Below, one piece after another: positions 1-64,000 of a DNA stretch of 64,000 bases. Every line of letters begins with the position of its first letter. Positions within the stretch are counted from its first letter, which is position 1. The DNA is from Sphaerisporangium sp. GTDB taxonomy: Bacteria > Actinomycetota > Actinomycetes > Streptosporangiales > Streptosporangiaceae. The position numbers and the translations under genes are program-made. The notes under the pieces were generated by a model, which was not told the origin of the DNA, made no database searches, and saw only the letters and a list, made by a program, of their open reading frames with translations. The DNA lies in NCBI GenBank assembly GCA_025964675.1, contig JAOPYI010000134.1, forward strand, positions 1 to 64,000. The letters run 5' to 3'.

Positions 1-242
1 CCGTCGCGGTCGCCATGGCCCGAGGCGCGCACGCGGGGCTCGACCTGCTCGAAAAGCTCGAGGCCGACGAGCGGATCGCCGGAGACCACCGGCTCCACGC
101 GGTTCGTGCGCACCTGCTGGAGATGGCTGATGATCGCGCGGCGGCGCGCAAGTCCTACCACGCGGCTGCGCGGCGAACAACGAACGTTCCGCAACAGCGC
201 TACCTCCACGCCCGAGCCGCCCGCCTGACAGACGACGAGTGA
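1..242 (+). CDS. RNA polymerase ECF sigma factor, C-terminal fragment (DUF6596 type)
   Basis: The gene is open at the left edge of the window; the reading frame begins at base 3 and ends at TGA 240-242. The visible tail has the helical repeat-like ending of the long ECF sigma factors that carry a DUF6596 C-terminal domain, with a stretch HRLHAVRAHLLE followed by an RAAARxSYxxAARRT segment and an LHARAARL end. This tail is an accessory domain, not the sigma-2/sigma-4 DNA-binding part, which lies outside the window. An ATG at 15 is internal to the gene. Family recognition is from the tail only, so the exact sigma subgroup is not established. Confidence 0.7.
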   Translation, partial: VAVAMARGAHAGLDLLEKLEADERIAGDHRLHAVRAHLLEMADDRAAARKSYHAAARRTTNVPQQRYLHARAARLTDDE

Positions 243-1156
243 GCCGTCCGCCATCGCCGACGGCCGCAGCCCGGCGTCACGCGACGCACACCCCAAACCC
301 GCCCGGTCACCCGCCCCGTCAGTGCGGGTGCGGGTCGGGGTGAGGCCGCGATCGGCCGAGACCGGACAAATCCGCCACCACCCAGCCACCCCCGTTAATT
401 CGAAAGCCTGTACGAATGTTTTCATATTCCAGGGCCACTCGCAACCCAATCCCCGGCACCGATAAATGCGCCAAATGAGAAACAAATACCGATCGCCGCG
501 AAACAATAAATTACAGCGATTAGTGGCATCTGACCGGGAACACCCCTCAGCCGACCGGCCCCATCGCCACACCCAACAAAGGCGCCACCCGCCTCACCGC
601 CGCGAACGGCACCGGCCACCACGCCGTCCACACAGAGCCCGCGCCATGACGCCCCACGACCGCATACCCCGACCTGACTATCGGAGCCCCGCGGCAGGCC
701 TGCCATGCCCCCACAGCGACGACGACCGCCGAGCCCTTGCCGTATCCCACATCAAATCAAAGGGATCAAACTGGACAGACGATTAACTCGCCCGGGCCCT
801 GACTGAACGACGGCCCGCAGCTCGCTTATCTGGCCTATCGGCGCATTGACCATGTCCTGTCATGGCAGCCCGACCAGACATGGCGAAACTTCAGCCTCCC
901 GCATGAGGCTCTTCAAAGCCTCAATGGTGAACACCTGCACAAGTGGCGGACTCACCCTTTGAATAGTGCGATGGCGTAGAACCGGCGGTCATGATCCGTA
1001 AACCCTCGACCGTGATCGACTGCGCGGCATGACGCAGCTTAGATCGCCAACCCCTCAGAGTCGCCGGAATCTCGCAGGGACGCGTTCAGCCGCCATCCCC
1101 TACGACGGCGTCCCAAGGGGGCATCGCTCAAGACGGGCACGAGGCAGCCCCCGGGC
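243..1156. other. Gene-poor stretch
   Basis: About 900 bp between the sigma-factor tail and pimB contain no frame with the codon bias of the neighbours. Bases 380-540 and 760-1000 are noticeably less GC-rich than the rest. A possible 35-residue hydrophobic peptide on the minus strand (422-529) and a short open frame at about 811-980 are the only items seen. No tRNA-like fold, array or clear terminator was recognised. Confidence 0.5.
422..529 (-). CDS. Possible 35-aa single-span membrane peptide
   Basis: An ATG at 529 opens a 35-codon frame whose product is mostly hydrophobic: MPLIAVIYCFAAIGICFSFG and then a glycine-rich end. A G-rich stretch (GAGGGGTG) lies about 11 nt upstream, which is a little far for a ribosome binding site. 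It has no relative I recognise and its codon usage is less GC-biased than true genes here. It could be a small membrane protein or chance. Confidence 0.2.
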   Translation of the reverse strand: MPLIAVIYCFAAIGICFSFGAFIGAGDWVASGPGI

Positions 1157-2341
1157 TCAGCGGAGGCTCTCGGCGGAGCCGGTTTGCGCGGGACCGGCAC
1201 CGATCAGCAGTTCGGCGAAGCGCTCGGCCACCAGGTCCCAGCGCCACTCGCGCTCGATCCAGGCCCTCCCTCGCCGCCCCATCTCGCGGGCCCGGGCCGG
1301 GTCCTTCAGCAGGGCGACCAGGGCCGAGGCGACCTCGACCGGGTGCTCGCCGTTCACGACCACGCCCGTATCCCCGTCGAGGACCGCGTCCGGGGCGCCA
1401 CCGGACGCCCCGGCGACGACGGGCAGCCCGGTGGCGGACGCCTCGAGATAGACGATGCCGAGACCCTCCACGTCGAGGCCTCTCAACCGGGTGCGGCACG
1501 GCATCGCGAACACGTCTCCCACGTCGTAGTAGGCGGGCAGGCTGCTCCACGGCACCGACCCGGTCAGGATGACCGAGTCGCCCAGCCCACGTGAGCCCAC
1601 CGCCTGTTCCAACGCCCTGCGGGAGGGCCCGCCGCCGACCAGCAGCAGCACGGCGTCCGGGACATCCCGCAGCACCGCGGGCCAGCAGCGGACCAGCGTG
1701 TCCTGGCCCTTGCGGGGCACCAGGCGGGAGACGCACACCACGACCGGCCGGTTGCCGATCCCGAGCGACACCCTCAGCTCCGCACCGCCAGCCCCGGGCC
1801 GGAACACCTCGGTGTCAACTCCGGGCGCGAGCCGTACGAGCCGGGTGGGCGGCATCACCCGCACGAGCCTCTCCCGGGTGTAGTCACCGAGGTAGGTGAT
1901 CGCGTCCGCGTGGGCGCCGATCCGCGCGAGAAGGCCACGCACCACGGGCACGTCCGCCCAGGCGGCCTCGTGTCCATGGGTCAGCATGATCACCCGTCGC
2001 GCTCCCGCCGCGCGCATCGTGGGAGCGAGGAGGCCGAGCGGCGCGGCCGCGCCGAACACGACCGTGTCGCACTTTTCTTTCCTCACCAGCGCGGCCGCCC
2101 GTCTCGCGACATCGGGCACGGGCAGCATCAGCGAGGTGGGATGCCGGACCACCTGGTACGGCTGCCGCGCGTCGAACTCCTCGCAGCCGGCCCATCGAGG
2201 GGCGTAGACGACGACCGAGCCCGGAGGCCGGCGTACGGCGAGCGCGTGCACGAATGCCTGGATGCCACCCGGGCGGGGCGGGAAGTCATTGGTCACGACC
2301 AGCGTCCTCGCCTGCCCGGGGTCGCGCTCCGGCGGGGTCAC
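1157..2341 (-). CDS. pimB: GDP-mannose-dependent phosphatidylinositol-mannoside mannosyltransferase PimB-like (GT4)
   Basis: A 394-aa GT-B fold glycosyltransferase. The N-terminal domain opens with VVTNDFPPRPGGIQAFVHAL, the glycine-rich acceptor-site loop typical of GT4 enzymes. The C-terminal Rossmann domain carries VCVSRLVPRKGQDTL and the EX7E nucleotide-sugar motif in EGLGIVYLEASATGLPVV (about residue 290). In actinomycetes this family adds the second mannose to phosphatidylinositol mannoside on the cytoplasmic face of the membrane. Its position in a block syntenic with M. tuberculosis Rv2188c supports the PimB assignment; another GT4 acceptor cannot be excluded. Its ATG overlaps the stop of the upstream M48 peptidase gene (ATGA), so the two are co-transcribed. 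Confidence 0.82.
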   Translation of the reverse strand: MTPPERDPGQARTLVVTNDFPPRPGGIQAFVHALAVRRPPGSVVVYAPRWAGCEEFDARQPYQVVRHPTSLMLPVPDVARRAAALVRKEKCDTVVFGAAAPLGLLAPTMRAAGARRVIMLTHGHEAAWADVPVVRGLLARIGAHADAITYLGDYTRERLVRVMPPTRLVRLAPGVDTEVFRPGAGGAELRVSLGIGNRPVVVCVSRLVPRKGQDTLVRCWPAVLRDVPDAVLLLVGGGPSRRALEQAVGSRGLGDSVILTGSVPWSSLPAYYDVGDVFAMPCRTRLRGLDVEGLGIVYLEASATGLPVVAGASGGAPDAVLDGDTGVVVNGEHPVEVASALVALLKDPARAREMGRRGRAWIEREWRWDLVAERFAELLIGAGPAQTGSAESLR

Positions 2342-3636
2342 GGCTCCGGCAGCCCGTGCAACCGTGCCCAGGAGCGTGCGAGAGCCAGCCGCTGCGGGGT
2401 GGTGGGATGGGACGCGTACATGAAGTACTCGAACGCGTCCGGCGACAGATCGGAGATGTTGGTCACCGCGAGGCGTTTCTGCATGGCCGCGAACGTCGCG
2501 GGGTCGCGGGTCAGGTCGAGCGCGTGCACGTCGGCCCTTGCCTCGATCTGGCGGCTGACGACGTTCTCGGCGGGTCCGGAGAGCACGGTCGCGAGGCTCA
2601 TGAGCCCCAGCAGGAGCCCGACGGCCCGGGGATCGCCCACCGACGGGACCGCCGCCCGGCGCCTGAGCCCACCGGAGGAGACGACGAGGAAGAGGAGGCA
2701 GGCCCCGGCTGCGGCGCCGAGCGCACCGACCAGCGTGCCGTACAGGACGTCGCCGTTCTTGGCGTGGCCGAGCTCGTGGGCGACGACGAGCTTGACCTCG
2801 CCGGCCGGGGCCCGCAGCAGCGTGTCGTACACGACGATGCGCCGCGTCGCCCCGAACCCGGAGACGTAGGCGTTGAGCGCCGTGGTCCTGCGCGAGGCGT
2901 CGGCGACCAGCACGTCCTCGACGGGTACGCCGTCGCGGCTCGCCATGGCGATCAGATCACTGCGCAGCGGCCCGGCGGGGAGCGGCGTGAAGTCGTTGAA
3001 CAGCGGCTCCACGACGATGGGGTAGACGAACGAGGCGACCACGGTCAGCAGGAACGCGCCTGCCGCCGCGGGGATCCACCAGCGCTCCGGCGCGCGCCGG
3101 GCCAGCCAGACGACCGCGAGCACCATGATCGCGACCAGCACCGTCTGGACGCCGAAGCTCTTGAGCCGGTCGGCGGTCCACGCGGGCCAGTGCTGCGTGG
3201 ACAGACCGTAGTCACGAAGGCGGCTCTCGTACCACATGCCGAGCGGCCACTTGATCAGCAGGCTGACCGCCGAAAGCCCCACGATGCCGAGCAGGGCGCG
3301 CAGCCACCACGGCCCCTTGAGGCGGCCCACGACCCATGCGCCGAACGGCGTGAGGATGAGCACCCCGGCGACGACCAGCGTCAACGCCAGAGAGAGGTAT
3401 ACGGGGGCGTTGACGGCGGCGTCGAACGCGTCGGCCCTCGCGATCTGGCCGGGTGTGAAGTCACGCGTAGGATCCGGCGCCGCCACTTGGGCGGTGCCGC
3501 GCAGGGACTGCCACGGCGTCGTGACCGCGACCGCCACGGCCACGGCCGCGCCCAGCACGACGAGCGCGATGCCCGCCGCGCGCGGCGCTCCACGCATGCG
3601 CAGGCCACGGCGCGTCTCCTCGATCAGCCCCGCCAC
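2338..3636 (-). CDS. M48-family (Ste24/CAAX protease-like) membrane zinc metallopeptidase
   Basis: A 432-aa polytopic membrane protease. An N-terminal hydrophobic segment (GIALVVLGAAVAVAVAV) is followed by several more spans, the zinc-binding HELGH in VVAHELGHAKNGDV and a downstream glutamate in the EARAD region that fits the third zinc ligand. This is the Ste24-like M48A arrangement with an N-terminal extension before the catalytic domain. I chose GTG 3636 because GAGGGGG sits 8 nt upstream; a GTG at 3690 is also in frame. It is translationally coupled to pimB by a 4-bp overlap. The substrate is unknown; membrane-protein quality control is an inference. Confidence 0.78.
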   Translation of the reverse strand: MAGLIEETRRGLRMRGAPRAAGIALVVLGAAVAVAVAVTTPWQSLRGTAQVAAPDPTRDFTPGQIARADAFDAAVNAPVYLSLALTLVVAGVLILTPFGAWVVGRLKGPWWLRALLGIVGLSAVSLLIKWPLGMWYESRLRDYGLSTQHWPAWTADRLKSFGVQTVLVAIMVLAVVWLARRAPERWWIPAAAGAFLLTVVASFVYPIVVEPLFNDFTPLPAGPLRSDLIAMASRDGVPVEDVLVADASRRTTALNAYVSGFGATRRIVVYDTLLRAPAGEVKLVVAHELGHAKNGDVLYGTLVGALGAAAGACLLFLVVSSGGLRRRAAVPSVGDPRAVGLLLGLMSLATVLSGPAENVVSRQIEARADVHALDLTRDPATFAAMQKRLAVTNISDLSPDAFEYFMYASHPTTPQRLALARSWARLHGLPEP

Positions 3637-3753
3637 AGCGTCCGCCCCCTCATTTGCCTCACCCGCGTGCCCGGGTCCGAGCACGGGCACTCCCGTCCGC
3701 TCCTGCTACCCCGTCCACACCGGCCCAGCCTTCCTGCCGCCTGGGCCGTGCCG

Positions 3754-4629
3754 TCACGAAAGCTCCCTTTGGACGTATTCGCGCCAGGATGCGGTGAACT
3801 TCGCCGTGGTCATCCCCAGTGTGCGGCGGAGCGCGGACCGCGGATCACTTCGCATGGATTCACGGTAGAGGGTCACAAGGGCGCGCTCGCCGAAGCGCCC
3901 CGCGACATACCGGCAGGCGAGCCACGCCTCTTCGTACGCCTGCGGCAGCCTCGCGGACCGGGCGGCGAACGCGTCCCGCCCCGGGAGCGCCTCTGGCAGC
4001 TTCCCGGCACGCACCTCGGCGGCCAGCTCGGACGCGGCGGAGGCCACGGGGATCCCCGCGTCGAGGTAACCGACGTAGTCGGCGAAGCCCTCCACCAGCC
4101 ACTTGGGCGTACGGCCGTCGGTCGCCGCGCCGACGGCGACGTGCGTGAGTTCGTGGGTGAGCACGACGTCGCGGCCCGTGCCGGTCAGGCGGGCGAAGGA
4201 CCGCGGCTCGATGATGACGCGATCGGTGCCGGCCACTGCCGCAAGCCCACTGACGGCCGCGGGGGCGGCGAGCACGGCGGCCTGCTGGGTGCTCGCGGGG
4301 AAGAGGATCAGCGGCCGCACCGGCCCGGCGACCCTGGCGACGACCACGCTCGCACGATCGGCTCTGCGCGCCAGATCGGCCAAGTCGCCGCCGGGACCGC
4401 CGATGACGAGGGAACGGCGTCCCTGGACCACCTGGGCCCCGGACCAGATCTCCGGATGCTCCCGGATCACGGCGTCCGCGCGCCTCCGGAGGTCGGCGCC
4501 TAAGGAGGGACCGCCCAGGACCCCGGAGGGACTCCCGGGCGCGGCTGAGGGGCTGGAGAGCGTGGTGGAGGGACCCGTCAGCGCGGCCAGCAGTCCCGCC
4601 AGTACGGCAAAGAGCCAGACGACGCGCAT
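3754..4629 (-). CDS. Secreted gluzincin-type metallopeptidase-like protein (peptidase MA-like)
   Basis: A 291-aa protein with an N-terminal signal sequence (MRVVWLFAVLAGLLAALTG). The middle holds VLTHELTHVAV, an HExxH zinc motif, followed about 20 residues later by WLVEGFADYVGY, which supplies the third zinc ligand glutamate of gluzincins. The tail has the helical SWREYVQREL ending common to this family. It therefore looks like an active exported zinc peptidase of unknown substrate. The start ATG lies 6 nt behind a TAGATT -10 box (4636-4641), so its mRNA is probably leaderless. Confidence 0.75.
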   Translation of the reverse strand: MRVVWLFAVLAGLLAALTGPSTTLSSPSAAPGSPSGVLGGPSLGADLRRRADAVIREHPEIWSGAQVVQGRRSLVIGGPGGDLADLARRADRASVVVARVAGPVRPLILFPASTQQAAVLAAPAAVSGLAAVAGTDRVIIEPRSFARLTGTGRDVVLTHELTHVAVGAATDGRTPKWLVEGFADYVGYLDAGIPVASAASELAAEVRAGKLPEALPGRDAFAARSARLPQAYEEAWLACRYVAGRFGERALVTLYRESMRSDPRSALRRTLGMTTAKFTASWREYVQRELS

Positions 4630-4635
4630 GCGGGC

Positions 4636-4641
4636 AATCTA
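4636..4641 (-). promoter_or_regulatory. -10 box TAGATT for a probable leaderless start
   Basis: TAGATT is followed by 6 nt and then the ATG at 4629 of the exported metallopeptidase gene. No Shine-Dalgarno sequence lies between, so transcription should start at or next to the start codon. Confidence 0.55.
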
Positions 4642-4679
4642 CCGGCTGGCCTCCGCCGGGCGCGGGCCGGTTGACGTGC

Positions 4680-4722
4680 GAAGGCCCCGTCCACCTCGAT
4701 TGGAGAGATGGACGGGGCCTTC
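4680..4722 (-). terminator. Hairpin downstream of the NlpC/P60 gene
   Basis: A perfect 14-bp stem, GAAGGCCCCGTCCA pairing with TGGACGGGGCCTTC, encloses a 15-nt loop. It sits 78 bp past the stop of the NlpC/P60 gene and 50 bp before the next gene on the same strand. It lacks a strong U-tract, as is common in actinomycetes. Confidence 0.6.
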
Positions 4723-4799
4723 ACGACCGGTGCGTGGTCAGCGTGCCCGTGGAGAGGCATCTCGGGAAAGGGCTCCTGGGAAGTCCCCCGGCACGCGGA

Positions 4800-5357
4800 T
4801 CACCCGCCGGGGCGGACGGCTCCGACGAAGCTCGCCTTGCGGTAGCCGCTCAGCTTGTCGATCCGCACCCGCGCACCGCTGTGCGGGGAGTGGATCATCT
4901 TGCCGTGCCCGACGTACATGCCGACGTGGCCGAGACCGCGGAAGAACATCAGGTCGCCTGGCTTGAGGTTCTTCCAGGAGACCTTCTTCCTCACCGAGCG
5001 GAACTGGCTGGCCGCGACGCGAGGAAGCTTCACACCGGCCTTCCGCCAGGCGTACATCACGAGGCCGGAGCAGTCGAACGAGCCGGGACCGCTGGCACCC
5101 CAGCGGTACGGATCGCCGAGCTGCTTCTTGGCCACGGATACGGCCGTGTGGGCCTTGATCCGCTGCTTGGCGGCCTTTCTCAGCTTGGTGGAGCTCTGTG
5201 CGCTGGTGGAGCTCTGGGCGGTGGTCGCCGTGGTGGCGTCAGCCGCCGTCGCCTGTATCGCGACCGCCCCGGCAGAGGCCGTCATGGTGAGCACGACACC
5301 GCCGAGGGAGAGGCGGGCGAAGCGAGACAGACGAAGGTTTTGCGTGGTGCTGGACAG
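4800..5357 (-). CDS. Secreted NlpC/P60 peptidoglycan endopeptidase
   Basis: A peptidoglycan hydrolase with the full NlpC/P60 domain at its C-terminus: the nucleophile in SFDCSGLVMYAW, the histidine in GLGHVGMYVG, and a third polar residue in HGKMIHSPHSG. It should cut the D-Glu-mDAP peptide bond of the stem peptide. The first ATG or GTG starts (GTG 5294) cut into the signal peptide. Reading upstream gives a better secretion signal (basic LRLSRFARLS, then a hydrophobic core and an AxA-like site) that begins at CTG 5357, 5 nt after GGAG, giving 185 aa. I therefore favour a CTG start, with GTG 5294 (164 aa) as alternative. Expression is probably controlled by the c-di-AMP riboswitch directly upstream. 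Confidence 0.85.
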   Translation of the reverse strand: MSSTTQNLRLSRFARLSLGGVVLTMTASAGAVAIQATAADATTATTAQSSTSAQSSTKLRKAAKQRIKAHTAVSVAKKQLGDPYRWGASGPGSFDCSGLVMYAWRKAGVKLPRVAASQFRSVRKKVSWKNLKPGDLMFFRGLGHVGMYVGHGKMIHSPHSGARVRIDKLSGYRKASFVGAVRPGG

Positions 5358-5380
5358 GATCGCTCCTTGATTCTTCCACT

Positions 5381-5535
5381 CACGCCTACCGGGTTAGCTG
5401 ACGGATTCGGGCTGGGAAGTCGCCCTACGGCGCCAATAGCGCCGATTCACCCCTGACCCCGCAATTGGGGTCAATTGGGTCCCCGGCTCCGTGCTCCTTG
5501 CCGCACGGATTCGGCAGGTCACCGCCTCCTCGCGG
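5381..5535 (-). promoter_or_regulatory. c-di-AMP riboswitch (ydaO-yuaA type)
   Basis: The leader of the NlpC/P60 gene contains the actinobacterial ydaO signature in order on the minus strand: ACCTGCCGAATCCGTGCGGC, an AAGGAGCACGGAGC segment, a GGGGTGAATCGGCG core, TAGGGCGACTTCCC, and the highly conserved 3' block CCGTCAGCTAACCCGGTAGG. The element ends about 10 nt before the Shine-Dalgarno GGAG. Members of this class bind cyclic di-AMP and switch off genes of cell-wall turnover (rpf, NlpC/P60) and osmolyte transport. Boundaries are approximate. Confidence 0.9.
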
Positions 5536-5908
5536 TCCTGGTTCGCGCCTTGAAATCGACGGCGGTGACCATTGGATTTTTTGCATCCACCGGTCCGATG
5601 GACCGGCTTCGTACGACGACGGGCATGGCATGCTCGCTGCGGCCCAGAAACTACACACATCCGCATATGGAGGCAAAGGAGCGGTCAAGAAACGTAGATC
5701 AAACAAAGTGATCAATAACAGGTAACCCCTGCATAACAGCAACCTCTGTTACCCGAATGTGATTCCGCTCACATAACCCGAAACGTTGGCCAACGTCAGT
5801 CACTTACGTCACACCTGTCACACGAGTTGATGATCTTGTGCGTCTGCGGACCGAGCGCAGCCGAGCCAGGACGGACCCGCGAGCGCCCAACAGCGCAAGA
5901 GCTATTTC

Positions 5909-5922
5909 GCAATATCTATTGC
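5909..5922. promoter_or_regulatory. Inverted repeat upstream of the ArsR-like gene (candidate operator)
   Basis: GCAATA-TC-TATTGC is a perfect 6-bp inverted repeat 32 bp before the ATG of the ArsR-like gene. It is AT-rich in an otherwise GC-rich leader, and a second half-site-like GCATTGC follows at 5930. This is the usual place for an autoregulatory winged-helix operator. Confidence 0.45.
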
Positions 5923-5954
5923 GCAACGAGCATTGCACATGTCAGCCTGAGATC

Positions 5955-6530
5955 ATGAACGAGAAGAACGTCCGCCGGATCACCGACTCGCGGGTACTCG
6001 CCGCCTTGGCGCATCCCCTACGGCGACGTCTTATGGACGTGCTGAAGGTCTACGGCCCCTCCACGGCCAGCATGCTCGCCGAGCGCACCGGCCAGGCGGT
6101 CGCCAACGTCAGCCATCACCTGCGCGTGCTGGGCGCTAGCGAGCTGATCGAGGAGGCGCCGGAGCTTGCCCGCGACCGGCGCGAGCGGTGGTGGCGGCTG
6201 GTGTCGGCCGGGGTGCGCTGGACCACCGCCGACTTCGGCGACGATCCGGCCGCGGCCGCCATCGCGAGTGCGGCGGAGTCGCTCAACCTCGACCACCACG
6301 TGAACCTCGTGCGCGCCTGGTACGCCGCGGGTGAGGACGAGCGTGCCGTGTGGCAGAACGCTCCTTTCTCCACCGACAAGTGGCTGCGGCTGACACCTGC
6401 CGAGCTCGCCGAGCTCGAGCATCAGATCATCGACGTCCTGGGCCGGTGGGCCACCCGCGAGGCGCCCGACGACGGGGAGCGGCGCGATCCGGTGTTCGTC
6501 TTCGCGTTCGGCGTTCCGGGGCAGCCATGA
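5955..6530 (+). CDS. ArsR-family winged-helix transcriptional regulator
   Basis: A 191-aa DNA-binding protein. Residues 1-90 form the ArsR/HTH_20 winged helix, with LAALAHPLRRRLMDVLKVYG at the start and the recognition-helix region ANVSHHLRVLGASELIEEAP. The remainder is a helical effector part rich in tryptophan and acidic residues, typical of the longer ArsR-like regulators rather than metal sensors; no metal-binding cysteine pair is present. ATG 5955 is chosen because homology starts there. The stop overlaps the start of the MFS exporter (ATGA), so the two form one operon, and the regulator likely responds to a compound the exporter removes. Confidence 0.85.
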   Translation: MNEKNVRRITDSRVLAALAHPLRRRLMDVLKVYGPSTASMLAERTGQAVANVSHHLRVLGASELIEEAPELARDRRERWWRLVSAGVRWTTADFGDDPAAAAIASAAESLNLDHHVNLVRAWYAAGEDERAVWQNAPFSTDKWLRLTPAELAELEHQIIDVLGRWATREAPDDGERRDPVFVFAFGVPGQP

Positions 6531-7876
6531 GCGACACCATGACCTCGCAAGCGCCCCCCGACGCCACACGCCCGCGGCGAGGCGGGCTGCTTCGAGATCG
6601 CGACTTCCGGCTGCTGTGGATCGGCGAGACCGCCAGCAGCTTCGGCAGCACCCTCACCGCTGTGGCCCTGCCTCTCGTGGCGATCACCACGCTGCGCGCC
6701 GGCACGTTCGTAGTGGCACTGCTGACGGCGGCGGCTTGGGTGCCCTGGATGCTCATCGGCCTTCCCGCCGGAGCCTGGGTCGACCGTCTCCCCCGGCGGC
6801 CGGTGATGCTGATCTGCGACGCCGTGTCGCTGCTCGCGTTTCTCAGCGTCCCGGTGGCCGCCTGGTGGGGCGTGCTGACCATCGGTCACCTTCTGGCCGT
6901 GGCGCTGCTCGCCGGCACCGCCAAGGTGTTCTTCCAGACCGCCTACCAGGTCTACATGCCCGCCATCGTCGGCACCGGCGACCTTCGGGAGGGGAACGCG
7001 AAACTCCAGGGCGGCGAGTCGGCGGCACAGGTCGCAGGGCCCGGCGCCGGGGGGGTCATGGCGCAGGTGTTCGGCGCCGTCAGCGGCCTGCTCATCGACG
7101 CGGCCAGCTTCCTCGTCTCGGCGTTCTGCCTGCTCGCCATCAGGATCCGCGAGGCACCCGTCGTGCGGACCCGGCGGTCCACCACGCTGCGGCAGGAGAT
7201 CGGCGAAGGACTCCGATTCGTCAGCCGGGATCCGTACCTGCGTGTGCTCACGGTCTTCGGGGCCACCAGCAACCTCGCCCTCGTCGGATACCAGGCGATC
7301 CTGGTCGTGTTCCTGGTGCGCGAGGTCGGCGTGAGCCCGGGTACGGTCGGCGGCCTGATCGCCGCTACCAGCCTTGGTGGCGTGGCCGGCGCGGCGGGCG
7401 CCACCTGGATCGCCCGGCGCCTCGGGAGCGCCCACGCCCTCCTGGCCTGCGAGGTGCTCGCGGCGCCGTTCGGACTGCTCATCCCGCTGGCGAGCCCGGG
7501 AGCGGGCCTGGCATTCGTGGTGGTGGGCGGCCTGATCGTCGTCGCGGGCGTGGTCGCCGGCAACGTGATCAAGTCAAGCTTCCGCCAGACATACTGCCCA
7601 CGCCACCTGATGGGGCGCGTCTCGGTCAGCATGCAGTTCGTTAACTACGGCACCATCCCCCTGGGCGCGCTGCTCGGCGGGGCGCTCGGCGACTCCATCG
7701 GCACCCGTCCGTCAATGTGGATCATGACGGGGGGCCTCGCGCTGACGGGGCTGGTCCTGCTCACCGGACCGCTCCGACGCCACAGAGATCTGCCGACCGC
7801 CCCGGAGGCGCTGGAGGCACCGTGCTCGGAGCCGTCCACGTCGGGGGCCACGCTCAGGGACGTACGGCGCCCATGA
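6527..7876 (+). CDS. MFS transporter, MFS_3/enterobactin-exporter-like
   Basis: A 449-aa protein with about 12 hydrophobic spans. It begins with the LLRDRDFRLLWIGETASSFG segment and has GLPAGAWVDRLPRRPVML between spans 2 and 3, the motif A of drug:H+ antiporters in the EntS-like MFS_3 group. It probably exports a small molecule or drug. The start overlaps the ArsR-like regulator by 4 bp, so expression is coupled. Its 3' end overlaps the convergent NlpC/P60 gene by 23 bp. Substrate not predictable. Confidence 0.85.
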   Translation: MSDTMTSQAPPDATRPRRGGLLRDRDFRLLWIGETASSFGSTLTAVALPLVAITTLRAGTFVVALLTAAAWVPWMLIGLPAGAWVDRLPRRPVMLICDAVSLLAFLSVPVAAWWGVLTIGHLLAVALLAGTAKVFFQTAYQVYMPAIVGTGDLREGNAKLQGGESAAQVAGPGAGGVMAQVFGAVSGLLIDAASFLVSAFCLLAIRIREAPVVRTRRSTTLRQEIGEGLRFVSRDPYLRVLTVFGATSNLALVGYQAILVVFLVREVGVSPGTVGGLIAATSLGGVAGAAGATWIARRLGSAHALLACEVLAAPFGLLIPLASPGAGLAFVVVGGLIVVAGVVAGNVIKSSFRQTYCPRHLMGRVSVSMQFVNYGTIPLGALLGGALGDSIGTRPSMWIMTGGLALTGLVLLTGPLRRHRDLPTAPEALEAPCSEPSTSGATLRDVRRP

Positions 7877-8840
7877 TCCCGCTGTAGGCCGAGAGCGGGA
7901 CGACCTTCACCACGTCGCCCGTACGGGGCGCGTGGACCATCTTGCCGCCCCCGGCGTACATCCCGACGTGCCCGAGGCCGGCGGCGAACAGCAGGTCGCC
8001 CGGCTGAAGGGCGCTCAGGGACACCCTGCGGGACGCCCCCCAGGAGTACTGCTCGGCGGCGGTACGGGGAAGGCTGACCCCGGCGGCCCGCCAGGACGCC
8101 TGGGTCAGCCCGGAGCAGTCCCAGGCGCCTGGACCCGTCCCGCCGTAGCGGTAGGGCTTGCCGACCTGAGCGAAGGCGAACTGGAGCGCCGCGCGAGCGT
8201 TGCCGGAGGCGGACCCGTTGTACTTGATGCCCGCGCTGTTAGGGTTGCCGGCGTTGAAGGCGTTGAGCCTGCGCAGCAGCCGTTCCTGCTCGCCGACGAG
8301 TTTCTCGACGTCCTTCTTCTGGTTGCGGACGTCGTCGAACAGCTTGATCGCCTTGTCGTAGGCGCTCTTTGCCTTGTCGCGCTGCCCCTTGAGCGAGCGG
8401 GTGGCGTTCTCGAACTCCGTCAGCGTCCGCGACTGGCCCGCCGACATCTGGTCGACCGAGGCGAGCCCGCTCAGCAGCGACTCCGGGTCGCCCTGGGTCA
8501 TGAGATTGGGCCAGGCCAGCATGTCACCCGACTGGTAGGTGCCGACCGCGACCGAGACCAGTCCGGCGCGGAGCCCGTCGATCTTGCCGAGCTGGCCCTT
8601 GAACTCGCCGTTGAGAAGGTTGTAGTCCTTTTTGGCCTTCTTCCACTGCTCGCCGGCGAGGTTGTATCGGTCCACCACCTTGTCGGCCTGGTCGTTCAGC
8701 TTGGCGAGCCGCGCCTTGGTCTGGGCGACCGTGGGCTTGGGCTTCGCCTCCGCCCCGCCTGCCTGCATCAGTAACACTGCGGCGATGAGACCGGCGGTCA
8801 CCGGTATCCGTCCGACTCCTCGGATGCCACGCACGGCCAC
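7854..8840 (-). CDS. Secreted NlpC/P60 hydrolase with N-terminal coiled coil (RipA/RipC-like)
   Basis: A 328-aa exported peptidoglycan hydrolase. A signal peptide (ending near GGAEAKP) is followed by a long charged coiled-coil region, roughly residues 35-190, and a C-terminal NlpC/P60 domain with the cysteine in AWDCSGLTQASW and the histidine in GLGHVGMYAGGG. Coiled-coil plus NlpC/P60 is the layout of the mycobacterial Rip proteins and of septal hydrolases activated by FtsX-type partners. GTG 8840 is chosen because GAGGGGG lies about 10 nt upstream and the signal peptide then starts correctly. It corresponds by position to M. tuberculosis Rv2190c. Confidence 0.88.
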   Translation of the reverse strand: MAVRGIRGVGRIPVTAGLIAAVLLMQAGGAEAKPKPTVAQTKARLAKLNDQADKVVDRYNLAGEQWKKAKKDYNLLNGEFKGQLGKIDGLRAGLVSVAVGTYQSGDMLAWPNLMTQGDPESLLSGLASVDQMSAGQSRTLTEFENATRSLKGQRDKAKSAYDKAIKLFDDVRNQKKDVEKLVGEQERLLRRLNAFNAGNPNSAGIKYNGSASGNARAALQFAFAQVGKPYRYGGTGPGAWDCSGLTQASWRAAGVSLPRTAAEQYSWGASRRVSLSALQPGDLLFAAGLGHVGMYAGGGKMVHAPRTGDVVKVVPLSAYSGIMGAVRP

Positions 8841-8961
8841 TGGGACGCCAGCCCCCTCAAGTGAGACAAGTGAGACAACCTGGGCCGTGATCCTACAGAA
8901 GTGGTACAGGTAGCTGCATCGTTTCATCGGGAATTGTTCTCAATAAGACAACCCCAGTTCA

Positions 8962-8982
8962 CCTGAAGGGCACGACTTCAGG
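8962..8982 (-). terminator. Short hairpin after the NYN-domain gene
   Basis: CCTGAAG pairs with CTTCAGG around a 7-nt loop, 24 bp past the stop of the NYN gene; a T-containing run (GTTGTCTT) follows further downstream on the minus strand. A weak intrinsic terminator is plausible. Confidence 0.4.
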
Positions 8983-9005
8983 GGCACCCCGGCGACGGGC
9001 GGCTC

Positions 9006-10328
9006 TCAGGCGCGGCCGAGGCGGCGGAGCAGGAGGGTGGCGGGGACGGGACGCGCACCCATCCGGCGTACCGAGTCGGCCACCTCGCGGTCGGAGGACA
9101 CGACCGCCACCGCGCGGCCGGGTGGCTCGGCGCGGACGAGCTGCCGGATGAGGTCGTCGGCGATCTCGCCCGGCGCGCTGAACAGCACGCGCACGCCGCG
9201 CGGCGCCGACACCTGGACCGGGCCGTTCAGCTCCGCGCCGTCGAAAGCGCACGTGACCTCGACCCTGGTCTGCACGGCTAGCCCGCCGAGCCCGATGAGC
9301 AGCCGCGAGCGCTGGTCGAGCAGGGTCAGCGACGGATAGCCGGTCTTGGTGACGTTGTAGCCGTCCACGATGATGTGGAGGTGCGGGATGGCCAGGAGCT
9401 GGTCGAGCAGGGCCGGGTCGTCATCGGCCAGCGCGCGGGCGGGCACGGCGCGCACCGACGGCCCTCCGGGGCTCACCGCCCTCACCGAGTCGGCAGGCTT
9501 GCTGATCGCGACGGGCAGCGCCAGCTCGCTGCGCAGCCCCGCCGCGGCGTCCTGCAGGGCGTCGAGGAGCACGCGCACGCGGGCGTCCTCGATGCTGCGC
9601 CCCTCACGGGCCGCGCGCCGGCTCGCCTCGAGCTGCCGTTCCGCGTCGGTGAGGCGCTCGCGGAGCTTGCGCAGCTCACTCTCGCTCGCGCTGGTGGCGG
9701 AGTTGACGGCGGCTCTGGCCTCCTGCTCCCGGACCAGCAGCTCGGCGGCGCGCTCCTCGGCCACTCTGCCGCGCTCCCTGGCGTCGTGGAGCCTGCGGCG
9801 GAGGTCGGACACCTCGGCGCGGGACACCTTGAGCTGCTCGCGCAGCCGCTCGGACTCGTCCTTGGCGGAGGCCTTCTGCGCGGCCAGCTGCTCGCGCAGC
9901 CGTGCGACGGTCTGCTCCTGGGCGCTGCCCTCGGCGGCGGCCGCGGCCCGCTCCAGGTCGGCGCGGGCGGTCTCCACCAGCTCGGGCCAGCCGGGAGGCC
10001 GCGTGAGGTAGGCGGCGGCGGCCACGAGCACCGGCTCGGCCGCGGGCGGGATCGTGCCCTCCTCCAGGCTGGCGACCAGCTCGGGCCAGGCCTGCTGGAG
10101 CGACTCGGCGACGATCTCGCGGAACTCTTTGTCTGTCTCGAGCTGCGCGGCGATCGGAGCGCTGCCCAGCCGGGCGCGCTTGCGGGGGTCGAACTTGGCG
10201 ATCCCCTTCAGCGGGGGCGGGATCACGGGGGCCTGCATCGTGCCGAGGACCTGCGCGGCGAGCTCGACGACATGTAAGCGGACCTGCTCGGGCAGCGGGC
10301 GAGACAGGCCTTCTCCGGCTGAACTCAT
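9006..10328 (-). CDS. NYN/PIN-like RNase-domain protein with central coiled coil (YacP-like)
   Basis: A 440-aa protein with three parts: an N-terminal helical domain (to about residue 130), a long coiled coil (about 130-260) rich in E, R and A heptads, and a C-terminal NYN/YacP domain. That domain begins at LHIIVDGYNVTKTGYPSL and contains the acidic residues expected of the PIN-like nuclease fold (VDGYN, CAFDGAE, IADDLI, SSDREV). YacP/Rae1-type domains cut RNA, some at ribosomes, so a ribosome- or mRNA-associated nuclease role is inferred. ATG 10328 follows GGGGAAG with good spacing. It is divergent from the exonuclease fusion gene. Confidence 0.8.
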   Translation of the reverse strand: MSSAGEGLSRPLPEQVRLHVVELAAQVLGTMQAPVIPPPLKGIAKFDPRKRARLGSAPIAAQLETDKEFREIVAESLQQAWPELVASLEEGTIPPAAEPVLVAAAAYLTRPPGWPELVETARADLERAAAAAEGSAQEQTVARLREQLAAQKASAKDESERLREQLKVSRAEVSDLRRRLHDARERGRVAEERAAELLVREQEARAAVNSATSASESELRKLRERLTDAERQLEASRRAAREGRSIEDARVRVLLDALQDAAAGLRSELALPVAISKPADSVRAVSPGGPSVRAVPARALADDDPALLDQLLAIPHLHIIVDGYNVTKTGYPSLTLLDQRSRLLIGLGGLAVQTRVEVTCAFDGAELNGPVQVSAPRGVRVLFSAPGEIADDLIRQLVRAEPPGRAVAVVSSDREVADSVRRMGARPVPATLLLRRLGRA

Positions 10329-10572
10329 CCGTCTTCCCCTAGCTGACTGGCCATTCAGAATCTGTCTATCCGACAAGGGTACGGCTGGCGTGTTCGTGGT
10401 CAGAGCGCTTCGCACCCGGTTCCTCACGCTCACGAGCCCCTGAAGCCACCGGGGTACCCCCTTGAATCGGGGATTAACGGCGTGCGAACGTCGTATGGAC
10501 AAGCACTTGCTTGCGATCCGCGACGGCGCCGTCCTCGTACCGCCCGTGCAGGAACTGTCGGACCACGCTCGT

Positions 10573-12312
10573 ATGGTCATGGTCGTGGAGATCGGTGTTC
10601 AAGGAACGCTCGACGAGCTCGGCACGCCGCTCGACCAGGTGACCTTCGTCGTGTTCGACCTGGAGACGACCGGCGGGTCGCCCGCGGAGCATGCCATCAC
10701 CGAGATCGGCGCGGTGAAGGTGCGCGGCGGCGAGGTGCTCGGCGAGTTCGCCACGCTGGTGGACCCCGGGCGCCCCATCCCGCCCTTCATCACGGTGCTG
10801 ACCGGCATCACCGACGTCATGGTGGTCGCCGCGCCGCGCATCGAGCAGGTCCTGCCCGCCTTCCTCGAGTTCACCCGCGGTGCGACGCTGGTCGCCCACA
10901 ACGCCCCGTTCGACGTGGGCTTCATCAAGGCCAACTGCCAGACCCACGGCTATCCCCCACCCGCCAACCCCGTCGTGGACACCGCCGACCTCGCCCGCCG
11001 CGTCCTCACGCGCGACGAGGTGCCCAATTGCAAGCTCTCGACGCTGGCGAGGGTCTTCAGGAGCACCACCGAGCCCTGCCACCGGGCCCTCGCCGACGCC
11101 AAGGCGACCGTCGACGTGCTGCACGCGCTGATCGAGCGCGTCGGGGCCTACGGCGTGCAGACCCTGGAGGAGCTCAAGGGCTTCGTCCGCGCGCCGACGC
11201 CCGAGCAGAAGCGCAAACGGCACCTCGCCGCGAGCATCCCGAGCACGCCCGGGGTCTACGTCTTCGAGGACGAGCGCGGCGAGGTGCTCTACGTCGGCAA
11301 GAGCGGCGACCTGCGGCAGCGGGTGAAGTCCTACTTCACCGCGAGCGAGACCCGCCCGCGCATCCGCGAGATGATCGGCATCGCCGAGCGCGTACGACCG
11401 ATCGTGTGCGCCACCGGCCTGGAGGCCGAGGTCAGGGAGCTGCGGCTGATCGGGTCCACCAAGCCGCGCTACAACCGCCGGTCACGCTTCCCCGAGAAGG
11501 TCGTCTGGCTCAAGCTGACCGACGAGCCCTTCCCCCGGCTGTCCATCGTGCGCGAGGTCAAGGCCGACGAGGCGACCTACCTTGGCCCGTTCACCTCCTC
11601 GCGCGGCGCCGAGGACGCCCGCTCGGCCCTGCACGAGGCGCTGCCGCTGCGGCAGTGCACCGAGCGCATCACCCCGCGCACCCGGCGGCCCGCCTGCGTG
11701 CTGGCCGAGATGGGGCGGTGCGGCGCCCCCTGCGAGGGCCGGCAGAGCGCCGACGACTACCGGCGCCACGTCGACGAGGCCCGGGCCGCCATGGAGCACG
11801 ATCCCGGCCCGGTCTTCTCCGCGCTGGAGGCCCGCATGCAGCGCCTGGCGGCCGAGCAGCGTTACGAGGAGGCCGCCCTCGACCGCGACCGGCTCGCCGT
11901 CTACGTGCGCACGGCCGCGCGCATGCAGCGGCTGCGGTCGCTCACCGGCATCTCGGAGCTGGTCGCGGCGAGCCCCGCCTTCGACGGAGGGTGGGACATC
12001 CACGTCGTGCGCCACGGCCGGCTCGCCGCGGCCGGCGTGATGCCGAGGGGCGCCCATCCGGCGCCGTATGTCGACGCCCTGGTGGCCACCGCGGAGACCG
12101 TGGTCCCCGGTCCCGGTCCTCTCCCGGCCGCCGGGGCGGAGGAGACCGAGTGCATCCTGCGCTGGCTCGACTCCCCCGGGGTCCGCCTTGTCCGGGTGGA
12201 GGGCACATGGAGCCTGCCCGCCCGTGGCGCGGGGCGGCTCAAGGAGCGCATCGACCATGCCTACAAAGGCCTCCAGCCCCGCCAGCCCCGCGAGGGCAGA
12301 CCCCTCCGCTGA
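10573..12312 (+). CDS. DEDDh exonuclease / GIY-YIG endonuclease fusion (UvrC-like, Cho-type)
   Basis: A 579-aa fusion. The N-terminal third is a DnaQ-type 3'-5' exonuclease: Exo I is FVVFDLETTGG, Exo II lies in VAHNAPFDVGFIK, and Exo III is HRALADAKATVDV. Then comes a GIY-YIG nuclease (SIPSTPGVYVFEDERGEVLYVGKSGDL) followed by the UvrC-like cysteine-containing and UVR-motif-like regions, but no RNase H-like or HhH end of full UvrC. The same architecture is found in mycobacteria (Rv2191), where it is associated with repair. Start is uncertain: ATG 10573 matches where homology begins, ATG 10495 is possible. It sits divergent to the NYN gene. Confidence 0.85.
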   Translation: MVMVVEIGVQGTLDELGTPLDQVTFVVFDLETTGGSPAEHAITEIGAVKVRGGEVLGEFATLVDPGRPIPPFITVLTGITDVMVVAAPRIEQVLPAFLEFTRGATLVAHNAPFDVGFIKANCQTHGYPPPANPVVDTADLARRVLTRDEVPNCKLSTLARVFRSTTEPCHRALADAKATVDVLHALIERVGAYGVQTLEELKGFVRAPTPEQKRKRHLAASIPSTPGVYVFEDERGEVLYVGKSGDLRQRVKSYFTASETRPRIREMIGIAERVRPIVCATGLEAEVRELRLIGSTKPRYNRRSRFPEKVVWLKLTDEPFPRLSIVREVKADEATYLGPFTSSRGAEDARSALHEALPLRQCTERITPRTRRPACVLAEMGRCGAPCEGRQSADDYRRHVDEARAAMEHDPGPVFSALEARMQRLAAEQRYEEAALDRDRLAVYVRTAARMQRLRSLTGISELVAASPAFDGGWDIHVVRHGRLAAAGVMPRGAHPAPYVDALVATAETVVPGPGPLPAAGAEETECILRWLDSPGVRLVRVEGTWSLPARGAGRLKERIDHAYKGLQPRQPREGRPLR

Positions 12313-12352
12313 CCGTGCCCGACCGGTGACGGCCAACCGGGCCCCGCGGCGC

Positions 12353-12358
12353 TAGAGT
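12353..12358 (+). promoter_or_regulatory. -10 box TAGAGT of the Lrp-domain gene
   Basis: TAGAGT lies 34 bp before the ATG at 12393, leaving room for a short leader that includes the Shine-Dalgarno GAAGGAG. It contrasts with the leaderless starts elsewhere in the window. Confidence 0.4.
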
Positions 12359-12392
12359 CGGGCCAAGCCGTACTCGAAGGAGAGAGCGCCGT

Positions 12393-12680
12393 ATGATCAC
12401 CGCGATCGTGCACATCAAGGCGGATGTGCACCGGATCCCCGAAGTCGCCGAGACGATCGCCGCGCTCGACGGGGTCAGCGAGGTCTATTCGATCACTGGC
12501 GACTACGACCTGGTGGCCATGGTCCGGGTGGCCGCCTACGACGAGGTCGCCGAGGTGATTCCCGGGCGCATCAACAAGGTGTCCGGCGTGCTCGCGACCG
12601 AGACCCACCTGGCCTTCCGCACCTACTCCAAGCACGACTTGGACGCCGCCTTCTCAATCGGCTTCACCGAGGCCGACTGA
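12393..12680 (+). CDS. Stand-alone Lrp/AsnC ligand-binding (RAM) domain protein
   Basis: A 95-aa protein consisting only of the Lrp/AsnC C-terminal effector domain: ITAIVHIKADVHRIPEVAE followed by the GVSEVYSITGDYDLVAMVRV strand-turn-strand that forms the amino-acid pocket. The helix-turn-helix is absent by design, as in the short actinobacterial SMART-type homologues. It may bind amino acids and modulate a full-length Lrp partner or an enzyme. The Shine-Dalgarno GAAGGAG is well placed. The neighbour is convergent trpD, and the conserved adjacency hints at an amino-acid-sensing role, which is an inference. Confidence 0.85.
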   Translation: MITAIVHIKADVHRIPEVAETIAALDGVSEVYSITGDYDLVAMVRVAAYDEVAEVIPGRINKVSGVLATETHLAFRTYSKHDLDAAFSIGFTEAD

Positions 12681-12748
12681 AATCGCGGCAACCTAGGAAT
12701 GTCATGAAATCTGGGCATCCGCTCGTGCCGCGAACGTGATCCCGGGCC

Positions 12749-13822
12749 TCAGGCCTGCTTGTGGGAGCGGCTGATGTCGATCCAGCGGGTGAGGGTCTCG
12801 GCGGCGCGCCCGGAGTCGACGGCCTCGGCCGCGCGGGCGTACGCCGGACCCATGGCGGTGACCAATGCCTCACCGGGACCCCCAGGACCGGGGTCGGCGG
12901 CGCCGGGCTCCAGGCTGACCAGCGCGGCGGCCGCGTTGAGCAGCACGGCGTCACGCACCGGGCCGGTCTTGCCCGCAACCATGTCGTGGACCGCCCGCGC
13001 GTTGACCTCCACGTCGCCGCCGCGCAGCGCGTCGGGCTCCGAGCGTGGGACGCCGACGTCGAGGGGGTCGAACGAGGTCTGGACGGCCGCGCCGTCCCTG
13101 ACCACCCAGACGGTCGAGGTCGTGGCCGTGGACAGCTCGTCGAGCCCGTCGTCGCCCCGGAACACCAGCGCTGAGACTCCCCGCTCGGCGAAGACCCCGG
13201 CGACGACCGGCAGCATGCGCGTGTCGTAGACGCCGATCGCCTGCGCCGACGGGCGGGCGGGGTTGGTGAGCGGGCCGAGGAAGTTGAAGAAGGTGGGAAT
13301 GCCGATCTCTTTGCGCACCGGGCCGGCGAACCGCAGGGCCGGGTGGTAGACCGGCGCGAAGCAGAACGCGATGCCCGCCTCGACGGCCGTCCGCGCCGTG
13401 AGCTCCGGGGACAGATCGAGGACGACCCCGAGGTATTCGAGCACGTCGGCGGCACCGCAGGAAGAGGATGCCGAGCGGTTGCCGTGCTTGACGACTCGCG
13501 CGCCCGCCGCCGCCGCGACGATCGCGGCCATCGTCGAGACGTTGACGGTGTGGGCCCGATCTCCGCCGGTGCCGACGATGTCGACCGTCGGGCCCTCGAC
13601 CGTGAGCGGGGTGGCGCGGTCGAGCATGGTGCGCGCGAGCCCGGTGACCTCGGCGACCGTCTCGCCCTTGGCCCGCAGGGCCGTGGCGAAGGCGGCGATC
13701 TGGGCCGACGACGCGGCCCCGGACATGATCTCGCTCATGGCCCAGCCGGTCTCGTCCGCGGTGAGGTGCTCGCGGGCGAGCAGGGCCGTGAGCAGCGCGG
13801 GCCACGTGGTGCGCGCGTCCAT
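12749..13822 (-). CDS. trpD: Anthranilate phosphoribosyltransferase
   Basis: Joins anthranilate and PRPP to give phosphoribosyl-anthranilate in tryptophan synthesis. The 357-aa protein has the N-terminal helical domain (LTADETGWAMSEIMSGAASS), the PRPP-binding glycine loop VDIVGTGGDRAHTVNVST, the KHGNRSASSSCGAADVLEYL segment that binds anthranilate and PRPP, and FAPVYHPALRFAGPVRKEIG. All key residues look present. It is transcribed with the degenerate receiver gene 12 bp upstream and stands alone from other trp genes, as in M. tuberculosis (Rv2192c). Confidence 0.95.
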   Translation of the reverse strand: MDARTTWPALLTALLAREHLTADETGWAMSEIMSGAASSAQIAAFATALRAKGETVAEVTGLARTMLDRATPLTVEGPTVDIVGTGGDRAHTVNVSTMAAIVAAAAGARVVKHGNRSASSSCGAADVLEYLGVVLDLSPELTARTAVEAGIAFCFAPVYHPALRFAGPVRKEIGIPTFFNFLGPLTNPARPSAQAIGVYDTRMLPVVAGVFAERGVSALVFRGDDGLDELSTATTSTVWVVRDGAAVQTSFDPLDVGVPRSEPDALRGGDVEVNARAVHDMVAGKTGPVRDAVLLNAAAALVSLEPGAADPGPGGPGEALVTAMGPAYARAAEAVDSGRAAETLTRWIDISRSHKQA

Positions 13823-13834
13823 GGGGGTCTCCGG

Positions 13835-14230
13835 TCAGTGAGAGATGCGGGAGGCCGAGCGGCGTCGCAGGAGACCGGCCACGGCCTCGGCGAGCGCCAT
13901 CGGGTCGAGCGGCTGCGCCACGACGGCGTCGGCACGGGACCAGTCGGCGAGCCATCGGTCGTCACGGCGCGCGATTATCAGGCAGATCGGCGGGCAGTCG
14001 TAGACCTCGTCCTTGGCCTGACGGCTGATGCCCATGCCCCCGGCGGGGACGGCCTCGCCGTCGAGCACGGCGACGTCGATCTCCCCGGAGTCGAGCTGCT
14101 TGATGACGGCCGGCTGCGTCGCGCACTCCACGATCTCCACGAGGGGCACGTCGGCGGCCGGACGCCGCCCGATCGCCAGCCGCACCTTCTCGCGGGTGCT
14201 TGCGTCGTCGCTGTAGACGAGAACCCTCAT
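13835..14230 (-). CDS. Response-regulator receiver-like protein, probably degenerate
   Basis: A 131-aa single-domain protein with the alternating strand-helix pattern of a CheY receiver: MRVLVYSDDAST at the acidic pocket, then DVAVLDGEAVPAGGMG, where the aspartate is in the phospho-acceptor position. The usual threonine or serine after strand 4 is replaced (LIIARRDDR) and the conserved lysine before the strand-5 proline is glutamine (VVAQPLDP). A pseudo-receiver working without normal phosphorylation is therefore likely. ATG 14230 is chosen over the upstream in-frame start at 14275 because the fold begins there. It precedes trpD by 12 bp and diverges from ctaE. Confidence 0.7.
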   Translation of the reverse strand: MRVLVYSDDASTREKVRLAIGRRPAADVPLVEIVECATQPAVIKQLDSGEIDVAVLDGEAVPAGGMGISRQAKDEVYDCPPICLIIARRDDRWLADWSRADAVVAQPLDPMALAEAVAGLLRRRSASRISH

Positions 14231-14411
14231 GCTCACGGTCGCGCTCACTATCGATTGACGAGGTATGGTCACCACGGATGCTACCTGTCCCCGCCGACGG
14301 AATCCCAGACCAGTCGAACTTGGCGTAGTTCCAGGCTTATGTCTGTTTTACACGACTGATGTGCCCGCAACCGGGGGGTCGTGCGGCGACCCGACCAGGA
14401 GAGCCGCAATA

Positions 14412-15026
14412 ATGCTGGGCGTGGCGACAGCATCCGCAATTACGACGACGACAGCACCATCGTCCCGCCGGCCCAATCTGGTCAGCGTCGGCACGATCGT
14501 TTGGCTGTCCTCTGAGCTCATGTTCTTCGCGGCGCTGTTCGCGATGTACTTCACCATCCGGTCGGTCAGCCTCGGTCAGGGCAAACCCTGGCCCGAGACT
14601 CACCTGGACGTCCCGTACGCGCTGGTCAACACGATCGTCCTGGTCCTGTCGAGTGTGACGTGCCAGCTGGGCGTGTGGGCCGCCGAGAAGGGGCAGGTCA
14701 GGAAGCTCCGGTTCTGGTACATCATCAGCTTCCTCATGGGCGCGTGGTTCGTCGGAGGCCAGCTGTACGAGTACCACAACCTCGTGAACGAGGGCCTGAC
14801 CCTGTCCTCGAACGCCTATGGTTCGGTGTTCTTCCTGACCACGGGCTTCCACGGCCTGCACGTGACCGGTGGCCTGATCGCGTTCCTGTTCATGCTGGGA
14901 CGCACGTACGCCGCGAAGCGCTTCACCCATGAGCAGGCCACCAGCGCGATCGTCGTGTCCTACTACTGGCACTTCGTCGACGTCGTCTGGATCGGCCTCT
15001 TCGCGACCATCTACATCATCAAATGA
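14412..15026 (+). CDS. ctaE: Cytochrome c oxidase subunit III (aa3-type)
   Basis: The third subunit of the aa3 oxidase, 204 aa with five membrane spans. Recognisable segments are [37 protein letters not shown], and the hallmark [15 protein letters not shown], then [20 protein letters not shown] at the end. ATG 14412 has GGAGAG 8 nt upstream; an in-frame GTG further up at 14265 would add an unsupported extension. It is the first gene of ctaE-qcrC-qcrA-qcrB, and its stop overlaps a possible early start of qcrC, so the operon encodes parts of the bc1-aa3 supercomplex together. Confidence 0.95.
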
Positions 15027-15043
15027 TCGGAACGAGGATATCG

Positions 15044-15874
15044 GTGAACTCGATCACCGCACGGAGGCGGCATCCATTCGCGCGATACGCCGTCCTCCTT
15101 CTGGCCCTGAGCCTCCTCGGAGGGGTGTACGCCCTGCTGGCGCCCGGAGGCGACCGGGCGGACGCGGCGATCGCCTCCGGCAAGGCGGACGACGTGACGG
15201 CGGGCAAGGAGCTCTTCGCGGCGCACTGCGCGAGCTGCCACGGTCTCAACGCCGAGGGTTCCTACGCGCCCGGCGGCGCATCGGGCCCGAGCCTCATCGG
15301 CGTCGGCGCCGCGGCCGTGGACTTCCAGGTCTCCAGCGGCCGCATGCCGTTCGCGAACCCCGGCCCCCAGGCTCCGCGCAAGCGCCCGCCGGAGTGGGTC
15401 AGCCCGGACACCGTCCGGCAGCTCGCCGCCTACGTGCAGTCGCTCGGCGGCGGCCCGACCAAGCCCTCCCTGGCATCGGTGGACCCCACCAAGGGTGACC
15501 CCGCCAAGGGAGGCGAGCTGTTCCGGGCCAACTGCATCCAGTGCCACAACTTCGTCGGCTCAGGCGGCGGCCTGACCTACGGCAAGTACGCACCGCCGCT
15601 CAACCCGGCCACCCCCACCCAGATCTACGAGGCGATGGCGACGGGCCCGCAGGCCATGCCGGTGTTCAACGACAGCACGATCACCCCCGAGCAGAAGCGC
15701 GACATGATCGCCTACATCGTGGGGGCCCGTAACCAGGCCGACCCGGGCGGCAGCGGCCTCGGCCGGATCGGCCCCGTCACCGAGGGCCTGGTCGCGTGGG
15801 TCGTCGGCATCAGCCTCCTCGCCCTCGCCGCCATCTGGATCACCGCGAAGAAGCGTCAGGCCAACCATGACTGA
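15044..15874 (+). CDS. qcrC: Cytochrome bc1 complex diheme cytochrome c subunit
   Basis: A 276-aa membrane-anchored cytochrome cc that carries electrons from the bc1 complex straight to the aa3 oxidase, replacing soluble cytochrome c in actinobacteria. Two CXXCH haem sites are seen: CASCH near residue 62 and CIQCH near residue 164. An N-terminal span (residues ~10-30) and a C-terminal span (GLVAWVVGISLLALAAIWIT) anchor both ends. GTG 15044 is preferred because GAGG lies 6 nt upstream; ATG 15023, overlapping the ctaE stop, is possible. Its end overlaps qcrA by 8 bp. Confidence 0.95.
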   Translation: MNSITARRRHPFARYAVLLLALSLLGGVYALLAPGGDRADAAIASGKADDVTAGKELFAAHCASCHGLNAEGSYAPGGASGPSLIGVGAAAVDFQVSSGRMPFANPGPQAPRKRPPEWVSPDTVRQLAAYVQSLGGGPTKPSLASVDPTKGDPAKGGELFRANCIQCHNFVGSGGGLTYGKYAPPLNPATPTQIYEAMATGPQAMPVFNDSTITPEQKRDMIAYIVGARNQADPGGSGLGRIGPVTEGLVAWVVGISLLALAAIWITAKKRQANHD

Positions 15875-16940
15875 GAACCCGAACGACCTCGACCAGCCCG
15901 AAGAACGCGTCCCGAGGCGCGTCATCGGCACACCCCCTCCGAGGGGCGACGACTCCGTGCTCGGCACGCGGCCGGCGACGGACGAGCCGATCGTGTACGA
16001 AGGAGCGAAGTTCCCCGACCCGGTGACGGCCCGCAGGGGTGAGCGCGTCGCCGCCCTTCTGTTCCTGGTGTCCTTCATCGCCGCGGTGGCGTTCATCGTG
16101 TCCTACGTCGCCTTCCAGGTCGGCACGATCGACAGGACCCAGGTCTCCAACCTCGCGCTCGGCGCCTCGCTGACCGTCGCCCTGCTGTCACTGGCGGCGG
16201 GCGTCGTGGTCTGGGTCCGGCAGATCATGCCGAAGTACAGCCTGGTCCAGGAGCGCCACCCGATGTCCTCCCCGCGGGAGGTCCGCGAGGAGGTCGAGAA
16301 GACCTTCCTGCAGGGCGCAGACGAAAGCGGCTTCGTCAGGCACAAGCTGCTCCGGCGCACGCTGCTGCTGGCGGCGGCCCCGCTCGGGCTGTTGCCGCTC
16401 GTGCTGCTGAAGGACCTCGGCCCGCTGCCCGGCACCTCCCTGCGGCACACCGTGTGGAAGAAGGGCCGGCGCCTGCTGGTCGAGGGCACGTCCCAGCCGA
16501 TCCGCGCGGCCGACTTCAACTCCCCCGGCGGTATTCTTTCCATAGTGCCCGACGGGTACGAGAACAACCTCAACGCTCTCGCCAAGGCCACTTTGATCCT
16601 GATCAAGTTCAGGCCGGAAGACCTCAAACCGGGCACGAAGCTCAATTGGACCTACGACAGCATCGTTGCGTACTCTAAAATTTGCACGCACGTAGGTTGT
16701 CCGGCAGCGTTGTACGAGCAGACGACGCACCACATCCTCTGCCCCTGTCACCAGTCCACGTTCGACGCGGCCGACGGAGCAAAGGTCATCTTCGGCCCCG
16801 CGGCGCGTCCACTGCCCCAGCTGCCGATCGGTGTCGACGGCGAGGGGTACCTCATCGCACAGAGCGACTTCGATGTCCCGGTCGGGCCCAGCTTCTGGGA
16901 GCGCGGGGACGCCGAAGCCGAAGCTAGGGGGCAGGCATGA
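15867..16940 (+). CDS. qcrA: Ubiquinol-cytochrome c reductase Rieske iron-sulfur subunit
   Basis: A 357-aa Rieske protein with three N-terminal membrane spans (the actinobacterial form) and a C-terminal [2Fe-2S] domain. The cluster ligands are C and H in CTHVGC (near residue 273) and in CPCHQSTFD. It moves electrons from menaquinol at the Qo site to the diheme subunit. Codons around 16660-16715, just before and over the first cluster motif, end in A or T far more often than elsewhere in this operon. It overlaps qcrC and qcrB by a few bases. Confidence 0.95.
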   Translation: MTENPNDLDQPEERVPRRVIGTPPPRGDDSVLGTRPATDEPIVYEGAKFPDPVTARRGERVAALLFLVSFIAAVAFIVSYVAFQVGTIDRTQVSNLALGASLTVALLSLAAGVVVWVRQIMPKYSLVQERHPMSSPREVREEVEKTFLQGADESGFVRHKLLRRTLLLAAAPLGLLPLVLLKDLGPLPGTSLRHTVWKKGRRLLVEGTSQPIRAADFNSPGGILSIVPDGYENNLNALAKATLILIKFRPEDLKPGTKLNWTYDSIVAYSKICTHVGCPAALYEQTTHHILCPCHQSTFDAADGAKVIFGPAARPLPQLPIGVDGEGYLIAQSDFDVPVGPSFWERGDAEAEARGQA

Positions 16941-18601
16941 GCCTCGACGGCCCTCCCAAGGCCATCGCGGGACCCGCGAATTTCATCGACGAGCGCATCG
17001 GCGCCGGCACGTTCCTCAAGCGCAACCTGCGCAAGGTCTTCCCGGACCACTGGTCTTTCCTCCTCGGTGAGATCGCGCTCTACTCGTTCATCATCCTGCT
17101 CCTGACCGGCACGTTCCTGACGTTCTGGTTCAAGCCCAGCATGGCCGAGGTCGCCTACAACGGCTCGTACGGGCCGCTGGTGGGCGTGCACATGTCCCAG
17201 GCCTACGAGTCGTCGCTGCACATCAGCTTCGATGTCCGCGGCGGCCTGCTGATGCGTCAGATCCACCACTGGGCGGCGCTGCTGTTCGTGGCGGGCATGA
17301 TGGTGCACATGCTGCGGGTGTTCTTCACCGGGGCGTACCGCAAGCCGCGCGAGCTCAACTGGATCATCGGTGTGCTGCTGCTCACCCTGGCCCTCGTCGA
17401 GGGCCTGACCGGTTACTCCCTTCCGGACGACCTGCTCTCCGGTGCCGGTCTGCGGATCACCGAGGGCGTGGCCATCTCGCTCCCGCTCGTCGGCACGTAC
17501 CTCACGTACTTCCTGTTCGGCGGCGAGTATCCCGGCGAGGACGTCATCTCCCGGTTCTACAGCCTGCACATCCTGCTGATCCCGGGCATCCTGCTGGCGC
17601 TGATCTCCGCCCACCTGATCCTGATGTGGGTGCAGAAGCACACCCAGATGCCGGGCAAGGGACGCACCGAGAGCAACGTCGTCGGCGCGCCGTTCTACCC
17701 CTCGTTCATGGCCAAGTCCGGCGCCTACTTCCTGTTCACCTTCGGCGTTGTGGCGCTGCTCGGGACCTTCGCCCAGATCAACCCGATCTGGCTGTTCGGC
17801 CCGTACACACCAGCGGACATCTCGGCGGGCTCGCAGCCCGACTTCTACATGGGCTTCCTGGAAGGCTCGCTGCGGATCATGCCCGCCTGGGAGATCAACT
17901 TCCTCGGGCACACCCTGCCGCTGAGCGTGCTCATCCCGGCCCTGCTGCCGATGGGCATCATCATGACCGGCCTGGCGCTCTATCCGTTCGCGGAGCAGTG
18001 GATCACCGGGGACAGGCGCGAACACCACCTCGCGGACCGTCCCCGCAACAACCCCCACCGGACCTCGATCGGCCTCGCGGCCATCACGTTCTACGGCATC
18101 CTGTGGCTGCTGGGCGCCAACGACGTGATCTCCTCGAAGTTCCACATCTCGCTGTACACCACGAGCGAGGTGGGCCGGGTCGTGATCTTCGCCGGTCCGG
18201 CGATCGCCTACTACATCACCTACCGCATGTGCATCGGCCTTCAGCGCAAGGACCTCGAGACGGTGGTGCACGGCGTCGAGTCAGGCGTCATCAAGCGCCT
18301 GCCCAACGGTGAGTACATCGAGGTCCACGTTCCTCCGGCGGAGGATCTGTTGGCGCTCATGCAGGGGAAGAAGTCCATCCCCGCCATCGAGGCCGCCTCG
18401 GACGGCGAGGGCGTCCCCCCGAAGGGGATGCGCAACCCGCTCGGCAGGATCCGGGCGAGGCTCAGCGAGGCCTACTCAGCGGACACCGACGCCATCTCGC
18501 TCGACGGGGGCGACGGCCACCACAACGGGCACGACGGCCACGAGGCCCCGCACGCGGCGGTCGGGGCCGGCGGCGACGAGGCCAAGTCCATCGGCCACTG
18601 A
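16937..18601 (+). CDS. qcrB: Cytochrome bc1 complex cytochrome b subunit
   Basis: The 554-aa quinol-oxidising core of complex III. The first four-helix bundle has haem-ligand histidines in SLHISFDVRGGLLMRQIHHW and VHMLRVFFTG. The second pair is in FYSLHILLIPG and the following helix. SQPDFYMGFLEG is the Qo-site motif, the actinobacterial PDFY form of PEWY. A long charged, histidine-rich cytoplasmic tail of about 120 residues (ending HEAPHAAVGAGG) extends beyond the common core. Its start overlaps qcrA by 4 bp (ATGA) and it closes the operon before a strong hairpin. Confidence 0.95.
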   Translation: MSLDGPPKAIAGPANFIDERIGAGTFLKRNLRKVFPDHWSFLLGEIALYSFIILLLTGTFLTFWFKPSMAEVAYNGSYGPLVGVHMSQAYESSLHISFDVRGGLLMRQIHHWAALLFVAGMMVHMLRVFFTGAYRKPRELNWIIGVLLLTLALVEGLTGYSLPDDLLSGAGLRITEGVAISLPLVGTYLTYFLFGGEYPGEDVISRFYSLHILLIPGILLALISAHLILMWVQKHTQMPGKGRTESNVVGAPFYPSFMAKSGAYFLFTFGVVALLGTFAQINPIWLFGPYTPADISAGSQPDFYMGFLEGSLRIMPAWEINFLGHTLPLSVLIPALLPMGIIMTGLALYPFAEQWITGDRREHHLADRPRNNPHRTSIGLAAITFYGILWLLGANDVISSKFHISLYTTSEVGRVVIFAGPAIAYYITYRMCIGLQRKDLETVVHGVESGVIKRLPNGEYIEVHVPPAEDLLALMQGKKSIPAIEAASDGEGVPPKGMRNPLGRIRARLSEAYSADTDAISLDGGDGHHNGHDGHEAPHAAVGAGGDEAKSIGH

Positions 18602-18633
18602 GCCGCGGGGCGACCCGATAGATCGGATGTGAG

Positions 18634-18665
18634 AGGGCCCGGGCGCGATGTCGCGCCCGGGCCCT
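18634..18665. terminator. Bidirectional hairpin between qcrB and the L,D-transpeptidase gene
   Basis: A perfect 15-bp stem, AGGGCCCGGGCGCGA against TCGCGCCCGGGCCCT, with only TG between the arms. It lies 33 bp past the qcrB stop and 22 bp past the stop of the convergent L,D-transpeptidase gene, so it can serve both. Confidence 0.85.
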
Positions 18666-18686
18666 TCCACGTGCCCGCGGTACCTT

Positions 18687-19967
18687 TCAGGATGTGATCT
18701 TCTTCTTCGACGACTCGTCGGCCTTCCTGACGGTGTGGTCGGTCGCCGTGGCGGAGAGGGTCTCCGTGGTGAACCCGGACCGCAGGCCGCTCCACTTGAG
18801 CCACTCGGGCCAGCTCTCCTGCCAGTGACCCCACCCGTTCGTCGGGTCGAGCTGGCGGGGCGTGCCGCTCACGATGATCGGATCGCCGATGAGGGTGTTG
18901 TTCTTGAACCAGCGGGCGTTCTCCGGGCTGACGTTCACGCAGCCGTGGCTGACGTTGGAGTTGCCCTGCGAGCCCACCGACCATGGGGCGCCATGGATGT
19001 ACTCGCCGCTGTCGGAGATGCGCACGGTGTCGTACACGGTGAGGCTGTAGTAACCGGCGCTGCCGGGCCCGGCGTCGGGGGACGTCATGGTGGTGACGTC
19101 CTCGCGTGACATCGCCAGGTGGATGCCGTTGGTGGTGTAGTGCCTCCAGTCGCCGCCCTGGCCGGCGCTGAGCGGGACCGTCCTGATCGTCTGGCCTTCA
19201 CGCTCGACCGTCATCTGATGGCTCGAGGTGTCGGCGTGGCTGATCTGCGTCCGCCCGATCGTGAACTCCCGGACGTAGTCCTGGCTGCCGTATATGCCGG
19301 CGCCGCCGTGCACGCCGGCGAGCTGCGCGACCAGCTTGACCTTGGTGTGGGCGGGCCAGTACTTCTTGGGCCTGAAGGTGATCGACTTGTCGTCGAACCA
19401 GTGCCAGGCCCCCTCCACCGGCTTGGAGCTCTGCACCGTGAGGTTGCGCTCCACCGAGACGCGGTCGGTGATGGGGTGGTCGAACGTCAGCATGATCGGC
19501 ATGCCGACGCCGACGGTCAGGCCGGTGATCTCCTGGTTGGGCAGGAGCCTGTCTATGGCGAAGAGCTTGGTGGCCTTGACGGTGGAGAACTCACTGGTCA
19601 CCTGCTTGGTCCTGCCTCCAGGGCCCACGGCCACCACGGTGATCTGGTAGGTCTCCCCCGGGGCCATCGTGCGCTTGCTGCGCCACTGGGTGCGGTCCGC
19701 GCTGAGCAGGCCGGCGATGAGCGTGTCCTTCGACTTGGTGCGCACGGTGACGCTTTTGAGAGCGCCGTTGAAGGCTCCGACCATGATGGGCAGCTCAGGT
19801 GCCACCTGAGCCGCCCCGTTGCCCGGAGAGACGCTCACGGCCACGTCCGATCGTGAACCAGAGCCGGCTCGTTCTTTCTCGGTGCTGGAGCTCGTACAAC
19901 CACTTGCCAGCAACAGGGCCAGCGCCCCCGCTCCAAGGGCGACCACCCGGATCTCGACGTGTCCCAC
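18687..19967 (-). CDS. L,D-transpeptidase lipoprotein (YkuD domain, Ig-like N-terminus)
   Basis: A 426-aa exported enzyme that forms 3-3 crosslinks in peptidoglycan. The signal peptide ends in a lipobox (LLLASGCTSSS). Two Ig-like beta domains follow, seen as VSVSPGNGAAQVAPELPI and ITGLTVGVGMPIMLTFDHPI. The C-terminal YkuD domain holds the catalytic cysteine in NVSHGCVNVSPENARWF (about residue 341), with the GGDWRHYTTNGIHLAMS substrate loop before it. The layout matches mycobacterial LdtMt2-type lipoproteins. GTG 19967 has GGGGGAG 7 nt upstream. It sits between the qcr and cta operons, as Rv2197c-region envelope genes do. Confidence 0.92.
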   Translation of the reverse strand: MGHVEIRVVALGAGALALLLASGCTSSSTEKERAGSGSRSDVAVSVSPGNGAAQVAPELPIMVGAFNGALKSVTVRTKSKDTLIAGLLSADRTQWRSKRTMAPGETYQITVVAVGPGGRTKQVTSEFSTVKATKLFAIDRLLPNQEITGLTVGVGMPIMLTFDHPITDRVSVERNLTVQSSKPVEGAWHWFDDKSITFRPKKYWPAHTKVKLVAQLAGVHGGAGIYGSQDYVREFTIGRTQISHADTSSHQMTVEREGQTIRTVPLSAGQGGDWRHYTTNGIHLAMSREDVTTMTSPDAGPGSAGYYSLTVYDTVRISDSGEYIHGAPWSVGSQGNSNVSHGCVNVSPENARWFKNNTLIGDPIIVSGTPRQLDPTNGWGHWQESWPEWLKWSGLRSGFTTETLSATATDHTVRKADESSKKKITS

Positions 19968-20069
19968 GTTACGTCTCCCCCGCTCCGTTGGATCACTCCT
20001 TGTGAGTTATTACCCGGTTACAGCGTGTCGTGTACCTCCGCTGAAGGAGAAACGCCGAAACGACCAGCC

Positions 20070-20129
20070 AAAAAAGCCTCGCGGGCGACCGACGTTCCCT
20101 TGAAGGAAGACGTCGGCCGCCCGCGAGGC
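20070..20129 (-). terminator. Intrinsic terminator of the ctaC-ctaD-ctaF operon
   Basis: A long stem-loop whose arms include GCCTCGCGGGCG and CGCCCGCGAGGC plus ACGTCGG pairing inside, and on the minus strand it ends in a run of six T residues. It starts about 21 bp past the ctaF stop. It is one of few terminators here with a classical T-tract. Confidence 0.85.
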
Positions 20130-20149
20130 GCCGTGTGCAAGCTGTGGCG

Positions 20150-20545
20150 TCAGTGCGTGAATTGACCCCGGTAGTACTGGAAGACGAAGCCGATGGAGGC
20201 CATGATCACCGCGAACGCGCCGATCAGGAACATCCACCAGCCGATGACGAAACCGACGACCATGAGGGCGACCGCGAGGCAGACGAACAGCGGCCACCAG
20301 CTCGAAGGGCTGAAGAACCCCAGCTCCCCGGCGCCGTCGCTGATCTCGGCGTCCTTCCTGTCCTCGGGCTGCTCGCCGATGCGGCGGGCGGTGAAGAGCA
20401 GGTAATAGCCGATCATCAGCGCGAGGCCCACGGAGATGGCGAGCGCGGTGGTGCCGGTCGGCTCCTTGGACCAGAACCAGTAGACGAGGTCCACCGCGGC
20501 GAAGAAGACGCCGCAGAGGAGAAACATCCAGCCCTGAACCTTCAT
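20150..20545 (-). CDS. ctaF: Cytochrome c oxidase subunit IV (actinobacterial)
   Basis: A 131-aa subunit with four predicted spans, beginning [20 protein letters not shown], then [19 protein letters not shown] and two close hydrophobic stretches ([20 protein letters not shown] and following). This is the small structural subunit specific to actinobacterial aa3 oxidases. It overlaps the ctaD stop by 4 bp (ATGA), so translation is coupled, and a T-tract terminator follows. Confidence 0.93.
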
Positions 20546-22218
20546 CGGGCCTCCTCCAGCTCCTCGGCCTGGGCCAGCCGGTGCGGGTTGTGCAGGTCAA
20601 AGGCCGGGCGCTCCGACCTGATGCGGGGCAGCTTGGTGAAGTTGTGACGCGGCGGCGGGCAGGAGGTCGCCCATTCGAGCGAGTTGCCGAAGCCCCACGG
20701 GTCGTCCACCGTGACCTTGGGCGCGCTCCTGGCGGTACGCCACACGTTGTACAGGAACGGCAGCGTCGAGGCGCCGAGGATGAACGCGCCCACCGACGAG
20801 ACGACGTTCAGGTCGGTGAAGCCGTCGGCCGGGGAGTAGTCGGCGTAGCGGCGAGGAAAGCCCTCGGCGCCGAGCCAGTGCTGCACCAGGAAGGTGGTGT
20901 GGAAGCCGATGAACAGCGTCCAGAAGTGCCACTTGCCGAGCTTGTCGTTCAACATCCTGCCGGTGAACTTCGGCCACCAGAAGTAGAAGCCGGAGAACAT
21001 CGCGAACACGACGGTGCCGAAGACCACGTAGTGGAAGTGCGCGACCACGAAGTAGGAGTCGCTGACCTGGAAGTCCAGGGGCGGCGAGGCCAGGATGATG
21101 CCGGTGAGCCCGCCGAACAGGAACGTGATCAGGAAGCCGATCGCGAAGAGCATCGGTGTCTCGAAAGTCAGATGCCCCCGCCACATCGTGCCGATCCAGT
21201 TGAAGAACTTCACTCCCGTGGGGACGGCGATGAGGAAGGTCATGAACGAGAAGAACGGCAGTAGCACCTGGCCGGTGACGAACATGTGGTGGGCCCATAC
21301 GGCGGCCGACAGGCCGGCGATGGCGATGGTCGCGCCGACGATGCTGATGTAGCCGAAGATCGGCTTACGGCTGAAGACCGGCAGCACCTCGCTGATGATG
21401 CCGAAGAACGGCAACGCGATGATGTAGACCTCGGGGTGGCCGAAGAACCAGAACAGGTGCTGCCACAGCATGGCCCCGCCGGTCGACGAGTCGAAGATGT
21501 GGGCCCCGAGATGCCGGTCGGCCTCCAGCGCGAGCAGCGCGGCGGCCAGCACCGGGAAGGCCAGCAGCACCAGGATGCTGGTGAGCAGGGTGTTCCAGAC
21601 GAAGATCGGCATGCGGAACATCGTCATGCCGGGGGCTCGCATGCAGATGATCGTGGTGATGAAGTTCACCGCGCCCAGGATCGTGCCGATGCCGGACATC
21701 GACAGACCCATGATCCACAGGTCGCCGCCGAGCCCCGGCGAGGAGACGGCGTCCGACAGAGGCGCGTAGGCGGTCCAGCCGAAGGCGGCGGCGCCGTCCG
21801 GGGTGAAGAAGCCCGAGACGGCGATCGTGCTGCCGAACAGGTAGAGCCAGTAGCTCACCATGTTCAGCCGGGGGAACGCCACGTCGGGTGCGCCGATCTG
21901 CAACGGCATCAGCTCGTTGGCGAAGCCCGCGAACAGCGGGGTCGCGAACATGAGCAGCATGATCGTGCCGTGCATGGTGAACAGCTGGTTGAACTGCTCG
22001 TTGCTGACGAACTCGAGGCCCGGCTGGGCCAGCTCGGCACGCATGATCAGCGCCATGACGCCGCCGATCAGGAAGAACACGAAAGAGGTGATCAGGTAGA
22101 GGTGCCCGATCACCTTGTGGTCGGTGGAGGAGGCCCATCGCGCGATGACGGTGCCCTTGCGGGCACGCCTCCGGGCCGCGACGACCGCCTGGATCGAGGG
22201 TTCGTTGACGGCGGTCAC
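20542..22218 (-). CDS. ctaD: Cytochrome c oxidase subunit I
   Basis: The 558-aa catalytic subunit, with 12 spans, haem a, haem a3 and CuB. Visible ligands: histidine in [20 protein letters not shown] for haem a, the His-Tyr pair in [14 protein letters not shown], the CuB histidines in [13 protein letters not shown], and [11 protein letters not shown] for haem a3 and haem a. The K- and D-channel regions look intact. GTG 22218 is chosen since it overlaps the ctaC stop (GTGA); an upstream in-frame start would run into ctaC. Confidence 0.95.
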
Positions 22219-23006
22219 TTGGCACTCCCCGCCTGGCTGTTGACGTACTGGTCGTACTCGGCCTGGGGCACGAGTTTCACCGTGAAGAGCATGCGGCTGT
22301 GGTCGACACCGCACAGCTCGGCACAGCGTCCGGCGTAGGTGCTGCGCTTGTCCAGCGTGTGGATGTCGAAGACGTTCTTCACGCCGGGGATGACGTCACG
22401 CTTGAACAGGAACGCGGGAACCCAGAACGAGTGGTTCACGTCTTGCGAGTGGAGGTCGAACCGGATCTTCCTGTTGACCGGCAGCACCAGCTCGGGCTTC
22501 TGGGCGGGCGTACCCACCACGCTGATGACCTTGCCGTTGTACTCGCTGGTGAAGCGCCAGCTCCACTGGAACGCGTCGACCTTCACCATGACGTCGGGCT
22601 TGCCCTCCACCTTGGTGATGGTGTTCTCGTCACGGGCGGTGAAGAAGAAGAACACCGCCACCATGACGATCGGAACCGTGGTGTAGAGGATTTCGATCGG
22701 CAGGTTGTACCGCACCTGGGGCGGCAAGGCGTCGGTCGTGTTCTTGCGCTTGCGATGGAACGCGCAGGCCCAAAGGATCAAGCCCCAGACGACGACACCC
22801 ACGGCGAGGGATGCGATCCAGGCACCGTTCCAGAGATTCTGGACGATGTCGGCCTCCTTGGTGACGCCCTCAGGCATACCAGCACGAGACCACGTACCAA
22901 CGCCTCCACACGCCGTCAGGGACACCATCAGCGCCGCCAAAGCGGCGGCGCGCGGCACCCTGCGGCGGGCCAACGGACGCCGTGTAGAACGGCGGGTCGG
23001 ACTCAC
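22215..23006 (-). CDS. ctaC: Cytochrome c oxidase subunit II
   Basis: A 263-aa subunit with a lipoprotein-like signal ([11 protein letters not shown]), two membrane helices and a C-terminal cupredoxin domain that binds the dinuclear CuA centre ([15 protein letters not shown], plus the histidine in [10 protein letters not shown]). It takes electrons from the diheme QcrC. GTG 23006 begins the family-sized protein. First gene of ctaC-ctaD-ctaF; spacing and overlaps indicate one operon. Confidence 0.95.
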
Positions 23007-23217
23007 GGATCGCCTACCCCACAGATAAAGCCCAAGAGTCCCCCTCCTGGGCGATCGTTTCCAGATTCACGATATTCGCGCTCTTAGTTGTCTCACGTCA
23101 CGCTGGGGGACACATTAGCGCGCACAGGGGCCGCCCTCCTTCTCAGCCCCCGTTAACGTGGCGGCCGGGTTCCGGCCCCGCCGGATCGCCATCGGGCCCG
23201 GGTGCGACCATGAACGC

Positions 23218-24357
23218 GTGGCGTACTTTGACGCGGCCTCGACCGAACCTCTGCACCCCGCCGCGCGTGAGGCGCTGATCATCGCGCTGGACGCGGGCGG
23301 CGCCGACCCCGCCCGCCTGTACGGCGCCGCGCGGCGGGCGCGCCTCCTGCTCGAAGGGGCCCGCGCCGAGGCCGCCGAGGCGATCGGCGCCAGGCCGGAC
23401 GAGGTGTCGTTCACCTCTTCGGGCACGCAGGCCGTACATCTGGGGGTGCTCGGGACGCTGCTCGGCCGCCGGCGCGCCGGGCGGCGCCTGGTGACGAGCG
23501 CCGTCGAGCACTCCAGCGTCCTGCAGGCCGCGGCGGCGCACGAGCGTGAGGGCGGCACCGCCGAGGTGGTGGGCGTCGGCCTCACCGGACGGGTGGATGC
23601 CGGGGAGTTCGGCGCGGCCGTCGCGCGGGAGGGCACGGCCCTCGCCTGCCTCCAGACCGCCAACCACGAGGTCGGCACCCTTCAGCCCGTCGCGGAGGCC
23701 GCCAAGGCGTGTCAGGCCGCCGGCGTGCCGCTGCTGGTCGACGCCGCCCAGACCCTGGGCCGCCTGCCCCTCCCCTCTGGGTGGTCGGTACTGGCGGCGA
23801 GCGCCCACAAGTGGGGCGGTCCAGCCGGTGTGGGGCTGCTCGCCGTGCGCAAGGGCACCCGGTGGCGTTCCCCTCTGCCGGAGGACGAGCGGGAGCGGCG
23901 GAGGGTGCCCGGCTTCGAGAACGTCCCTGCCGCCGTGGCGGCCGTGGCGGCCCTGCGCGCCAGGCTCACCGAGGCCGAAGAGGAGAACGCGCGGTTGTCG
24001 GCGCTCGTCGACCGCATTCGCGAGGCTGTGCCGCGGCTGGTCCCGGACGTCGAGGTGGTCGGCGACGCCACGGAACGAGCACCCCACATCGTCACGTTCT
24101 CATGTCTTTACGTGGCGGGTGAAGCAATATTGACTGAATTGGATAGGGTCGGATTCGCCGTTTCATCGGGCAGCTCGTGTACGGCTAGTACGCTGCGACC
24201 ATCGCACGTGCTGGAGGCGATGGGGGTGCTCACGCATGGCAACGTCAGGGTGTCACTGCCCAGGGGCGCGTCCGGCGCGGACGTCGACCGTTTCCTCGCC
24301 GTGCTGCCCGAGATCGTCCGGCGCATCCGCGAGAGCGTAGGGGTGAAGTCGCAGTGA
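23218..24357 (+). CDS. Cysteine desulfurase-like PLP enzyme (class V aminotransferase, NifS/IscS group)
   Basis: A 379-aa PLP enzyme. It begins MAYFDAASTEPLHPAAREAL, the class V start. The PLP lysine is in LAASAHKWGGPAG (about residue 197), the histidine in VTSAVEHSSVL stacks on PLP, and the desulfurase loop holds the catalytic cysteine in SSGSSCTASTLRPSHVL (about residue 321). It is expected to take sulfur from cysteine as a persulfide. GTG 23218 fits the family start. The codons of 24095-24200 end in A/T unusually often. A TusA-type acceptor follows 55 bp later, a natural sulfur-relay pair. Confidence 0.88.
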   Translation: MAYFDAASTEPLHPAAREALIIALDAGGADPARLYGAARRARLLLEGARAEAAEAIGARPDEVSFTSSGTQAVHLGVLGTLLGRRRAGRRLVTSAVEHSSVLQAAAAHEREGGTAEVVGVGLTGRVDAGEFGAAVAREGTALACLQTANHEVGTLQPVAEAAKACQAAGVPLLVDAAQTLGRLPLPSGWSVLAASAHKWGGPAGVGLLAVRKGTRWRSPLPEDERERRRVPGFENVPAAVAAVAALRARLTEAEEENARLSALVDRIREAVPRLVPDVEVVGDATERAPHIVTFSCLYVAGEAILTELDRVGFAVSSGSSCTASTLRPSHVLEAMGVLTHGNVRVSLPRGASGADVDRFLAVLPEIVRRIRESVGVKSQ

Positions 24358-24412
24358 GGCACCTCATGTCAGCAGGCTCGTGCGCCGGTGTCGCCGCAGC
24401 AAGGGTGGAATC

Positions 24413-24691
24413 ATGATGGCAGGCAGGCAGAAGCCCGCGGCCGACGAGGCGCCACAGCCTCAGGCCGCGCTGACGATCGACGCTCTCGGCCGCAAGTGCC
24501 CCATTCCGATCATCATGCTGGCCGAGCAGATCAACTACGTGCCGCTCAACGCGACGGTGGCCGTCCTCGCCGACGACCCCGCCGCCTTCACCGACGTCCC
24601 CGCCTGGTGCAGGCTGAAGTCGCACCACCACGTGGGCACCTACGAGCTGCCCCGGGGCGGCTGGGCCATCCACGTGAGACGCAACTACTGA
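24413..24691 (+). CDS. TusA-family sulfur-carrier protein
   Basis: A 92-aa protein with the TusA fold: LTIDALGRKCPIPIIMLAEQ holds the CPxP cysteine that receives a persulfide, then a beta-alpha-beta with AVLADDPAAFTDVPAWCR and a final WAIHVRRNY strand. It would take sulfur from the desulfurase directly upstream and pass it to a tRNA, molybdopterin or other target, not determined here. ATG 24413 has AGGGTGGA 4 nt upstream; ATG 24416 is an equal alternative. Confidence 0.85.
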   Translation: MMAGRQKPAADEAPQPQAALTIDALGRKCPIPIIMLAEQINYVPLNATVAVLADDPAAFTDVPAWCRLKSHHHVGTYELPRGGWAIHVRRNY

Positions 24692-24750
24692 CGTAGATGC
24701 GTTGGACGCGCGTGCCCGCCGGGTGGCCCCGGCGGGCACGGCGTGGAAGA

Positions 24751-25737
24751 TCAGACGTACACGCAGGTGATGTGCGGCTCGACCTCCGCGGCGGCGGGGG
24801 CGCCGTAGGCCGCGGTGAACCGCTCGAGGAAGGCGCCCTTGCCCAGCTGGTACTCCTGGCCGCCGACGTGCTCAAGGACGTGGGTGGCGGTGAGGTTGCC
24901 GAGCTGGCCGCAGCGCTCCGGGGAGAGGCCCCAGACGAGCCCCGAGAGGAACCCGGCACGGAAGGCGTCGCCGACGCCGGTGGGGTCGATCTTGCTCAGC
25001 TCGGGCGTCGGGGGGACGTGCAGGGAGGGCTCGCCCGACCGGTCGATGCGCGCCCCCTTGGGACCGAGGGTGGTCACGCGCACCCCGACCCGGGAGAGCA
25101 TCTCGTCCTCCGACCAGCCGGTCTTCTGCTCGGCGAGGGCCTTCTCGTAGTCGTTGGTGAACAGGTAGGCCGCGCCGTCGATCAGCGACCGGATCTCCTC
25201 GCCCCCCATGCGGGCGAGCTGCTGGGAGGGGTCCGCCGCGAACGGGACGCCGAGCCGGCGGCACTCGTCGGTGTGGCGGACCATCGCCTCCGGGTCGTTG
25301 GAGCTGATCAGCACGAGGTCGAGGCCGCCCACGCGGTCGGCGATCGGCTCGAGGGCGATCTCGCGCGCCTCGGCCATCGCCCCGGTGTAGAAGGAGGCGA
25401 TCTGGTTGTGCTGGTCGTCGGTGGTGCACAGGAACCGGGCCGTGTGACGCAGCTCGGAGACGTACACAGAGGCGCAGTCGACCCCGTGGCGCTCGAGCCA
25501 GGACTGGTACTCGGCGAAGTCGGCGCCGACCGCGCCGACCAGGATCGGCGTGAGGCCGAGACAGCCCATGCCGAAGGAGATGTTGGCGGCCACCCCCCCA
25601 CGCCGGATCTGCAGATCGTCGACCAGGAAGGACAGCGACACACGGTCGAGCTGTTCGGCGATGAGCTGGTCCCCGAACTTGCCGGGGAAGGTCATCAGGT
25701 GGTCGGTCGCGATGGAGCCGGTGACGGCGATGCGCAC
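24751..25737 (-). CDS. Ribokinase/PfkB-family carbohydrate kinase, adenosine-kinase-like
   Basis: A 328-aa PfkB-fold kinase with the N-terminal substrate lid (IAVTGSIATDHLMTF), GGVAANISFGMGCLGL of the first signature, and the second signature DPTGVGDAFRAGFLSG with the catalytic aspartate. It phosphorylates a nucleoside or sugar; its position matches M. tuberculosis adenosine kinase AdoK (Rv2202c), which it also resembles in length. GTG 25737 is chosen since GAGGAG lies upstream at suitable spacing and homology begins there. Substrate identity is not proven by sequence. Confidence 0.85.
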   Translation of the reverse strand: MRIAVTGSIATDHLMTFPGKFGDQLIAEQLDRVSLSFLVDDLQIRRGGVAANISFGMGCLGLTPILVGAVGADFAEYQSWLERHGVDCASVYVSELRHTARFLCTTDDQHNQIASFYTGAMAEAREIALEPIADRVGGLDLVLISSNDPEAMVRHTDECRRLGVPFAADPSQQLARMGGEEIRSLIDGAAYLFTNDYEKALAEQKTGWSEDEMLSRVGVRVTTLGPKGARIDRSGEPSLHVPPTPELSKIDPTGVGDAFRAGFLSGLVWGLSPERCGQLGNLTATHVLEHVGGQEYQLGKGAFLERFTAAYGAPAAAEVEPHITCVYV

Positions 25738-25953
25738 GGGGTCGTTCTCCTCGTTGTCAGCGTCGACGGAGCGCCAAGAATACGCCACCTGAGGGGGCAT
25801 CCGGCTGGAGGACCGGTCGAAGATGATCTCCGCACGTCCGGGACGGGATAGCGGGGGACTCGGAGTGACAATCATCACCCTTGGCGGCGCCGTCGGGGAC
25901 CCCTAGAAGGCCCGGGGACACGATCCCGGTGCCGGGTGCGGTACACGCCGAAA

Positions 25954-25983
25954 CCCCGCTCCGCGGGAGATCCGCGAGCGGGG
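25954..25983 (-). terminator. Hairpin after erpA
   Basis: CCCCGCT pairs with AGCGGGG, extended inward by CGCGG/CCGCG around a short loop, 17 bp past the erpA stop. It separates erpA from the kinase gene downstream. Confidence 0.6.
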
Positions 25984-25999
25984 CGCCGGCAGGGCCTGT

Positions 26000-26356
26000 C
26001 TAGTTGAACGAGTCGCCGCAGGCGCAGGAGCCCGTGGCGTTCGGGTTGTCGATGGTGAAGCCCTGCTTCTCGATGGTGTCCACGAAGTCCACGGTGGCGC
26101 CTGTGAGGTACGGCGCGCTCATCCGGTCGGTGACGACGCTGACGCCGCCGAAGTCGGAGACGACGTCCCCGTCCATCGCGCGGTCATCGAAGAAGAGCTG
26201 GTAACGCAGGCCAGAACACCCACCCGGCTGCACGGCGACGCGCAGCTGGAGGCCCTCTTCACCCTGCTGCTCCAGCAGGCTCCGCACCTTGGACGCAGCC
26301 GCGTCGCTCAGGACCAGACCCTGCTGCTGCGTGGTCTCGCTGCTCTCAACCGTCAT
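26000..26356 (-). CDS. erpA: Iron-sulfur cluster insertion protein (A-type carrier)
   Basis: A 118-aa A-type Fe-S carrier. The three cluster cysteines are present: PGGCSGLRY in the middle and SCACGDSFN at the C-terminus. It receives [4Fe-4S] or [2Fe-2S] clusters from the SUF machinery and delivers them to apo-enzymes; LipA and NadA, both needing [4Fe-4S], are encoded in this window. The start has GGGGAG upstream. It is divergent from nadA, sharing a 208-bp promoter region. Confidence 0.92.
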   Translation of the reverse strand: MTVESSETTQQQGLVLSDAAASKVRSLLEQQGEEGLQLRVAVQPGGCSGLRYQLFFDDRAMDGDVVSDFGGVSVVTDRMSAPYLTGATVDFVDTIEKQGFTIDNPNATGSCACGDSFN

Positions 26357-26522
26357 GTGTTTGACTCCCCGTCTGCCCCAACGCCCCTAGGGGACGGAGG
26401 CCTTGGTCTGAGGTCTCACTTAGACGCTACCAACAGCGGGGCACCGCTACACATTCCTGTCTCAGAGTTCGGGCTTCCCGGCCCCCACGGAATACCCGTC
26501 GCTCGTGATGTGTAATGATTAG

Positions 26523-26537
26523 TCGTCAACTAGACGA
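26523..26537. promoter_or_regulatory. Inverted repeat upstream of nadA
   Basis: TCGTC-N5-GACGA is a perfect short inverted repeat, 28 bp before the GTG of nadA, in the AT-richer patch of the erpA-nadA divergent region. A repressor site of NAD-synthesis control (for example an NrtR-like regulator) is possible; no regulator gene is adjacent. Confidence 0.35.
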
Positions 26538-26564
26538 TAAGCCCCCTTAAGAGGTGTTGAAGCC

Positions 26565-27749
26565 GTGACGACTACCGAGACCGGCCTACCGCTCTTCGTT
26601 CTCGGCCAGGGCACCGACCCGCACAGCGAGCGCGGCGTGGACTGCCCCGGTGAGCTGCCCCAGGCATCCGACCCGGAGCTGGTGGCGCGAGCGAGGAAGG
26701 CGAAGGCGGCTCTTGGCGACAGGCTGTTCGTGCTGGGGCACCACTACCAGCGCGACGAGGTCATCCAGTTCGCCGACGTGACAGGAGACTCGTTCAAGCT
26801 CGCCCGCGAGGCGGCGGCCCGCCCGGAGGCCGAGTACATCGTCTTCTGCGGCGTCCACTTCATGGCCGAGTCGGCGGACATCCTGACCGGCGACGCCCAG
26901 CGGGTCGTGCTCCCCGACCTCGCCGCGGGCTGCTCCATGGCGGACATGGCCACCTTCGACCAGGTCGAGGAGGCGTGGGACGTCCTGACGGACCTCGGGA
27001 TCGCCGAGGTGACGGTCCCGATCACCTACATGAACTCCTCCGCCGACATCAAGGCGTTCTGCGGGCGCAACGGCGGCGCTGTGTGCACCTCCTCCAACGC
27101 CCGCCGTGCCCTCACCTGGGCGTTCGACCAGAGCCCTGAGGGGCCGGCGAAGCAGGCCGGGGAAAGGAAGGTGCTGTTCCTGCCCGACCAGCACCTCGGC
27201 CGGAACACGGCGGTGCTGGAGATGGGGTTCTCCCTGGACGACTGCGTCGTCTACAACCCGCACCGGCCGAACGGCGGCCTGACCGATCAGCAGCTCAGGG
27301 ACGCGAAGGTGATCCTCTGGCGCGGGCACTGCTCGGTGCACGGCCGGTTCACCTCCGAGTGCGTGGACGAGGTTCGCGCACGCGTTCCGGGGGTCAACGT
27401 GCTGGTCCACCCCGAGTGCAGGCACGACGTCGTCACCAAGGCCGACCACGTCGGCTCGACGGAGTACATCATCAAGATGCTGGACGAGGCTCCGGCCGGG
27501 TCCTCGTGGGCCCTCGGCACCGAGCTGAATCTCGTCAAGCGGCTGGCCGCCCGGCACCCCGACAAGACCGTGACCTTCCTCGACCGGACGGTCTGCTACT
27601 GCTCCACGATGAACCGCATCGACCTGCCGCACCTGGTGTGGGCCCTTGAGTCCCTCGTCGAGGGGAACGTCGTGAACCAGATCACCGTCGACCCCGAGAC
27701 CACCCACTGGGCCAAGGTCGCCCTCGACCGCATGCTCTCCCTGCCGTAA
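26565..27749 (+). CDS. nadA: Quinolinate synthase
   Basis: Condenses iminoaspartate with dihydroxyacetone phosphate to quinolinate, the de novo NAD precursor. The 394-aa protein has the three pseudo-repeat domains of NadA: LFVLGHHYQRDEVIQFADVT with the substrate-binding HH, YIVFCGVHFMAESADIL with a cluster cysteine, and NVLVHPECRHDVV plus TVCYCSTMNRIDL supplying the remaining ligands of the [4Fe-4S] cluster. GTG 26565 has AGAGGTG upstream. nadB and nadC are not next to it; the Fe-S carrier ErpA is divergent. Confidence 0.95.
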   Translation: MTTTETGLPLFVLGQGTDPHSERGVDCPGELPQASDPELVARARKAKAALGDRLFVLGHHYQRDEVIQFADVTGDSFKLAREAAARPEAEYIVFCGVHFMAESADILTGDAQRVVLPDLAAGCSMADMATFDQVEEAWDVLTDLGIAEVTVPITYMNSSADIKAFCGRNGGAVCTSSNARRALTWAFDQSPEGPAKQAGERKVLFLPDQHLGRNTAVLEMGFSLDDCVVYNPHRPNGGLTDQQLRDAKVILWRGHCSVHGRFTSECVDEVRARVPGVNVLVHPECRHDVVTKADHVGSTEYIIKMLDEAPAGSSWALGTELNLVKRLAARHPDKTVTFLDRTVCYCSTMNRIDLPHLVWALESLVEGNVVNQITVDPETTHWAKVALDRMLSLP

Positions 27750-27765
27750 CGGATCACGGCCGCCG

Positions 27766-27802
27766 CCTCGAGCCCGAGAACCTCCACCGGCCGGGCTCGA
27801 GG
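27766..27802. terminator. Convergent hairpin between nadA and the SIMPL gene
   Basis: CCTCGAGCCCG pairs perfectly with CGGGCTCGAGG (11 bp) around a 15-nt loop, 16 bp after nadA and 13 bp after the SIMPL-domain gene on the other strand. Confidence 0.75.
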
Positions 27803-27815
27803 GCGGGGCCGGTCG

Positions 27816-28529
27816 CTAGACCAGCTCGTACACCGCGCGGACGGCGACGGTGACCGATCCGTGCCCCGGGCTGATGGACGACTTCTCCGCCAGCGCGAAG
27901 CGCGAAGGCGACCCGTCGCCCTCCTCCTCGAGCTTCACGACGCGGCCGACCTCATGCCCGGTCAGGGCGGCGTACTGCCGTGCCTTGGCGAGCGCGTCGT
28001 CGTACGCGGCGGCGCGCGCCGCCTTGACCAGCGACTCCGCCTTGGAGATCTCGAACGATATGCCGTTCAGCCGTACTTCCTCGCCCACCGCCGCCACCGC
28101 GTCGACGACCGCGTCGGCCTTGGACAGGTCGTGGACCAGCGCCTCGACGCCCTGGGAGGCGCGGTACCCCACCACCTTCGGATACTTCTCGTACTCCGCC
28201 CCGAGGCTCAGGCCGTTGGTCCGCAGGTCCGACGCGGCCACCCCGGCGGCCAGGAGCGCGTCGGACAGCCGGGCGGCGGCGGCCTTCACGGCCGCGAAGG
28301 CGTCCCCCGCCCTATCCTTGCGCACCTCGACGCCGACGTTGAGGCGCATCACGTCCGGCGTCGTCTGCACGGTACCGCGCCCGACGACGGTCAGCTCCGT
28401 GGCCTCACCCTTGGCCGTGCGCGTCGAGACAGCGGACCCGCCGGAGGCCGCGAGGGCGGGGCCCGCCTGCACTCCCGCGAGGACGAAGGCGGCGGCCGCC
28501 AGCACCACACTCAACTTGGTCATGGGCAC
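27816..28529 (-). CDS. Secreted SIMPL-domain (DUF541) protein
   Basis: A 237-aa exported protein: signal peptide (LSVVLAAAAFVLAGVQAGPA, cleavage near ALAAS) and a SIMPL/DUF541 domain covering the rest, with LTVVGRGTVQTTPDVMRLNV at the start, then YRASQGVEALVHDLSKADAV and the conserved ARAAAYDDALAKARQYAALTG helix. The family (BP26/OMP28-like) forms oligomeric envelope assemblies; molecular role is unclear. GTG 28529 or ATG 28523 can be the start. The Ser/Thr kinase gene lies 66 bp upstream on the same strand. Confidence 0.85.
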   Translation of the reverse strand: MPMTKLSVVLAAAAFVLAGVQAGPALAASGGSAVSTRTAKGEATELTVVGRGTVQTTPDVMRLNVGVEVRKDRAGDAFAAVKAAAARLSDALLAAGVAASDLRTNGLSLGAEYEKYPKVVGYRASQGVEALVHDLSKADAVVDAVAAVGEEVRLNGISFEISKAESLVKAARAAAYDDALAKARQYAALTGHEVGRVVKLEEEGDGSPSRFALAEKSSISPGHGSVTVAVRAVYELV

Positions 28530-28595
28530 ATGCCACCACCGGGCGGGACCAGTACAGGCGAGCCCTCTCCGGGCACGGCCGGAACTTGACCAATC

Positions 28596-30671
28596 TCAGG
28601 CCCCCCTGGTGTAGCGAAGGTACTGTTTCTTGTACTCCTCCGCCTTGGCCGTGGCCAGCACGCGTGTCGCCCTGCCCTGGAAGTCGACGACCACGGCCTC
28701 GTAGTCCTCCCCCTTCTTCCGCCAGCCCGCGATGTGCTGGTCGTCGTACCAGCCGATGAGCCGGTCGGTCGGTAAGGAGACGCGGGCCCTCGCCCGGCCG
28801 TCGCTGGTCCAGACGCAGAGCTGGGCGCTCCCGCCTGGGCAGGTGGTGATGAACTGCGTGCCGGACGGCGACACGTCGTCGCCCTCCACGGTGAGCGGGG
28901 TCCCGACGTCGAGCAGCGTCTGCAGCACGGTGCCGTCGATGTCATAGAACCTGATGTGCTGCGTCTTGCCATTGAGCGTCCACGTGCCGACGGCCCTGCC
29001 GTCACCCCGCCAGAAGTAACTCCAGCGGCCCACGTCATTCTCGGTCACGTGGACGACCCTGGCCTTGCGCCGCGCCACGTCGAGGATCGCGTAGCCGTAC
29101 CCCTTGCTGGTGCCGCCGATGGCCTCGTTGAGGGTCAGCAGCACCTTCGTGCCGTCGGGGGACCACTGGGGGAAGGTGGGGAAGACCGGCGCCTTGGCCA
29201 TCCTGACCACCGTCGACGTGCCGCTCGTCCGGTCGACGAGCGAGACGGTGGAGTAGTTGTCATTGGTGTAGACGGTGTCGGTGCCGACCGCCTGCCGGCC
29301 GTCGTCGCTCACCGTGTAGTCGAAGTACTTATTGGTCTTGGCGAAGGAGTTCTCCCCCTTGCCCCTGATGTAGACCCGCTCGCCGTTGTCCAGGCTGTAG
29401 TAGGTCAACTTGATCGGGTCGCTGTCGTTCTCGTGGATCGTGATGGAGCTTCCCGGCAGGTCGATCGTCCTGGTAGCCGCCGGCGGGACCGAGGCGGCCT
29501 GTGCCACAGGGTCGCGGGTACGCCCGGACGGCTGGGTGGTGACGCCGCCAGGGTCCTTGGTCGCCGCCTGCACGACCAGGTAGCCGCCTCCGCCGAGGAC
29601 GAGCACGCCCGCGACCGCCGCCGCGGCGATCAGGGGAGTACGGCCGGGCCGGCTCCATACGCCGGGGCCAGTGGCCTCGGCGCCGACCCACCGTCCCGTC
29701 AGCGGGTCGCCGGACCAGGCGGGAGGCGGCGGGCCCGGCGGCTGCCGCCCGGCATGTGGCCGCGAGGCGAACCCGTGCCGCGCGTACGAATTGGCCGGGG
29801 GTTCCGCGTCTTTGGCGGCGGCGGACCCCTCTGCCATGATCGCGGCGGCCGGCGCGGCGCCGGTGCCGTACCCGAGCAGGCGCATGAGCACCTCCCCCGC
29901 GGCGGGCCGGGCGGACGGGTCCTTGGCCAGGCACGCCGCCACGATGCCCCGCAACGGCTCCTCGATCCGGCTGAGATCCGGTTGGACGTTCATGATGCGG
30001 TGGAACACGGCAGGGAGGCTGTCGGCGCCGAAGGGCGCGTCCCCGGTGGCGGCGAACACCATCGTCCCCGCCCAGGCGAACATGTCGGCGGCCGGGCCCG
30101 CCTGCTCGCCGGCGAGCTGCTCGGGGGTGATGAAGGCGGGCGTGCCGACGACCATCGAGGTGAGGGTGGAGCTCCTGTCCAGCGCCTTGGCGATGCCGAA
30201 GTCGATGACCCGTGGCCCGTCGGCGGCCAGCAGGACGTTGGAGGGCTTGAAGTCGCGGTGCACGATGCCTGCCTGGTGGATCGCCACGAGCGCCGTCACG
30301 GTGCCGATCGCCAGGCGGTGCAGCGCGGCGCCCAGCCGGGGCCCGTCGCGCTCGACCACCGCGTCCAGGGTGGGGCCGTCGACGAACTCGCTGACGATGA
30401 AGGGCCTGTGGTCGGCGACCCCCGTCTCGATGACCTGGGCGGTGCAGAAGGTAGCGACCCGTACGGTGGTGGAGACCTCCGTGACGAACCTGGCGAGCGC
30501 CCTCTCGTTCTGGGTGAGGTCGGAGCGGAGCAGCTTCACCGCGACGGTGGCGCCCGACGGCGAGCGGCCGAGGTAGACGACCCCCTGACCGCCCTCCCCG
30601 AGGCGCGCGGTGATCTCGTAGTCCCCCACCCGTGCCGGGTCGCCGAGCCGTAACGCCACCGGGTTCGACAT
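28596..30671 (-). CDS. Transmembrane Ser/Thr protein kinase with C-terminal beta-propeller-like sensor
   Basis: A 691-aa kinase. Residues 15-270 are a Hanks-type catalytic domain: glycine loop LGEGGQGVVYLG, VAVKLL lysine, HRDFKPSNVLL catalytic loop, DFGIAK metal-binding aspartate and GTPAFITPEQ at the activation segment. A Pro/Gly-rich linker leads to a single span (IAAAAVAGVLVLGGGGYLVV, near residue 355) and an exported region of about 300 residues with repeated WSPDGTKVLLT-like blades, resembling a TolB/WD-type propeller. It likely senses an extracellular cue. GGAGGGG lies 4 nt before ATG 30671. Confidence 0.88.
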   Translation of the reverse strand: MSNPVALRLGDPARVGDYEITARLGEGGQGVVYLGRSPSGATVAVKLLRSDLTQNERALARFVTEVSTTVRVATFCTAQVIETGVADHRPFIVSEFVDGPTLDAVVERDGPRLGAALHRLAIGTVTALVAIHQAGIVHRDFKPSNVLLAADGPRVIDFGIAKALDRSSTLTSMVVGTPAFITPEQLAGEQAGPAADMFAWAGTMVFAATGDAPFGADSLPAVFHRIMNVQPDLSRIEEPLRGIVAACLAKDPSARPAAGEVLMRLLGYGTGAAPAAAIMAEGSAAAKDAEPPANSYARHGFASRPHAGRQPPGPPPPAWSGDPLTGRWVGAEATGPGVWSRPGRTPLIAAAAVAGVLVLGGGGYLVVQAATKDPGGVTTQPSGRTRDPVAQAASVPPAATRTIDLPGSSITIHENDSDPIKLTYYSLDNGERVYIRGKGENSFAKTNKYFDYTVSDDGRQAVGTDTVYTNDNYSTVSLVDRTSGTSTVVRMAKAPVFPTFPQWSPDGTKVLLTLNEAIGGTSKGYGYAILDVARRKARVVHVTENDVGRWSYFWRGDGRAVGTWTLNGKTQHIRFYDIDGTVLQTLLDVGTPLTVEGDDVSPSGTQFITTCPGGSAQLCVWTSDGRARARVSLPTDRLIGWYDDQHIAGWRKKGEDYEAVVVDFQGRATRVLATAKAEEYKKQYLRYTRGA

Positions 30672-30794
30672 GGCTCCCCTCCGTCCCCCCACTTATGGCC
30701 ATATTTCCAACCATTGTGGCGCGCCCTTGAGGAAGTCTTTAACTTGAGGCCCAAGCCCTACCGTAGCGTGACGTGCGCCCTCGCGGCCGGGCCG

Positions 30795-32627
30795 CTACTC
30801 GTCCTGGCGCCGTCGCGCACGGGCACGCCGGCCCGCGCCACCGCCGTACTCCCCCCGGCGCAGCAGCGTGGACAGGCTGGGCACGGCCAGGAAACCCTCG
30901 GCGATCACCGAGGCGAGGCCGACCTTCGGCAGGTCACGCGTGTCGTCGAAGGCAAGGAATCTGGGCACCCACCGGGGGTGGTACTTGGCGTTCGCCCGGT
31001 ACAGCGACTCGAGCTGCCACCACCGGGAGAAGAACACGAGCGTGCAGCGCCACAGGCGCAGCACCGGTCCCGCGCCGAGCCTCGCGCCGCCCTCGAAGAC
31101 CGACCGGAACATGGCGAAGTTGAGCGAGATCTCCTTCACGCCGAGCTCGCCCGCCTGGGCGGCCAGCCCGGCCACCATGAACTCCATCAGCCCGTTGTCG
31201 GACTCGCGGTCGCGCCGCATGAGGTCCAGCGACAGGCCGTCGTCTCCCCACGGCACGAACGACAGCAGGGCCGTCACCTCGCCCTGGGGGTTCCTGGCCT
31301 CGACGAGGACGCAGGAGGCGTCGGCGGGGTCCCCGAGCCGGCCGAGTGCCATCGAGAACCCCCGCTCGGTCTCCGTGCCGCGCCAGGCGGTGGCGCGCTC
31401 GATGATGTGGCGCATCTCCTCGTGCGAGAGGTCGCCGTGACGGCGGATCCGCAGCGTGAACCCGGCGCGCTTCACGCGGTTGACGGCCTGCCGCACCCCG
31501 CGCATCTCCCTGCCTTCCAGGCCGAAGGCCCCGGCCTCGATGACGGCCTCGTCCCCGAGTTCCAGGACGCGCAGCCCGGCCCGCGCGTAGGCGTGCGCGG
31601 CCGCCTCGCTAGGGCCGATGGCCGCCGGCGCCCAGCCGTAGCGGCGGGCCTCGTCCATCCACGCGCGGATGGCGGGCGCCCAGGCCTCGACGTCGCCGAT
31701 GGGATCTCCCCCCGCCAGGCACACCCCGGCCACCACCCGGTACGAGACCGCCGCCTTCCCGCTGGGAGAGAAGATCACGGCACGGTCGCGGCGGGTGGCG
31801 AAGTAGCCGAGCGAGTCGCGCGAGCCGTACGCCGCGAGCAGCGCCCTGACGCGCTCCTCGCTGTCCACGGGCAGCTCCGCCTTCGCCCGCTGGGAGCGGA
31901 ACAGCACGGCGAAGGCGACCAGGACCGCGACGGCGCTGAGCAGGCCGATGACGAAGTTCACCCAGGACGGAGGCCACCCGGTGCGGTAGAAGTCGAGGGT
32001 GACCACCCCGCCGAGCGCCCTTTCCAGGGCCCACGGCAGGTGGTCCTTCGCCTTCAGCGTCCCCGGGAAGATCGTCACCAGGGCGTACCCGACGGCGAAG
32101 GAGACCGCGAGCAGCGAGCCGAGCGTGAGCAGCGCCTTCCTGAAGGACGCCCGGCGCGTCGGGGCGAAGAACTCGTCGTGCGCCGCCGCGAGGACGCCTA
32201 GGACGAGGGCGGACACCACGAGGTTGACCTCGGAGGCGACCACCTGGCGGGTCAGCGCGAACTCGTCGACCAGGTCCGGCATCAGCGACGAGGACAGGAC
32301 GACGGCCAGGTTCCCCAGCACCAGGAGTACGAAGAGCACCATGAGCACCCAGTACGCCGCCCGCTTGTGGCGCGCCAGGGCGCCCGCGAGGATCCCGAGG
32401 AACACCGCGTAGCCGAGGTTCGGCTCCACGGGGAAGACCGCCAGCTCGATCAGGTCGGTGACCGGCCTGAGAAGGCGCCGCAGAGGTGACACGACGGCGA
32501 TCACGGCCGAGTACACGGCCGCCATCGCGATGCACACCGACATGACGCGCGGCACCATGGCGCGGAAACGGCCCCCGCGCCCGGTTTCTGTGGCCGCCCC
32601 AGCGCGGCCGTGCTCGGTCACTGCCAC
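30795..32627 (-). CDS. MprF-like membrane protein with C-terminal phosphatidylglycerol lysyltransferase domain (DUF2156)
   Basis: A 610-aa protein. The N-terminal half has about seven membrane spans (for example AAYWVLMVLFVLLVLGNLAV). The C-terminal half (about residues 270-590) is the DUF2156 GNAT-like fold of MprF, with YRVVAGVCLAGGDPIGD and KEISLNFAMFRSVFEGG. Such enzymes transfer an aminoacyl group from aminoacyl-tRNA to phosphatidylglycerol, reducing membrane charge and conferring resistance to cationic peptides. No lysyl-tRNA synthetase domain is fused, unlike mycobacterial LysX. Amino acid specificity is unknown. GTG 32627 follows a G-rich Shine-Dalgarno. Confidence 0.82.
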   Translation of the reverse strand: MAVTEHGRAGAATETGRGGRFRAMVPRVMSVCIAMAAVYSAVIAVVSPLRRLLRPVTDLIELAVFPVEPNLGYAVFLGILAGALARHKRAAYWVLMVLFVLLVLGNLAVVLSSSLMPDLVDEFALTRQVVASEVNLVVSALVLGVLAAAHDEFFAPTRRASFRKALLTLGSLLAVSFAVGYALVTIFPGTLKAKDHLPWALERALGGVVTLDFYRTGWPPSWVNFVIGLLSAVAVLVAFAVLFRSQRAKAELPVDSEERVRALLAAYGSRDSLGYFATRRDRAVIFSPSGKAAVSYRVVAGVCLAGGDPIGDVEAWAPAIRAWMDEARRYGWAPAAIGPSEAAAHAYARAGLRVLELGDEAVIEAGAFGLEGREMRGVRQAVNRVKRAGFTLRIRRHGDLSHEEMRHIIERATAWRGTETERGFSMALGRLGDPADASCVLVEARNPQGEVTALLSFVPWGDDGLSLDLMRRDRESDNGLMEFMVAGLAAQAGELGVKEISLNFAMFRSVFEGGARLGAGPVLRLWRCTLVFFSRWWQLESLYRANAKYHPRWVPRFLAFDDTRDLPKVGLASVIAEGFLAVPSLSTLLRRGEYGGGAGRRARARRRQDE

Positions 32628-32753
32628 CTGTTCCCCCCCGGCGATGGCTGATCTGCCGGGTGGTGTACCCGTCCATTCGCATGGCTAAGGGCGAGAACGA
32701 CCTGAGTGATCGTCTTCGTACTGCCTGCGAAGCCCGCCGGGCGGGTGAGGCGG

Positions 32754-33314
32754 TCAGAGGCCGGGAGCGCCCCAGAGCGGAAACCAGCGGGACAGGTCCG
32801 GCTCGATCGGAAGCTCGCCGTTGAGGGCGCCGCGCACCTGCAACTCGAGCGCGTTGTCCCTGCGCTCCCCGGGAAGCGGGGCGAAGGGGTAGAAGGTGCC
32901 CTGCTTGTAGAGGTAGACGATCGCCAGGCGGCGCTCCGACGGGTCCGTGAAGGTCACCAGCGAGCACAGCAGCGAGGGCCCGAACCCGGCTGCCTCCAGC
33001 GAGGAGTTGACGCCGTGCAGGTCGGTGACCAGCGTGCTCATGTCGTCGGCCGGGCGGCGGACGAGGAGCCAGGTGTAACCGTAGGAATCCTGGGACTGCT
33101 CCACGTCGACCTCGCCGAGCAGATCCTTGATGTCCTGCTGGAGGGTGGCGAACGCGCCGCCCTCGGCGGAGCGGAAGCACACAGAGCCGAGCCCGGTGGG
33201 CTTGAAGGCGGTGGCCGCCTCCAGCGTCACCGCCGCCGACGGCAGCGCGAACAGCGCGTCGAGGTTCGGCCTCGCGGGCTTGCTGCGGCCGAGAAGCGTG
33301 TCCAGCCAGCCCAT
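32754..33314 (-). CDS. pspAB: PspA-associated protein PspAB
   Basis: A 186-aa soluble protein, the last gene of the pspA operon, only 4 bp after htpX. It begins MGWLDTLLGRSKPARPNLDA and has the GLGSVCFRSAEGGAFATLQQ and VEQSQDSYGYTWLLVRRPADD segments of the PspAB family found beside PspA/HtpX in actinobacteria. Its biochemical role is not known; context points to membrane-stress response. Confidence 0.8.
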   Translation of the reverse strand: MGWLDTLLGRSKPARPNLDALFALPSAAVTLEAATAFKPTGLGSVCFRSAEGGAFATLQQDIKDLLGEVDVEQSQDSYGYTWLLVRRPADDMSTLVTDLHGVNSSLEAAGFGPSLLCSLVTFTDPSERRLAIVYLYKQGTFYPFAPLPGERRDNALELQVRGALNGELPIEPDLSRWFPLWGAPGL

Positions 33315-33318
33315 CGGA

Positions 33319-34230
33319 TCAGACTCCCCGGCCGAGCTGCGCGGCGATCATGCTGAGCTGCTCCAGCCTGCGCTCCAGCGGGGGGTGGGTGGCGAACAGG
33401 GCCGACAGGCTGCGCCCGGTGCGGCCGCCGGAGAGGGCGGGGGCGAAGAAGAAGGCGTTGAACGGCTGCGCCTCGCGCAGGTCGCGGGTGGGGATGCGGG
33501 ACATCTCGCCGGTCACCTTGACCAGCGCGCTCGCGAGGGCGGAGGGCCGCTGGGTGAGCAGGGCGCCGGCGCGGTCGGCCGACAGCTCGCGGTACCGCGA
33601 CAGCGCGCGGGTGAGCAGGAAGCTGATCGCGTACACCACGATCGAGACGAGCATGATGATGAGCCCGATCGGCGGGCCGTTGTTGTTGCCCCGGTCGCGG
33701 CCCAGCCCGGAGTACAGGGCGAAGCGCGTCATGAGCCCCGCGACGATGCCGAGGAAGGAGGCGATCGTCATCACCGCGACGTCGCGGTGGGCCACGTGGG
33801 ACATCTCGTGGGCGACGACGCCCTCCAGCTCCAGCGGGTCGAGCCGGCGGAGCAGGCCGGTTGTCACACACACCACGGAGTTCTTCTGGTTACGGCCGGT
33901 GGCGAAGGCGTTCGGCACGTCGCTGTCGGCGATGGCCACGCGGGGCTTCGGGGAGTTCGCCAGAGCGCTCAGCCGGTCGACCAGGCCGTGCAGCTCCGGC
34001 GCCTCCTGCGGCGAGACCTCCCGTCCGTGCATCGCGAACAGCGCGATCTTGTCGGAGAAGAAGTACTGCACCAGCAGGAGGCCCCCGGCGAGGACCAGCA
34101 CGACGACCGCCTGGACCCCCAAGGCGATCAGGACGCCCACGAAGACGACGTACAGCAGCCCGAGCAGGAACATGGTCACGACCATGCGCACAGTCAGACC
34201 CCGGTCGGGGGCGTACCGGGTTTGTGTCAT
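33319..34230 (-). CDS. htpX: Zinc metalloprotease HtpX (M48B)
   Basis: A 303-aa membrane protease that removes misfolded membrane proteins. Two N-terminal spans (MVVTMFLLGLLYVVFVGVLI and next) precede the catalytic HEMSH in VVAHEMSHVAHRDV (near residue 140). Two more spans follow, then the ELSADRAGALLTQRPSAL segment carrying the third zinc ligand glutamate. It lies inside the psp operon between pspAA and pspAB. Confidence 0.93.
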   Translation of the reverse strand: MTQTRYAPDRGLTVRMVVTMFLLGLLYVVFVGVLIALGVQAVVVLVLAGGLLLVQYFFSDKIALFAMHGREVSPQEAPELHGLVDRLSALANSPKPRVAIADSDVPNAFATGRNQKNSVVCVTTGLLRRLDPLELEGVVAHEMSHVAHRDVAVMTIASFLGIVAGLMTRFALYSGLGRDRGNNNGPPIGLIIMLVSIVVYAISFLLTRALSRYRELSADRAGALLTQRPSALASALVKVTGEMSRIPTRDLREAQPFNAFFFAPALSGGRTGRSLSALFATHPPLERRLEQLSMIAAQLGRGV

Positions 34231-34239
34231 ACATCCAAA

Positions 34240-34518
34240 CTATCCCGGTATAAGCCCCGAATCGCCAAGCATGCCTCTCACTTCGTCGATCGAAGCGTCG
34301 GCCGGGGGCAAAATGAGCTCGGACGGCTCCAGGGCGTCGTCCGGAAGCGGCTTGCCGATCTGGCGCACCTTGTCGAGCAGCGCGTGGAGCTTCGAGCGGA
34401 ACCGCGCCTCGTCGTCGGTCTCGATCGCGGCCTCGAGCTCGCTGTCGAGGGTGTTGAGCACGTCGATGTCGCCCTCGGCGATCTCGCACTGGCCCTCACC
34501 CATGATTCGTACGATCAC
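34240..34518 (-). CDS. pspAA: PspA-associated protein PspAA
   Basis: A 92-aa protein directly coupled to pspA: its GTG overlaps the pspA stop (GTGA). It begins MIVRIMGEGQCEIAEGDIDV and ends with a acidic, proline-rich LPPADASIDEVRGMLGDSG tail. This small family is found only next to PspA in actinobacteria and cyanobacteria-like operons and is thought to act as a PspA partner. Confidence 0.82.
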   Translation of the reverse strand: MIVRIMGEGQCEIAEGDIDVLNTLDSELEAAIETDDEARFRSKLHALLDKVRQIGKPLPDDALEPSELILPPADASIDEVRGMLGDSGLIPG

Positions 34519-35342
34519 AGGCCCTCCCCCGGCTTGCGGTACTGCTGGGTCGGCTGCGACTGCTGCTGAGGGGCGTGCGGCTGCTGCGGGGCCTGCTGCT
34601 GCCCCGGCTGGCCGGCCTCGATCGCGTCACGGGGCGCGGGGCCCTGGCCCAGCTCGGCCTTCATGCGGGCGAGCTCCAGCTCGACGTCGGTGCCGCCGCC
34701 CATGCGGTCGAGCTCGGCCTGGATGTCGTCGGGACGCGAGCCGCTGAAGTCGTCGAGCGCGCCGCTCGCGAGCAACTCGTCGATCGCGCCCGCGCGCGCC
34801 TGCATCTGCGCGGTCTTGTCCTCGGCGCGCTGGATCGCGAGACCCACGTCGCCCATCTCCTCGGAGATGCCGGAGAAGGCCTCATTGATGCGCGTCTGCG
34901 CCTCGGCCGCGGTGTAGGTGGCCTTGATGGTCTCCTTCTTGTGGCGGAAGGAGTCGACCTTGGCCTGGAGGCGCTGGCTCGCGAGGGTGAGCTTCTCCTC
35001 CTCGCCCTGCAGATTGTTGTGCTGGGTGCGCAGGTCGGCGATCTGGGTCTGCAACGAGGACCGCCGGCTCAGCGCCTCGCGGGCGAGGTCCTCGCGTCCC
35101 ACGCTGAGAGCCTTGCGGCCCTGGTCCTCAAGTCGGCTCGCCTGCTGCTCGACCTGGTTGATCTGCAGCTCCACCCGCTTGCGCGAGGTGGCGACATCGG
35201 CCACGCCCCGGCGAACCTTCTGCAGAAGCTCAAGCTGCCGCTGATAGGAGTAGTCGAGGGTCTCGCGCGGATCTTCCATCTTGTCCAAGGCCTTGTTGGC
35301 CTTGGACTTGAAGATCAAGGAAAGTCTCTTCATCACGCTCAT
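34515..35342 (-). CDS. pspA: PspA/IM30-family membrane-stress protein
   Basis: A 275-aa ESCRT-III-like coiled-coil protein that binds stressed or damaged membranes. The amphipathic start MSVMKRLSLIFKSKANKALD precedes long helices (VELQINQVEQQASRLEDQGR to AEDKTAQMQARAGAIDELLA, residues about 25-200). The C-terminal tail is rich in glutamine and proline, about 50 residues, not seen in short PspA proteins. ATG 35342 is chosen because the family start is MSVMKRL; ATG 35333 is an alternative. First gene of pspA-pspAA-htpX-pspAB. Confidence 0.9.
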   Translation of the reverse strand: MSVMKRLSLIFKSKANKALDKMEDPRETLDYSYQRQLELLQKVRRGVADVATSRKRVELQINQVEQQASRLEDQGRKALSVGREDLAREALSRRSSLQTQIADLRTQHNNLQGEEEKLTLASQRLQAKVDSFRHKKETIKATYTAAEAQTRINEAFSGISEEMGDVGLAIQRAEDKTAQMQARAGAIDELLASGALDDFSGSRPDDIQAELDRMGGGTDVELELARMKAELGQGPAPRDAIEAGQPGQQQAPQQPHAPQQQSQPTQQYRKPGEGL

Positions 35343-35562
35343 GCGCGTTGGCCGTCCCCTTCTTGGTAGTGCTGTGCCTATGCTCCCGCTGGCTGCGACG
35401 CTCGCTGGCCGTATGCTCGCCGCGCCGGCATCCATGCTCCCTTGCGCCGACTCGCAACTCCACAGGCTGCCCGCTCATCGCCAGCCCCCGATTATCGCGG
35501 CAAAGTCGCCTAGGTCCACCCTACGCATAACGCACGAGGGCGTCATTAAGTTGCGCCCCCGG

Positions 35563-35568
35563 TAGGCT
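35563..35568 (+). promoter_or_regulatory. -10 box TAGGCT, leaderless start of the DUF3043 gene
   Basis: TAGGCT is followed by 6 nt and the GTG at 35575 with no Shine-Dalgarno in between. Confidence 0.55.
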
Positions 35569-35574
35569 GACGAC

Positions 35575-36198
35575 GTGTTCCGACGTCGTACGCAGGCCCC
35601 CGTGGATGATTCCCCTTCCTTGTCTTCAGAGACGCAGGCGAGAACCGCCGGAAAGGGGCGCCCAACCCCCAAGCGCCGCGAGGCCCAAGGGCGCCGCCGC
35701 CAGCCGGTGACCGCCCCCACCAACCGCAAAGACGCCTACAAGCAGGCCCGAGAGCGCCAAGCCGCCCAGCGGGTGCGCACCCGCGAGGGCATGCTGCGGG
35801 GTGACGACCGCTATCTCCCCGCCAGGGACAAGGGGGTCGCCCGCAAGTACGCGCGCGACTGGGTCGACTCCCGCCGCACGATCAGCCAGTATTTCCTTCC
35901 CGTTTCGCTGGTCCTGCTGGTCGTCCTCTGGACGATCCCCATGTTCGGCGGCCAGACCGGCATGCTCTTCTACTCCTACGCCATCACGATCCTGTGGCCG
36001 GCGATGATCGTCGTGGTCGCGGTCAGCTCGATCTGGGTGGCCCAGCGGCTGAAGAAGGAAGTGGCGGAACGCTTCCCGGACGAGAGCCTCAAGGGGGTCG
36101 GCTTCTACGGCGCCATGCGGGCGCTGCAGATCCGCCGCCTGCGCTTCCCTCCCCCGACGCTGCTTCCCGGCGGCAGGCCCGTCCCGCCGAAGAAATGA
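35575..36198 (+). CDS. DUF3043 membrane protein
   Basis: A 207-aa protein of the actinobacterial DUF3043 family. The N-terminal 75 residues are a basic, disordered stretch (TPKRREAQGRRRQPVTAPT), followed by the conserved LRGDDRYLPARDKGVARKYA block, two membrane spans (LPVSLVLLVVLWTIPMFGG and AITILWPAMIVVVAVSSIWV) and a C-terminal RALQIRRLRFPPPTL. No function is assigned. It diverges from pspA and starts leaderlessly. Confidence 0.85.
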   Translation: MFRRRTQAPVDDSPSLSSETQARTAGKGRPTPKRREAQGRRRQPVTAPTNRKDAYKQARERQAAQRVRTREGMLRGDDRYLPARDKGVARKYARDWVDSRRTISQYFLPVSLVLLVVLWTIPMFGGQTGMLFYSYAITILWPAMIVVVAVSSIWVAQRLKKEVAERFPDESLKGVGFYGAMRALQIRRLRFPPPTLLPGGRPVPPKK

Positions 36199-36205
36199 CC
36201 CGGCC

Positions 36206-36234
36206 GATCCTGACGCGCTCACCCGGTCAGGATC
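36206..36234. terminator. Hairpin after the DUF3043 gene
   Basis: GATCCTGAC pairs with GTCAGGATC (9 bp), and the stem can extend outward with GACCCG/CGGGTC. It starts 8 bp after the DUF3043 stop and precedes the aldo/keto reductase gene. Confidence 0.65.
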
Positions 36235-36309
36235 GGGTCCAGCGCAGGCCGAAGTGATCAGCACGGCCGGGCAAACCATCCCAAATCAAATCACCCGGCA
36301 GGCGACGGT

Positions 36310-36315
36310 TAGGGT
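36310..36315 (+). promoter_or_regulatory. -10 box TAGGGT, leaderless start of the aldo/keto reductase gene
   Basis: TAGGGT is followed by 7 nt and the ATG at 36323; no Shine-Dalgarno lies between. Confidence 0.5.
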
Positions 36316-36322
36316 CGGTGGC

Positions 36323-37321
36323 ATGCAATTTCGCCATCTCGGCCGGAGCGGTCTCAAGGTCAGTGAGATCAGCTACGGCAACTGGATCACCCATGGTTCC
36401 CAGGTCGAGGAGGACGCCGCCAAGGAATGCGTGAAGGCGGCCCTGGACGAGGGGATCACCACATTCGACACCGCCGACGTCTACGCGGCGACAAGGGCGG
36501 AGGAAGTTCTCGGCCGCGCGCTGAAGGGCGTCCGCCGGGAGTCCCTGGAGATCTTCACCAAGGTCTACTGGCCCACCGGCGCGGGGCAGAACGACCGGGG
36601 GCTCTCGCGCAAGCACATCACCGAGAGCATCCACGGTTCGCTCCGCCGCCTGCAGACCGACTACGTCGACCTCTACCAGGCGCACCGCTACGACTACGAG
36701 ACGCCGCTCGAAGAGACGCTGAAGACCTTCGACGACCTCGTGCGCCAGGGCAAGGTCCTGTACGTGGGCGTCAGCGAGTGGAAGGCCTCGCAGATCGCCG
36801 ACGCGCTCAGGATCGCCGACGAGATGGGCTTCGACCGCCTGGTCTCCAACCAGCCGCAGTACTCCATGCTGTGGCGCGTCATCGAGGCCGAGGTCGTGCC
36901 GCTCAGCGAGAAGGAGGGGGTCGGGCAGGTCGTGTTCTCCCCCATCGCGCAGGGCGTCCTCACCGGGAAGTACCTCCCGGGGCAGGCCCCGCCCGAGGGA
37001 TCGCGGGCCACCGACCCAACCGGGTCGAGCTTCATCACACGCATGCTGGGAGACGACGTGCTCACCCGGGTGGGGGAGCTCAAGCCCATCGCGGCCGACC
37101 TTGGGCTGACCATGGCGCAGCTCGCGGTGGCGTGGGTGCTGCAGAACCCCAACGTCTCCTCCGCCATCGTCGGCGCCACGCGACCGGAGCAGGTGCGTGA
37201 CAACGTCAAGGCGTCGGGCGTGAGGCTCGACGCCGGCGTCATGGCGAGGATCGACGATGCGCTCGGCCCGATCGTCGAGCGGGACCCCGCCAGAACCGAG
37301 AGTCCGGCGGCACGACCGTAG
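36323..37321 (+). CDS. Aldo/keto reductase, voltage-gated potassium-channel beta-subunit-like
   Basis: A 332-aa TIM-barrel oxidoreductase using NADPH. The catalytic tetrad is seen as Asp and Tyr in TTFDTADVYAA, Lys in EIFTKVYWP and His in LYQAHRYDYETP. The NADP phosphate-binding end SSAIVGATRPEQVRDNV is present. The MQFRHLGRSGLKVSEISYGN start is typical of the AKR6/AKR14 group. Substrate is unknown, probably a small carbonyl compound. It stands alone, with a leaderless promoter in front. Confidence 0.88.
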   Translation: MQFRHLGRSGLKVSEISYGNWITHGSQVEEDAAKECVKAALDEGITTFDTADVYAATRAEEVLGRALKGVRRESLEIFTKVYWPTGAGQNDRGLSRKHITESIHGSLRRLQTDYVDLYQAHRYDYETPLEETLKTFDDLVRQGKVLYVGVSEWKASQIADALRIADEMGFDRLVSNQPQYSMLWRVIEAEVVPLSEKEGVGQVVFSPIAQGVLTGKYLPGQAPPEGSRATDPTGSSFITRMLGDDVLTRVGELKPIAADLGLTMAQLAVAWVLQNPNVSSAIVGATRPEQVRDNVKASGVRLDAGVMARIDDALGPIVERDPARTESPAARP

Positions 37322-37353
37322 CGGTGTTAATGACAGGGCCGTAAAGGCATCAC

Positions 37354-37421
37354 GGGCCCCTTGTGATTCCGGTCAACTGACAATATTCGTCACTTGCACA
37401 ACAGGAAAAGGCAAGGGGCCC
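37354..37421. repeat. Long-range inverted repeat (10-bp arms)
   Basis: GGGCCCCTTG at 37354-37363 is the exact reverse complement of CAAGGGGCCC at 37412-37421, with a 48-nt AT-richer loop between that itself holds TGAC-N7-GTCA. It lies 33 bp after the aldo/keto reductase stop and 7 bp after the stop of the convergent small gene, so a shared terminator is the simplest reading. Confidence 0.5.
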
Positions 37422-37427
37422 TGGCCC

Positions 37428-37634
37428 TCACTCGGCACGCAGGGACATCCCGCCGTACTCGACCTTGTCGTCTTCCAGCAGCGCGACCTGCTCGACTCCC
37501 AAATCAAGAAGTGATCGCCAGTTTTCCCCGAGCCATGACTCCGCGTCGGCCTGACTTGGAAAGATCTCGCGGGGAAGCGGGCCATCCGTAACCTCGCCAC
37601 CATTGGCATTTTCATATCGCCAGCGCCAAGTCAT
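37428..37634 (-). CDS. Conserved actinobacterial small protein (68 aa)
   Basis: A 68-aa acidic, tryptophan-rich protein beginning MTWRWRYENANGGEV and carrying FPSQADAESWLGENWRSLLD and a VALLEDDKVEYG end. Small proteins of this form are conserved across actinomycetes and have no assigned function. The Shine-Dalgarno AAAGGAG sits 9 nt before ATG 37634. It is divergent from cobU, although the frame can be read further upstream. Confidence 0.75.
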   Translation of the reverse strand: MTWRWRYENANGGEVTDGPLPREIFPSQADAESWLGENWRSLLDLGVEQVALLEDDKVEYGGMSLRAE

Positions 37635-37895
37635 GCCATACGCTCCTTTTCGCGGGGTTTGCCCAACGCCCTCAACAGGCTGTGCAGACCCTATCTCCTG
37701 GGAGTGTGCCGCAGATCTTGCCATGAGGCGCCGGGACAGGCCAGACGGGCCAGGAGAACCACGGGGACGAGCCGAACCCCGAGACCCACCCGAGGATGGA
37801 GGCCGACTCATGCCGCCAACGTTCCGTTTCCCGGCGCAGGCCGCCGGACCCGGACTCGCGACGGCGGCCGAGGCCCTCCCCCCGGTCAGGGCGTG

Positions 37896-38999
37896 GTGAA
37901 GGTCCTTCTCTCGGGCACGGCCGGTCCGTACGGCTGGCCCGAGCCCGCGTGCGGCTGCGCCTCCTGCGGCCGCCTGTCCCCGGGCCACCGGCTGCCCACC
38001 GCCGTGGTGCTCGACGACGTCGTACGGCTCTCGCCGCCCGCGGGCCTCCCTCTCGCGCCCCCGGCGGCGCTCCCCAAGGGCTACCGCATGACGGTGACCC
38101 CGGACGGGTACGCCGTCAGCGGCCCGGATCGCGGCCGGGTCCTGCACGCCGTGTCACCGGACGAGCACCGCGGATCTCCCTCGCCGAGCTGGGCCGAGGA
38201 GGCCTACGACCTCGTGCTCATCGACCTGCTGGAGCGTCCCGAGCGCCTGGGGGACCTGCGACGGCGGGGCCTGGTCACCGCGCGGACGCATGTCGTCGCG
38301 ATCCACCTCGACCACCGCATGCCGTCCGAGGCCGAGCTCGACAGGCGCCTGGAGTTCTGGGGGGCTCAGGCCGTCGACGACGGCACGATCCTCGACACCC
38401 GCCGGCACGCGCCGGCGCGTGCCATCATGCCGAAGCGGATCCTGGTCCTCGGCGGCGCCCGGTCCGGCAAGTCGACCGAGGCCGAGACGCGGCTCATCGC
38501 CGAGCCCGACGTCACCTACGTCGCCACCGGGCCGGCAGGAAGGAGGGACGCGGACTGGCTCGCGCGGGTCCGCGCCCACCAGCGGCGCCGCCCGCCCTAC
38601 TGGACGACCATCGAGACCACCGAGCTTGAGGCGCTGCTCAGGTCGGAGACGGGCCCGCTCCTGGTCGACGGGATAGGCACCTGGCTGGCGGCGGTGTTCG
38701 ACGGGTGCGGCGCCTGGGGGGATCCCGCTCACGACCGCCCGAGGGGACGCAAGCCCGGCCGGTTCAGCACGGCCCTCGACGCGGTCGCCGCGCGCTGCGA
38801 TGACCTGGTCGCGGCCTGGCGGCAGACCCGCGCCCAGGTGGTGGCGGTCAGCGACGAGGTGGGCCTCAGCGTGGTGCCGGCGACGGCGAGCGGGCGCGTG
38901 TTCCGCGACGCCCTCGGACGCCTCAACCAGCGTCTCGTCGCCGAGTCGGAAGAAGCCGTGCTGGTGATCGCCGGCCGCGTCGTCCCGTTGACGGTCTGA
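37896..38999 (+). CDS. cobU: Adenosylcobinamide kinase / adenosylcobinamide-phosphate guanylyltransferase with N-terminal MBL-like domain
   Basis: A 367-aa fusion acting in cobalamin assembly. The C-terminal half is CobU: P-loop ILVLGGARSGKSTEAETRL, VTYVATGPAGRRDADW, and the VVAVSDEVGLSVVPATASGR GTP-binding end. It phosphorylates adenosylcobinamide and activates it with GMP. The N-terminal half (about residues 1-165) resembles a metallo-beta-lactamase fold (VKVLLSGTAGPYGWPEPACG, VVAIHLDHRMPSEAELDRRL), but I do not see a complete HxHxDH set. GTG 37896 or 37893 are the starts; no clear Shine-Dalgarno. cobS follows 1 bp after the stop. Confidence 0.88.
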   Translation: MKVLLSGTAGPYGWPEPACGCASCGRLSPGHRLPTAVVLDDVVRLSPPAGLPLAPPAALPKGYRMTVTPDGYAVSGPDRGRVLHAVSPDEHRGSPSPSWAEEAYDLVLIDLLERPERLGDLRRRGLVTARTHVVAIHLDHRMPSEAELDRRLEFWGAQAVDDGTILDTRRHAPARAIMPKRILVLGGARSGKSTEAETRLIAEPDVTYVATGPAGRRDADWLARVRAHQRRRPPYWTTIETTELEALLRSETGPLLVDGIGTWLAAVFDGCGAWGDPAHDRPRGRKPGRFSTALDAVAARCDDLVAAWRQTRAQVVAVSDEVGLSVVPATASGRVFRDALGRLNQRLVAESEEAVLVIAGRVVPLTV

Positions 39000-39000
39000 C

Positions 39001-39771
39001 ATGGCCGCGTCCGCCACACCTGAGGAGCCGGTCGCCGCCGGGTTGCGGCTGGCCGTGGGCACGCTCACCATCTGGCCCGCCGGCATGCCGCGCGCCGACC
39101 GCACGACCGCGGGCTGGGCCATGACGCTCGCGCCCCTGGTCGGGCTGCTGCTCGGCCTGGTGGCGGCGGCCGTGGCGACGCTCGCCGGGTTCCTGGTCTC
39201 GCCGCTGCTCGCGGCGGCGCTCGGCCTCGGCTCGCTGGCCGTGCTGACCCGGGGCCTGCACCTGGACGGCCTCGCCGACCTGGCGGACGGCCTCGGCAGC
39301 GGCAGGCCGGCCGAGCAGGCGCTGGACATCATGAAGCGTTCCGACATCGGGCCGTTCGGCGTGGTGACGTTGGTCTTCACGCTGCTGGTGCAGGCCTCCG
39401 CGACCTCCGAGGCGGGACCTGCGGCGCTCGTACTGGCCTGCGTCACCGGACGCCTCGCCGTGACCTGGGCCTGCGTGGAAGGCGTGCCACCCGCGCGGCC
39501 GGGCGGGCTCGGGGCCATGGTTTCCGGAACGGTACGCCAGAGCACCGCGATCATCGTGACGGCGGCCGTCGCGGTCTCCGCCCTGGTGCTCGGACTGCTT
39601 TCCGGCGAGCCGGTGACCTATCCCCTGGCGGTGGCGGCCGGGCTCGGTGCTGCGTGGGCGATCCAGGCGCACGCGACGCGACGGCTCGGCGGGATCACCG
39701 GCGACGTGCTCGGCGCCCTCGTGGAGATCGCCGCCGCCACGGTCCTGGTCGTGTGCGCCGCGTCGCCCTGA
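39001..39771 (+). CDS. cobS: Adenosylcobinamide-GDP ribazoletransferase (cobalamin synthase)
   Basis: The 256-aa integral membrane enzyme that joins adenosylcobinamide-GDP with alpha-ribazole to give cobalamin. Six to seven spans are visible. The signature is LHLDGLADLADGLGSGRPAE with its acidic metal site, followed by MKRSDIGPFGVV and RLGGITGDVLGALVEI with a second acidic residue. It lies immediately after cobU and completes the last steps. Confidence 0.93.
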   Translation: MAASATPEEPVAAGLRLAVGTLTIWPAGMPRADRTTAGWAMTLAPLVGLLLGLVAAAVATLAGFLVSPLLAAALGLGSLAVLTRGLHLDGLADLADGLGSGRPAEQALDIMKRSDIGPFGVVTLVFTLLVQASATSEAGPAALVLACVTGRLAVTWACVEGVPPARPGGLGAMVSGTVRQSTAIIVTAAVAVSALVLGLLSGEPVTYPLAVAAGLGAAWAIQAHATRRLGGITGDVLGALVEIAAATVLVVCAASP

Positions 39772-39905
39772 TGTCGCCTCAGGTGACGGGAGCGGCGACC
39801 AGGGCACCGGTGACCGCCGTGATCCACACGCCGGTCGCCAGCAGGAACCGCGACCAGCGAATTCGTAGGACGAACCCTCGTTTATGCGTACGCGTGAAGC
39901 ACGGC

Positions 39906-39911
39906 TAGCAT
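39906..39911 (+). promoter_or_regulatory. -10 box TAGCAT, leaderless start of pepA
   Basis: TAGCAT is followed by 8 nt and the GTG at 39920 of the leucyl aminopeptidase gene; no Shine-Dalgarno is present. Confidence 0.5.
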
Positions 39912-39919
39912 CGGCTCAC

Positions 39920-41422
39920 GTGACGACAGTGCGACTTAACGCCTTTGACTCGGGATCGGTGGAGACCGACGCCTTCGTAGTCGGCATCAACACCTCCCCC
40001 GACGGCCTCCGCCCCGCCCCCGGCTCGGAAGCCGTGGAATCCGCGCTCACCGGCGGCCTCGCCACGACGCTCGGCGCCCTCGGCTTCTCCGGCAAAGCGG
40101 GAGAGGTCGCGAAGATCCCGACCTTCGGCGCGGGCCCGGCACCAGTGGTGGTCGCGGTCGGGCTCGGCGACGCCCCCGCCGACACCGGGGCGTACGACCT
40201 GGAGGTCCTGCGCCGCGCGGCCGGAGTGGCCACGCGCTCGCTCGCCGGCACGGCAAGCGCCGCCCTGGCGCTGCCGGCCACGACGCCGGAGCAGGCCGAG
40301 GCCGTGGCCCTCGGCGCCCTGCTCGGCGCCTACGACTTCACGAAGTACCGCACGAGCGGCGACGTGAAGGCACAGGTCGGCGAGCTCGTCGTGCTGAGCG
40401 CCGCCTCCGGCGCCGAGGAGTCCGTGAGCCGGGCCGCGACGCTGGCCGAGTCCGTCACGCTCGTCCGCGACCTCGTGAACACCCCGCCGTCCGACCTCTC
40501 GCCCGCCCGCTTCGCCGAGATCGCCGAGGAGGCGGCCACCAAGGCCGGCCTGTCGGTCGAGATCCTCGACGAGGTGGCTCTGAAGAATGGCGGCTACGGC
40601 GGCATCGTGGGGGTCGGCCAGGGCTCGGCCAACCCGCCGAGGCTCGTCCGGCTCGGCTACACCCACCCCGAGGCCGAGACCACCGTGGCGTACGTCGGCA
40701 AGGGCATCACCTTCGACTCCGGCGGCCTGTCGCTCAAGCCGTCCGCCTCCATGGCCTGGATGAAGTCCGACATGGGCGGCGCCGGCGCGGTCTTCGGCGC
40801 GATGCTCGCCATCGCCAAGCTAGGTCTTCGTATCAACGCCGTCGGCTACCTCTGCTTGGCCGAGAACATGCCGAGCGGCACCGCCCAGCGCCCGTCCGAC
40901 GTACTGACCACCTACTCCGGCAAGACCGTCGAGGTGCTGGACACCGACGCCGAGGGCCGGCTGGTCCTGGCCGACGGCATCGCCCGCGCGGGCGAGGACG
41001 ATCCCGACCTCATCGTCGACGTCGCCACGCTGACCGGCGGGCAGATCGTCGCCCTCGGATGGCGCACCTGCGGTGTCATGGCCTCCGACGACGAGCTGCG
41101 TGAAGAGGTCGTCGACGTGGCCGTGGCGCAGGGCGAGGCCGCCTGGGGCATGCCTCTGCCCGAGGAGCTCCGCAAGGGCCTCGACTCCCCGATCGCCGAC
41201 ATCGCCAACCTCAACCCCGAGCGCTCCGGCAGCATGCTCGCCGCCGGCCTGTTCCTGCGCGAGTTCGTCCCCGAGGGCGTGCGCTGGGCCCACGTCGACA
41301 TCGCCGGGCCCGCCTTCAACAAGGAGGCCCCCCACGGTTACACCCCGAAGGGGGGCACCGGCATGATCACTCGTACGCTCATCGCACTGGCGGAGCGCTA
41401 CGAGCCGGGCCGAGAGGCATGA
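39920..41422 (+). CDS. pepA: Leucyl aminopeptidase (M17)
   Basis: A 500-aa cytosolic metallo-exopeptidase. The N-terminal domain leads to a C-terminal M17 catalytic domain with the two-metal site: VGKGITFDSGGLSLKPS (Lys, Asp), MKSDMGGAGAVFG (Asp) and VLDTDAEGRLVLADG (Asp, Glu). IADIANLNPERSGSMLAAGL and the final GYTPKGGTGMITRTL are typical. GTG 39920 fits both the family start and the leaderless promoter; ATG 39884 would add 12 residues. It lies where M. tuberculosis has pepB. Confidence 0.95.
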   Translation: MTTVRLNAFDSGSVETDAFVVGINTSPDGLRPAPGSEAVESALTGGLATTLGALGFSGKAGEVAKIPTFGAGPAPVVVAVGLGDAPADTGAYDLEVLRRAAGVATRSLAGTASAALALPATTPEQAEAVALGALLGAYDFTKYRTSGDVKAQVGELVVLSAASGAEESVSRAATLAESVTLVRDLVNTPPSDLSPARFAEIAEEAATKAGLSVEILDEVALKNGGYGGIVGVGQGSANPPRLVRLGYTHPEAETTVAYVGKGITFDSGGLSLKPSASMAWMKSDMGGAGAVFGAMLAIAKLGLRINAVGYLCLAENMPSGTAQRPSDVLTTYSGKTVEVLDTDAEGRLVLADGIARAGEDDPDLIVDVATLTGGQIVALGWRTCGVMASDDELREEVVDVAVAQGEAAWGMPLPEELRKGLDSPIADIANLNPERSGSMLAAGLFLREFVPEGVRWAHVDIAGPAFNKEAPHGYTPKGGTGMITRTLIALAERYEPGREA

Positions 41423-41565
41423 TGAGCGCAGGACGCGAGCGTCCGGCCGAGCGCGTCACATATACGCGAGACAAGTGAAAAGATGCTGTTGGGCAGGCCG
41501 GGTGGCCCGTGAAAGCGGGCATGACCTGGCCCTGAGGGCCCACCGATCCGACAAGGAGCATTCCA

Positions 41566-42945
41566 GTGGCTGATGGCAGCGGCCCCTTCGACATCGTTGT
41601 CCTGGGCGGCGGTAGCGGCGGCTACGCCTGCGCCCTGCGAGCGGCCGAGCTAGGCAAGTCCGTCGCGCTGATCGAGAAGGACAAGATCGGCGGCACGTGC
41701 CTGCACCGGGGATGCATCCCCACCAAGGCGCTCCTGCACGCGGCGGAGGTCGCCGACGAGACGCGCGAGGCCACGACGGTCGGCGTCAAGGCCCGCTTCG
41801 AGGGCATCGAGATGAGCGGCGTCCACGCCTTCAAGGACAAGATCGTGAACCGCGCCTGGAAGGGCGTGCAGGGCCTGCTCAAGAGCAGGGGCGTCACGAT
41901 CTTCGAGGGCGAGGGCCGGCTGGCCGGGCCCAACCGCGTCATCGTGGGAGACCAGGCCGTTGACGGCCACAGCGTCGTGCTGGCGACCGGGTCGGTGCCC
42001 AAGTCCCTTCCCGGTCTCGACATCGACGGCGAGAGGGTCATCACCAGCGACCACGCGCTGAAGCTCGACCGCGTCCCGTCCTCGGTGATCGTCCTCGGCG
42101 GCGGCGTCATCGGGGTCGAGTTCGCCTCGGTCTGGAAGTCCTTCGGCTCCGAGGTCACGATCATCGAGGCCCTGCCTCACCTGCTCCCGCTCGAGGAGGA
42201 GTCCAGCTCCAAGCTCCTCGAGCGCGCCTTCCGCCGTCGCGGCATCAAGTACGAGCTGGGCACGCGCTTCGAGAGCGTCAAGACCACCGACACCGGTGTC
42301 GTCGTGACCCTCGAGGGCGGCAAGACCTTCGACGCCGAGCTGCTCCTCGTGGCCGTGGGCCGCGGCGCCGTCGCCTCCGGCATGGGCTTCGAGGAGGCCG
42401 GCATCGCCATCGAGCGCGGCACCGTCGTCGTCGACGAGTTCTGCCAGACGAGCGTGCCGGGCGTCTACGCGGTCGGCGACCTGATCCCGACCCTCCAGCT
42501 GGCCCATGCCGGCTTCGCCGAGGGCATCCTGGTCGCCGAGCACATCGCGGGGCTCTCGCCCGTCCCGATCGACTACGCCGGGGTGCCCCGCATCACCTAC
42601 TCCGACCCCGAAGTCGCCTCGGTCGGCATCACGTCGGCCGTCGCCAAGGAGCGCGGCTACGAGATCACCGAGCTGGTCTACGACCTCGGCGGCAACCCGA
42701 AGAGCCAGATCCTGGGCACGCAGGGCGCCGTCAAGATCATCGCTCAGAAGGACGGCCCTGTGCTCGGGGTCCACATGGTGGGCAAGCGCATGGGCGAGCT
42801 CGTCACCGAGGGCCAGCTCATCTACAACTGGGAGGCCCTGCCTTCCGAGGTGGCCCAGCTCGTCCACGCGCACCCGACCCAGTCCGAGGCTGTCGGTGAG
42901 GCGATGCTCGCCCTGGCCGGCAAGCCCCTGCACGTACACAACTAA
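41566..42945 (+). CDS. lpdA: Dihydrolipoyl dehydrogenase (E3)
   Basis: A 459-aa FAD flavoprotein disulfide reductase, which re-oxidises dihydrolipoamide on E2 with NAD+. FAD Rossmann motif [20 protein letters not shown], redox-active disulfide in [19 protein letters not shown] motif [16 protein letters not shown], and the C-terminal [14 protein letters not shown] histidine-glutamate pair supplied to the partner subunit are all visible. Shine-Dalgarno AAGGAG lies before GTG 41566. It is 31 bp upstream of sucB. Confidence 0.96.
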
Positions 42946-42976
42946 GCCCTCATCAGGAAACGCGAGAGAAGACACC

Positions 42977-44437
42977 ATGCCGGTTTCCGTAACCATGCCC
43001 CAGCTCGGCGAGAGCGTGACCGAGGGCACCGTCACCCGCTGGTTGAAGAAGGAGGGCGACCACGTCGAGACAGACGAGCCGTTGCTCGAAGTCTCCACCG
43101 ACAAGGTCGACACCGAGATCCCCTCCCCGTCGGCGGGCGTTCTCACCAAGATCGTCGTCGCCGAGGACGAGACCGTCGAGGTCGGCGCCGAGCTCGCCGT
43201 CATCGACCAGAACGGCTCCTCTGGTGGGGCCGCCGCTCCCGCGCAGGCCGAGCCCGAGGCCCAGGCCGAGCCGGAGCCCGTGCCTGAGCCCGCTCCCGCG
43301 CCGCAGCCCGAGCCGGCCCCGGCTCCCGCTCCCGCCCCGGCGTCCTCGATCCCGCAGCCGCCGGCGCCGCAGCACGCCCGCCCGCAGCAGGCCCAGGCCC
43401 CCGCGACCTCGGCACCGTCGCCGATCGCGCCTTCCACCTCCACCTCCAACGGCGAGAGCCCGTACGTCACGCCGCTGGTCCGCAAGCTCGCCGGCGAGCA
43501 CGGTGTCGACCTCGACTCGCTGAGCGGCACCGGCGTCGGCGGCCGCATCCGCAAGCAGGACGTCCTCGAGGCGGCCAGGGCGCAGCGCGAGCAAGCGGCG
43601 CAGGCGCAGGCCCAGGCGGCGCAGGCGCAGGCCGCCCCGGCGCAGCCGGCTCAGCAGGCTCCCGCGGCGCAGGCCGCGGCACCCGCTCCCGAGCCGGTCC
43701 AGGCCGACACCACCCTGCGCGGTCGCACCGAGAAGATGTCGCGGATGCGGCAGACCATCGCCAAGCGCACGATGGAGTCGCTGCAGTCCTCCGCGCAGCT
43801 CACCTCGGTCGTCGAGGTCGACGTCACCAAGATCGCGCGGCTCCGTGACAGGGCCAAGGCCGACTTCCAGCGCCGCGAGGGCGTGAAGCTCAGCTTCATG
43901 CCGTTCTTCGCGCTGGCGACGGTCGAGGCGCTCAAGCAGCACCCCAAGCTCAACGCGGTGATCAACAGCGAGACCAACGAGGTCACCTACTTCGACCACG
44001 AGCACCTGGCCTTCGCCGTCGACGCCGAGCGCGGCCTCGCCTCCGCGGTCATCAAGGACGCCGGTGACCTCAACATCGCCGGTCTCTCCCGCAAGATCGC
44101 CGACCTGGCCGAGCGCACCCGCACCAACAAGGTCAGCCCGGACGAGCTGTCCGGCGGCACGTTCACGCTGACCAACACCGGCAGCCGCGGCGCGTTGTTC
44201 GACACGCCGATCATCAACCAGCCGCAGGTCGCGATCCTCGGCACCGGTGTGGTCGTCAAGCGCCCGGTCGTGCTCGACACGCCGGACGGCGAGGTCATCG
44301 CGGTCCGCTCGATGGTGTACCTCGCGCTGACCTACGACCACCGCCTGGTCGACGGCGCCGACGCCGCCCGCTTCCTGACGACGATCAAGCGTCGCCTGGA
44401 GGAAGGCCGCTTCGAGAACCAGCTCGGCCTCGGCTGA
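42977..44437 (+). CDS. sucB: 2-oxoacid dehydrogenase dihydrolipoyl acyltransferase (E2), 2-oxoglutarate type
   Basis: A 486-aa E2. The N-terminal lipoyl domain has the modified lysine in [11 protein letters not shown] (about residue 43). A long Pro/Ala/Glu-rich linker (about residues 80-155) leads to a peripheral-subunit-binding domain ([20 protein letters not shown]), a second Ala/Gln-rich linker, and the catalytic domain ending in [14 protein letters not shown], with the active-site histidine. M. tuberculosis DlaT is its positional match and serves both pyruvate and 2-oxoglutarate complexes, so substrate range is open. lipB/lipA, which install the lipoyl group, lie 2 kb downstream. Confidence 0.92.
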
Positions 44438-44570
44438 CACGCGAGCCCGGCGGGCCCCGCCTTACACTGCGAGGCGGCGGGGTCCGGCGGAGCGCGTTCT
44501 CTCCTGTCCCGAGGCCGATGGCCCTCTGACACGCGAGGACGCCTGGCGCGGTCCCATCAGGGCCCCGGCA

Positions 44571-44576
44571 TAGGCT
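44571..44576 (+). promoter_or_regulatory. -10 box TAGGCT, leaderless start of the epimerase-like gene
   Basis: TAGGCT is followed by 6 nt and the ATG at 44583. Confidence 0.55.
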
Positions 44577-44582
44577 GATCGC

Positions 44583-45512
44583 ATGGCAGTGGTCGTCACC
44601 GGCTCGTCCGGGCTTCTCGGTTCGGCCCTCGTTCGCGCCCTGCGCGACGAGGGCCGTCCTGTCGTCAGACTCGTCCGCCGCACGCCGGAGGGGCCGGACG
44701 AGGCGTTCTGGGATCCGCGCGCGGGAGTCCTCGACCCCTCGGTGCTGGAGGGCGCGGAGGCCGTCGTCCACCTCGCCGGGGCAGGCATCGCCGACAGGCG
44801 CTGGACCGACGACTACCGGCGCGAGCTCGTGGACAGCCGCGTCGACGGCACGCGCACCCTGGCCACCACGATCGCCGGGCTGGAGCGCAAGCCCGGCGTC
44901 CTGCTGTCGGGGTCCGCGATCGGCGTCTACGGCGACACCGGCCAGCATCCCGTGGAGGAGTCCTGGGAGCCTCCCGTACGGCCGCGCGGCCAGAGCGGCA
45001 CGCCCGCTCACGGGCAGTGGCTCGCCGACCTGGTCCTGGCCTGGGAGGCCGAGACCGCGCCCGCCGAGGAGGCCGGCGTCCGGGTCGTACGGCTGCGGAC
45101 CGGCCACGTCCTCACGAGCGAGGGCGGTTTCCTTGGCAAGATGCTGCCGGTGTTCAGGCTGGGCCTCGGCGCTCCTCTCGGGTCCGGGCGGCAGTACACC
45201 TCGTGGATCTCCATGCCCGATTGGCTCGGCGCGGTCGCCCACATCCTGCGGGAGCCGGAGGTGTCCGGGCCGGTCAACCTGACGGCCCCCACACCGGTGA
45301 CCAACGCGGAGTTCACCAAGGCCCTTGGCCACGCCCTGCGGCGCCCGACGATGCCGATATCGGTGCCCGGCTTCGCCCTGCGGGCCGCGCTCGGCGACCT
45401 GGCGGACGAGGGCGTGCTCATCGGCCAGCGGGTGCTGCCCCGCCGCCTGCTGGAGATGGGGTACCGGTTCAGGCATCCGCGCCTCGACGACGCACTGGCC
45501 GCCATACTCTAG
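44583..45512 (+). CDS. TIGR01777-family NAD(P)-dependent epimerase-like protein (SDR39U1/YfcH)
   Basis: A 309-aa extended short-chain dehydrogenase-like protein. It begins MAVVVTGSSGLLGSALVRAL (Rossmann glycine motif) and has VVHLAGAGIADRRWTDDYRR, then LLSGSAIGVYGDTGQHPVEE, and a C-terminal domain ending LLEMGYRFRHPRLDDALAAI. Family members occur near lipB or Clp genes; activity is unproven. Equivalent by position to M. tuberculosis Rv2216. Leaderless promoter upstream. Confidence 0.85.
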   Translation: MAVVVTGSSGLLGSALVRALRDEGRPVVRLVRRTPEGPDEAFWDPRAGVLDPSVLEGAEAVVHLAGAGIADRRWTDDYRRELVDSRVDGTRTLATTIAGLERKPGVLLSGSAIGVYGDTGQHPVEESWEPPVRPRGQSGTPAHGQWLADLVLAWEAETAPAEEAGVRVVRLRTGHVLTSEGGFLGKMLPVFRLGLGAPLGSGRQYTSWISMPDWLGAVAHILREPEVSGPVNLTAPTPVTNAEFTKALGHALRRPTMPISVPGFALRAALGDLADEGVLIGQRVLPRRLLEMGYRFRHPRLDDALAAIL

Positions 45513-45608
45513 GGTGCCGTTCCGGTGAAATGGGAGGGGAAGCCGCGACTCGGCCATGTGGCCCTCGACGCCGGGCCCACTCCCCCCGAAGAGGCAGCAG
45601 GAGAGACC

Positions 45609-46346
45609 ATGACAAGGCTCGGCCAGTCCCACATTCTCGCCATCGGCGGCGGTTCGTTCCGTCAGACCCCTCGCCACGGCTTCATCGAGGCGTCGGGGCT
45701 GCTCCGCTACGCGCTCGACCTGACCGGGCAGGACCGGCCCAAGCTGGGCCTGCTCGCCACCGCGACCGGTGACGACGCCGACTGGCTGCTCAAGATGTAC
45801 GGCGCATTCCACTCGTGGGACGTCGAGGTGAGCCATCTCACGGTCTTCCCGATGCCCAACGTCGAGAGCCCCCGCGACTGGATGCTCGAGCAGGACATGA
45901 TCTACGTCAGCGGTGGGAGCGTCGCCAACCTGGCGGCCCTGTGGCGGGTGCACGGGCTCGACGAGGCGTTCGACGAGGCCTGGCGTGCCGGTGTCGTGCT
46001 GTCGGGTCAGAGCGCCGGAGCGCTGTGCTGGCATGTCGGCGGCAACACCGACTCGTTCGGCCCCACTCTGCGCCCTTGGGCCGAGGGCCTCGGCCTCCTG
46101 CCGTACTCCTGTGGCGTCCACTACAACTCAGACCCGCAGCGCCGCATCATGCTGCACGAGTCGGTCGCCTCGGGCGAGCTGCCGGAGGGCTACGCCGCCG
46201 ACGAGGGCGTGGGCCTGCACTACGTGGGGCGCGAGTTCATCCAGGCCGTCACGGTCGACCCCGGCGGGTACGCCTACAAGATCGAGCGTGACGACGACGG
46301 GCGCGTCAAGGAGTTCCGGATCGAACCCCGCCTGCTGACGACCTGA
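45609..46346 (+). CDS. Peptidase E-like serine peptidase (S51 family)
   Basis: A 245-aa serine hydrolase of the class I glutamine-amidotransferase-like fold. The nucleophile is Ser in VVLSGQSAGALCW; a histidine in GVHYNSDPQRR and acidic residues complete the likely triad. It begins MTRLGQSHILAIGGGSF. S51 enzymes cleave Asp-X dipeptides or cyanophycin. ATG 45609 has AGGAGAG upstream, better than the in-frame GTG 45525. It precedes lipB by 20 bp, though lipB has its own leaderless promoter. Confidence 0.82.
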   Translation: MTRLGQSHILAIGGGSFRQTPRHGFIEASGLLRYALDLTGQDRPKLGLLATATGDDADWLLKMYGAFHSWDVEVSHLTVFPMPNVESPRDWMLEQDMIYVSGGSVANLAALWRVHGLDEAFDEAWRAGVVLSGQSAGALCWHVGGNTDSFGPTLRPWAEGLGLLPYSCGVHYNSDPQRRIMLHESVASGELPEGYAADEGVGLHYVGREFIQAVTVDPGGYAYKIERDDDGRVKEFRIEPRLLTT

Positions 46347-46354
46347 CCTCGCGT

Positions 46355-46360
46355 TAGGCT
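46355..46360 (+). promoter_or_regulatory. -10 box TAGGCT, leaderless start of lipB
   Basis: TAGGCT is followed by 6 nt and the GTG at 46367. Confidence 0.55.
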
Positions 46361-46366
46361 GGCCCC

Positions 46367-47092
46367 GTGATTGAGCGCGCCAGGCACGAGAGCACCACGG
46401 GCGGCGGGGCCGGCAGGCTCGCGCTGGTCCGGCTCGGGGTCGACGTCCCATATGAGCAGGCGTGGGAGCTACAGCGCGAGGTCCACGCCCGCCGGGTCGC
46501 CGGTGTGATCCCCGACACGTGCCTCATGCTCGAGCACGCCCCTGTCTACACCGCGGGCAAGCGCACCCGGCCGGAGGAGCGGCCGGTCGACGGCACTCCC
46601 GTCATCGACGTCGACCGGGGCGGCAAGATCACCTGGCACGGTCCCGGCCAGCTCGTCGGCTACCCGATCGTCAGGCTGACCGAGGCGCTCGACGTGATCA
46701 ATTACGTCCGCCTGCTGGAGGAGTCGCTGATCAAGGTGTGCGCCGACTTCGGCGTGTTCGCGGGCCGGGTCGCGGAACGCAGCGGCGTCTGGGTCGCGGG
46801 CGACCCGGCGAGCGGCCTTCCCGACCGCAAGCTGGGCGCGATCGGCATCCGCGTGGCCAGGGGGGTCACGATGCACGGCTACGCGCTCAACTGCGCCAAC
46901 GACCCGAGCTGGTTCAACCGCATCATCCCGTGCGGCATCAGCGACGCGGGGGTGACCTCGCTGTCCGCCGAGACCGGGCGGCGGATCACCGTCGACGAGG
47001 TCCTCCCCTTCGCCGAGAAGCGCCTCGTCGAGGCATTGGGCGTCGAAGGCGTCGACGTCCAGGAGGAAGACCTCATCTCCGGCCGCATCTGA
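46367..47092 (+). CDS. lipB: Octanoyltransferase
   Basis: Moves octanoate from octanoyl-ACP to the lipoyl domain of E2 subunits. 241 aa; it carries [12 protein letters not shown], the [20 protein letters not shown] signature with its catalytic lysine-histidine environment, and the catalytic cysteine in [15 protein letters not shown]. The octanoyl group is turned into lipoyl by LipA, encoded 107 bp downstream. Start GTG 46367 is supported by the -10 box spacing. Confidence 0.95.
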
Positions 47093-47186
47093 CCGCCGTC
47101 CGGCCTCTTGCCCGGCGCGTCCGGCCGCCGATGAGGCGTGGCCGGACGGGAGGATCCCGGCGTCCGGGTCAGCGGGCGCGGAGACG

Positions 47187-47192
47187 TAAGCT
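47187..47192 (+). promoter_or_regulatory. -10 box TAAGCT, leaderless start of lipA
   Basis: TAAGCT is followed by 7 nt and the GTG at 47200. Confidence 0.55.
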
Positions 47193-47199
47193 TGAACGC

Positions 47200-48129
47200 G
47201 TGACCGTTGCTCCTGAAGGCCGAAAGCTCCTCCGCCTGGAGGTGCGCAACAGCCAGACCCCCATTGAGCGCAAGCCCCCGTGGATCAAGACCAGGCTCAG
47301 GAACGGGCCGAACTTCAACGAGATCAGATCGCTCGTGAAGGAGCAGGGCCTGCACACGGTCTGCCAGGAGGCCGGCTGTCCCAACATCTCCGAGTGCTGG
47401 GAGGACCGCGAGGCCACCTTCCTCATCGGAGGCGACCAGTGCACCCGGCGCTGCGACTTCTGCCAGATCGACACCGGCAAGCCCGCCGACTACGACAAGG
47501 ACGAGCCGCGCAGGGTCGCGGAGTCGGTCGTGCAGATGGGCCTGCACTACGCCACCGTCACCGGCGTCGCCCGTGACGACCTGCCCGACGGCGGCTCCTG
47601 GCTCTACGCCGAGACCGCGCGGCAGATCCACGCGATGGTCCCCGGCTGCGGCGTCGAGCTGCTGGTGCCCGACTTCAACGGCCACCGCGACCAGCTCGAA
47701 GAGGTCTTCTCCAGCCGTCCCGAGGTGTTCGGGCACAACATCGAGACCGTGCCGCGCATCTTCAAGCGCATCCGCCCCGCCTTCCGCTACGACCGTTCCC
47801 TCCAGGTCATCACGATGGCGCGCGAGGCCGGGCTGGTCACCAAGTCCAACCTCATCCTCGGCATGGGCGAGGAGCGCGAGGAGATCGTCCAGGCGATGCG
47901 CGACCTGCACGACGCCGGATGCGACCTGCTCACCATCACCCAGTACCTCCGCCCGACCCCGCGGCACCACCCCGTGGACCGCTGGGTCAAGCCCGAGGAG
48001 TTCGTCGAGCTCCAGCGGGAAGCCGAGGGGATCGGCTTCGCCGGGGTCATGTCTGGCCCGCTGGTCCGGTCGTCCTACCGCGCCGGCCGCCTCTACCGGC
48101 AGGCGGTCGAGGCCCGGCAGACGGCCTGA
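47200..48129 (+). CDS. lipA: Lipoyl synthase (radical SAM)
   Basis: Inserts two sulfurs into the octanoyl chain on E2. The 309-aa protein holds the auxiliary cluster cysteines ([12 protein letters not shown]), the radical-SAM CxxxCxxC in [16 protein letters not shown], and the terminal [10 protein letters not shown] serine motif that ligates the auxiliary cluster. GTG 47200 is chosen because homology starts there and a leaderless promoter precedes it; the same frame is open further upstream. Confidence 0.95.
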
Positions 48130-48286
48130 CGCGCCCCCCGGAGCCGGCCTTCCAGAAGTGAACGGAAGCCTGGCTCCCAGACCAAATCGGGACAGAGCGT
48201 GGCCGACCGGCGACTCCCGGCAATGCATACGGTCACGGTCTGACCCGTCTTCAGGTCACGTTTTCCTTTCTTCAGCCCAGCATTTG

Positions 48287-48292
48287 TATCCT
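48287..48292 (+). promoter_or_regulatory. -10 box TATCCT, leaderless start of the DUF4191 gene
   Basis: TATCCT is followed by 6 nt and the ATG at 48299. Confidence 0.55.
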
Positions 48293-48298
48293 TTAACC

Positions 48299-48979
48299 AT
48301 GGCGAACAAGCCCGCAGACCCAGAGCGCCCGGGGCGCATCAAGCAGCTCCGGATGATCGCTCAGATCATCAAGAAGGCCAACCCCAAGGGGATGCCGATC
48401 GTCTACGCGTCGGCGCTCGCCACGGTGGCCGTTTTCGTCGTCCTCGGGCTCGTGACGGGCCTGGTGTGGCAGCTGATCATCCTCGGCGTCATGTTCGGGG
48501 TGACGGTCGGCATGGTGATCTTCGGGCAGCTCGCGCAGAGAGCCCAGTACTCCATGCTCGACGGGCAGCCCGGCGCCGCCGCGGCGATCCTGCAGAGCAT
48601 GCGCGGCAACTGGCAGGTGACCCCGGCTGTCGCGGTCACCCGAGACCAGGATGTCGTGCACAGGGCGGTGGGCTTCCCAGGCGTCGTCCTCGTGTCGGAG
48701 GGCCCAGGCGCCCGGGTGCAGAAGATGCTGGTGGCCGAGAAGAAGCGCGTGCAGCGGGTCGCCATCGACGTCCCGGTGTACGACATCCAGTGCGGCGAGG
48801 GCGAGGGCCAGGTGCCCATGAAGAAGCTCCAGCGCCACCTGATGAAGCTTCCCCGCAACCTCAAGAAGGAAGCGGTCTCGGAGATCAACTACCGGCTCAA
48901 GGCGCTGCCGCAGACGCTGCCCATGCCGAAGGGCCCGATGCCGAAGGGCGCGCGCATGCCCCGCGGCAAGATGCGGTGA
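48299..48979 (+). CDS. DUF4191 membrane protein
   Basis: A 226-aa protein of the actinobacterial DUF4191 family (M. tuberculosis Rv2219 position). A basic N-terminus precedes two close membrane spans (ALATVAVFVVLGLVTGLVWQ and LIILGVMFGVTVGMVIFGQ). A soluble domain follows with QYSMLDGQPGAAAAILQSM and a very basic Lys/Met/Pro tail. No function is assigned. Its stop shares one base with the start of the methyltransferase gene (TGATG). Confidence 0.85.
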   Translation: MANKPADPERPGRIKQLRMIAQIIKKANPKGMPIVYASALATVAVFVVLGLVTGLVWQLIILGVMFGVTVGMVIFGQLAQRAQYSMLDGQPGAAAAILQSMRGNWQVTPAVAVTRDQDVVHRAVGFPGVVLVSEGPGARVQKMLVAEKKRVQRVAIDVPVYDIQCGEGEGQVPMKKLQRHLMKLPRNLKKEAVSEINYRLKALPQTLPMPKGPMPKGARMPRGKMR

Positions 48980-49779
48980 TGTCGGGTTCCTCCGGAGTCT
49001 CCCGGCGGGCGGTCGCCGACGGCCCGACCGTACGGGCCAACCGCCTCTGGTGGGACTCCGAGGCCGACGACTACCAGGCCGAGCACGGCGGCTTCCTGCG
49101 CGACGCGGGCTTCGTCTGGTGCCCCGAGGGGCTGGACGAGGCGGACGCCCGCCTGCTCGGCGACGTGCGCGGCAGGCGGGTGCTCGAGATCGGCTGCGGG
49201 GCCGGGCAGTGCGGCCGGTGGCTGACCGGCCAGGGGGCCGACGTGGCCGCGTTCGATCTCTCCCACCGCCAGCTCCAGCACTCCCGGCGCATCGACGAGG
49301 ACCTCGGCACCCGGCTGCCCGTCGTCCAGGCGGACGCCGGCCGCATCCCGTTCGCGGACGCGTCGTTCGACCTGGCGTGCTCGGCGTTCGGCGCGCTGCC
49401 GTTCGTGGCCGACGCCCGCGCCGTGCTGGCCGAGACCCGCAGGGTGCTGCGGCCCGGGGGCCGCTTCGTCTTCTCGGTCAGCCATCCGATCCGCTGGGCG
49501 TTCCCCGACGATCCCGGTCCGCGCGGCCTGACCGCCGACCGCTCCTATTTCGACCGCTCGCCGTACGTCGAGCAGGACGAGGACGGCGAGCCGTCGTACG
49601 TCGAGCACCACCGCACGCTGGGCGACTGGGTGGGGGACGTCGTGGCGGCCGGCCTGACGCTCACGGCGCTGGTGGAGCCGGAGTGGCCCGCCGGCCACGA
49701 CCGCGCGTGGGGGGGCTGGAGCCCGCTCCGGGGCAGCCGCCTTCCCGGTACGGCGATCTTCACCTGCGTGAGGAGCTAA
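48979..49779 (+). CDS. Class I SAM-dependent methyltransferase
   Basis: A 266-aa Rossmann methyltransferase. SAM motif I is VLEIGCGAGQCGRWL, motif II includes VAAFDLSHRQLQ, and PFADASFDLACSAFGALPFV lies at the motif IV position. RVLRPGGRFVFSVSHPIRW follows. An N-terminal WWDSEADDYQAEHGGFL helps bind SAM. Substrate unknown. Translationally coupled to DUF4191; its 3' end overlaps the convergent RDD gene by 4 bp. Confidence 0.85.
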   Translation: MSGSSGVSRRAVADGPTVRANRLWWDSEADDYQAEHGGFLRDAGFVWCPEGLDEADARLLGDVRGRRVLEIGCGAGQCGRWLTGQGADVAAFDLSHRQLQHSRRIDEDLGTRLPVVQADAGRIPFADASFDLACSAFGALPFVADARAVLAETRRVLRPGGRFVFSVSHPIRWAFPDDPGPRGLTADRSYFDRSPYVEQDEDGEPSYVEHHRTLGDWVGDVVAAGLTLTALVEPEWPAGHDRAWGGWSPLRGSRLPGTAIFTCVRS

Positions 49780-50234
49780 CTCCGGACGACGACGGTGCCG
49801 GCGGCCCGGTCGTGGAGGCCTCGCTGGTCGCGATCCCAGATCAGGGCGGGCACGGCCAGGCAGAGCAGCAGGGTGCGCAGGAGCACCGAGCCGAACGGCG
49901 GTCGGCCGCCGTCGAGCGAGGCCACCCGGATGCCGAACAGCCTCATCCCGAACGTCATGCCGAGGGTGCCGACGAGCGCGACGTACTCCAGGGCGAAGAC
50001 CCCGAGGCCGACCCAGCCGGAGCTGCGAGGGTCGGCCTGAAGCACGCCACGCGCGATGGCCCAGGTGCAGATGAGCCAGTCGACGGTGATGGCGCCGAGG
50101 CGCCTGCCGAACCCCGAGACCGACCCGGCGCCGTCCTTCGGAAGGCCCAGCCGCTCGCCCGGAAAACCGAGGTCGACACCAGCGGCGCGGGTCCCGCTGA
50201 TCCACGTCTGGGTCCATCTCGGTTGCTTGCTCAT
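49776..50234 (-). CDS. RDD-family membrane protein
   Basis: A 152-aa protein with the RDD domain: FGRRLGAITVDWLICTWAIA is the first span with its Arg-Asp pattern, GTLGMTFGMRLFGIRV the central segment, and RGLHDRAAGTVVVRS the end. Such proteins are often transporters or regulators of ion balance; the role here is unknown. ATG 50234 is set by the leaderless promoter TATCTT. Positionally equal to Rv2219A. Confidence 0.82.
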   Translation of the reverse strand: MSKQPRWTQTWISGTRAAGVDLGFPGERLGLPKDGAGSVSGFGRRLGAITVDWLICTWAIARGVLQADPRSSGWVGLGVFALEYVALVGTLGMTFGMRLFGIRVASLDGGRPPFGSVLLRTLLLCLAVPALIWDRDQRGLHDRAAGTVVVRS

Positions 50235-50240
50235 GCAGGT

Positions 50241-50246
50241 AAGATA
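50241..50246 (-). promoter_or_regulatory. -10 box TATCTT, leaderless start of the RDD gene
   Basis: On the minus strand, TATCTT is followed by 6 nt and the ATG at 50234. Confidence 0.55.
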
Positions 50247-50290
50247 TCCAGGAGCCGCTTTGGTCCATTCAGCGGTACACCCCCCTCCGC

Positions 50291-50328
50291 TTAACATGCG
50301 TGAAACAAACGAGACATGGCGCGGAAAC
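50291..50328 (+). promoter_or_regulatory. GlnR box in the glnA promoter
   Basis: Four half-sites spaced exactly by 6 nt: TTAAC-N6-GAAAC-N6-GACAT-N6-GAAAC. This is the a1-b1-a2-b2 arrangement of the actinobacterial nitrogen regulator GlnR (consensus gTnAC-N6-GaAAC). It ends 49 bp before the glnA ATG. GlnR normally activates glnA under nitrogen limitation. The third half-site deviates most. Confidence 0.8.
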
Positions 50329-50377
50329 GGCACAGGCCTACCTTCAAGTCTGCAAGCCCGTGCCCCTGGGAGGTTGG

Positions 50378-51802
50378 ATGTTCAGCTCCGCCGACGACGT
50401 CCTGAAGTTCATAAGGGACGAAGGGGTGCAGTTCGTCGATGTCAGGTTTACCGACCTGCCGGGCACGACGCACCACTTCACCTTCCCTGTGGAAAACTTC
50501 GGCGCCAGCGTCTTCACCGACGGTCTCATGTTCGATGGTTCCTCTATCCGAGGGTTCCAGGCCATTCACGAGTCGGACATGCTGCTGCTGCCCGACCCGT
50601 CGACGGCCGTGCTCGACCCGTTCCGTCAGCACAAGACGCTCATCATGAACTTCTTCGTGCACGACCCGCTGACCGGTGAGGCCTACAGCCGCGACCCGCG
50701 CAACGTCGCCCGCAAGGCTGAGGAGTACCTCAAGGGCACCGGCATCGCGGACACCGTATTCTTCGGCCCCGAGGCCGAGTTCTACATCTTCGACGATGTG
50801 CGCTTCGCGAGCAGCTCCAGCGAGGCCTACTACCACATCGACTCCATCGAGGGCGCCTGGAACACCGGCAAGGCCCAGGAGGGCGGCAACCTCGGGTACA
50901 AGCCCCGTTACAAGGGTGGCTACTTCCCGGTCCCGCCGATGGACCACTTCACCGACCTGCGCTCCGAGATGGTCCGCCGCCTGATCGACTCCGGCATCGA
51001 GACCGAGATGCAGCACCACGAGGTGGGCACCGCCGGCCAGGCCGAGATCGACTTCAGGTTCGGCACCCTGCTCAAGACCGCGGACAACCTGATGCTGTAC
51101 AAGTACATCATCAAGAACACCGCGGTGGAGTACGGCCACACGGTCACCTTCATGCCCAAGCCGCTCTTCGGGGACAACGGTTCCGGCATGCACTGCCACC
51201 AGTCGCTCTGGAAGGACGGCGAGCCGCTCTTCTACGACGAGGTGGGCTACGCAGGCCTGTCCGACATGGCGCGCTACTACATCGGGGGCCTGCTCAAGCA
51301 CGCGCCCGCGCTGCTGGCCTTCACCAACCCGACGGTGAACTCCTACCACCGCCTGGTGCCGGGGTACGAAGCGCCGGTCAACCTGGTCTATTCCCAGCGC
51401 AACCGCTCCGCCTGCATCCGGATCCCGATCACGGGGTCCAACCCCAAGGCCAAGCGCATCGAGTTCCGCGTGCCGGACCCGTCCTGCAACCCGTACTTCG
51501 CGTTCGCCGCGCAGCTCATGGCGGGCCTCGACGGCATCCGCAACAAGATCGAGCCGGCGCAGCCGGTCGACAAGGACCTGTACGAGCTTCCTCCCGAGGA
51601 GGCCGGTCAGGTTCCGCAGGTCCCGGGGTCGCTGCAGGAGGTCCTCATCGCCCTCGAGGCGGACCACGAGTTCCTTCTCGAAGGCGGCGTGTTCACGCCC
51701 GACCTGATCGAGACGTGGATCGCCTACAAGCGCGAGAACGAGATCGACCCGATCCGCCTCCGCCCCCACCCGCACGAGTTCGAGCTTTACTACGACGTGT
51801 GA
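50378..51802 (+). CDS. glnA: Glutamine synthetase type I (adenylylation-regulated)
   Basis: The 474-aa central ammonium-assimilating enzyme. It begins [20 protein letters not shown] and has the [15 protein letters not shown] and [20 protein letters not shown] active-site segments (metal and glutamate sites). The target tyrosine of adenylylation is in DLYELPPEE (residue ~402), so GlnE, encoded 6 kb downstream, can control it. ATG 50378 has GGGAGG upstream. The last eight codons plus stop are the left copy of the 28-bp repeat bounding a mobile element; the protein end HEFELYYDV is preserved. Confidence 0.97.
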
Positions 51803-51803
51803 T
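51776..51803 (+). repeat. Left attachment site (attL) inside glnA
   Basis: A 28-bp sequence starting GAGTTCGAGCTTTACTAC and ending at the T after the glnA TGA. It encodes the last eight residues EFELYYDV and the stop, and is identical to 54670-54697. The preceding and following bases differ between the copies. Confidence 0.88.
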
Positions 51804-51829
51804 GGTTCGCCGCGCGGTGACCTGCATGT

Positions 51830-52957
51830 TCATCGCGCGGCCCCCGTCTGGTTCTGCCTCTGTTCCGTCCGGGCGACGAGTACCGCATTGATCGCCGCGC
51901 GTGTCGACTCGTCGGAGTCCGGCCACAAGTGGCCGTAAGTGTCGAGCGTCGTCTTGGCACTCGCGTGCCGTAGGCGGGCCTGGACGACCTTGACATCAGC
52001 TCCGGAGGCGATCAGGAGCGACGCGAGGTAGTGCCGCAAGTCGTGGAATCGAAAGCCCGTGGGAAGGTCCTGAACCTTGCCGCGGGCTTTTCGCATTGCG
52101 CGCTCCAGCTTCCACGGTCCGACCTGAGCGCCGTCGTCGTCGGTCAGCAGGGTCTCGCGGCTGTGACCGGCCTGGACGTGCGCCGAAAGTTCGAGCGCCA
52201 GCGACGTCGGGATGGGGACCGGCATGCGGGACGTCTCGGTCTTGAGCGCCTCGGCGGGGTACTGCACGGTCGGGTGAACGATCCCCCGCATGAAGTCGAC
52301 GTCAGCGACGCGTAGGCCGCACACCTCCGCCATACGGAGGCCGACGAACGCGCCGAGCAGAATCGCCGCCCGGTACCGCTCGGGCATCGCGTCGTGCAGA
52401 GCCCACACCTGATCAGTCGTCGCCACGTACGGCCGCTGACTCCCCTGCCCCGGCGACGTCCTACGCGAGCACGGCGATCGAGGGATGATCCCGTCGTGCA
52501 CGGCATCGGACATGATCTGCGAAAGGCGACCATGCAGCGCGTAGACGTAGGAGTCAGCCAGGCCCGCCTCACGCAGCCGCGACGTCCACGAGCGGACGTG
52601 CGACCGACGCAGCGCCGACAGTTGCATCTCCCCGAGGTGCGCCGTGATCTGAGCGATGTGGACCTTGGCCTGACGGACCGACGACGCCCGCCGGGTGGCG
52701 TAGCCGGTGAGCCACGTCTCGCACCATTCCGACAGCGTGAGCCGAGCCGACCGGGGGTCGATGTAAGTCCCGCGTGACGCGTCGACCTCCTGAGCGGCGC
52801 CGTACCGATCGGCGTCGACCTTCTTGGCGAATGCCCTGGTCTTCTCCCTGCCGTCCGGGCCGATCCAGACTGCGAGCCACCGCTTGGCGTCCTTGTTGAT
52901 CGAGCCCAGCAGTCCGTCTCCGCCGCCGCAAGCCCGGCTGTGTCCGTTGGCGTCCAA
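51830..52957 (-). CDS. int: Tyrosine recombinase / phage-type integrase
   Basis: A 375-aa integrase. An N-terminal AP2/arm-binding domain ([20 protein letters not shown]), a core-binding SAM-like domain ([20 protein letters not shown]), and a C-terminal catalytic domain with all key residues: Arg in [29 protein letters not shown] (His-x-x-Arg), and [17 protein letters not shown] (His and the nucleophile Tyr). It therefore looks active. The 5' end is odd: the only upstream starts are TTG 52957 or a CTG further in (near LLGSIN) after GGAG, so a few N-terminal residues may have been lost or altered next to the transposase remnant. Confidence 0.9.
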
Positions 52958-53120
52958 TCACCGTGGAAGGCGCACAGGCGAAGGGACACGTCAAGCCGGG
53001 CTTGCACCTCTGTCGCCGGCCCGCTGCCGCTTCGCGGTGGGTCGACGGCAGACGGGATGGACAGCAGGTCTTCTGCGGGCCGTCATCTGCCGGCCTTTGG
53101 CTGCTTTCGGTTCTCGTTCT

Positions 53121-53354
53121 TATCCGCGCGGCCACTGGCAGATCGAGGCCCTGCACCACCTCCGCGACGTCAGCTACGGCGAAGACGCCTCCCAGATCCG
53201 CACCGGCAGCGGACCCCAGGCCATGGCCGCCCTGCGCAACCTGGCCATCGGCATCTTGAAAACGGCCGGGCACGCCAGCGTCGCCGCCGCCTGCAGGCAC
53301 CACGCCCGGGACGCCACCCGGACCCTCGAAACCCTCGGACTGCGCCCAGCATGA
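53121..53354 (+). pseudogene. ISAs1-type transposase, C-terminal remnant
   Basis: The frame from about 53121 reads [15 protein letters not shown], then [20 protein letters not shown] and [15 protein letters not shown] with an end [18 protein letters not shown]. This is the C-terminal end of ISAs1-family (DDE-type) transposases, beginning at the region of the catalytic glutamate. No matching N-terminal part precedes it; the upstream bases belong to the integrase 5' region. It marks an earlier insertion followed by deletion inside the element. Confidence 0.8.
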
Positions 53355-53470
53355 GCAAAGCGGACACGACGCGGCTACGCCGAGGCCCTGGAGGTTGCTG
53401 TACTCCTCTGCCGTACCGTCACCGCCTGGCCCTCGCAGACGGTGAAGTTGCCGACGTGGCCTGCGCTCGC

Positions 53471-54316
53471 TCAGGTGACCCGCGCGGCCACCAGGGTCTC
53501 GAAGGTATAGGGCCGCAGGCCATCGGTACGGCCGGCGAAGTACCGCTGCTGGAGGTCTGCACGTGCGGGGTGGTCCACGACCTTTAGCCCGCACCGGCTG
53601 ATCAGCCTCTCGATCTCGGATACCGGCCAGCCAGGCTGAAGAGGCTCGCCGGCAGAAGCCGCGATCGGCGTGTAGATACGGGCGAATTCCGTCCCCGCGT
53701 CGTCGAGCGCACAGTCCTCGGCCCGGTAGGAGAACACCACCTCAGACCCGGGAGCAGCCGCCGCGATCGTGCGCAACGTCGACTCGATCGCCTGTGCCGT
53801 CAGATAGGGGGCGACGCCCGTCCAGCAGAACATCGCCGGCTGCGCCCAGTCGAACCCAGCCGGGCCCAGAACATCCTGAACCGGTCCGGCCTCGAAATCA
53901 ACCGGCACGAATACCTGCGAGTCGCTGAGCGGCAGGCCGAGCTCCCTGACCCGCTCGAGCTTCCAGGCCTGGGAGGCAGGGTGATCAACCTCGAACACCG
54001 TCAGCGAGCCGAGCAGATCCGGCCGCCGCCACGCAAACGAGTCAAGCCCCGCGCCAAGAATCACGTACTGCGTGAAGGCACCAGCAGCCAGCCGGTCCTC
54101 GGCGTACCGGCTGCGGGTGCAGACAGCCGCACGGGACTCGCTGCGGACCGGGCCGGGGAACAGCGGATCGAACTGGTCTCGCAGCTGCTGCCATACCGGG
54201 CCGACAAGCACCAGGGCCAGCACATCGTCCAGTACCCACGGCGACGCCGTCTCCAGGCGAAACAATCCACGCGACACGGCCGCAAACATCGCCGTCCTGC
54301 TCGGCGCGCTTTCCAT
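53471..54316 (-). CDS. Class I SAM-dependent methyltransferase, leucine-carboxyl-methyltransferase (LCMT/TIGR00027) family
   Basis: A 281-aa methyltransferase of the actinobacterial LCM family (PF04072). Residues 77-110 hold FTQYVILGAGLDSFAWRRPDL, the SAM site with its LGAGLD motif, followed by TVFEVDHPASQAWKLERV, then MFCWTGVAPYLTAQAIESTL at the catalytic pocket. Members modify secondary metabolites or carboxyl groups; the target is unknown. A strong Shine-Dalgarno (GAGGAGG) precedes ATG 54316. It is the only obvious cargo gene of the mobile element. Confidence 0.85.
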   Translation of the reverse strand: MESAPSRTAMFAAVSRGLFRLETASPWVLDDVLALVLVGPVWQQLRDQFDPLFPGPVRSESRAAVCTRSRYAEDRLAAGAFTQYVILGAGLDSFAWRRPDLLGSLTVFEVDHPASQAWKLERVRELGLPLSDSQVFVPVDFEAGPVQDVLGPAGFDWAQPAMFCWTGVAPYLTAQAIESTLRTIAAAAPGSEVVFSYRAEDCALDDAGTEFARIYTPIAASAGEPLQPGWPVSEIERLISRCGLKVVDHPARADLQQRYFAGRTDGLRPYTFETLVAARVT

Positions 54317-54669
54317 GCATTCCTCCTCGCCGGCCAGAACCCAGCATGCTGGCCACGCCCGGCCACTCCGCGCACTTCACAGGATGCGCCTGAAGCGCCC
54401 TGACGGCCATAGCCAGATGGACGTCTGGCTATGTGACGATCTCTGCCGAGCATGATCCGCCCCAGAAGCCGGACGCAGCGGCCCAACCAGACCACGCAGC
54501 CTTGCCGCCAGATCAGGGGCACATTCAGGGCACATGTTGACGCCCCAGTTCCGTTTCAGTTCCGTTTGAGGCCGTAAAACGTCGGAAGTCGACGGGAGAC
54601 GTTGAGAGCTATTTTGCCTGGTCAGGCGCTACTCGGCGTGATCGGCGCAGGTGGAGAAGTCGCAGGCTG
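54317..54669. other. Non-coding right end of the mobile element
   Basis: The 353 bp between the methyltransferase start and the right repeat hold no convincing gene. They contain the phased 11-bp repeats at 54517-54567 and an AT-richer stretch up to attR, which fits a recombination or control region. Confidence 0.6.
54517..54567 (+). repeat. Two adjacent 11-bp-period direct repeats (candidate integrase arm sites)
   Basis: GGGCACAT occurs at 54517 and 54528 (period 11), and CAGTTCCGTTT occurs twice in tandem at 54546-54567 (period 11). The two repeat pairs lie 100-150 bp inside the right end of the element, in the place where tyrosine integrases bind arm-type sites on the DNA of integrative elements. 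Confidence 0.6.
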
Positions 54670-54697
54670 GAGTTCGAGCTTTACTACGACGTGTGAT
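54670..54697 (+). repeat. Right attachment site (attR)
   Basis: Exact 28-bp copy of 51776-51803. In the unoccupied chromosome, glnA would run straight into the bases that follow this copy, which include a terminator hairpin 68 bp on. Confidence 0.88.
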
Positions 54698-54765
54698 CCC
54701 GTGACACGGTGACCCTGCGGCAGTCGGCCGCTCGGGTCGCCTCGGGGCACCGGGCGTCTTGCGTG

Positions 54766-54809
54766 AGGCCGCCGGCCGCAGGTCCGATCGTGGACTTGGC
54801 CGGCGGCCT
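54766..54809 (+). terminator. Hairpin, probably the original glnA terminator
   Basis: AGGCCGCCGGCC pairs perfectly with GGCCGGCGGCCT (12 bp) around a 20-nt loop, followed by TTTC. It lies just after attR, so before integration it would have stood about 70 bp behind the glnA stop; now it is 2.9 kb away. It also faces the end of the 57-aa gene on the other strand. Confidence 0.75.
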
Positions 54810-54846
54810 TTCGCATGCGGGCACGGTCCGGGGCGCCCAGGGGGCT

Positions 54847-55020
54847 CTAGTGGCGGCGGCGCAGCGGGTTCGGGGCGTCCTTGCCGTGGCGGATGTCCAC
54901 GACGGGGCCGGGGCTGGTGGGCCTTCCGACGACACCTGAGGAGACGGCCGAGGACAGCTTGCTCACCGCCTCGAAGAGCTCCCGCAGGAGTGACTTGTTA
55001 CTCTTGGGGGCGCTGGACAT
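54847..55020 (-). CDS. Small hypothetical protein (57 aa)
   Basis: Begins MSSAPKSNKSLLRELFEAVS, then SSAVSSGVVGRPTSPGPVVD and a basic IRHGKDAPNPLRRRH end. No family is recognised. Shine-Dalgarno AAGGAG lies 8 nt before ATG 55020. It is found between the mobile element and the small membrane protein gene, on the opposite strand to the latter. Confidence 0.6.
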   Translation of the reverse strand: MSSAPKSNKSLLRELFEAVSKLSSAVSSGVVGRPTSPGPVVDIRHGKDAPNPLRRRH

Positions 55021-55168
55021 GGTGGATTCTCCTTGAGGACGGGTCTCCGTACATTTCACGATATGTCGTGAGCGGCGTCCTCGTATAGAGTCATATGGTC
55101 ATTTCACGCTCTGTGGTCAGGAAGCCCGCACGGGGCCCCGACGTTATGGTTCTTGAGGGCAGGCCACC

Positions 55169-55384
55169 GTGCGGCTGCCCGGTCTATCGAGAGGCAGTCC
55201 ATTGTTTGGTCGCAAGCCGATCGAGGAGCGACTGGCGGAGCGTCGTGCCAAGCTACCCCCGCTCAAGGAGGGGGAGCACTTCGAGCATGGGCCGGCGAAG
55301 TTCGTGTTCGTCTACCTGATCGTGTTCCTCGTGGTGGCCCACCTCGTCGGCCTGGTCGTTCTCATGTTCCTGGACCTGCACTAG
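55169..55384 (+). CDS. Small single-span membrane protein (71 aa or 60 aa)
   Basis: A short protein with a charged N-terminus (GRKPIEERLAERRAKLPPL) and one membrane span near the C-terminus (FVFVYLIVFLVVAHLVGLVV). GTG 55169 has GAGGG 9 nt upstream; TTG 55202 after GAGAGG is an equally good start and gives 60 aa beginning LFGRKPIEER. No function is known. Confidence 0.65.
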   Translation: MRLPGLSRGSPLFGRKPIEERLAERRAKLPPLKEGEHFEHGPAKFVFVYLIVFLVVAHLVGLVVLMFLDLH

Positions 55385-55390
55385 AGCCCG

Positions 55391-56443
55391 TCAGTACGCC
55401 AGCGTGTAGCTGTTGAAGCGCGGCGCCACGTACGGGACCTTGAACTTCGGGAAGGCGACCGTCTTGATGTCGCCGTCGGAGGTGTAGCGGTCCTCCGGGT
55501 GCGCGTTCAGCCAGTCGAGCCAGGCCGTGGAGCAGAAGCGCGCGCAGTCGCCGACCTTGTCCATGGCGCGAATGCGCGGGATCCCGAGCGGGTCGAAGTC
55601 CTTGCTGAAGGGCGAGGGCCCAGGGGTGTACCCCGCCAGGAAGACCCCGGTGTAGTCATAGCGCACGTCTCCGGCCCCGCCTCGGAGCGCCCATTCCTTG
55701 GTGCTCGGCTGGTTGCCGTACGGCAGGGCGATCGTGGTGGGCGCGTACTTGATCAACGCCGTGATCAGCTTCTGGCCTCCCACGATCTGGTCGGTGACCT
55801 GGTCCTTCGACTTCCCGCGCAGGTTGAGATGATCGCGCGTGTGGTTGCCGATGTCGAAGCCGTTGTCCTTCAGCCAGCCGAGGGTCTGCGCCTGCGCCTC
55901 CGGCCCGAACGTGCCGAACATGTCCTTGATGACGAAGAACGTGGCGACCGGCCGGAAGCCCGGGTTCTTTCGTGCGACATCCTGGAGGATGCCGACGGCG
56001 GTGTCCGGTTTGGGCGCGCCCGACCCGTCCAGCGTGAGCTGCGAGGGCGAGGAGTCGTCGAACGTCAGCACCACCGGGTGACGTCCCGCCGGGATGCCGA
56101 TCCTGCCGGTGGTGTACTCCCTGGCGGTGATCGGGACGTACCCGTCTTTCGCCAGGCGCTCAAGCTCGGTGCGGAACTGCTCCGGCGTGCGGTCGTCCGA
56201 GCCGCCGGGCTTGGCCACGATCCGGTGGTACATGAGCACCGGTATCTGGCCCAGCTCGTTCGCCTTGACCTTCGCCGCCTTCACCATCGCGGCCTTGCGT
56301 GCCTCCTGCGAGGACGCGGGCTTCGCCGACTTGTTCGGCGCGGCATGCTGTGCCGCGACCTTGTTCTCCCCCTGCGCGCATCCGGCGAGCACCACCACGC
56401 CAAGTGACAGCACTCCGATCCCACGTATCCCGAAGCCACCCAT
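55391..56443 (-). CDS. Polysaccharide deacetylase lipoprotein (NodB homology)
   Basis: A 350-aa exported deacetylase, CE4 fold. The signal ends in a lipobox (VVVLAGCAQ). After a charged linker the domain begins GQIPVLMYHRIVA and continues with VVLTFDDSSPSQL (metal and catalytic aspartates), DIGNHTRDHLNL with the HxxxH zinc ligands, and a C-terminal GVFLAGYTPGPSPF segment. It would deacetylate an N-acetylated cell-wall or extracellular polysaccharide. Start ATG 56443 follows a G-rich Shine-Dalgarno. Confidence 0.88.
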   Translation of the reverse strand: MGGFGIRGIGVLSLGVVVLAGCAQGENKVAAQHAAPNKSAKPASSQEARKAAMVKAAKVKANELGQIPVLMYHRIVAKPGGSDDRTPEQFRTELERLAKDGYVPITAREYTTGRIGIPAGRHPVVLTFDDSSPSQLTLDGSGAPKPDTAVGILQDVARKNPGFRPVATFFVIKDMFGTFGPEAQAQTLGWLKDNGFDIGNHTRDHLNLRGKSKDQVTDQIVGGQKLITALIKYAPTTIALPYGNQPSTKEWALRGGAGDVRYDYTGVFLAGYTPGPSPFSKDFDPLGIPRIRAMDKVGDCARFCSTAWLDWLNAHPEDRYTSDGDIKTVAFPKFKVPYVAPRFNSYTLAY

Positions 56444-56607
56444 GGCCCCCCCAACAGCCGAGGAATGAGATACGCCTCTCCTACCCCTCCGACCTGGTAC
56501 TTCCACACATAAGGGGTGGTACGAAGGCCAAGCCTGGCACCTTATTCCGCATTAATTGGCATTCATGGCCATATCGCCATATGTAGCAATTTGTGCGGCT
56601 TTGCGGC

Positions 56608-57630
56608 TTACTTCGTGGTCTCCCCGGCCCGTACGCGGATCCCGGTCAGGCGACGGAAGATGTCCCACCAGAAGGGGGCGCCGAACAGCAGGGCGAAGAA
56701 CGTGATGAGGAAGCCGGGCCAGTGGCCGGGGGTGATCAGGCGGTGGAGCCACTCCCCGCCGTTCCAGGACCACTGCGGGCTCCCCGTGTCGGGGATCTTC
56801 ACCGACACCGGGGCGTTGCCCACGATCTGCACGAAGGCCGGAGCCGACAGCACCTCGGTGATGCAGGCATACGGATCGGAGGGGTGGTCGGGGCACTTGG
56901 CCCGCAGCCCGGACAGTGACTGCGCTCCCCCGTCGGCCGTGGCGGCCACCTGGGCCCGGATGGCGTTGTCGGTGAGGATCTCCCTGCCGTACTCCAGCGA
57001 GTCCATGCTGAAGACCAGCGTGAGCAGCAGGCCGAGCACGGCGATCACCCAGCGGACGTACCGCCGGTACAGCATCGTCAGACGTTGCATCTCGCCGTCG
57101 AACCAGTCCTCCAGGCCCTTTCTGAACGCGTCCAGGTCACCGTGGGCGGAGTCCCATGCGCTCTTCATCGGCCCGTACAGGGGGCTGCCGTCGTCCTTGA
57201 GCTTGGCCAGCAGAGTTGTCACGCCGCCCTCGCCCGTGACGATCTCCATTATCGCCACGGCGAACCGCCCGGGCGGGATCGAGGCGATGCTGGTCTTGCC
57301 GTCCTTGCGGTGGTCGATCTCGCGGAGCCGCTCGTACAGGCGTCCCGACCAGGTGGTGGCCGTGCTCTGCGCCGGCGGGGGAAGCGGGCTGAACGCCGGC
57401 CGGGCGTCCTTGCTGAAGGGCAGCCGCGCGAAGACCTCGGCTACCGTGCTCGGGATCCACGACCTCTTGCCGTCGGGGCCGTCGAGCGTGTCCCTGAGGT
57501 AGGCCCACAGGAACTTGCCCCGGATGCCGAGAATGCGTACGAGACCTTCGTTCACGCCGCTGACGAGCAGCGAGAACAGCAGGAAGGCCAGGACCAGCCC
57601 GATGGCGAGGTCGATGTAAACAGAGTTCAA
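56608..57630 (-). CDS. Hypothetical membrane protein (340 aa)
   Basis: A 340-aa protein with an N-terminal span (IGLVLAFLLFSLLVSGVNEG), a central span pair (VRWVIAVLGLLLTLVFSMDS) and a C-terminal span (FLITFFALLFGAPFWWDIFR). A conserved FLWAYLRDTLDG follows the first span. I know similar actinobacterial proteins of unassigned function but no named family. The start is TTG 57630; GGGTGA 6 nt upstream is a weak Shine-Dalgarno. It lies downstream of glnE on the same strand. Confidence 0.65.
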   Translation of the reverse strand: MNSVYIDLAIGLVLAFLLFSLLVSGVNEGLVRILGIRGKFLWAYLRDTLDGPDGKRSWIPSTVAEVFARLPFSKDARPAFSPLPPPAQSTATTWSGRLYERLREIDHRKDGKTSIASIPPGRFAVAIMEIVTGEGGVTTLLAKLKDDGSPLYGPMKSAWDSAHGDLDAFRKGLEDWFDGEMQRLTMLYRRYVRWVIAVLGLLLTLVFSMDSLEYGREILTDNAIRAQVAATADGGAQSLSGLRAKCPDHPSDPYACITEVLSAPAFVQIVGNAPVSVKIPDTGSPQWSWNGGEWLHRLITPGHWPGFLITFFALLFGAPFWWDIFRRLTGIRVRAGETTK

Positions 57631-57715
57631 AGGAGATCACCCGTGACTGTAAATACACCTTCAGCGACGTTGGCCGCAACCACCTGACGTCGTTCGCAGG
57701 CGATCGGTTTTCACG

Positions 57716-60703
57716 TCAGCCGCCGTAGAAGACTCGTTCGGTCACCGCACGGGCCCGGCGGGTCGTCCTTTGGTAGTCGTCGACGAAGTCCTCGGAGCCG
57801 TCGGGGGGGTAGCCGAGGGCGCGGGAGATCAGCATGCGGTCGCGCACGTCGGCGGGGATGCTGTCGCCGGCACGGCCGCGCACCAGCATGATGGCGTCGC
57901 GGATCTGGGAGGCGAACCGCCAGGCTTCCGCCAGCACCTCCTCGTCGGTGGAGGCCAGCAGCCCGGCCCCGACAGCGGCGCGCAGGGCGTCCAGAGTGCG
58001 GGTGGTGCGCAGCTCGGGAACCTCGAACGCGTGCCTCAGCTGGATCAGCTGCGCCAGCCACTCGACGTCCGACAGCCCGCCCCTGCCGAGCTTGGTGTGC
58101 AGCCGGGGGTCCGCGCCCCGGGGCAGCCGCTCGGCCTCCATGCGGGCCTTCAGCCGCCGGATCTCGCGGACGGCGGAGTCGCTGATGCCGTCCAGCGGGT
58201 AGCGAAGCGGTTCGATGAGGGCCATGAACTCGGCTCCCAGCCCGGGATCGCCCGCGGAGAAGCGGGCGCGGAGCAGGGCCTGGGACTCCCACGGCGACGA
58301 CCAGCGGCGGTAGTACTCCGCGTAGGACGACAGGGAGCGGACCAGGGGGCCCTGGCGCCCCTCGGGGCGCAGGTCCGGGTCGATCTGGAGGGGCGGGTCG
58401 GCGGCCGGGCGGGCGAGCAGGCGGCGCAGCTCGTTGGCGACGGCGTGCGCGGCGTCGGCGGCGACCTTGTCGTCGGCTCCCTCGACCGGCGAGTGGACGA
58501 ACATCACGTCGGCGTCGCTTCCGTAGGAGCATTCGTAGCCGCCGAGGCGCCCCATCGCGATGACGGCGAAGCGGGTGGGCAGCTCGCCGCGCCGCTCCAG
58601 CGAGATCTTGTGGATCGCGGAGTCGAGGGCCGCCTGGATGGTGACGTCGTTGAGCTCCGAGAGGGCCTGGCCGACCTCCTCGATGTCGATCCGGCCGACC
58701 AGCCCTGCCACGGCCGTACGGAACAGCTCGCGGCGGCGCAGCGCGCGGACGGAGACGACGGCGGTCTCGGCGTCCTGCGCGTGGCGCTGCACGGACGCGT
58801 CCGCCTCGGCCGCGATCGACGCCTTGGGGCGGACCGTCAGCTCGCCGTCGGAGCCGAGCATGGCCACGGCGTCCGGCGCGTTGAGCAGGAGCCCTGTGAC
58901 GTAGCGGCTGGTGCCGAGGAGCCGGGCCATGCGCTCGGCGACCGCGGTCTCGTCGCGGAGCAGGCGGAGGTACCACGGGGTCGCGCCGAGCTTGTCGCTG
59001 ACCTGGCGGAACCCGAGCAGGCCGCCGTCCGGGTCGGGCGCGTCGGCGAACCAGCCGAGCATGACCGGAAGCAGGGTGCGCTGGATGGCGGCCCTGCGGG
59101 AGACGCCACTGGTGAGCGCGGCGATGTGCCGGAGCGCTCCGCCGGGGTCGGTGTAGCCGAGGGCCGACAGGCGCGCGGAGGCGGCGGCCGTGGACAGCCG
59201 GGTCTCCTCTCCGGGCAGCCGGGCGACGGCCTGGAGCAGCGGCCGGTAGAACAGCTTCTCGTGCAGCCGCCTGGCCTCCATGGCGTGGCGCCTCCAGCGG
59301 GTGGTGAACTCCCCGACCGGATCGATCATCATGCCGAGGCCACGGCCGATGCGGCGAAGGTCGGTCACGCTCTCTGGCACGACCTGGGTGCGGCGCAGGC
59401 GGTGGAGCTGGAGAAGGTGCTCCACCTGCCGCAGGAAGGTGTAGGCCTCGGCGAGGGCCTTCGCGTCGTCCCTGCCGACGTAGCCGCCCCGGGAGAGCGC
59501 GGCGAGGGCCGGCAGCGTGGCGCGGCGGCGCAGGAGGCCGTCGGAACGGCCGTGCACGAGCTGAAGGAGCTGCACGGCGAACTCGATGTCGCGCAGGCCG
59601 CCGGGGCCGAGCTTGAGCTGCCGGTCGGCCTCGCTCGCGCGGACATTCGCCTCGACCTTGCGCCGCATCGCCTGGACGTCCTCTACGAAGTGGTCGCGGG
59701 CGGCGGCGTGCCAGACGAGCTCGTTGATCGCCCCGACGTACTCCTCGCCGAGGTCCAGGTCCCCGGCGACGGGCCGCGCCTTGAGCAGCGCCTGGAACTC
59801 CCAGGTCTTGGCCCACCGGCGGTAGTAGGTCAGGTGGCTGGCGAGGGTGCGTACCAGCGGGCCGGACTTGCCCTCGGGCCGCAGGGCCGCGTCCACCTCC
59901 CACAGGGAGCCCTCGGGGGTGCTCGTCGAGCAGGCCCTCATCATGCCCTGTGCGAGCCTGGTGGCCGCCTGAAGCGCCTTGGTCTCGTCGACACCCTCCC
60001 GCGGCTCGGCCACGAAGATCACATCGACGTCGCTGATGTAGTTGAGCTCGCGGGCGCCGCACTTGCCCATGCCGATCACAGCCAGCCGCACGTCGGCGCT
60101 CTCGGGGTTGTCGGACCTGGCGATGGCGAGACCCGCCTCCAGGGCGGCGGCGGCGAGGTCGGACAGCTCGGCGGTGATCTGCGACAGCGAGGCCTCGCCG
60201 GCGATGTCGCGCGCGGCAAGGTGGAGGAGCCTGCCCCGGTAGGCCACGCGGAGGGCCGACATCGTGTCGGAGCCGCTATGGGAGGCGATGGGCTCGGCCT
60301 CGTACGGGTCGGCCCCGACGGACTCCAGCAGCTCGGCGCGCATGTCACGCTCCGGCAGGCGCTGCACGGCCCCCTCGCCTTCGAGGAGCCGCCAGTGCTC
60401 GGGGTGGCGTACGACGTGCTCGCCGAGCGCGGCCGAGAGGCCGAGGACGCCGAGCAGCCGCGACCTGAGCCCGGGATCGGCGCGGAGCGCGCCAAGGACG
60501 CTCGGGTCCCGCTCGGCCAGGCGGTTGAGCGAGGTGAGCGCGAGGTCGGGGTCGGCGGCGCCGACCAGGGCGGCGAGCAGGTCGAAATCGCCCACGGCCT
60601 CGGGCCCCAGCTCGTCGAGAAGCCGCTCGGCATGGGCTCCGTCGGCGAAGCCCAGGCGGGCGAGACGCCCGGCTGTCGTCTGCATACGGGACTCGGCGTT
60701 CAC
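57716..60703 (-). CDS. glnE: Bifunctional glutamine-synthetase adenylyltransferase/adenylyl-removing enzyme
   Basis: A 995-aa enzyme that adds AMP to, and removes it from, the regulatory tyrosine of GlnA. Both nucleotidyltransferase-like domains are visible with their GxD-x-D type sites: MGKCGARELNYISDVDVIFV in the N-terminal, adenylyl-removing half and MGRLGGYECSYGSDADVMFV in the C-terminal, adenylylating half. A central helical linker joins them. GTG 60703 is chosen from a TACTTT -10 box placed 6 nt upstream, which makes a leaderless transcript; GTG 60724 is also open. GlnA is encoded 6 kb upstream. Confidence 0.95.
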   Translation of the reverse strand: MNAESRMQTTAGRLARLGFADGAHAERLLDELGPEAVGDFDLLAALVGAADPDLALTSLNRLAERDPSVLGALRADPGLRSRLLGVLGLSAALGEHVVRHPEHWRLLEGEGAVQRLPERDMRAELLESVGADPYEAEPIASHSGSDTMSALRVAYRGRLLHLAARDIAGEASLSQITAELSDLAAAALEAGLAIARSDNPESADVRLAVIGMGKCGARELNYISDVDVIFVAEPREGVDETKALQAATRLAQGMMRACSTSTPEGSLWEVDAALRPEGKSGPLVRTLASHLTYYRRWAKTWEFQALLKARPVAGDLDLGEEYVGAINELVWHAAARDHFVEDVQAMRRKVEANVRASEADRQLKLGPGGLRDIEFAVQLLQLVHGRSDGLLRRRATLPALAALSRGGYVGRDDAKALAEAYTFLRQVEHLLQLHRLRRTQVVPESVTDLRRIGRGLGMMIDPVGEFTTRWRRHAMEARRLHEKLFYRPLLQAVARLPGEETRLSTAAASARLSALGYTDPGGALRHIAALTSGVSRRAAIQRTLLPVMLGWFADAPDPDGGLLGFRQVSDKLGATPWYLRLLRDETAVAERMARLLGTSRYVTGLLLNAPDAVAMLGSDGELTVRPKASIAAEADASVQRHAQDAETAVVSVRALRRRELFRTAVAGLVGRIDIEEVGQALSELNDVTIQAALDSAIHKISLERRGELPTRFAVIAMGRLGGYECSYGSDADVMFVHSPVEGADDKVAADAAHAVANELRRLLARPAADPPLQIDPDLRPEGRQGPLVRSLSSYAEYYRRWSSPWESQALLRARFSAGDPGLGAEFMALIEPLRYPLDGISDSAVREIRRLKARMEAERLPRGADPRLHTKLGRGGLSDVEWLAQLIQLRHAFEVPELRTTRTLDALRAAVGAGLLASTDEEVLAEAWRFASQIRDAIMLVRGRAGDSIPADVRDRMLISRALGYPPDGSEDFVDDYQRTTRRARAVTERVFYGG

Positions 60704-60709
60704 AAGCCC

Positions 60710-60715
60710 AAAGTA
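60710..60715 (-). promoter_or_regulatory. -10 box TACTTT, leaderless start of glnE
   Basis: On the minus strand, TACTTT is followed by 6 nt and the GTG at 60703. Confidence 0.5.
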
Positions 60716-60800
60716 GCCGTCCACTCACTGTGCCGTCGTTAGTGGTTCCGCATCGTAATCGGGCGGTCACCGGGAATAGAAAGGGGTGTGGGCGACGGTG

Positions 60801-61577
60801 TCAGTCGCCGATGAGCTCGCGGTCGCCCGCGACGACGGCGGCGAAAGCCTCGGCGAGGGGGCGCCAGGTCTCCGCCAGGCGGCCGTGCGCGGCCACCACC
60901 GTGGCGTCGAGCAAGCCCACGTCGAGGCCGCCCTCGGCCAGCTCGCGGGCGTTGGGGGCGGTCCAGGACAGGAAGATGTCGGGCGTGGCCTCGGGGTGGA
61001 ACTGCACCGCCCACGCGCAGGCGCCGAGGCGGTACGCCTGGTTGGGGTAGGTCTCCGCGGTCGCCAGCGGCACCGCGCCGGGCGGCAGGACGGTCATGGC
61101 GTCCTGGTGGTACTGCACGGCGCGGGCGATGGCAGGGAGCCGTACGAAGACGGGGTCGTCCACGGCGGCGGGCAGGAGCGACACCGTGCCGAGGCCGACC
61201 TCCAGCCCCGCCGTGCCCCGCTCCACCTCTCCCCCGCAGGCCAGGGTCATCAGCTGGGCGCCGAGGCAGATGCCGAGGGTCGGCAGCGACGCGTCCACCG
61301 AGCGCCTGATGAGCTCGCGCGTGGCGGGCAGCCACGGGTAGCCGTCGTCATCCCAGGCGGAGGCCGCGCCGCCGAGCACGACGAGGCCGTCGGCGACTTC
61401 CTCGAAGGCCCGGTCGCCGTGGCCCGGAACGGCCTCCCCCAGATACGGCCGGACGACCTCGCAGCTGATGCCCGCTCCGGTCAGCCACCCGTCGAAGAAT
61501 CCGAGGCCGGCCTCGGCCTCATGCTCGATGATCACAACCCGCTTTCCCATCTCTTGATTATGAACGGCCGAAACCAT
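60801..61577 (-). CDS. Type 1 (class I) glutamine amidotransferase
   Basis: A 258-aa glutamine amidotransferase-like protein of the GMP-synthase-like group. The nucleophile is Cys in LGICLGAQLM and the triad is completed by AVQFHPEATPDIF (His, Glu). The VVLGGAASAWDDDGYPWL segment is typical of this subgroup. It stands alone without a synthetase domain and its acceptor is unknown. ATG 61577 has GGAGGGG 8 nt upstream; ATG 61550 is an alternative. It lies upstream of glnE on the same strand. Confidence 0.85.
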   Translation of the reverse strand: MVSAVHNQEMGKRVVIIEHEAEAGLGFFDGWLTGAGISCEVVRPYLGEAVPGHGDRAFEEVADGLVVLGGAASAWDDDGYPWLPATRELIRRSVDASLPTLGICLGAQLMTLACGGEVERGTAGLEVGLGTVSLLPAAVDDPVFVRLPAIARAVQYHQDAMTVLPPGAVPLATAETYPNQAYRLGACAWAVQFHPEATPDIFLSWTAPNARELAEGGLDVGLLDATVVAAHGRLAETWRPLAEAFAAVVAGDRELIGD

Positions 61578-61918
61578 GACCTCATCCCCTCCCCGCGGCA
61601 ACCCTCGGAGGAGTACAAGCCTCGGAGACAGCTTCGACTCTGCCGCTTGCGCCGAAAGAGCACATCCAAGAAACGGGAGTTCATGTGATTATTGGGGCGC
61701 ATGGGATTTACCGCCTTTTACGGCAAGCATTCCCGGCGTCGGCATCCGAGGACGTATATATAGTCACGCCGATCGACTCCGAAAGGTGTTCGAAAGACTA
61801 CCGCTGAACCATGACATAAGGCTCATTAGCGGACAGATTAATCTCTACCGGGCGGGGTCATTGATGGCTAGAGTTACAGGCGTCAGGAATTCGTCTATTC
61901 CCCGGCACAAGGAGATAG
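61578..61918. other. Divergent promoter region of the amidotransferase and GrpE-like genes
   Basis: The 341 bp are AT-richer than the surrounding genes and include a TATATATAG run near 61756 and a TAGAGT -10-like box at 61869. No HspR (HAIR), CIRCE or other named heat-shock operator was recognised. A Shine-Dalgarno AAGGAG precedes the GrpE start. Confidence 0.5.
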
Positions 61919-62581
61919 ATGGCACCTCCCCCTGAAGAGCCGGAGCACGAGCCTCTCTCCGGAGAGGCGACCCCCTTCCTTCTCCCAGGCGACATCGCTC
62001 ACCCCGACACCGCGAAGGAGCTCGCGCGTCAGGCCGAGGAGCTCGCCCGGCAGCTCGCGGCGCTCACCGAGACGATCAGGCGCGAGCACGAGCGGGCGGC
62101 CCACCGGGAGCAGGTCATCGACCGGCTGCACGCCGAGAACCAGCAGCTGCGGCACGGGCTCCTGCAGGAGGCGCTGACCCCGGTCAGGGCGGGCCTCTAC
62201 CGGCTCTACGACACGCTCGTGCGCGAGGCCACCCGCTGGCAGGGGGCTGATCCGCCGTCTCCCGAGCTTGCGGGCGCCCTGCTTTCGGCGCTGGCCGACG
62301 AGGTCGCCGAGGTGCTCGGCCGCACCGGGGCGGAGCTCGTCACCGTGGAGCCCGGCGACGCGTACGACCCCGCCGTCCACCGCCCGGCCCGTACGGCCGT
62401 GGTGGGCGCCGGCGCGGAGGGGACGGTCGTCGAGGTGCTCGTCGAGGGCTTCGCGATGGGAGACCGGGTGCTGCGCAAGGCGTCGGTGGTCGTCGGGCGA
62501 GCCGGCGCCGAGGAGCAGATCGACGGCGCGGGCACGGAAAGCGGCGTTACGGACGACGGTACGGACAAGGAGAGCGAGTAG
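61919..62581 (+). CDS. Divergent GrpE-like nucleotide exchange factor
   Basis: A 220-aa protein with the GrpE layout: an N-terminal acidic region, a long coiled coil (about residues 35-95; ELARQAEELARQLAALTETI), a four-helix-like region and the C-terminal beta domain with GFAMGDRVLRKASVVVGRAG, where the GrpE signature is DRVLRPAxVxV. The sequence is otherwise far from canonical GrpE. An Hsp70 gene follows 3 bp later, so this is probably its dedicated exchange factor. Confidence 0.75.
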   Translation: MAPPPEEPEHEPLSGEATPFLLPGDIAHPDTAKELARQAEELARQLAALTETIRREHERAAHREQVIDRLHAENQQLRHGLLQEALTPVRAGLYRLYDTLVREATRWQGADPPSPELAGALLSALADEVAEVLGRTGAELVTVEPGDAYDPAVHRPARTAVVGAGAEGTVVEVLVEGFAMGDRVLRKASVVVGRAGAEEQIDGAGTESGVTDDGTDKESE

Positions 62582-62584
62582 GCG

Positions 62585-64000
62585 ATGGCTGTTTACGGGA
62601 TCGACCTCGGAACGACGTATTCCTGCATCGCCTCGGTCGACGACGTCGGACGGCCGACGGTGCTGCGCAACCTCGAAGGCACCGACACCACTCCATCCGT
62701 GGTGTTCTTCGAGTCCCCCGACAATGTCGTGGTGGGGGCCACGGCCAAGGACAGCGCCGTCCTGGAGCCCGACCTCGTCGTCAGCCGGATAAAGCGCGAT
62801 ATGGGGCACGATGTGCCACGCGTCAGGCACGACAGGCCGTACACGCCGGAGGAGATCTCCGCCTTCATCCTGCGCAAGCTCGCCGACGACGCCCGCACCG
62901 CGACCGGCGAGACGGTCGACGACGTGGTGATCACCGTGCCGGCGTACTTCGGCGCGGCCGAGCGGGACGCCACGAGGAAGGCCGGGCGGATCGCCGGGCT
63001 CAACGTCATCGACATCGTCTCCGAGCCCATCGCGGCCGCGATCACCTACGGCGTGCTCAACCCCGACCAGGACCACACGATCCTGGTGTACGACCTCGGC
63101 GGCGGCACCTTCGACACCACGGTGATCACTCTCCAAGGCGGGAACATCGAGGTCGTCTGCACCGACGGCGACCACGAGCTGGGCGGCGCCGACTGGGACG
63201 ACCGGCTGGTGGAGCACCTGGCCGAGCGCTTCCAGGCCGAGCACCCCGACGCGGGCAACCCCCTGCTCGACAAGCAGTCCGAGCAGCAGCTGCGCCGCGA
63301 CGCCGAGGAGCTCAAGAAGACGCTCTCCACGCGCACCCAGCACGTCCTCCGCGTCGTCCACGAGGGCAGGGTGGCGACGGTCGAGCTGACCCGCGAGGCG
63401 CTCACGGAGCTGACCCGCGACCTGCTCGACCGGACGATCGAGATCACCCGGCGCACGATGGAGACCGCGGCGGTCAAGGGCGTCTCGGCGTACGACCACC
63501 TGGTGCTGGTGGGCGGCTCCACGAAGATGCCGGCGGTATCGGAGACCCTGCAGAAGGAGTTCCAGCTCTCCCCCCGCCTCCAGGACCCCGATCTGGCGGT
63601 CGCCAAGGGCGCGGCGCTGTACGCCTTCGAGGAGACCTACCGGCGTCTTCTCCAGTCCGGCGAGCGCACGCGGGCGGAGGACATGGCCGCGCGGGCGGGC
63701 CTGTCGGCCGACCAGCAGGAGCAGATCGCCGCGCGCACCATCAAGACGGTGGCCTCCCGGGCCTTCGGCATCATCGTCACCGACAAGGAGACCCGGCGGC
63801 GCTGCGCCGAGCATCTCGTGCACGCCAACGACCCGCTCCCGGCCGCCGTGACGCAGGAGTTCTACACCATCGACGCCGGCCAGACCGGGGTGAACATCGA
63901 GGTCATGGAGCAGGCGGGCACGGTCGAGTCCGATGAGCCCGAGGACAACGGCCTGATCGCCGAGGGGGTGCTGAAGATCCCCCCGGGCAAGCCCGCCGGA
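62585..64000 (+). CDS. Hsp70/DnaK-family chaperone, 3'-truncated by the window
   Basis: At least 472 aa, open at the right edge. The ATPase domain is complete and intact: VYGIDLGTTYSCIASVDD (phosphate 1), VYDLGGGTFDTTVI (phosphate 2) and LVLVGGSTKMPAVSET (adenosine). The substrate-binding part begins after a long insertion-like segment (RAEDMAARAGLSADQQEQIA) and reads differently from housekeeping DnaK. It begins 3 bp after the GrpE-like gene. It looks like a paralogue with a specialised client set rather than the main DnaK, though this is an inference. Confidence 0.88.
   Translation, partial: MAVYGIDLGTTYSCIASVDDVGRPTVLRNLEGTDTTPSVVFFESPDNVVVGATAKDSAVLEPDLVVSRIKRDMGHDVPRVRHDRPYTPEEISAFILRKLADDARTATGETVDDVVITVPAYFGAAERDATRKAGRIAGLNVIDIVSEPIAAAITYGVLNPDQDHTILVYDLGGGTFDTTVITLQGGNIEVVCTDGDHELGGADWDDRLVEHLAERFQAEHPDAGNPLLDKQSEQQLRRDAEELKKTLSTRTQHVLRVVHEGRVATVELTREALTELTRDLLDRTIEITRRTMETAAVKGVSAYDHLVLVGGSTKMPAVSETLQKEFQLSPRLQDPDLAVAKGAALYAFEETYRRLLQSGERTRAEDMAARAGLSADQQEQIAARTIKTVASRAFGIIVTDKETRRRCAEHLVHANDPLPAAVTQEFYTIDAGQTGVNIEVMEQAGTVESDEPEDNGLIAEGVLKIPPGKPAG

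Follow-up and report, generated by a model that had tools for sequence, protein, structure and literature searches.

Evidence for the 3' end of glnA as an attachment site of tyrosine integrases, and a hairpin that may stand in for the glnA terminator

Introduction

Integrases that insert DNA into protein-coding genes are known for dusA, trmE, mutL and icd. The elements described here share with them site-specific integration into a conserved housekeeping gene, but they use another target gene and would belong to a separate clade. According to Ghinet et al. (PMC3218068), the sites of most tyrosine-integrase AICEs are the 3' ends of tRNA genes, the pSLS subfamily being an exception. The elements at glnA resemble AICEs such as pSAM2 in having a tyrosine integrase at one end and in restoring a 3'-end target, and a relative in Nocardia australiensis, which from its gene content is an AICE, carries RepSA and FtsK/SpoIIIE genes. 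They differ in that the glnA target is protein-coding, and the copy studied here has neither a Rep nor an FtsK-type Tra gene among the window ORFs scanned and is thus not classed as an AICE. Among the open-access papers listed in literature searches, none names glnA as an attachment site in its title or the start of its abstract (supplements and Mageeney et al. 2020, gkaa156, lay outside the scope of this search), and the word glnA does not occur in the main text of PMC3218068, PMC9513070 and PMC12884075; a published description may still exist.

A segment bounded by the glnA end

The window, a stretch of 64,000 nucleotides from Sphaerisporangium sp. (GCA_025964675.1, contig JAOPYI010000134.1), contains GAGTTCGAGCTTTACTACGACGTGTGAT twice, at 51776-51803 and 54670-54697, both on the + strand with 0 mismatches, and nowhere else. 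A chance origin of this 28-bp repeat was rejected, the expectation being 0.00 in 100 shuffles even when 3 mismatches were allowed. The left copy (attL, 51776..51803, +) corresponds to the last eight glnA codons (EFELYYDV), the stop codon and one further base, and the right copy (54670..54697, +) represents attR. The host gene glnA, encoding glutamine synthetase (50378..51802, +; PF00120 at 3.7e-138, and PF03951), has its 3' end as the target; its ORF is open from 50300, and the start at 50378 is our choice. Identical cores are thus found at both ends of the segment, one of them inside an intact target gene, as in an element integrated at glnA. The gene is undamaged by the insertion, and what the insertion displaces is the terminator.

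The segment contains an integrase gene convergent with glnA, a decayed insert with a transposase-like tail and an LCM methyltransferase gene. A small hairpin (51812..51838, +; z -2.3) lies between glnA and the integrase. Candidate arm-type repeats, read by eye, are found on the left with 11-bp spacing (51849..51870, +) and on the right as two copies of CAGTTCCGTTT (54546..54567, +). Beyond the right core stands the native terminator-like hairpin of glnA (54760..54815, +; z -5.5), displaced by the insertion. The first-pass annotation had reported a perfect 28-bp direct repeat, the identity of its left copy with the last eight codons and stop of glnA, and a hairpin near 54766, all of which agree with the sequence, apart from the additional base of the left copy; the gap between the integrase stop and the left copy, given there as 27 bp, is 26 bp. 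A tRNA or tmRNA target was ruled out, as none is present anywhere in the window, and a known RNA family within the segment was likewise rejected, no Rfam family matching at gathering score.

Integrases behind glnA in other genomes

An integrase-blind survey of 59 relatives besides the window genome gave a glnA match in 57. The matches in G024 and G046 stop short of the 3' end; the other 55 relatives provided 56 regions in which the DNA behind glnA could be inspected. Integrase homologues occur just behind glnA in 9 of the 56 regions, 8 of them convergent, with identities of 41-93% in seven and about 30% in G028 and G051. A collection of 82 loci (L112-L193) comprises 57 obtained by scanning named genomes and 25 of those obtained in a search of the family. 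When the integrase is at least 50% identical, the glnA 3' end is on its C-terminal side in 52/62 loci and within 150 bp of the match in 44/62, which include six repeat contexts and so represent 38 distinct loci; when it is less than 50% identical, 0/20 loci are at glnA. The stop-to-stop distance is 21-39 bp in 21 of the 27 loci measured. The integrase is right at glnA in Spongiactinospora, Kribbella, Blastococcus, Geodermatophilus, Klenkia, Prauserella, Streptomyces, Mycobacterium colombiense, Nocardia, Janibacter, Arsenicicoccus, Demequina and an Acidimicrobiia MAG. Another 396 Actinomycetota genomes, drawn separately, added three new matches at E<=1e-60, all on glnA. A plasmid search counted one record at 60-80% identity beyond those listed.

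In a tree of 59 integrase rows, built by a quick method with a midpoint root, a branch with an SH-aLRT of 99 separates 38 rows from the rest. This clade comprises 27 rows at glnA, 3 viral rows, 3 Nocardia copies without glnA, 2 with 1-2 kb in between and 3 exceptions not beside glnA (L112, L116 and L161), the Leucobacter integrase L161 lying behind another protein gene. A neighbouring group of 16 rows adjoins rnpB, RNase P RNA being found in 10/10 loci scanned, nine of them in this group. These sister integrases are 35-40% identical and lie close to the 3' end of RNase P RNA in the loci read, but their target is a structural RNA, and as controls (see below) they show no hairpin excess near the 3' end of the gene.

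Second copies of the glnA end were found in G047 (38 bp, 2.4 kb away), Nonomuraea sp. G32 (22 bp, 3.9 kb), Prauserella halophila (29 bp at 97%, 8.5 kb), Nocardia australiensis (62 bp, 7.9 kb), S. mexicanus (26 bp, 8.4 kb) and Demequina flava (27 bp, 9.0 kb). The seven left/right pairs including that of the window share 17 bp from -21 to -5 relative to the last stop base (51781-51797 in the window, where the sequence is CGAGCTTTACTACGACG). Repeats of 31 bp in G028 and 45 bp in G041 occur with the integrase distant or undetectable. The remaining loci showed no second copy except one of 23 bp in L188, an absence that says little because the flanks read were mostly 1.5 or 8 kb. Second copies of 12-13 bp in the glnA regions of relatives were treated as chance.

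Three viral contigs, L195, L196 and L197, carry a mimic of the glnA end beside the integrase, with 2, 4 and 4 mismatches in 21, and glnA is absent from the part of each that was examined; these mimics would be attP-like sites. Head genes are present on L195, and the 21 kb taken from the 103-kb record of L197 encode an endolysin and a head decoration protein. A search of the three viral records for Terminase_3 gave no match, which says little. In a collection of isolate phages, the best among the matches listed has an integrase 32% identical. The Nocardia element is found on more than one contig, and in some cases the core joins the integrase with no glnA present, which suggests a tandem array or a circle of a relative of the window element.

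The first-pass annotation had proposed a comparison with an empty glnA locus. Such a locus is found in the same-genus genome G007, where the conserved right flank begins about 130 bp past the glnA stop, a near-empty site. Among the nine further genomes of the genus, eight contain about 1-8 kb of other DNA at this place and G002 shows no right flank, so that a clean empty site occurs in 1/10. The 3-17 bases to the right of the window attR align to native glnA 3' flanks in G005, G006, G007, G009 and G032, which would lend integration modest but consistent backing. Collectively, the independent loci, the attP-like viral sites, the same-genus empty site and the tree strongly support the glnA 3' end as the attachment site of a group of tyrosine integrases well beyond the window. 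The annotation had put forward such a site and suggested a search for glnA-adjacent integrases in other actinomycetes, to which the loci within 150 bp give a positive answer.

A hairpin inside the integrase gene

A substitute terminator was sought because the insertion parts glnA from its own terminator (54760-54815). The proposed substitute is a hairpin within the integrase gene, on the glnA-sense strand (52051..52091, +; z -5.2), which is kept in relatives. Four T follow it in the window, and a terminator scan did not list it. In 24 integrase genes of the glnA type, the best hairpin of the final 330 nt was compared with 12 synonymous-codon shuffles per gene, leaving out seven near-duplicate rows (L137, L142, L144, L154, L159, L160 and L183) and clade members whose locus lacks glnA (L112, L116 and L161 among them). 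The real hairpins beat the shuffles with a mean z of -2.77 (-1.9 in the window), as against 0.10 for an upstream stretch of the same genes and 0.29 for 19 control integrases. Hairpins near the 3' end of glnA-type integrase genes thus exceed the expectation from codon usage. There is no clear excess (z above -1.2) in 6/24, namely L114 (+1.8), L148, L149, L139, L197 and L138; L114, L148 and L149 instead have a strong hairpin nearer the glnA stop. The control integrase L121 shows an excess (z -2.2). The position of the hairpin within the gene varies between lineages. In an alignment of 15 related sequences, pairing holds in 94.8% of cells, and at four pairs both partners have changed; shuffles reach this pairing and covariation in 17 and 14 of 500, respectively; the covariation alone is modest.

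The hairpin pattern is found in 29/338 Streptosporangiaceae genomes, and the reversed pattern in none among the matches listed. It lies 20-250 nt after the glnA stop in 28/29 loci read, and G245, the one exception, carries another copy at glnA. In G116, the stretch read around a second copy contains no glnA. The set of 36 truncated integrase remnants from the family counts one per genome, with the two pieces of G132 merged; it leaves out full or nearly full copies (G000, G034, G065, G093, G226, G245 and G317), G079 at a contig end, weaker matches and loci lacking glnA in the stretch (L258, L259, L278, L279, L281, L283, L284 and L287). The hairpin is kept in 31/36 remnants from 15 genera, which are not independent because up to 8 genomes come from one genus. 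Other 35-nt segments are retained in a mean of 14.3 of the 36 on the glnA side and 2.1 beyond, and 0/20,000 circular shifts reach 31. It is missing in G131, G196 and G229, and the alignments of G100 and G265, which are more diverged, stop within it. In 22 remnants the alignment breaks on the glnA side at 154-251 nt of the segment, and in nine of these the break falls at 246-251, the edge of the hairpin, these break points being BLAST edges rather than exact junctions. The central G-G mismatch of the stem has become C-G in 8/16 shortened loci, versus 1/12 (as G-C) in unshortened ones (Fisher p 0.024, with genomes taken as independent). G233 and G355 match over 54 nt only, at 80%, and could represent unrelated terminators.

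The hairpin just after glnA in related bacteria, left by a dead integrase gene, seems to be under selection, and it probably acts as a transcription stop for glnA. It is conceivable, if rather doubtful, that the hairpin is real without being a terminator and serves as an inverted repeat bound by the integrase or as the source of a small RNA derived from the glnA 3' UTR. In several lineages the stem overlaps a repeated AGTCCGCA-like motif, read by eye as candidate arm-type sites, and a small RNA from the glnA 3' UTR has been reported in Enterobacteriaceae (PMC9731577). However, the Streptosporangiaceae stem is free of this motif and outlives the loss of the integrase, and the four T after the stem in the window also speak against this reading.

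The window copy and its right end

The insert at 52896..53354 is foreign DNA, to which no strand is assigned; its ORF (52824-53354, +) has a decayed tail, and a 90% copy of 52920-53060 occurs elsewhere in the genome. The tail is presumably transposase-like; the Pfam scan of this ORF gave no match. The LCM-type methyltransferase (53471..54316, -; PF04072 at 6.2e-36) is 99-100% identical in G003, G006, G019 and G032, away from their glnA, and was thus rejected as the core of the element in favour of cargo of a separate mobile cassette. In G032, a block 98.9% identical to window 52901-54693 follows a different truncated integrase and ends in GAGTTCGAGCTCTACTGCGACGTG; its neighbour is presumably icd. 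Since this right block with a glnA-like core adjoins icd and not glnA, the right end can travel separately. The right 28-bp copy might accordingly have ridden in with the methyltransferase block, whose right end had captured a glnA-type core, and so not have arisen by integration in this lineage. The G032 block is what such a course would produce, but we consider it unlikely: the window right copy perfectly matches its own glnA, the displaced terminator comes next and then the gene found in the glnA flank of G007, and the adjoining 3-17 bases correspond to native flanks behind glnA in the five genomes named above. Even if it were true, the integrase clade at glnA would stand on the other loci.

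Tyrosine recombinases carry the catalytic motif R, K, HxxR, H, Y. The window integrase (51830..52957, -; PF00589 at 2.5e-20, and PF14659) has matching residues at R208, K239, H305, R308, H331 and Y341 and so possesses a tyrosine recombinase catalytic domain, with the full catalytic residues that the first-pass annotation had claimed. Its N-terminal DNA-binding part is incomplete, although the SAM-like domain PF14659 is present: homology to relatives starts from about 52895, the DNA replacing the N-terminus begins near 52898, and about 30 N-terminal residues common to L112, L114 and L146 are missing, a loss that the first-pass annotation does not mention. The window element is most likely a relic rather than an intact mobile element, because the integrase is truncated and the interior is largely a cassette present elsewhere; the intact 2.9-kb element implied by the annotation does not fit these features. 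That it is still mobile is very improbable, its perfect cores, catalytic residues and reading frame open over 375 codons being set against the lost N-terminal residues and the lack of a Pfam excisionase match in the scan of three ORFs of the element. That the glnA end was simply duplicated beside a coincidental integrase, conceivable in general terms, can practically be dismissed, as convergent integrases of one clade recur at glnA in many families and viral contigs carry glnA-end mimics.

Proposed course of events and implications

We hold it highly probable that a mobile element was inserted at the glnA end by a tyrosine integrase, and that the window copy is its relic, with a hairpin in the integrase gene probably replacing the terminator and decay presumably proceeding around the hairpin in relatives. 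The integrase would recombine attP, a mimic of about the last eight glnA codons, with attB, the glnA 3' end. Strand exchange presumably takes place within the 17 bp shared by the seven pairs (51781-51797 here), in which case the final codons and the stop come from the element and glnA is left whole. The insertion would put 2.9 kb between glnA and its own terminator, and the hairpin inside the integrase gene would end glnA transcription instead. In relatives, the element may then have decayed around the hairpin, a replacement terminator later domesticated. We lean, with some reserve, to the wider reading that the clade carries a substitute terminator in synonymous sites of the 3' coding end of the integrase, and that Streptosporangiaceae kept it as a working glnA terminator after the death of the element, the stem being improved when it no longer had to encode protein.

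Nitrogen assimilation depends centrally on glnA, which nearly all of the relatives searched possess, and its conserved 3' end is therefore a widespread docking site, common to phages, an AICE and smaller elements. Integration vectors that spare the gene could perhaps be built on docking at glnA. If the hairpin is a terminator, it shows how an element may lie next to an expressed gene and yet be shielded from its transcription, and the Streptosporangiaceae would clearly exemplify hosts in which dead integrase DNA has been retained for a regulatory role.

At four loci (L260 in G131, L275 in G063, L139 and L163) an old remnant or an integrase lies 0.8-2 kb off glnA and is separated from it by other DNA, as if the site had been reused by a later insertion. 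In G041 (L106), a second copy of the glnA end, 45 bp long, is present about 3.65 kb past glnA, and glnA may be the target of another type of element, since no relative of the window integrase is detectable with this copy. At L061 (G051), an integrase 30% identical to that of the window is encoded 174-989 bp downstream of glnA, on the same strand rather than convergent with it.

The LCM methyltransferase cassette of the window (53355-54418) has copies in G003, G006, G019 and G032, all at positions away from glnA. Their 99-100% identity across three genera points to very recent transfer between genomes. In G032 the methyltransferase block (L213, 7667-9670) ends on the right in a core resembling that of glnA; it follows a truncated integrase, different from that of the window, beside an isocitrate-dehydrogenase-like gene.

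Integrases related to that of the window also adjoin the RNase P RNA gene (L118, L119, L122, L124, L127, L133, L168, L170, L175 and L190), apparently using the 3' end of that gene. In Leucobacter tardus (L161), a 53% identical member of the glnA-type clade is located behind another protein gene, the end of which has letters similar to the glnA core, a possible switch of target.
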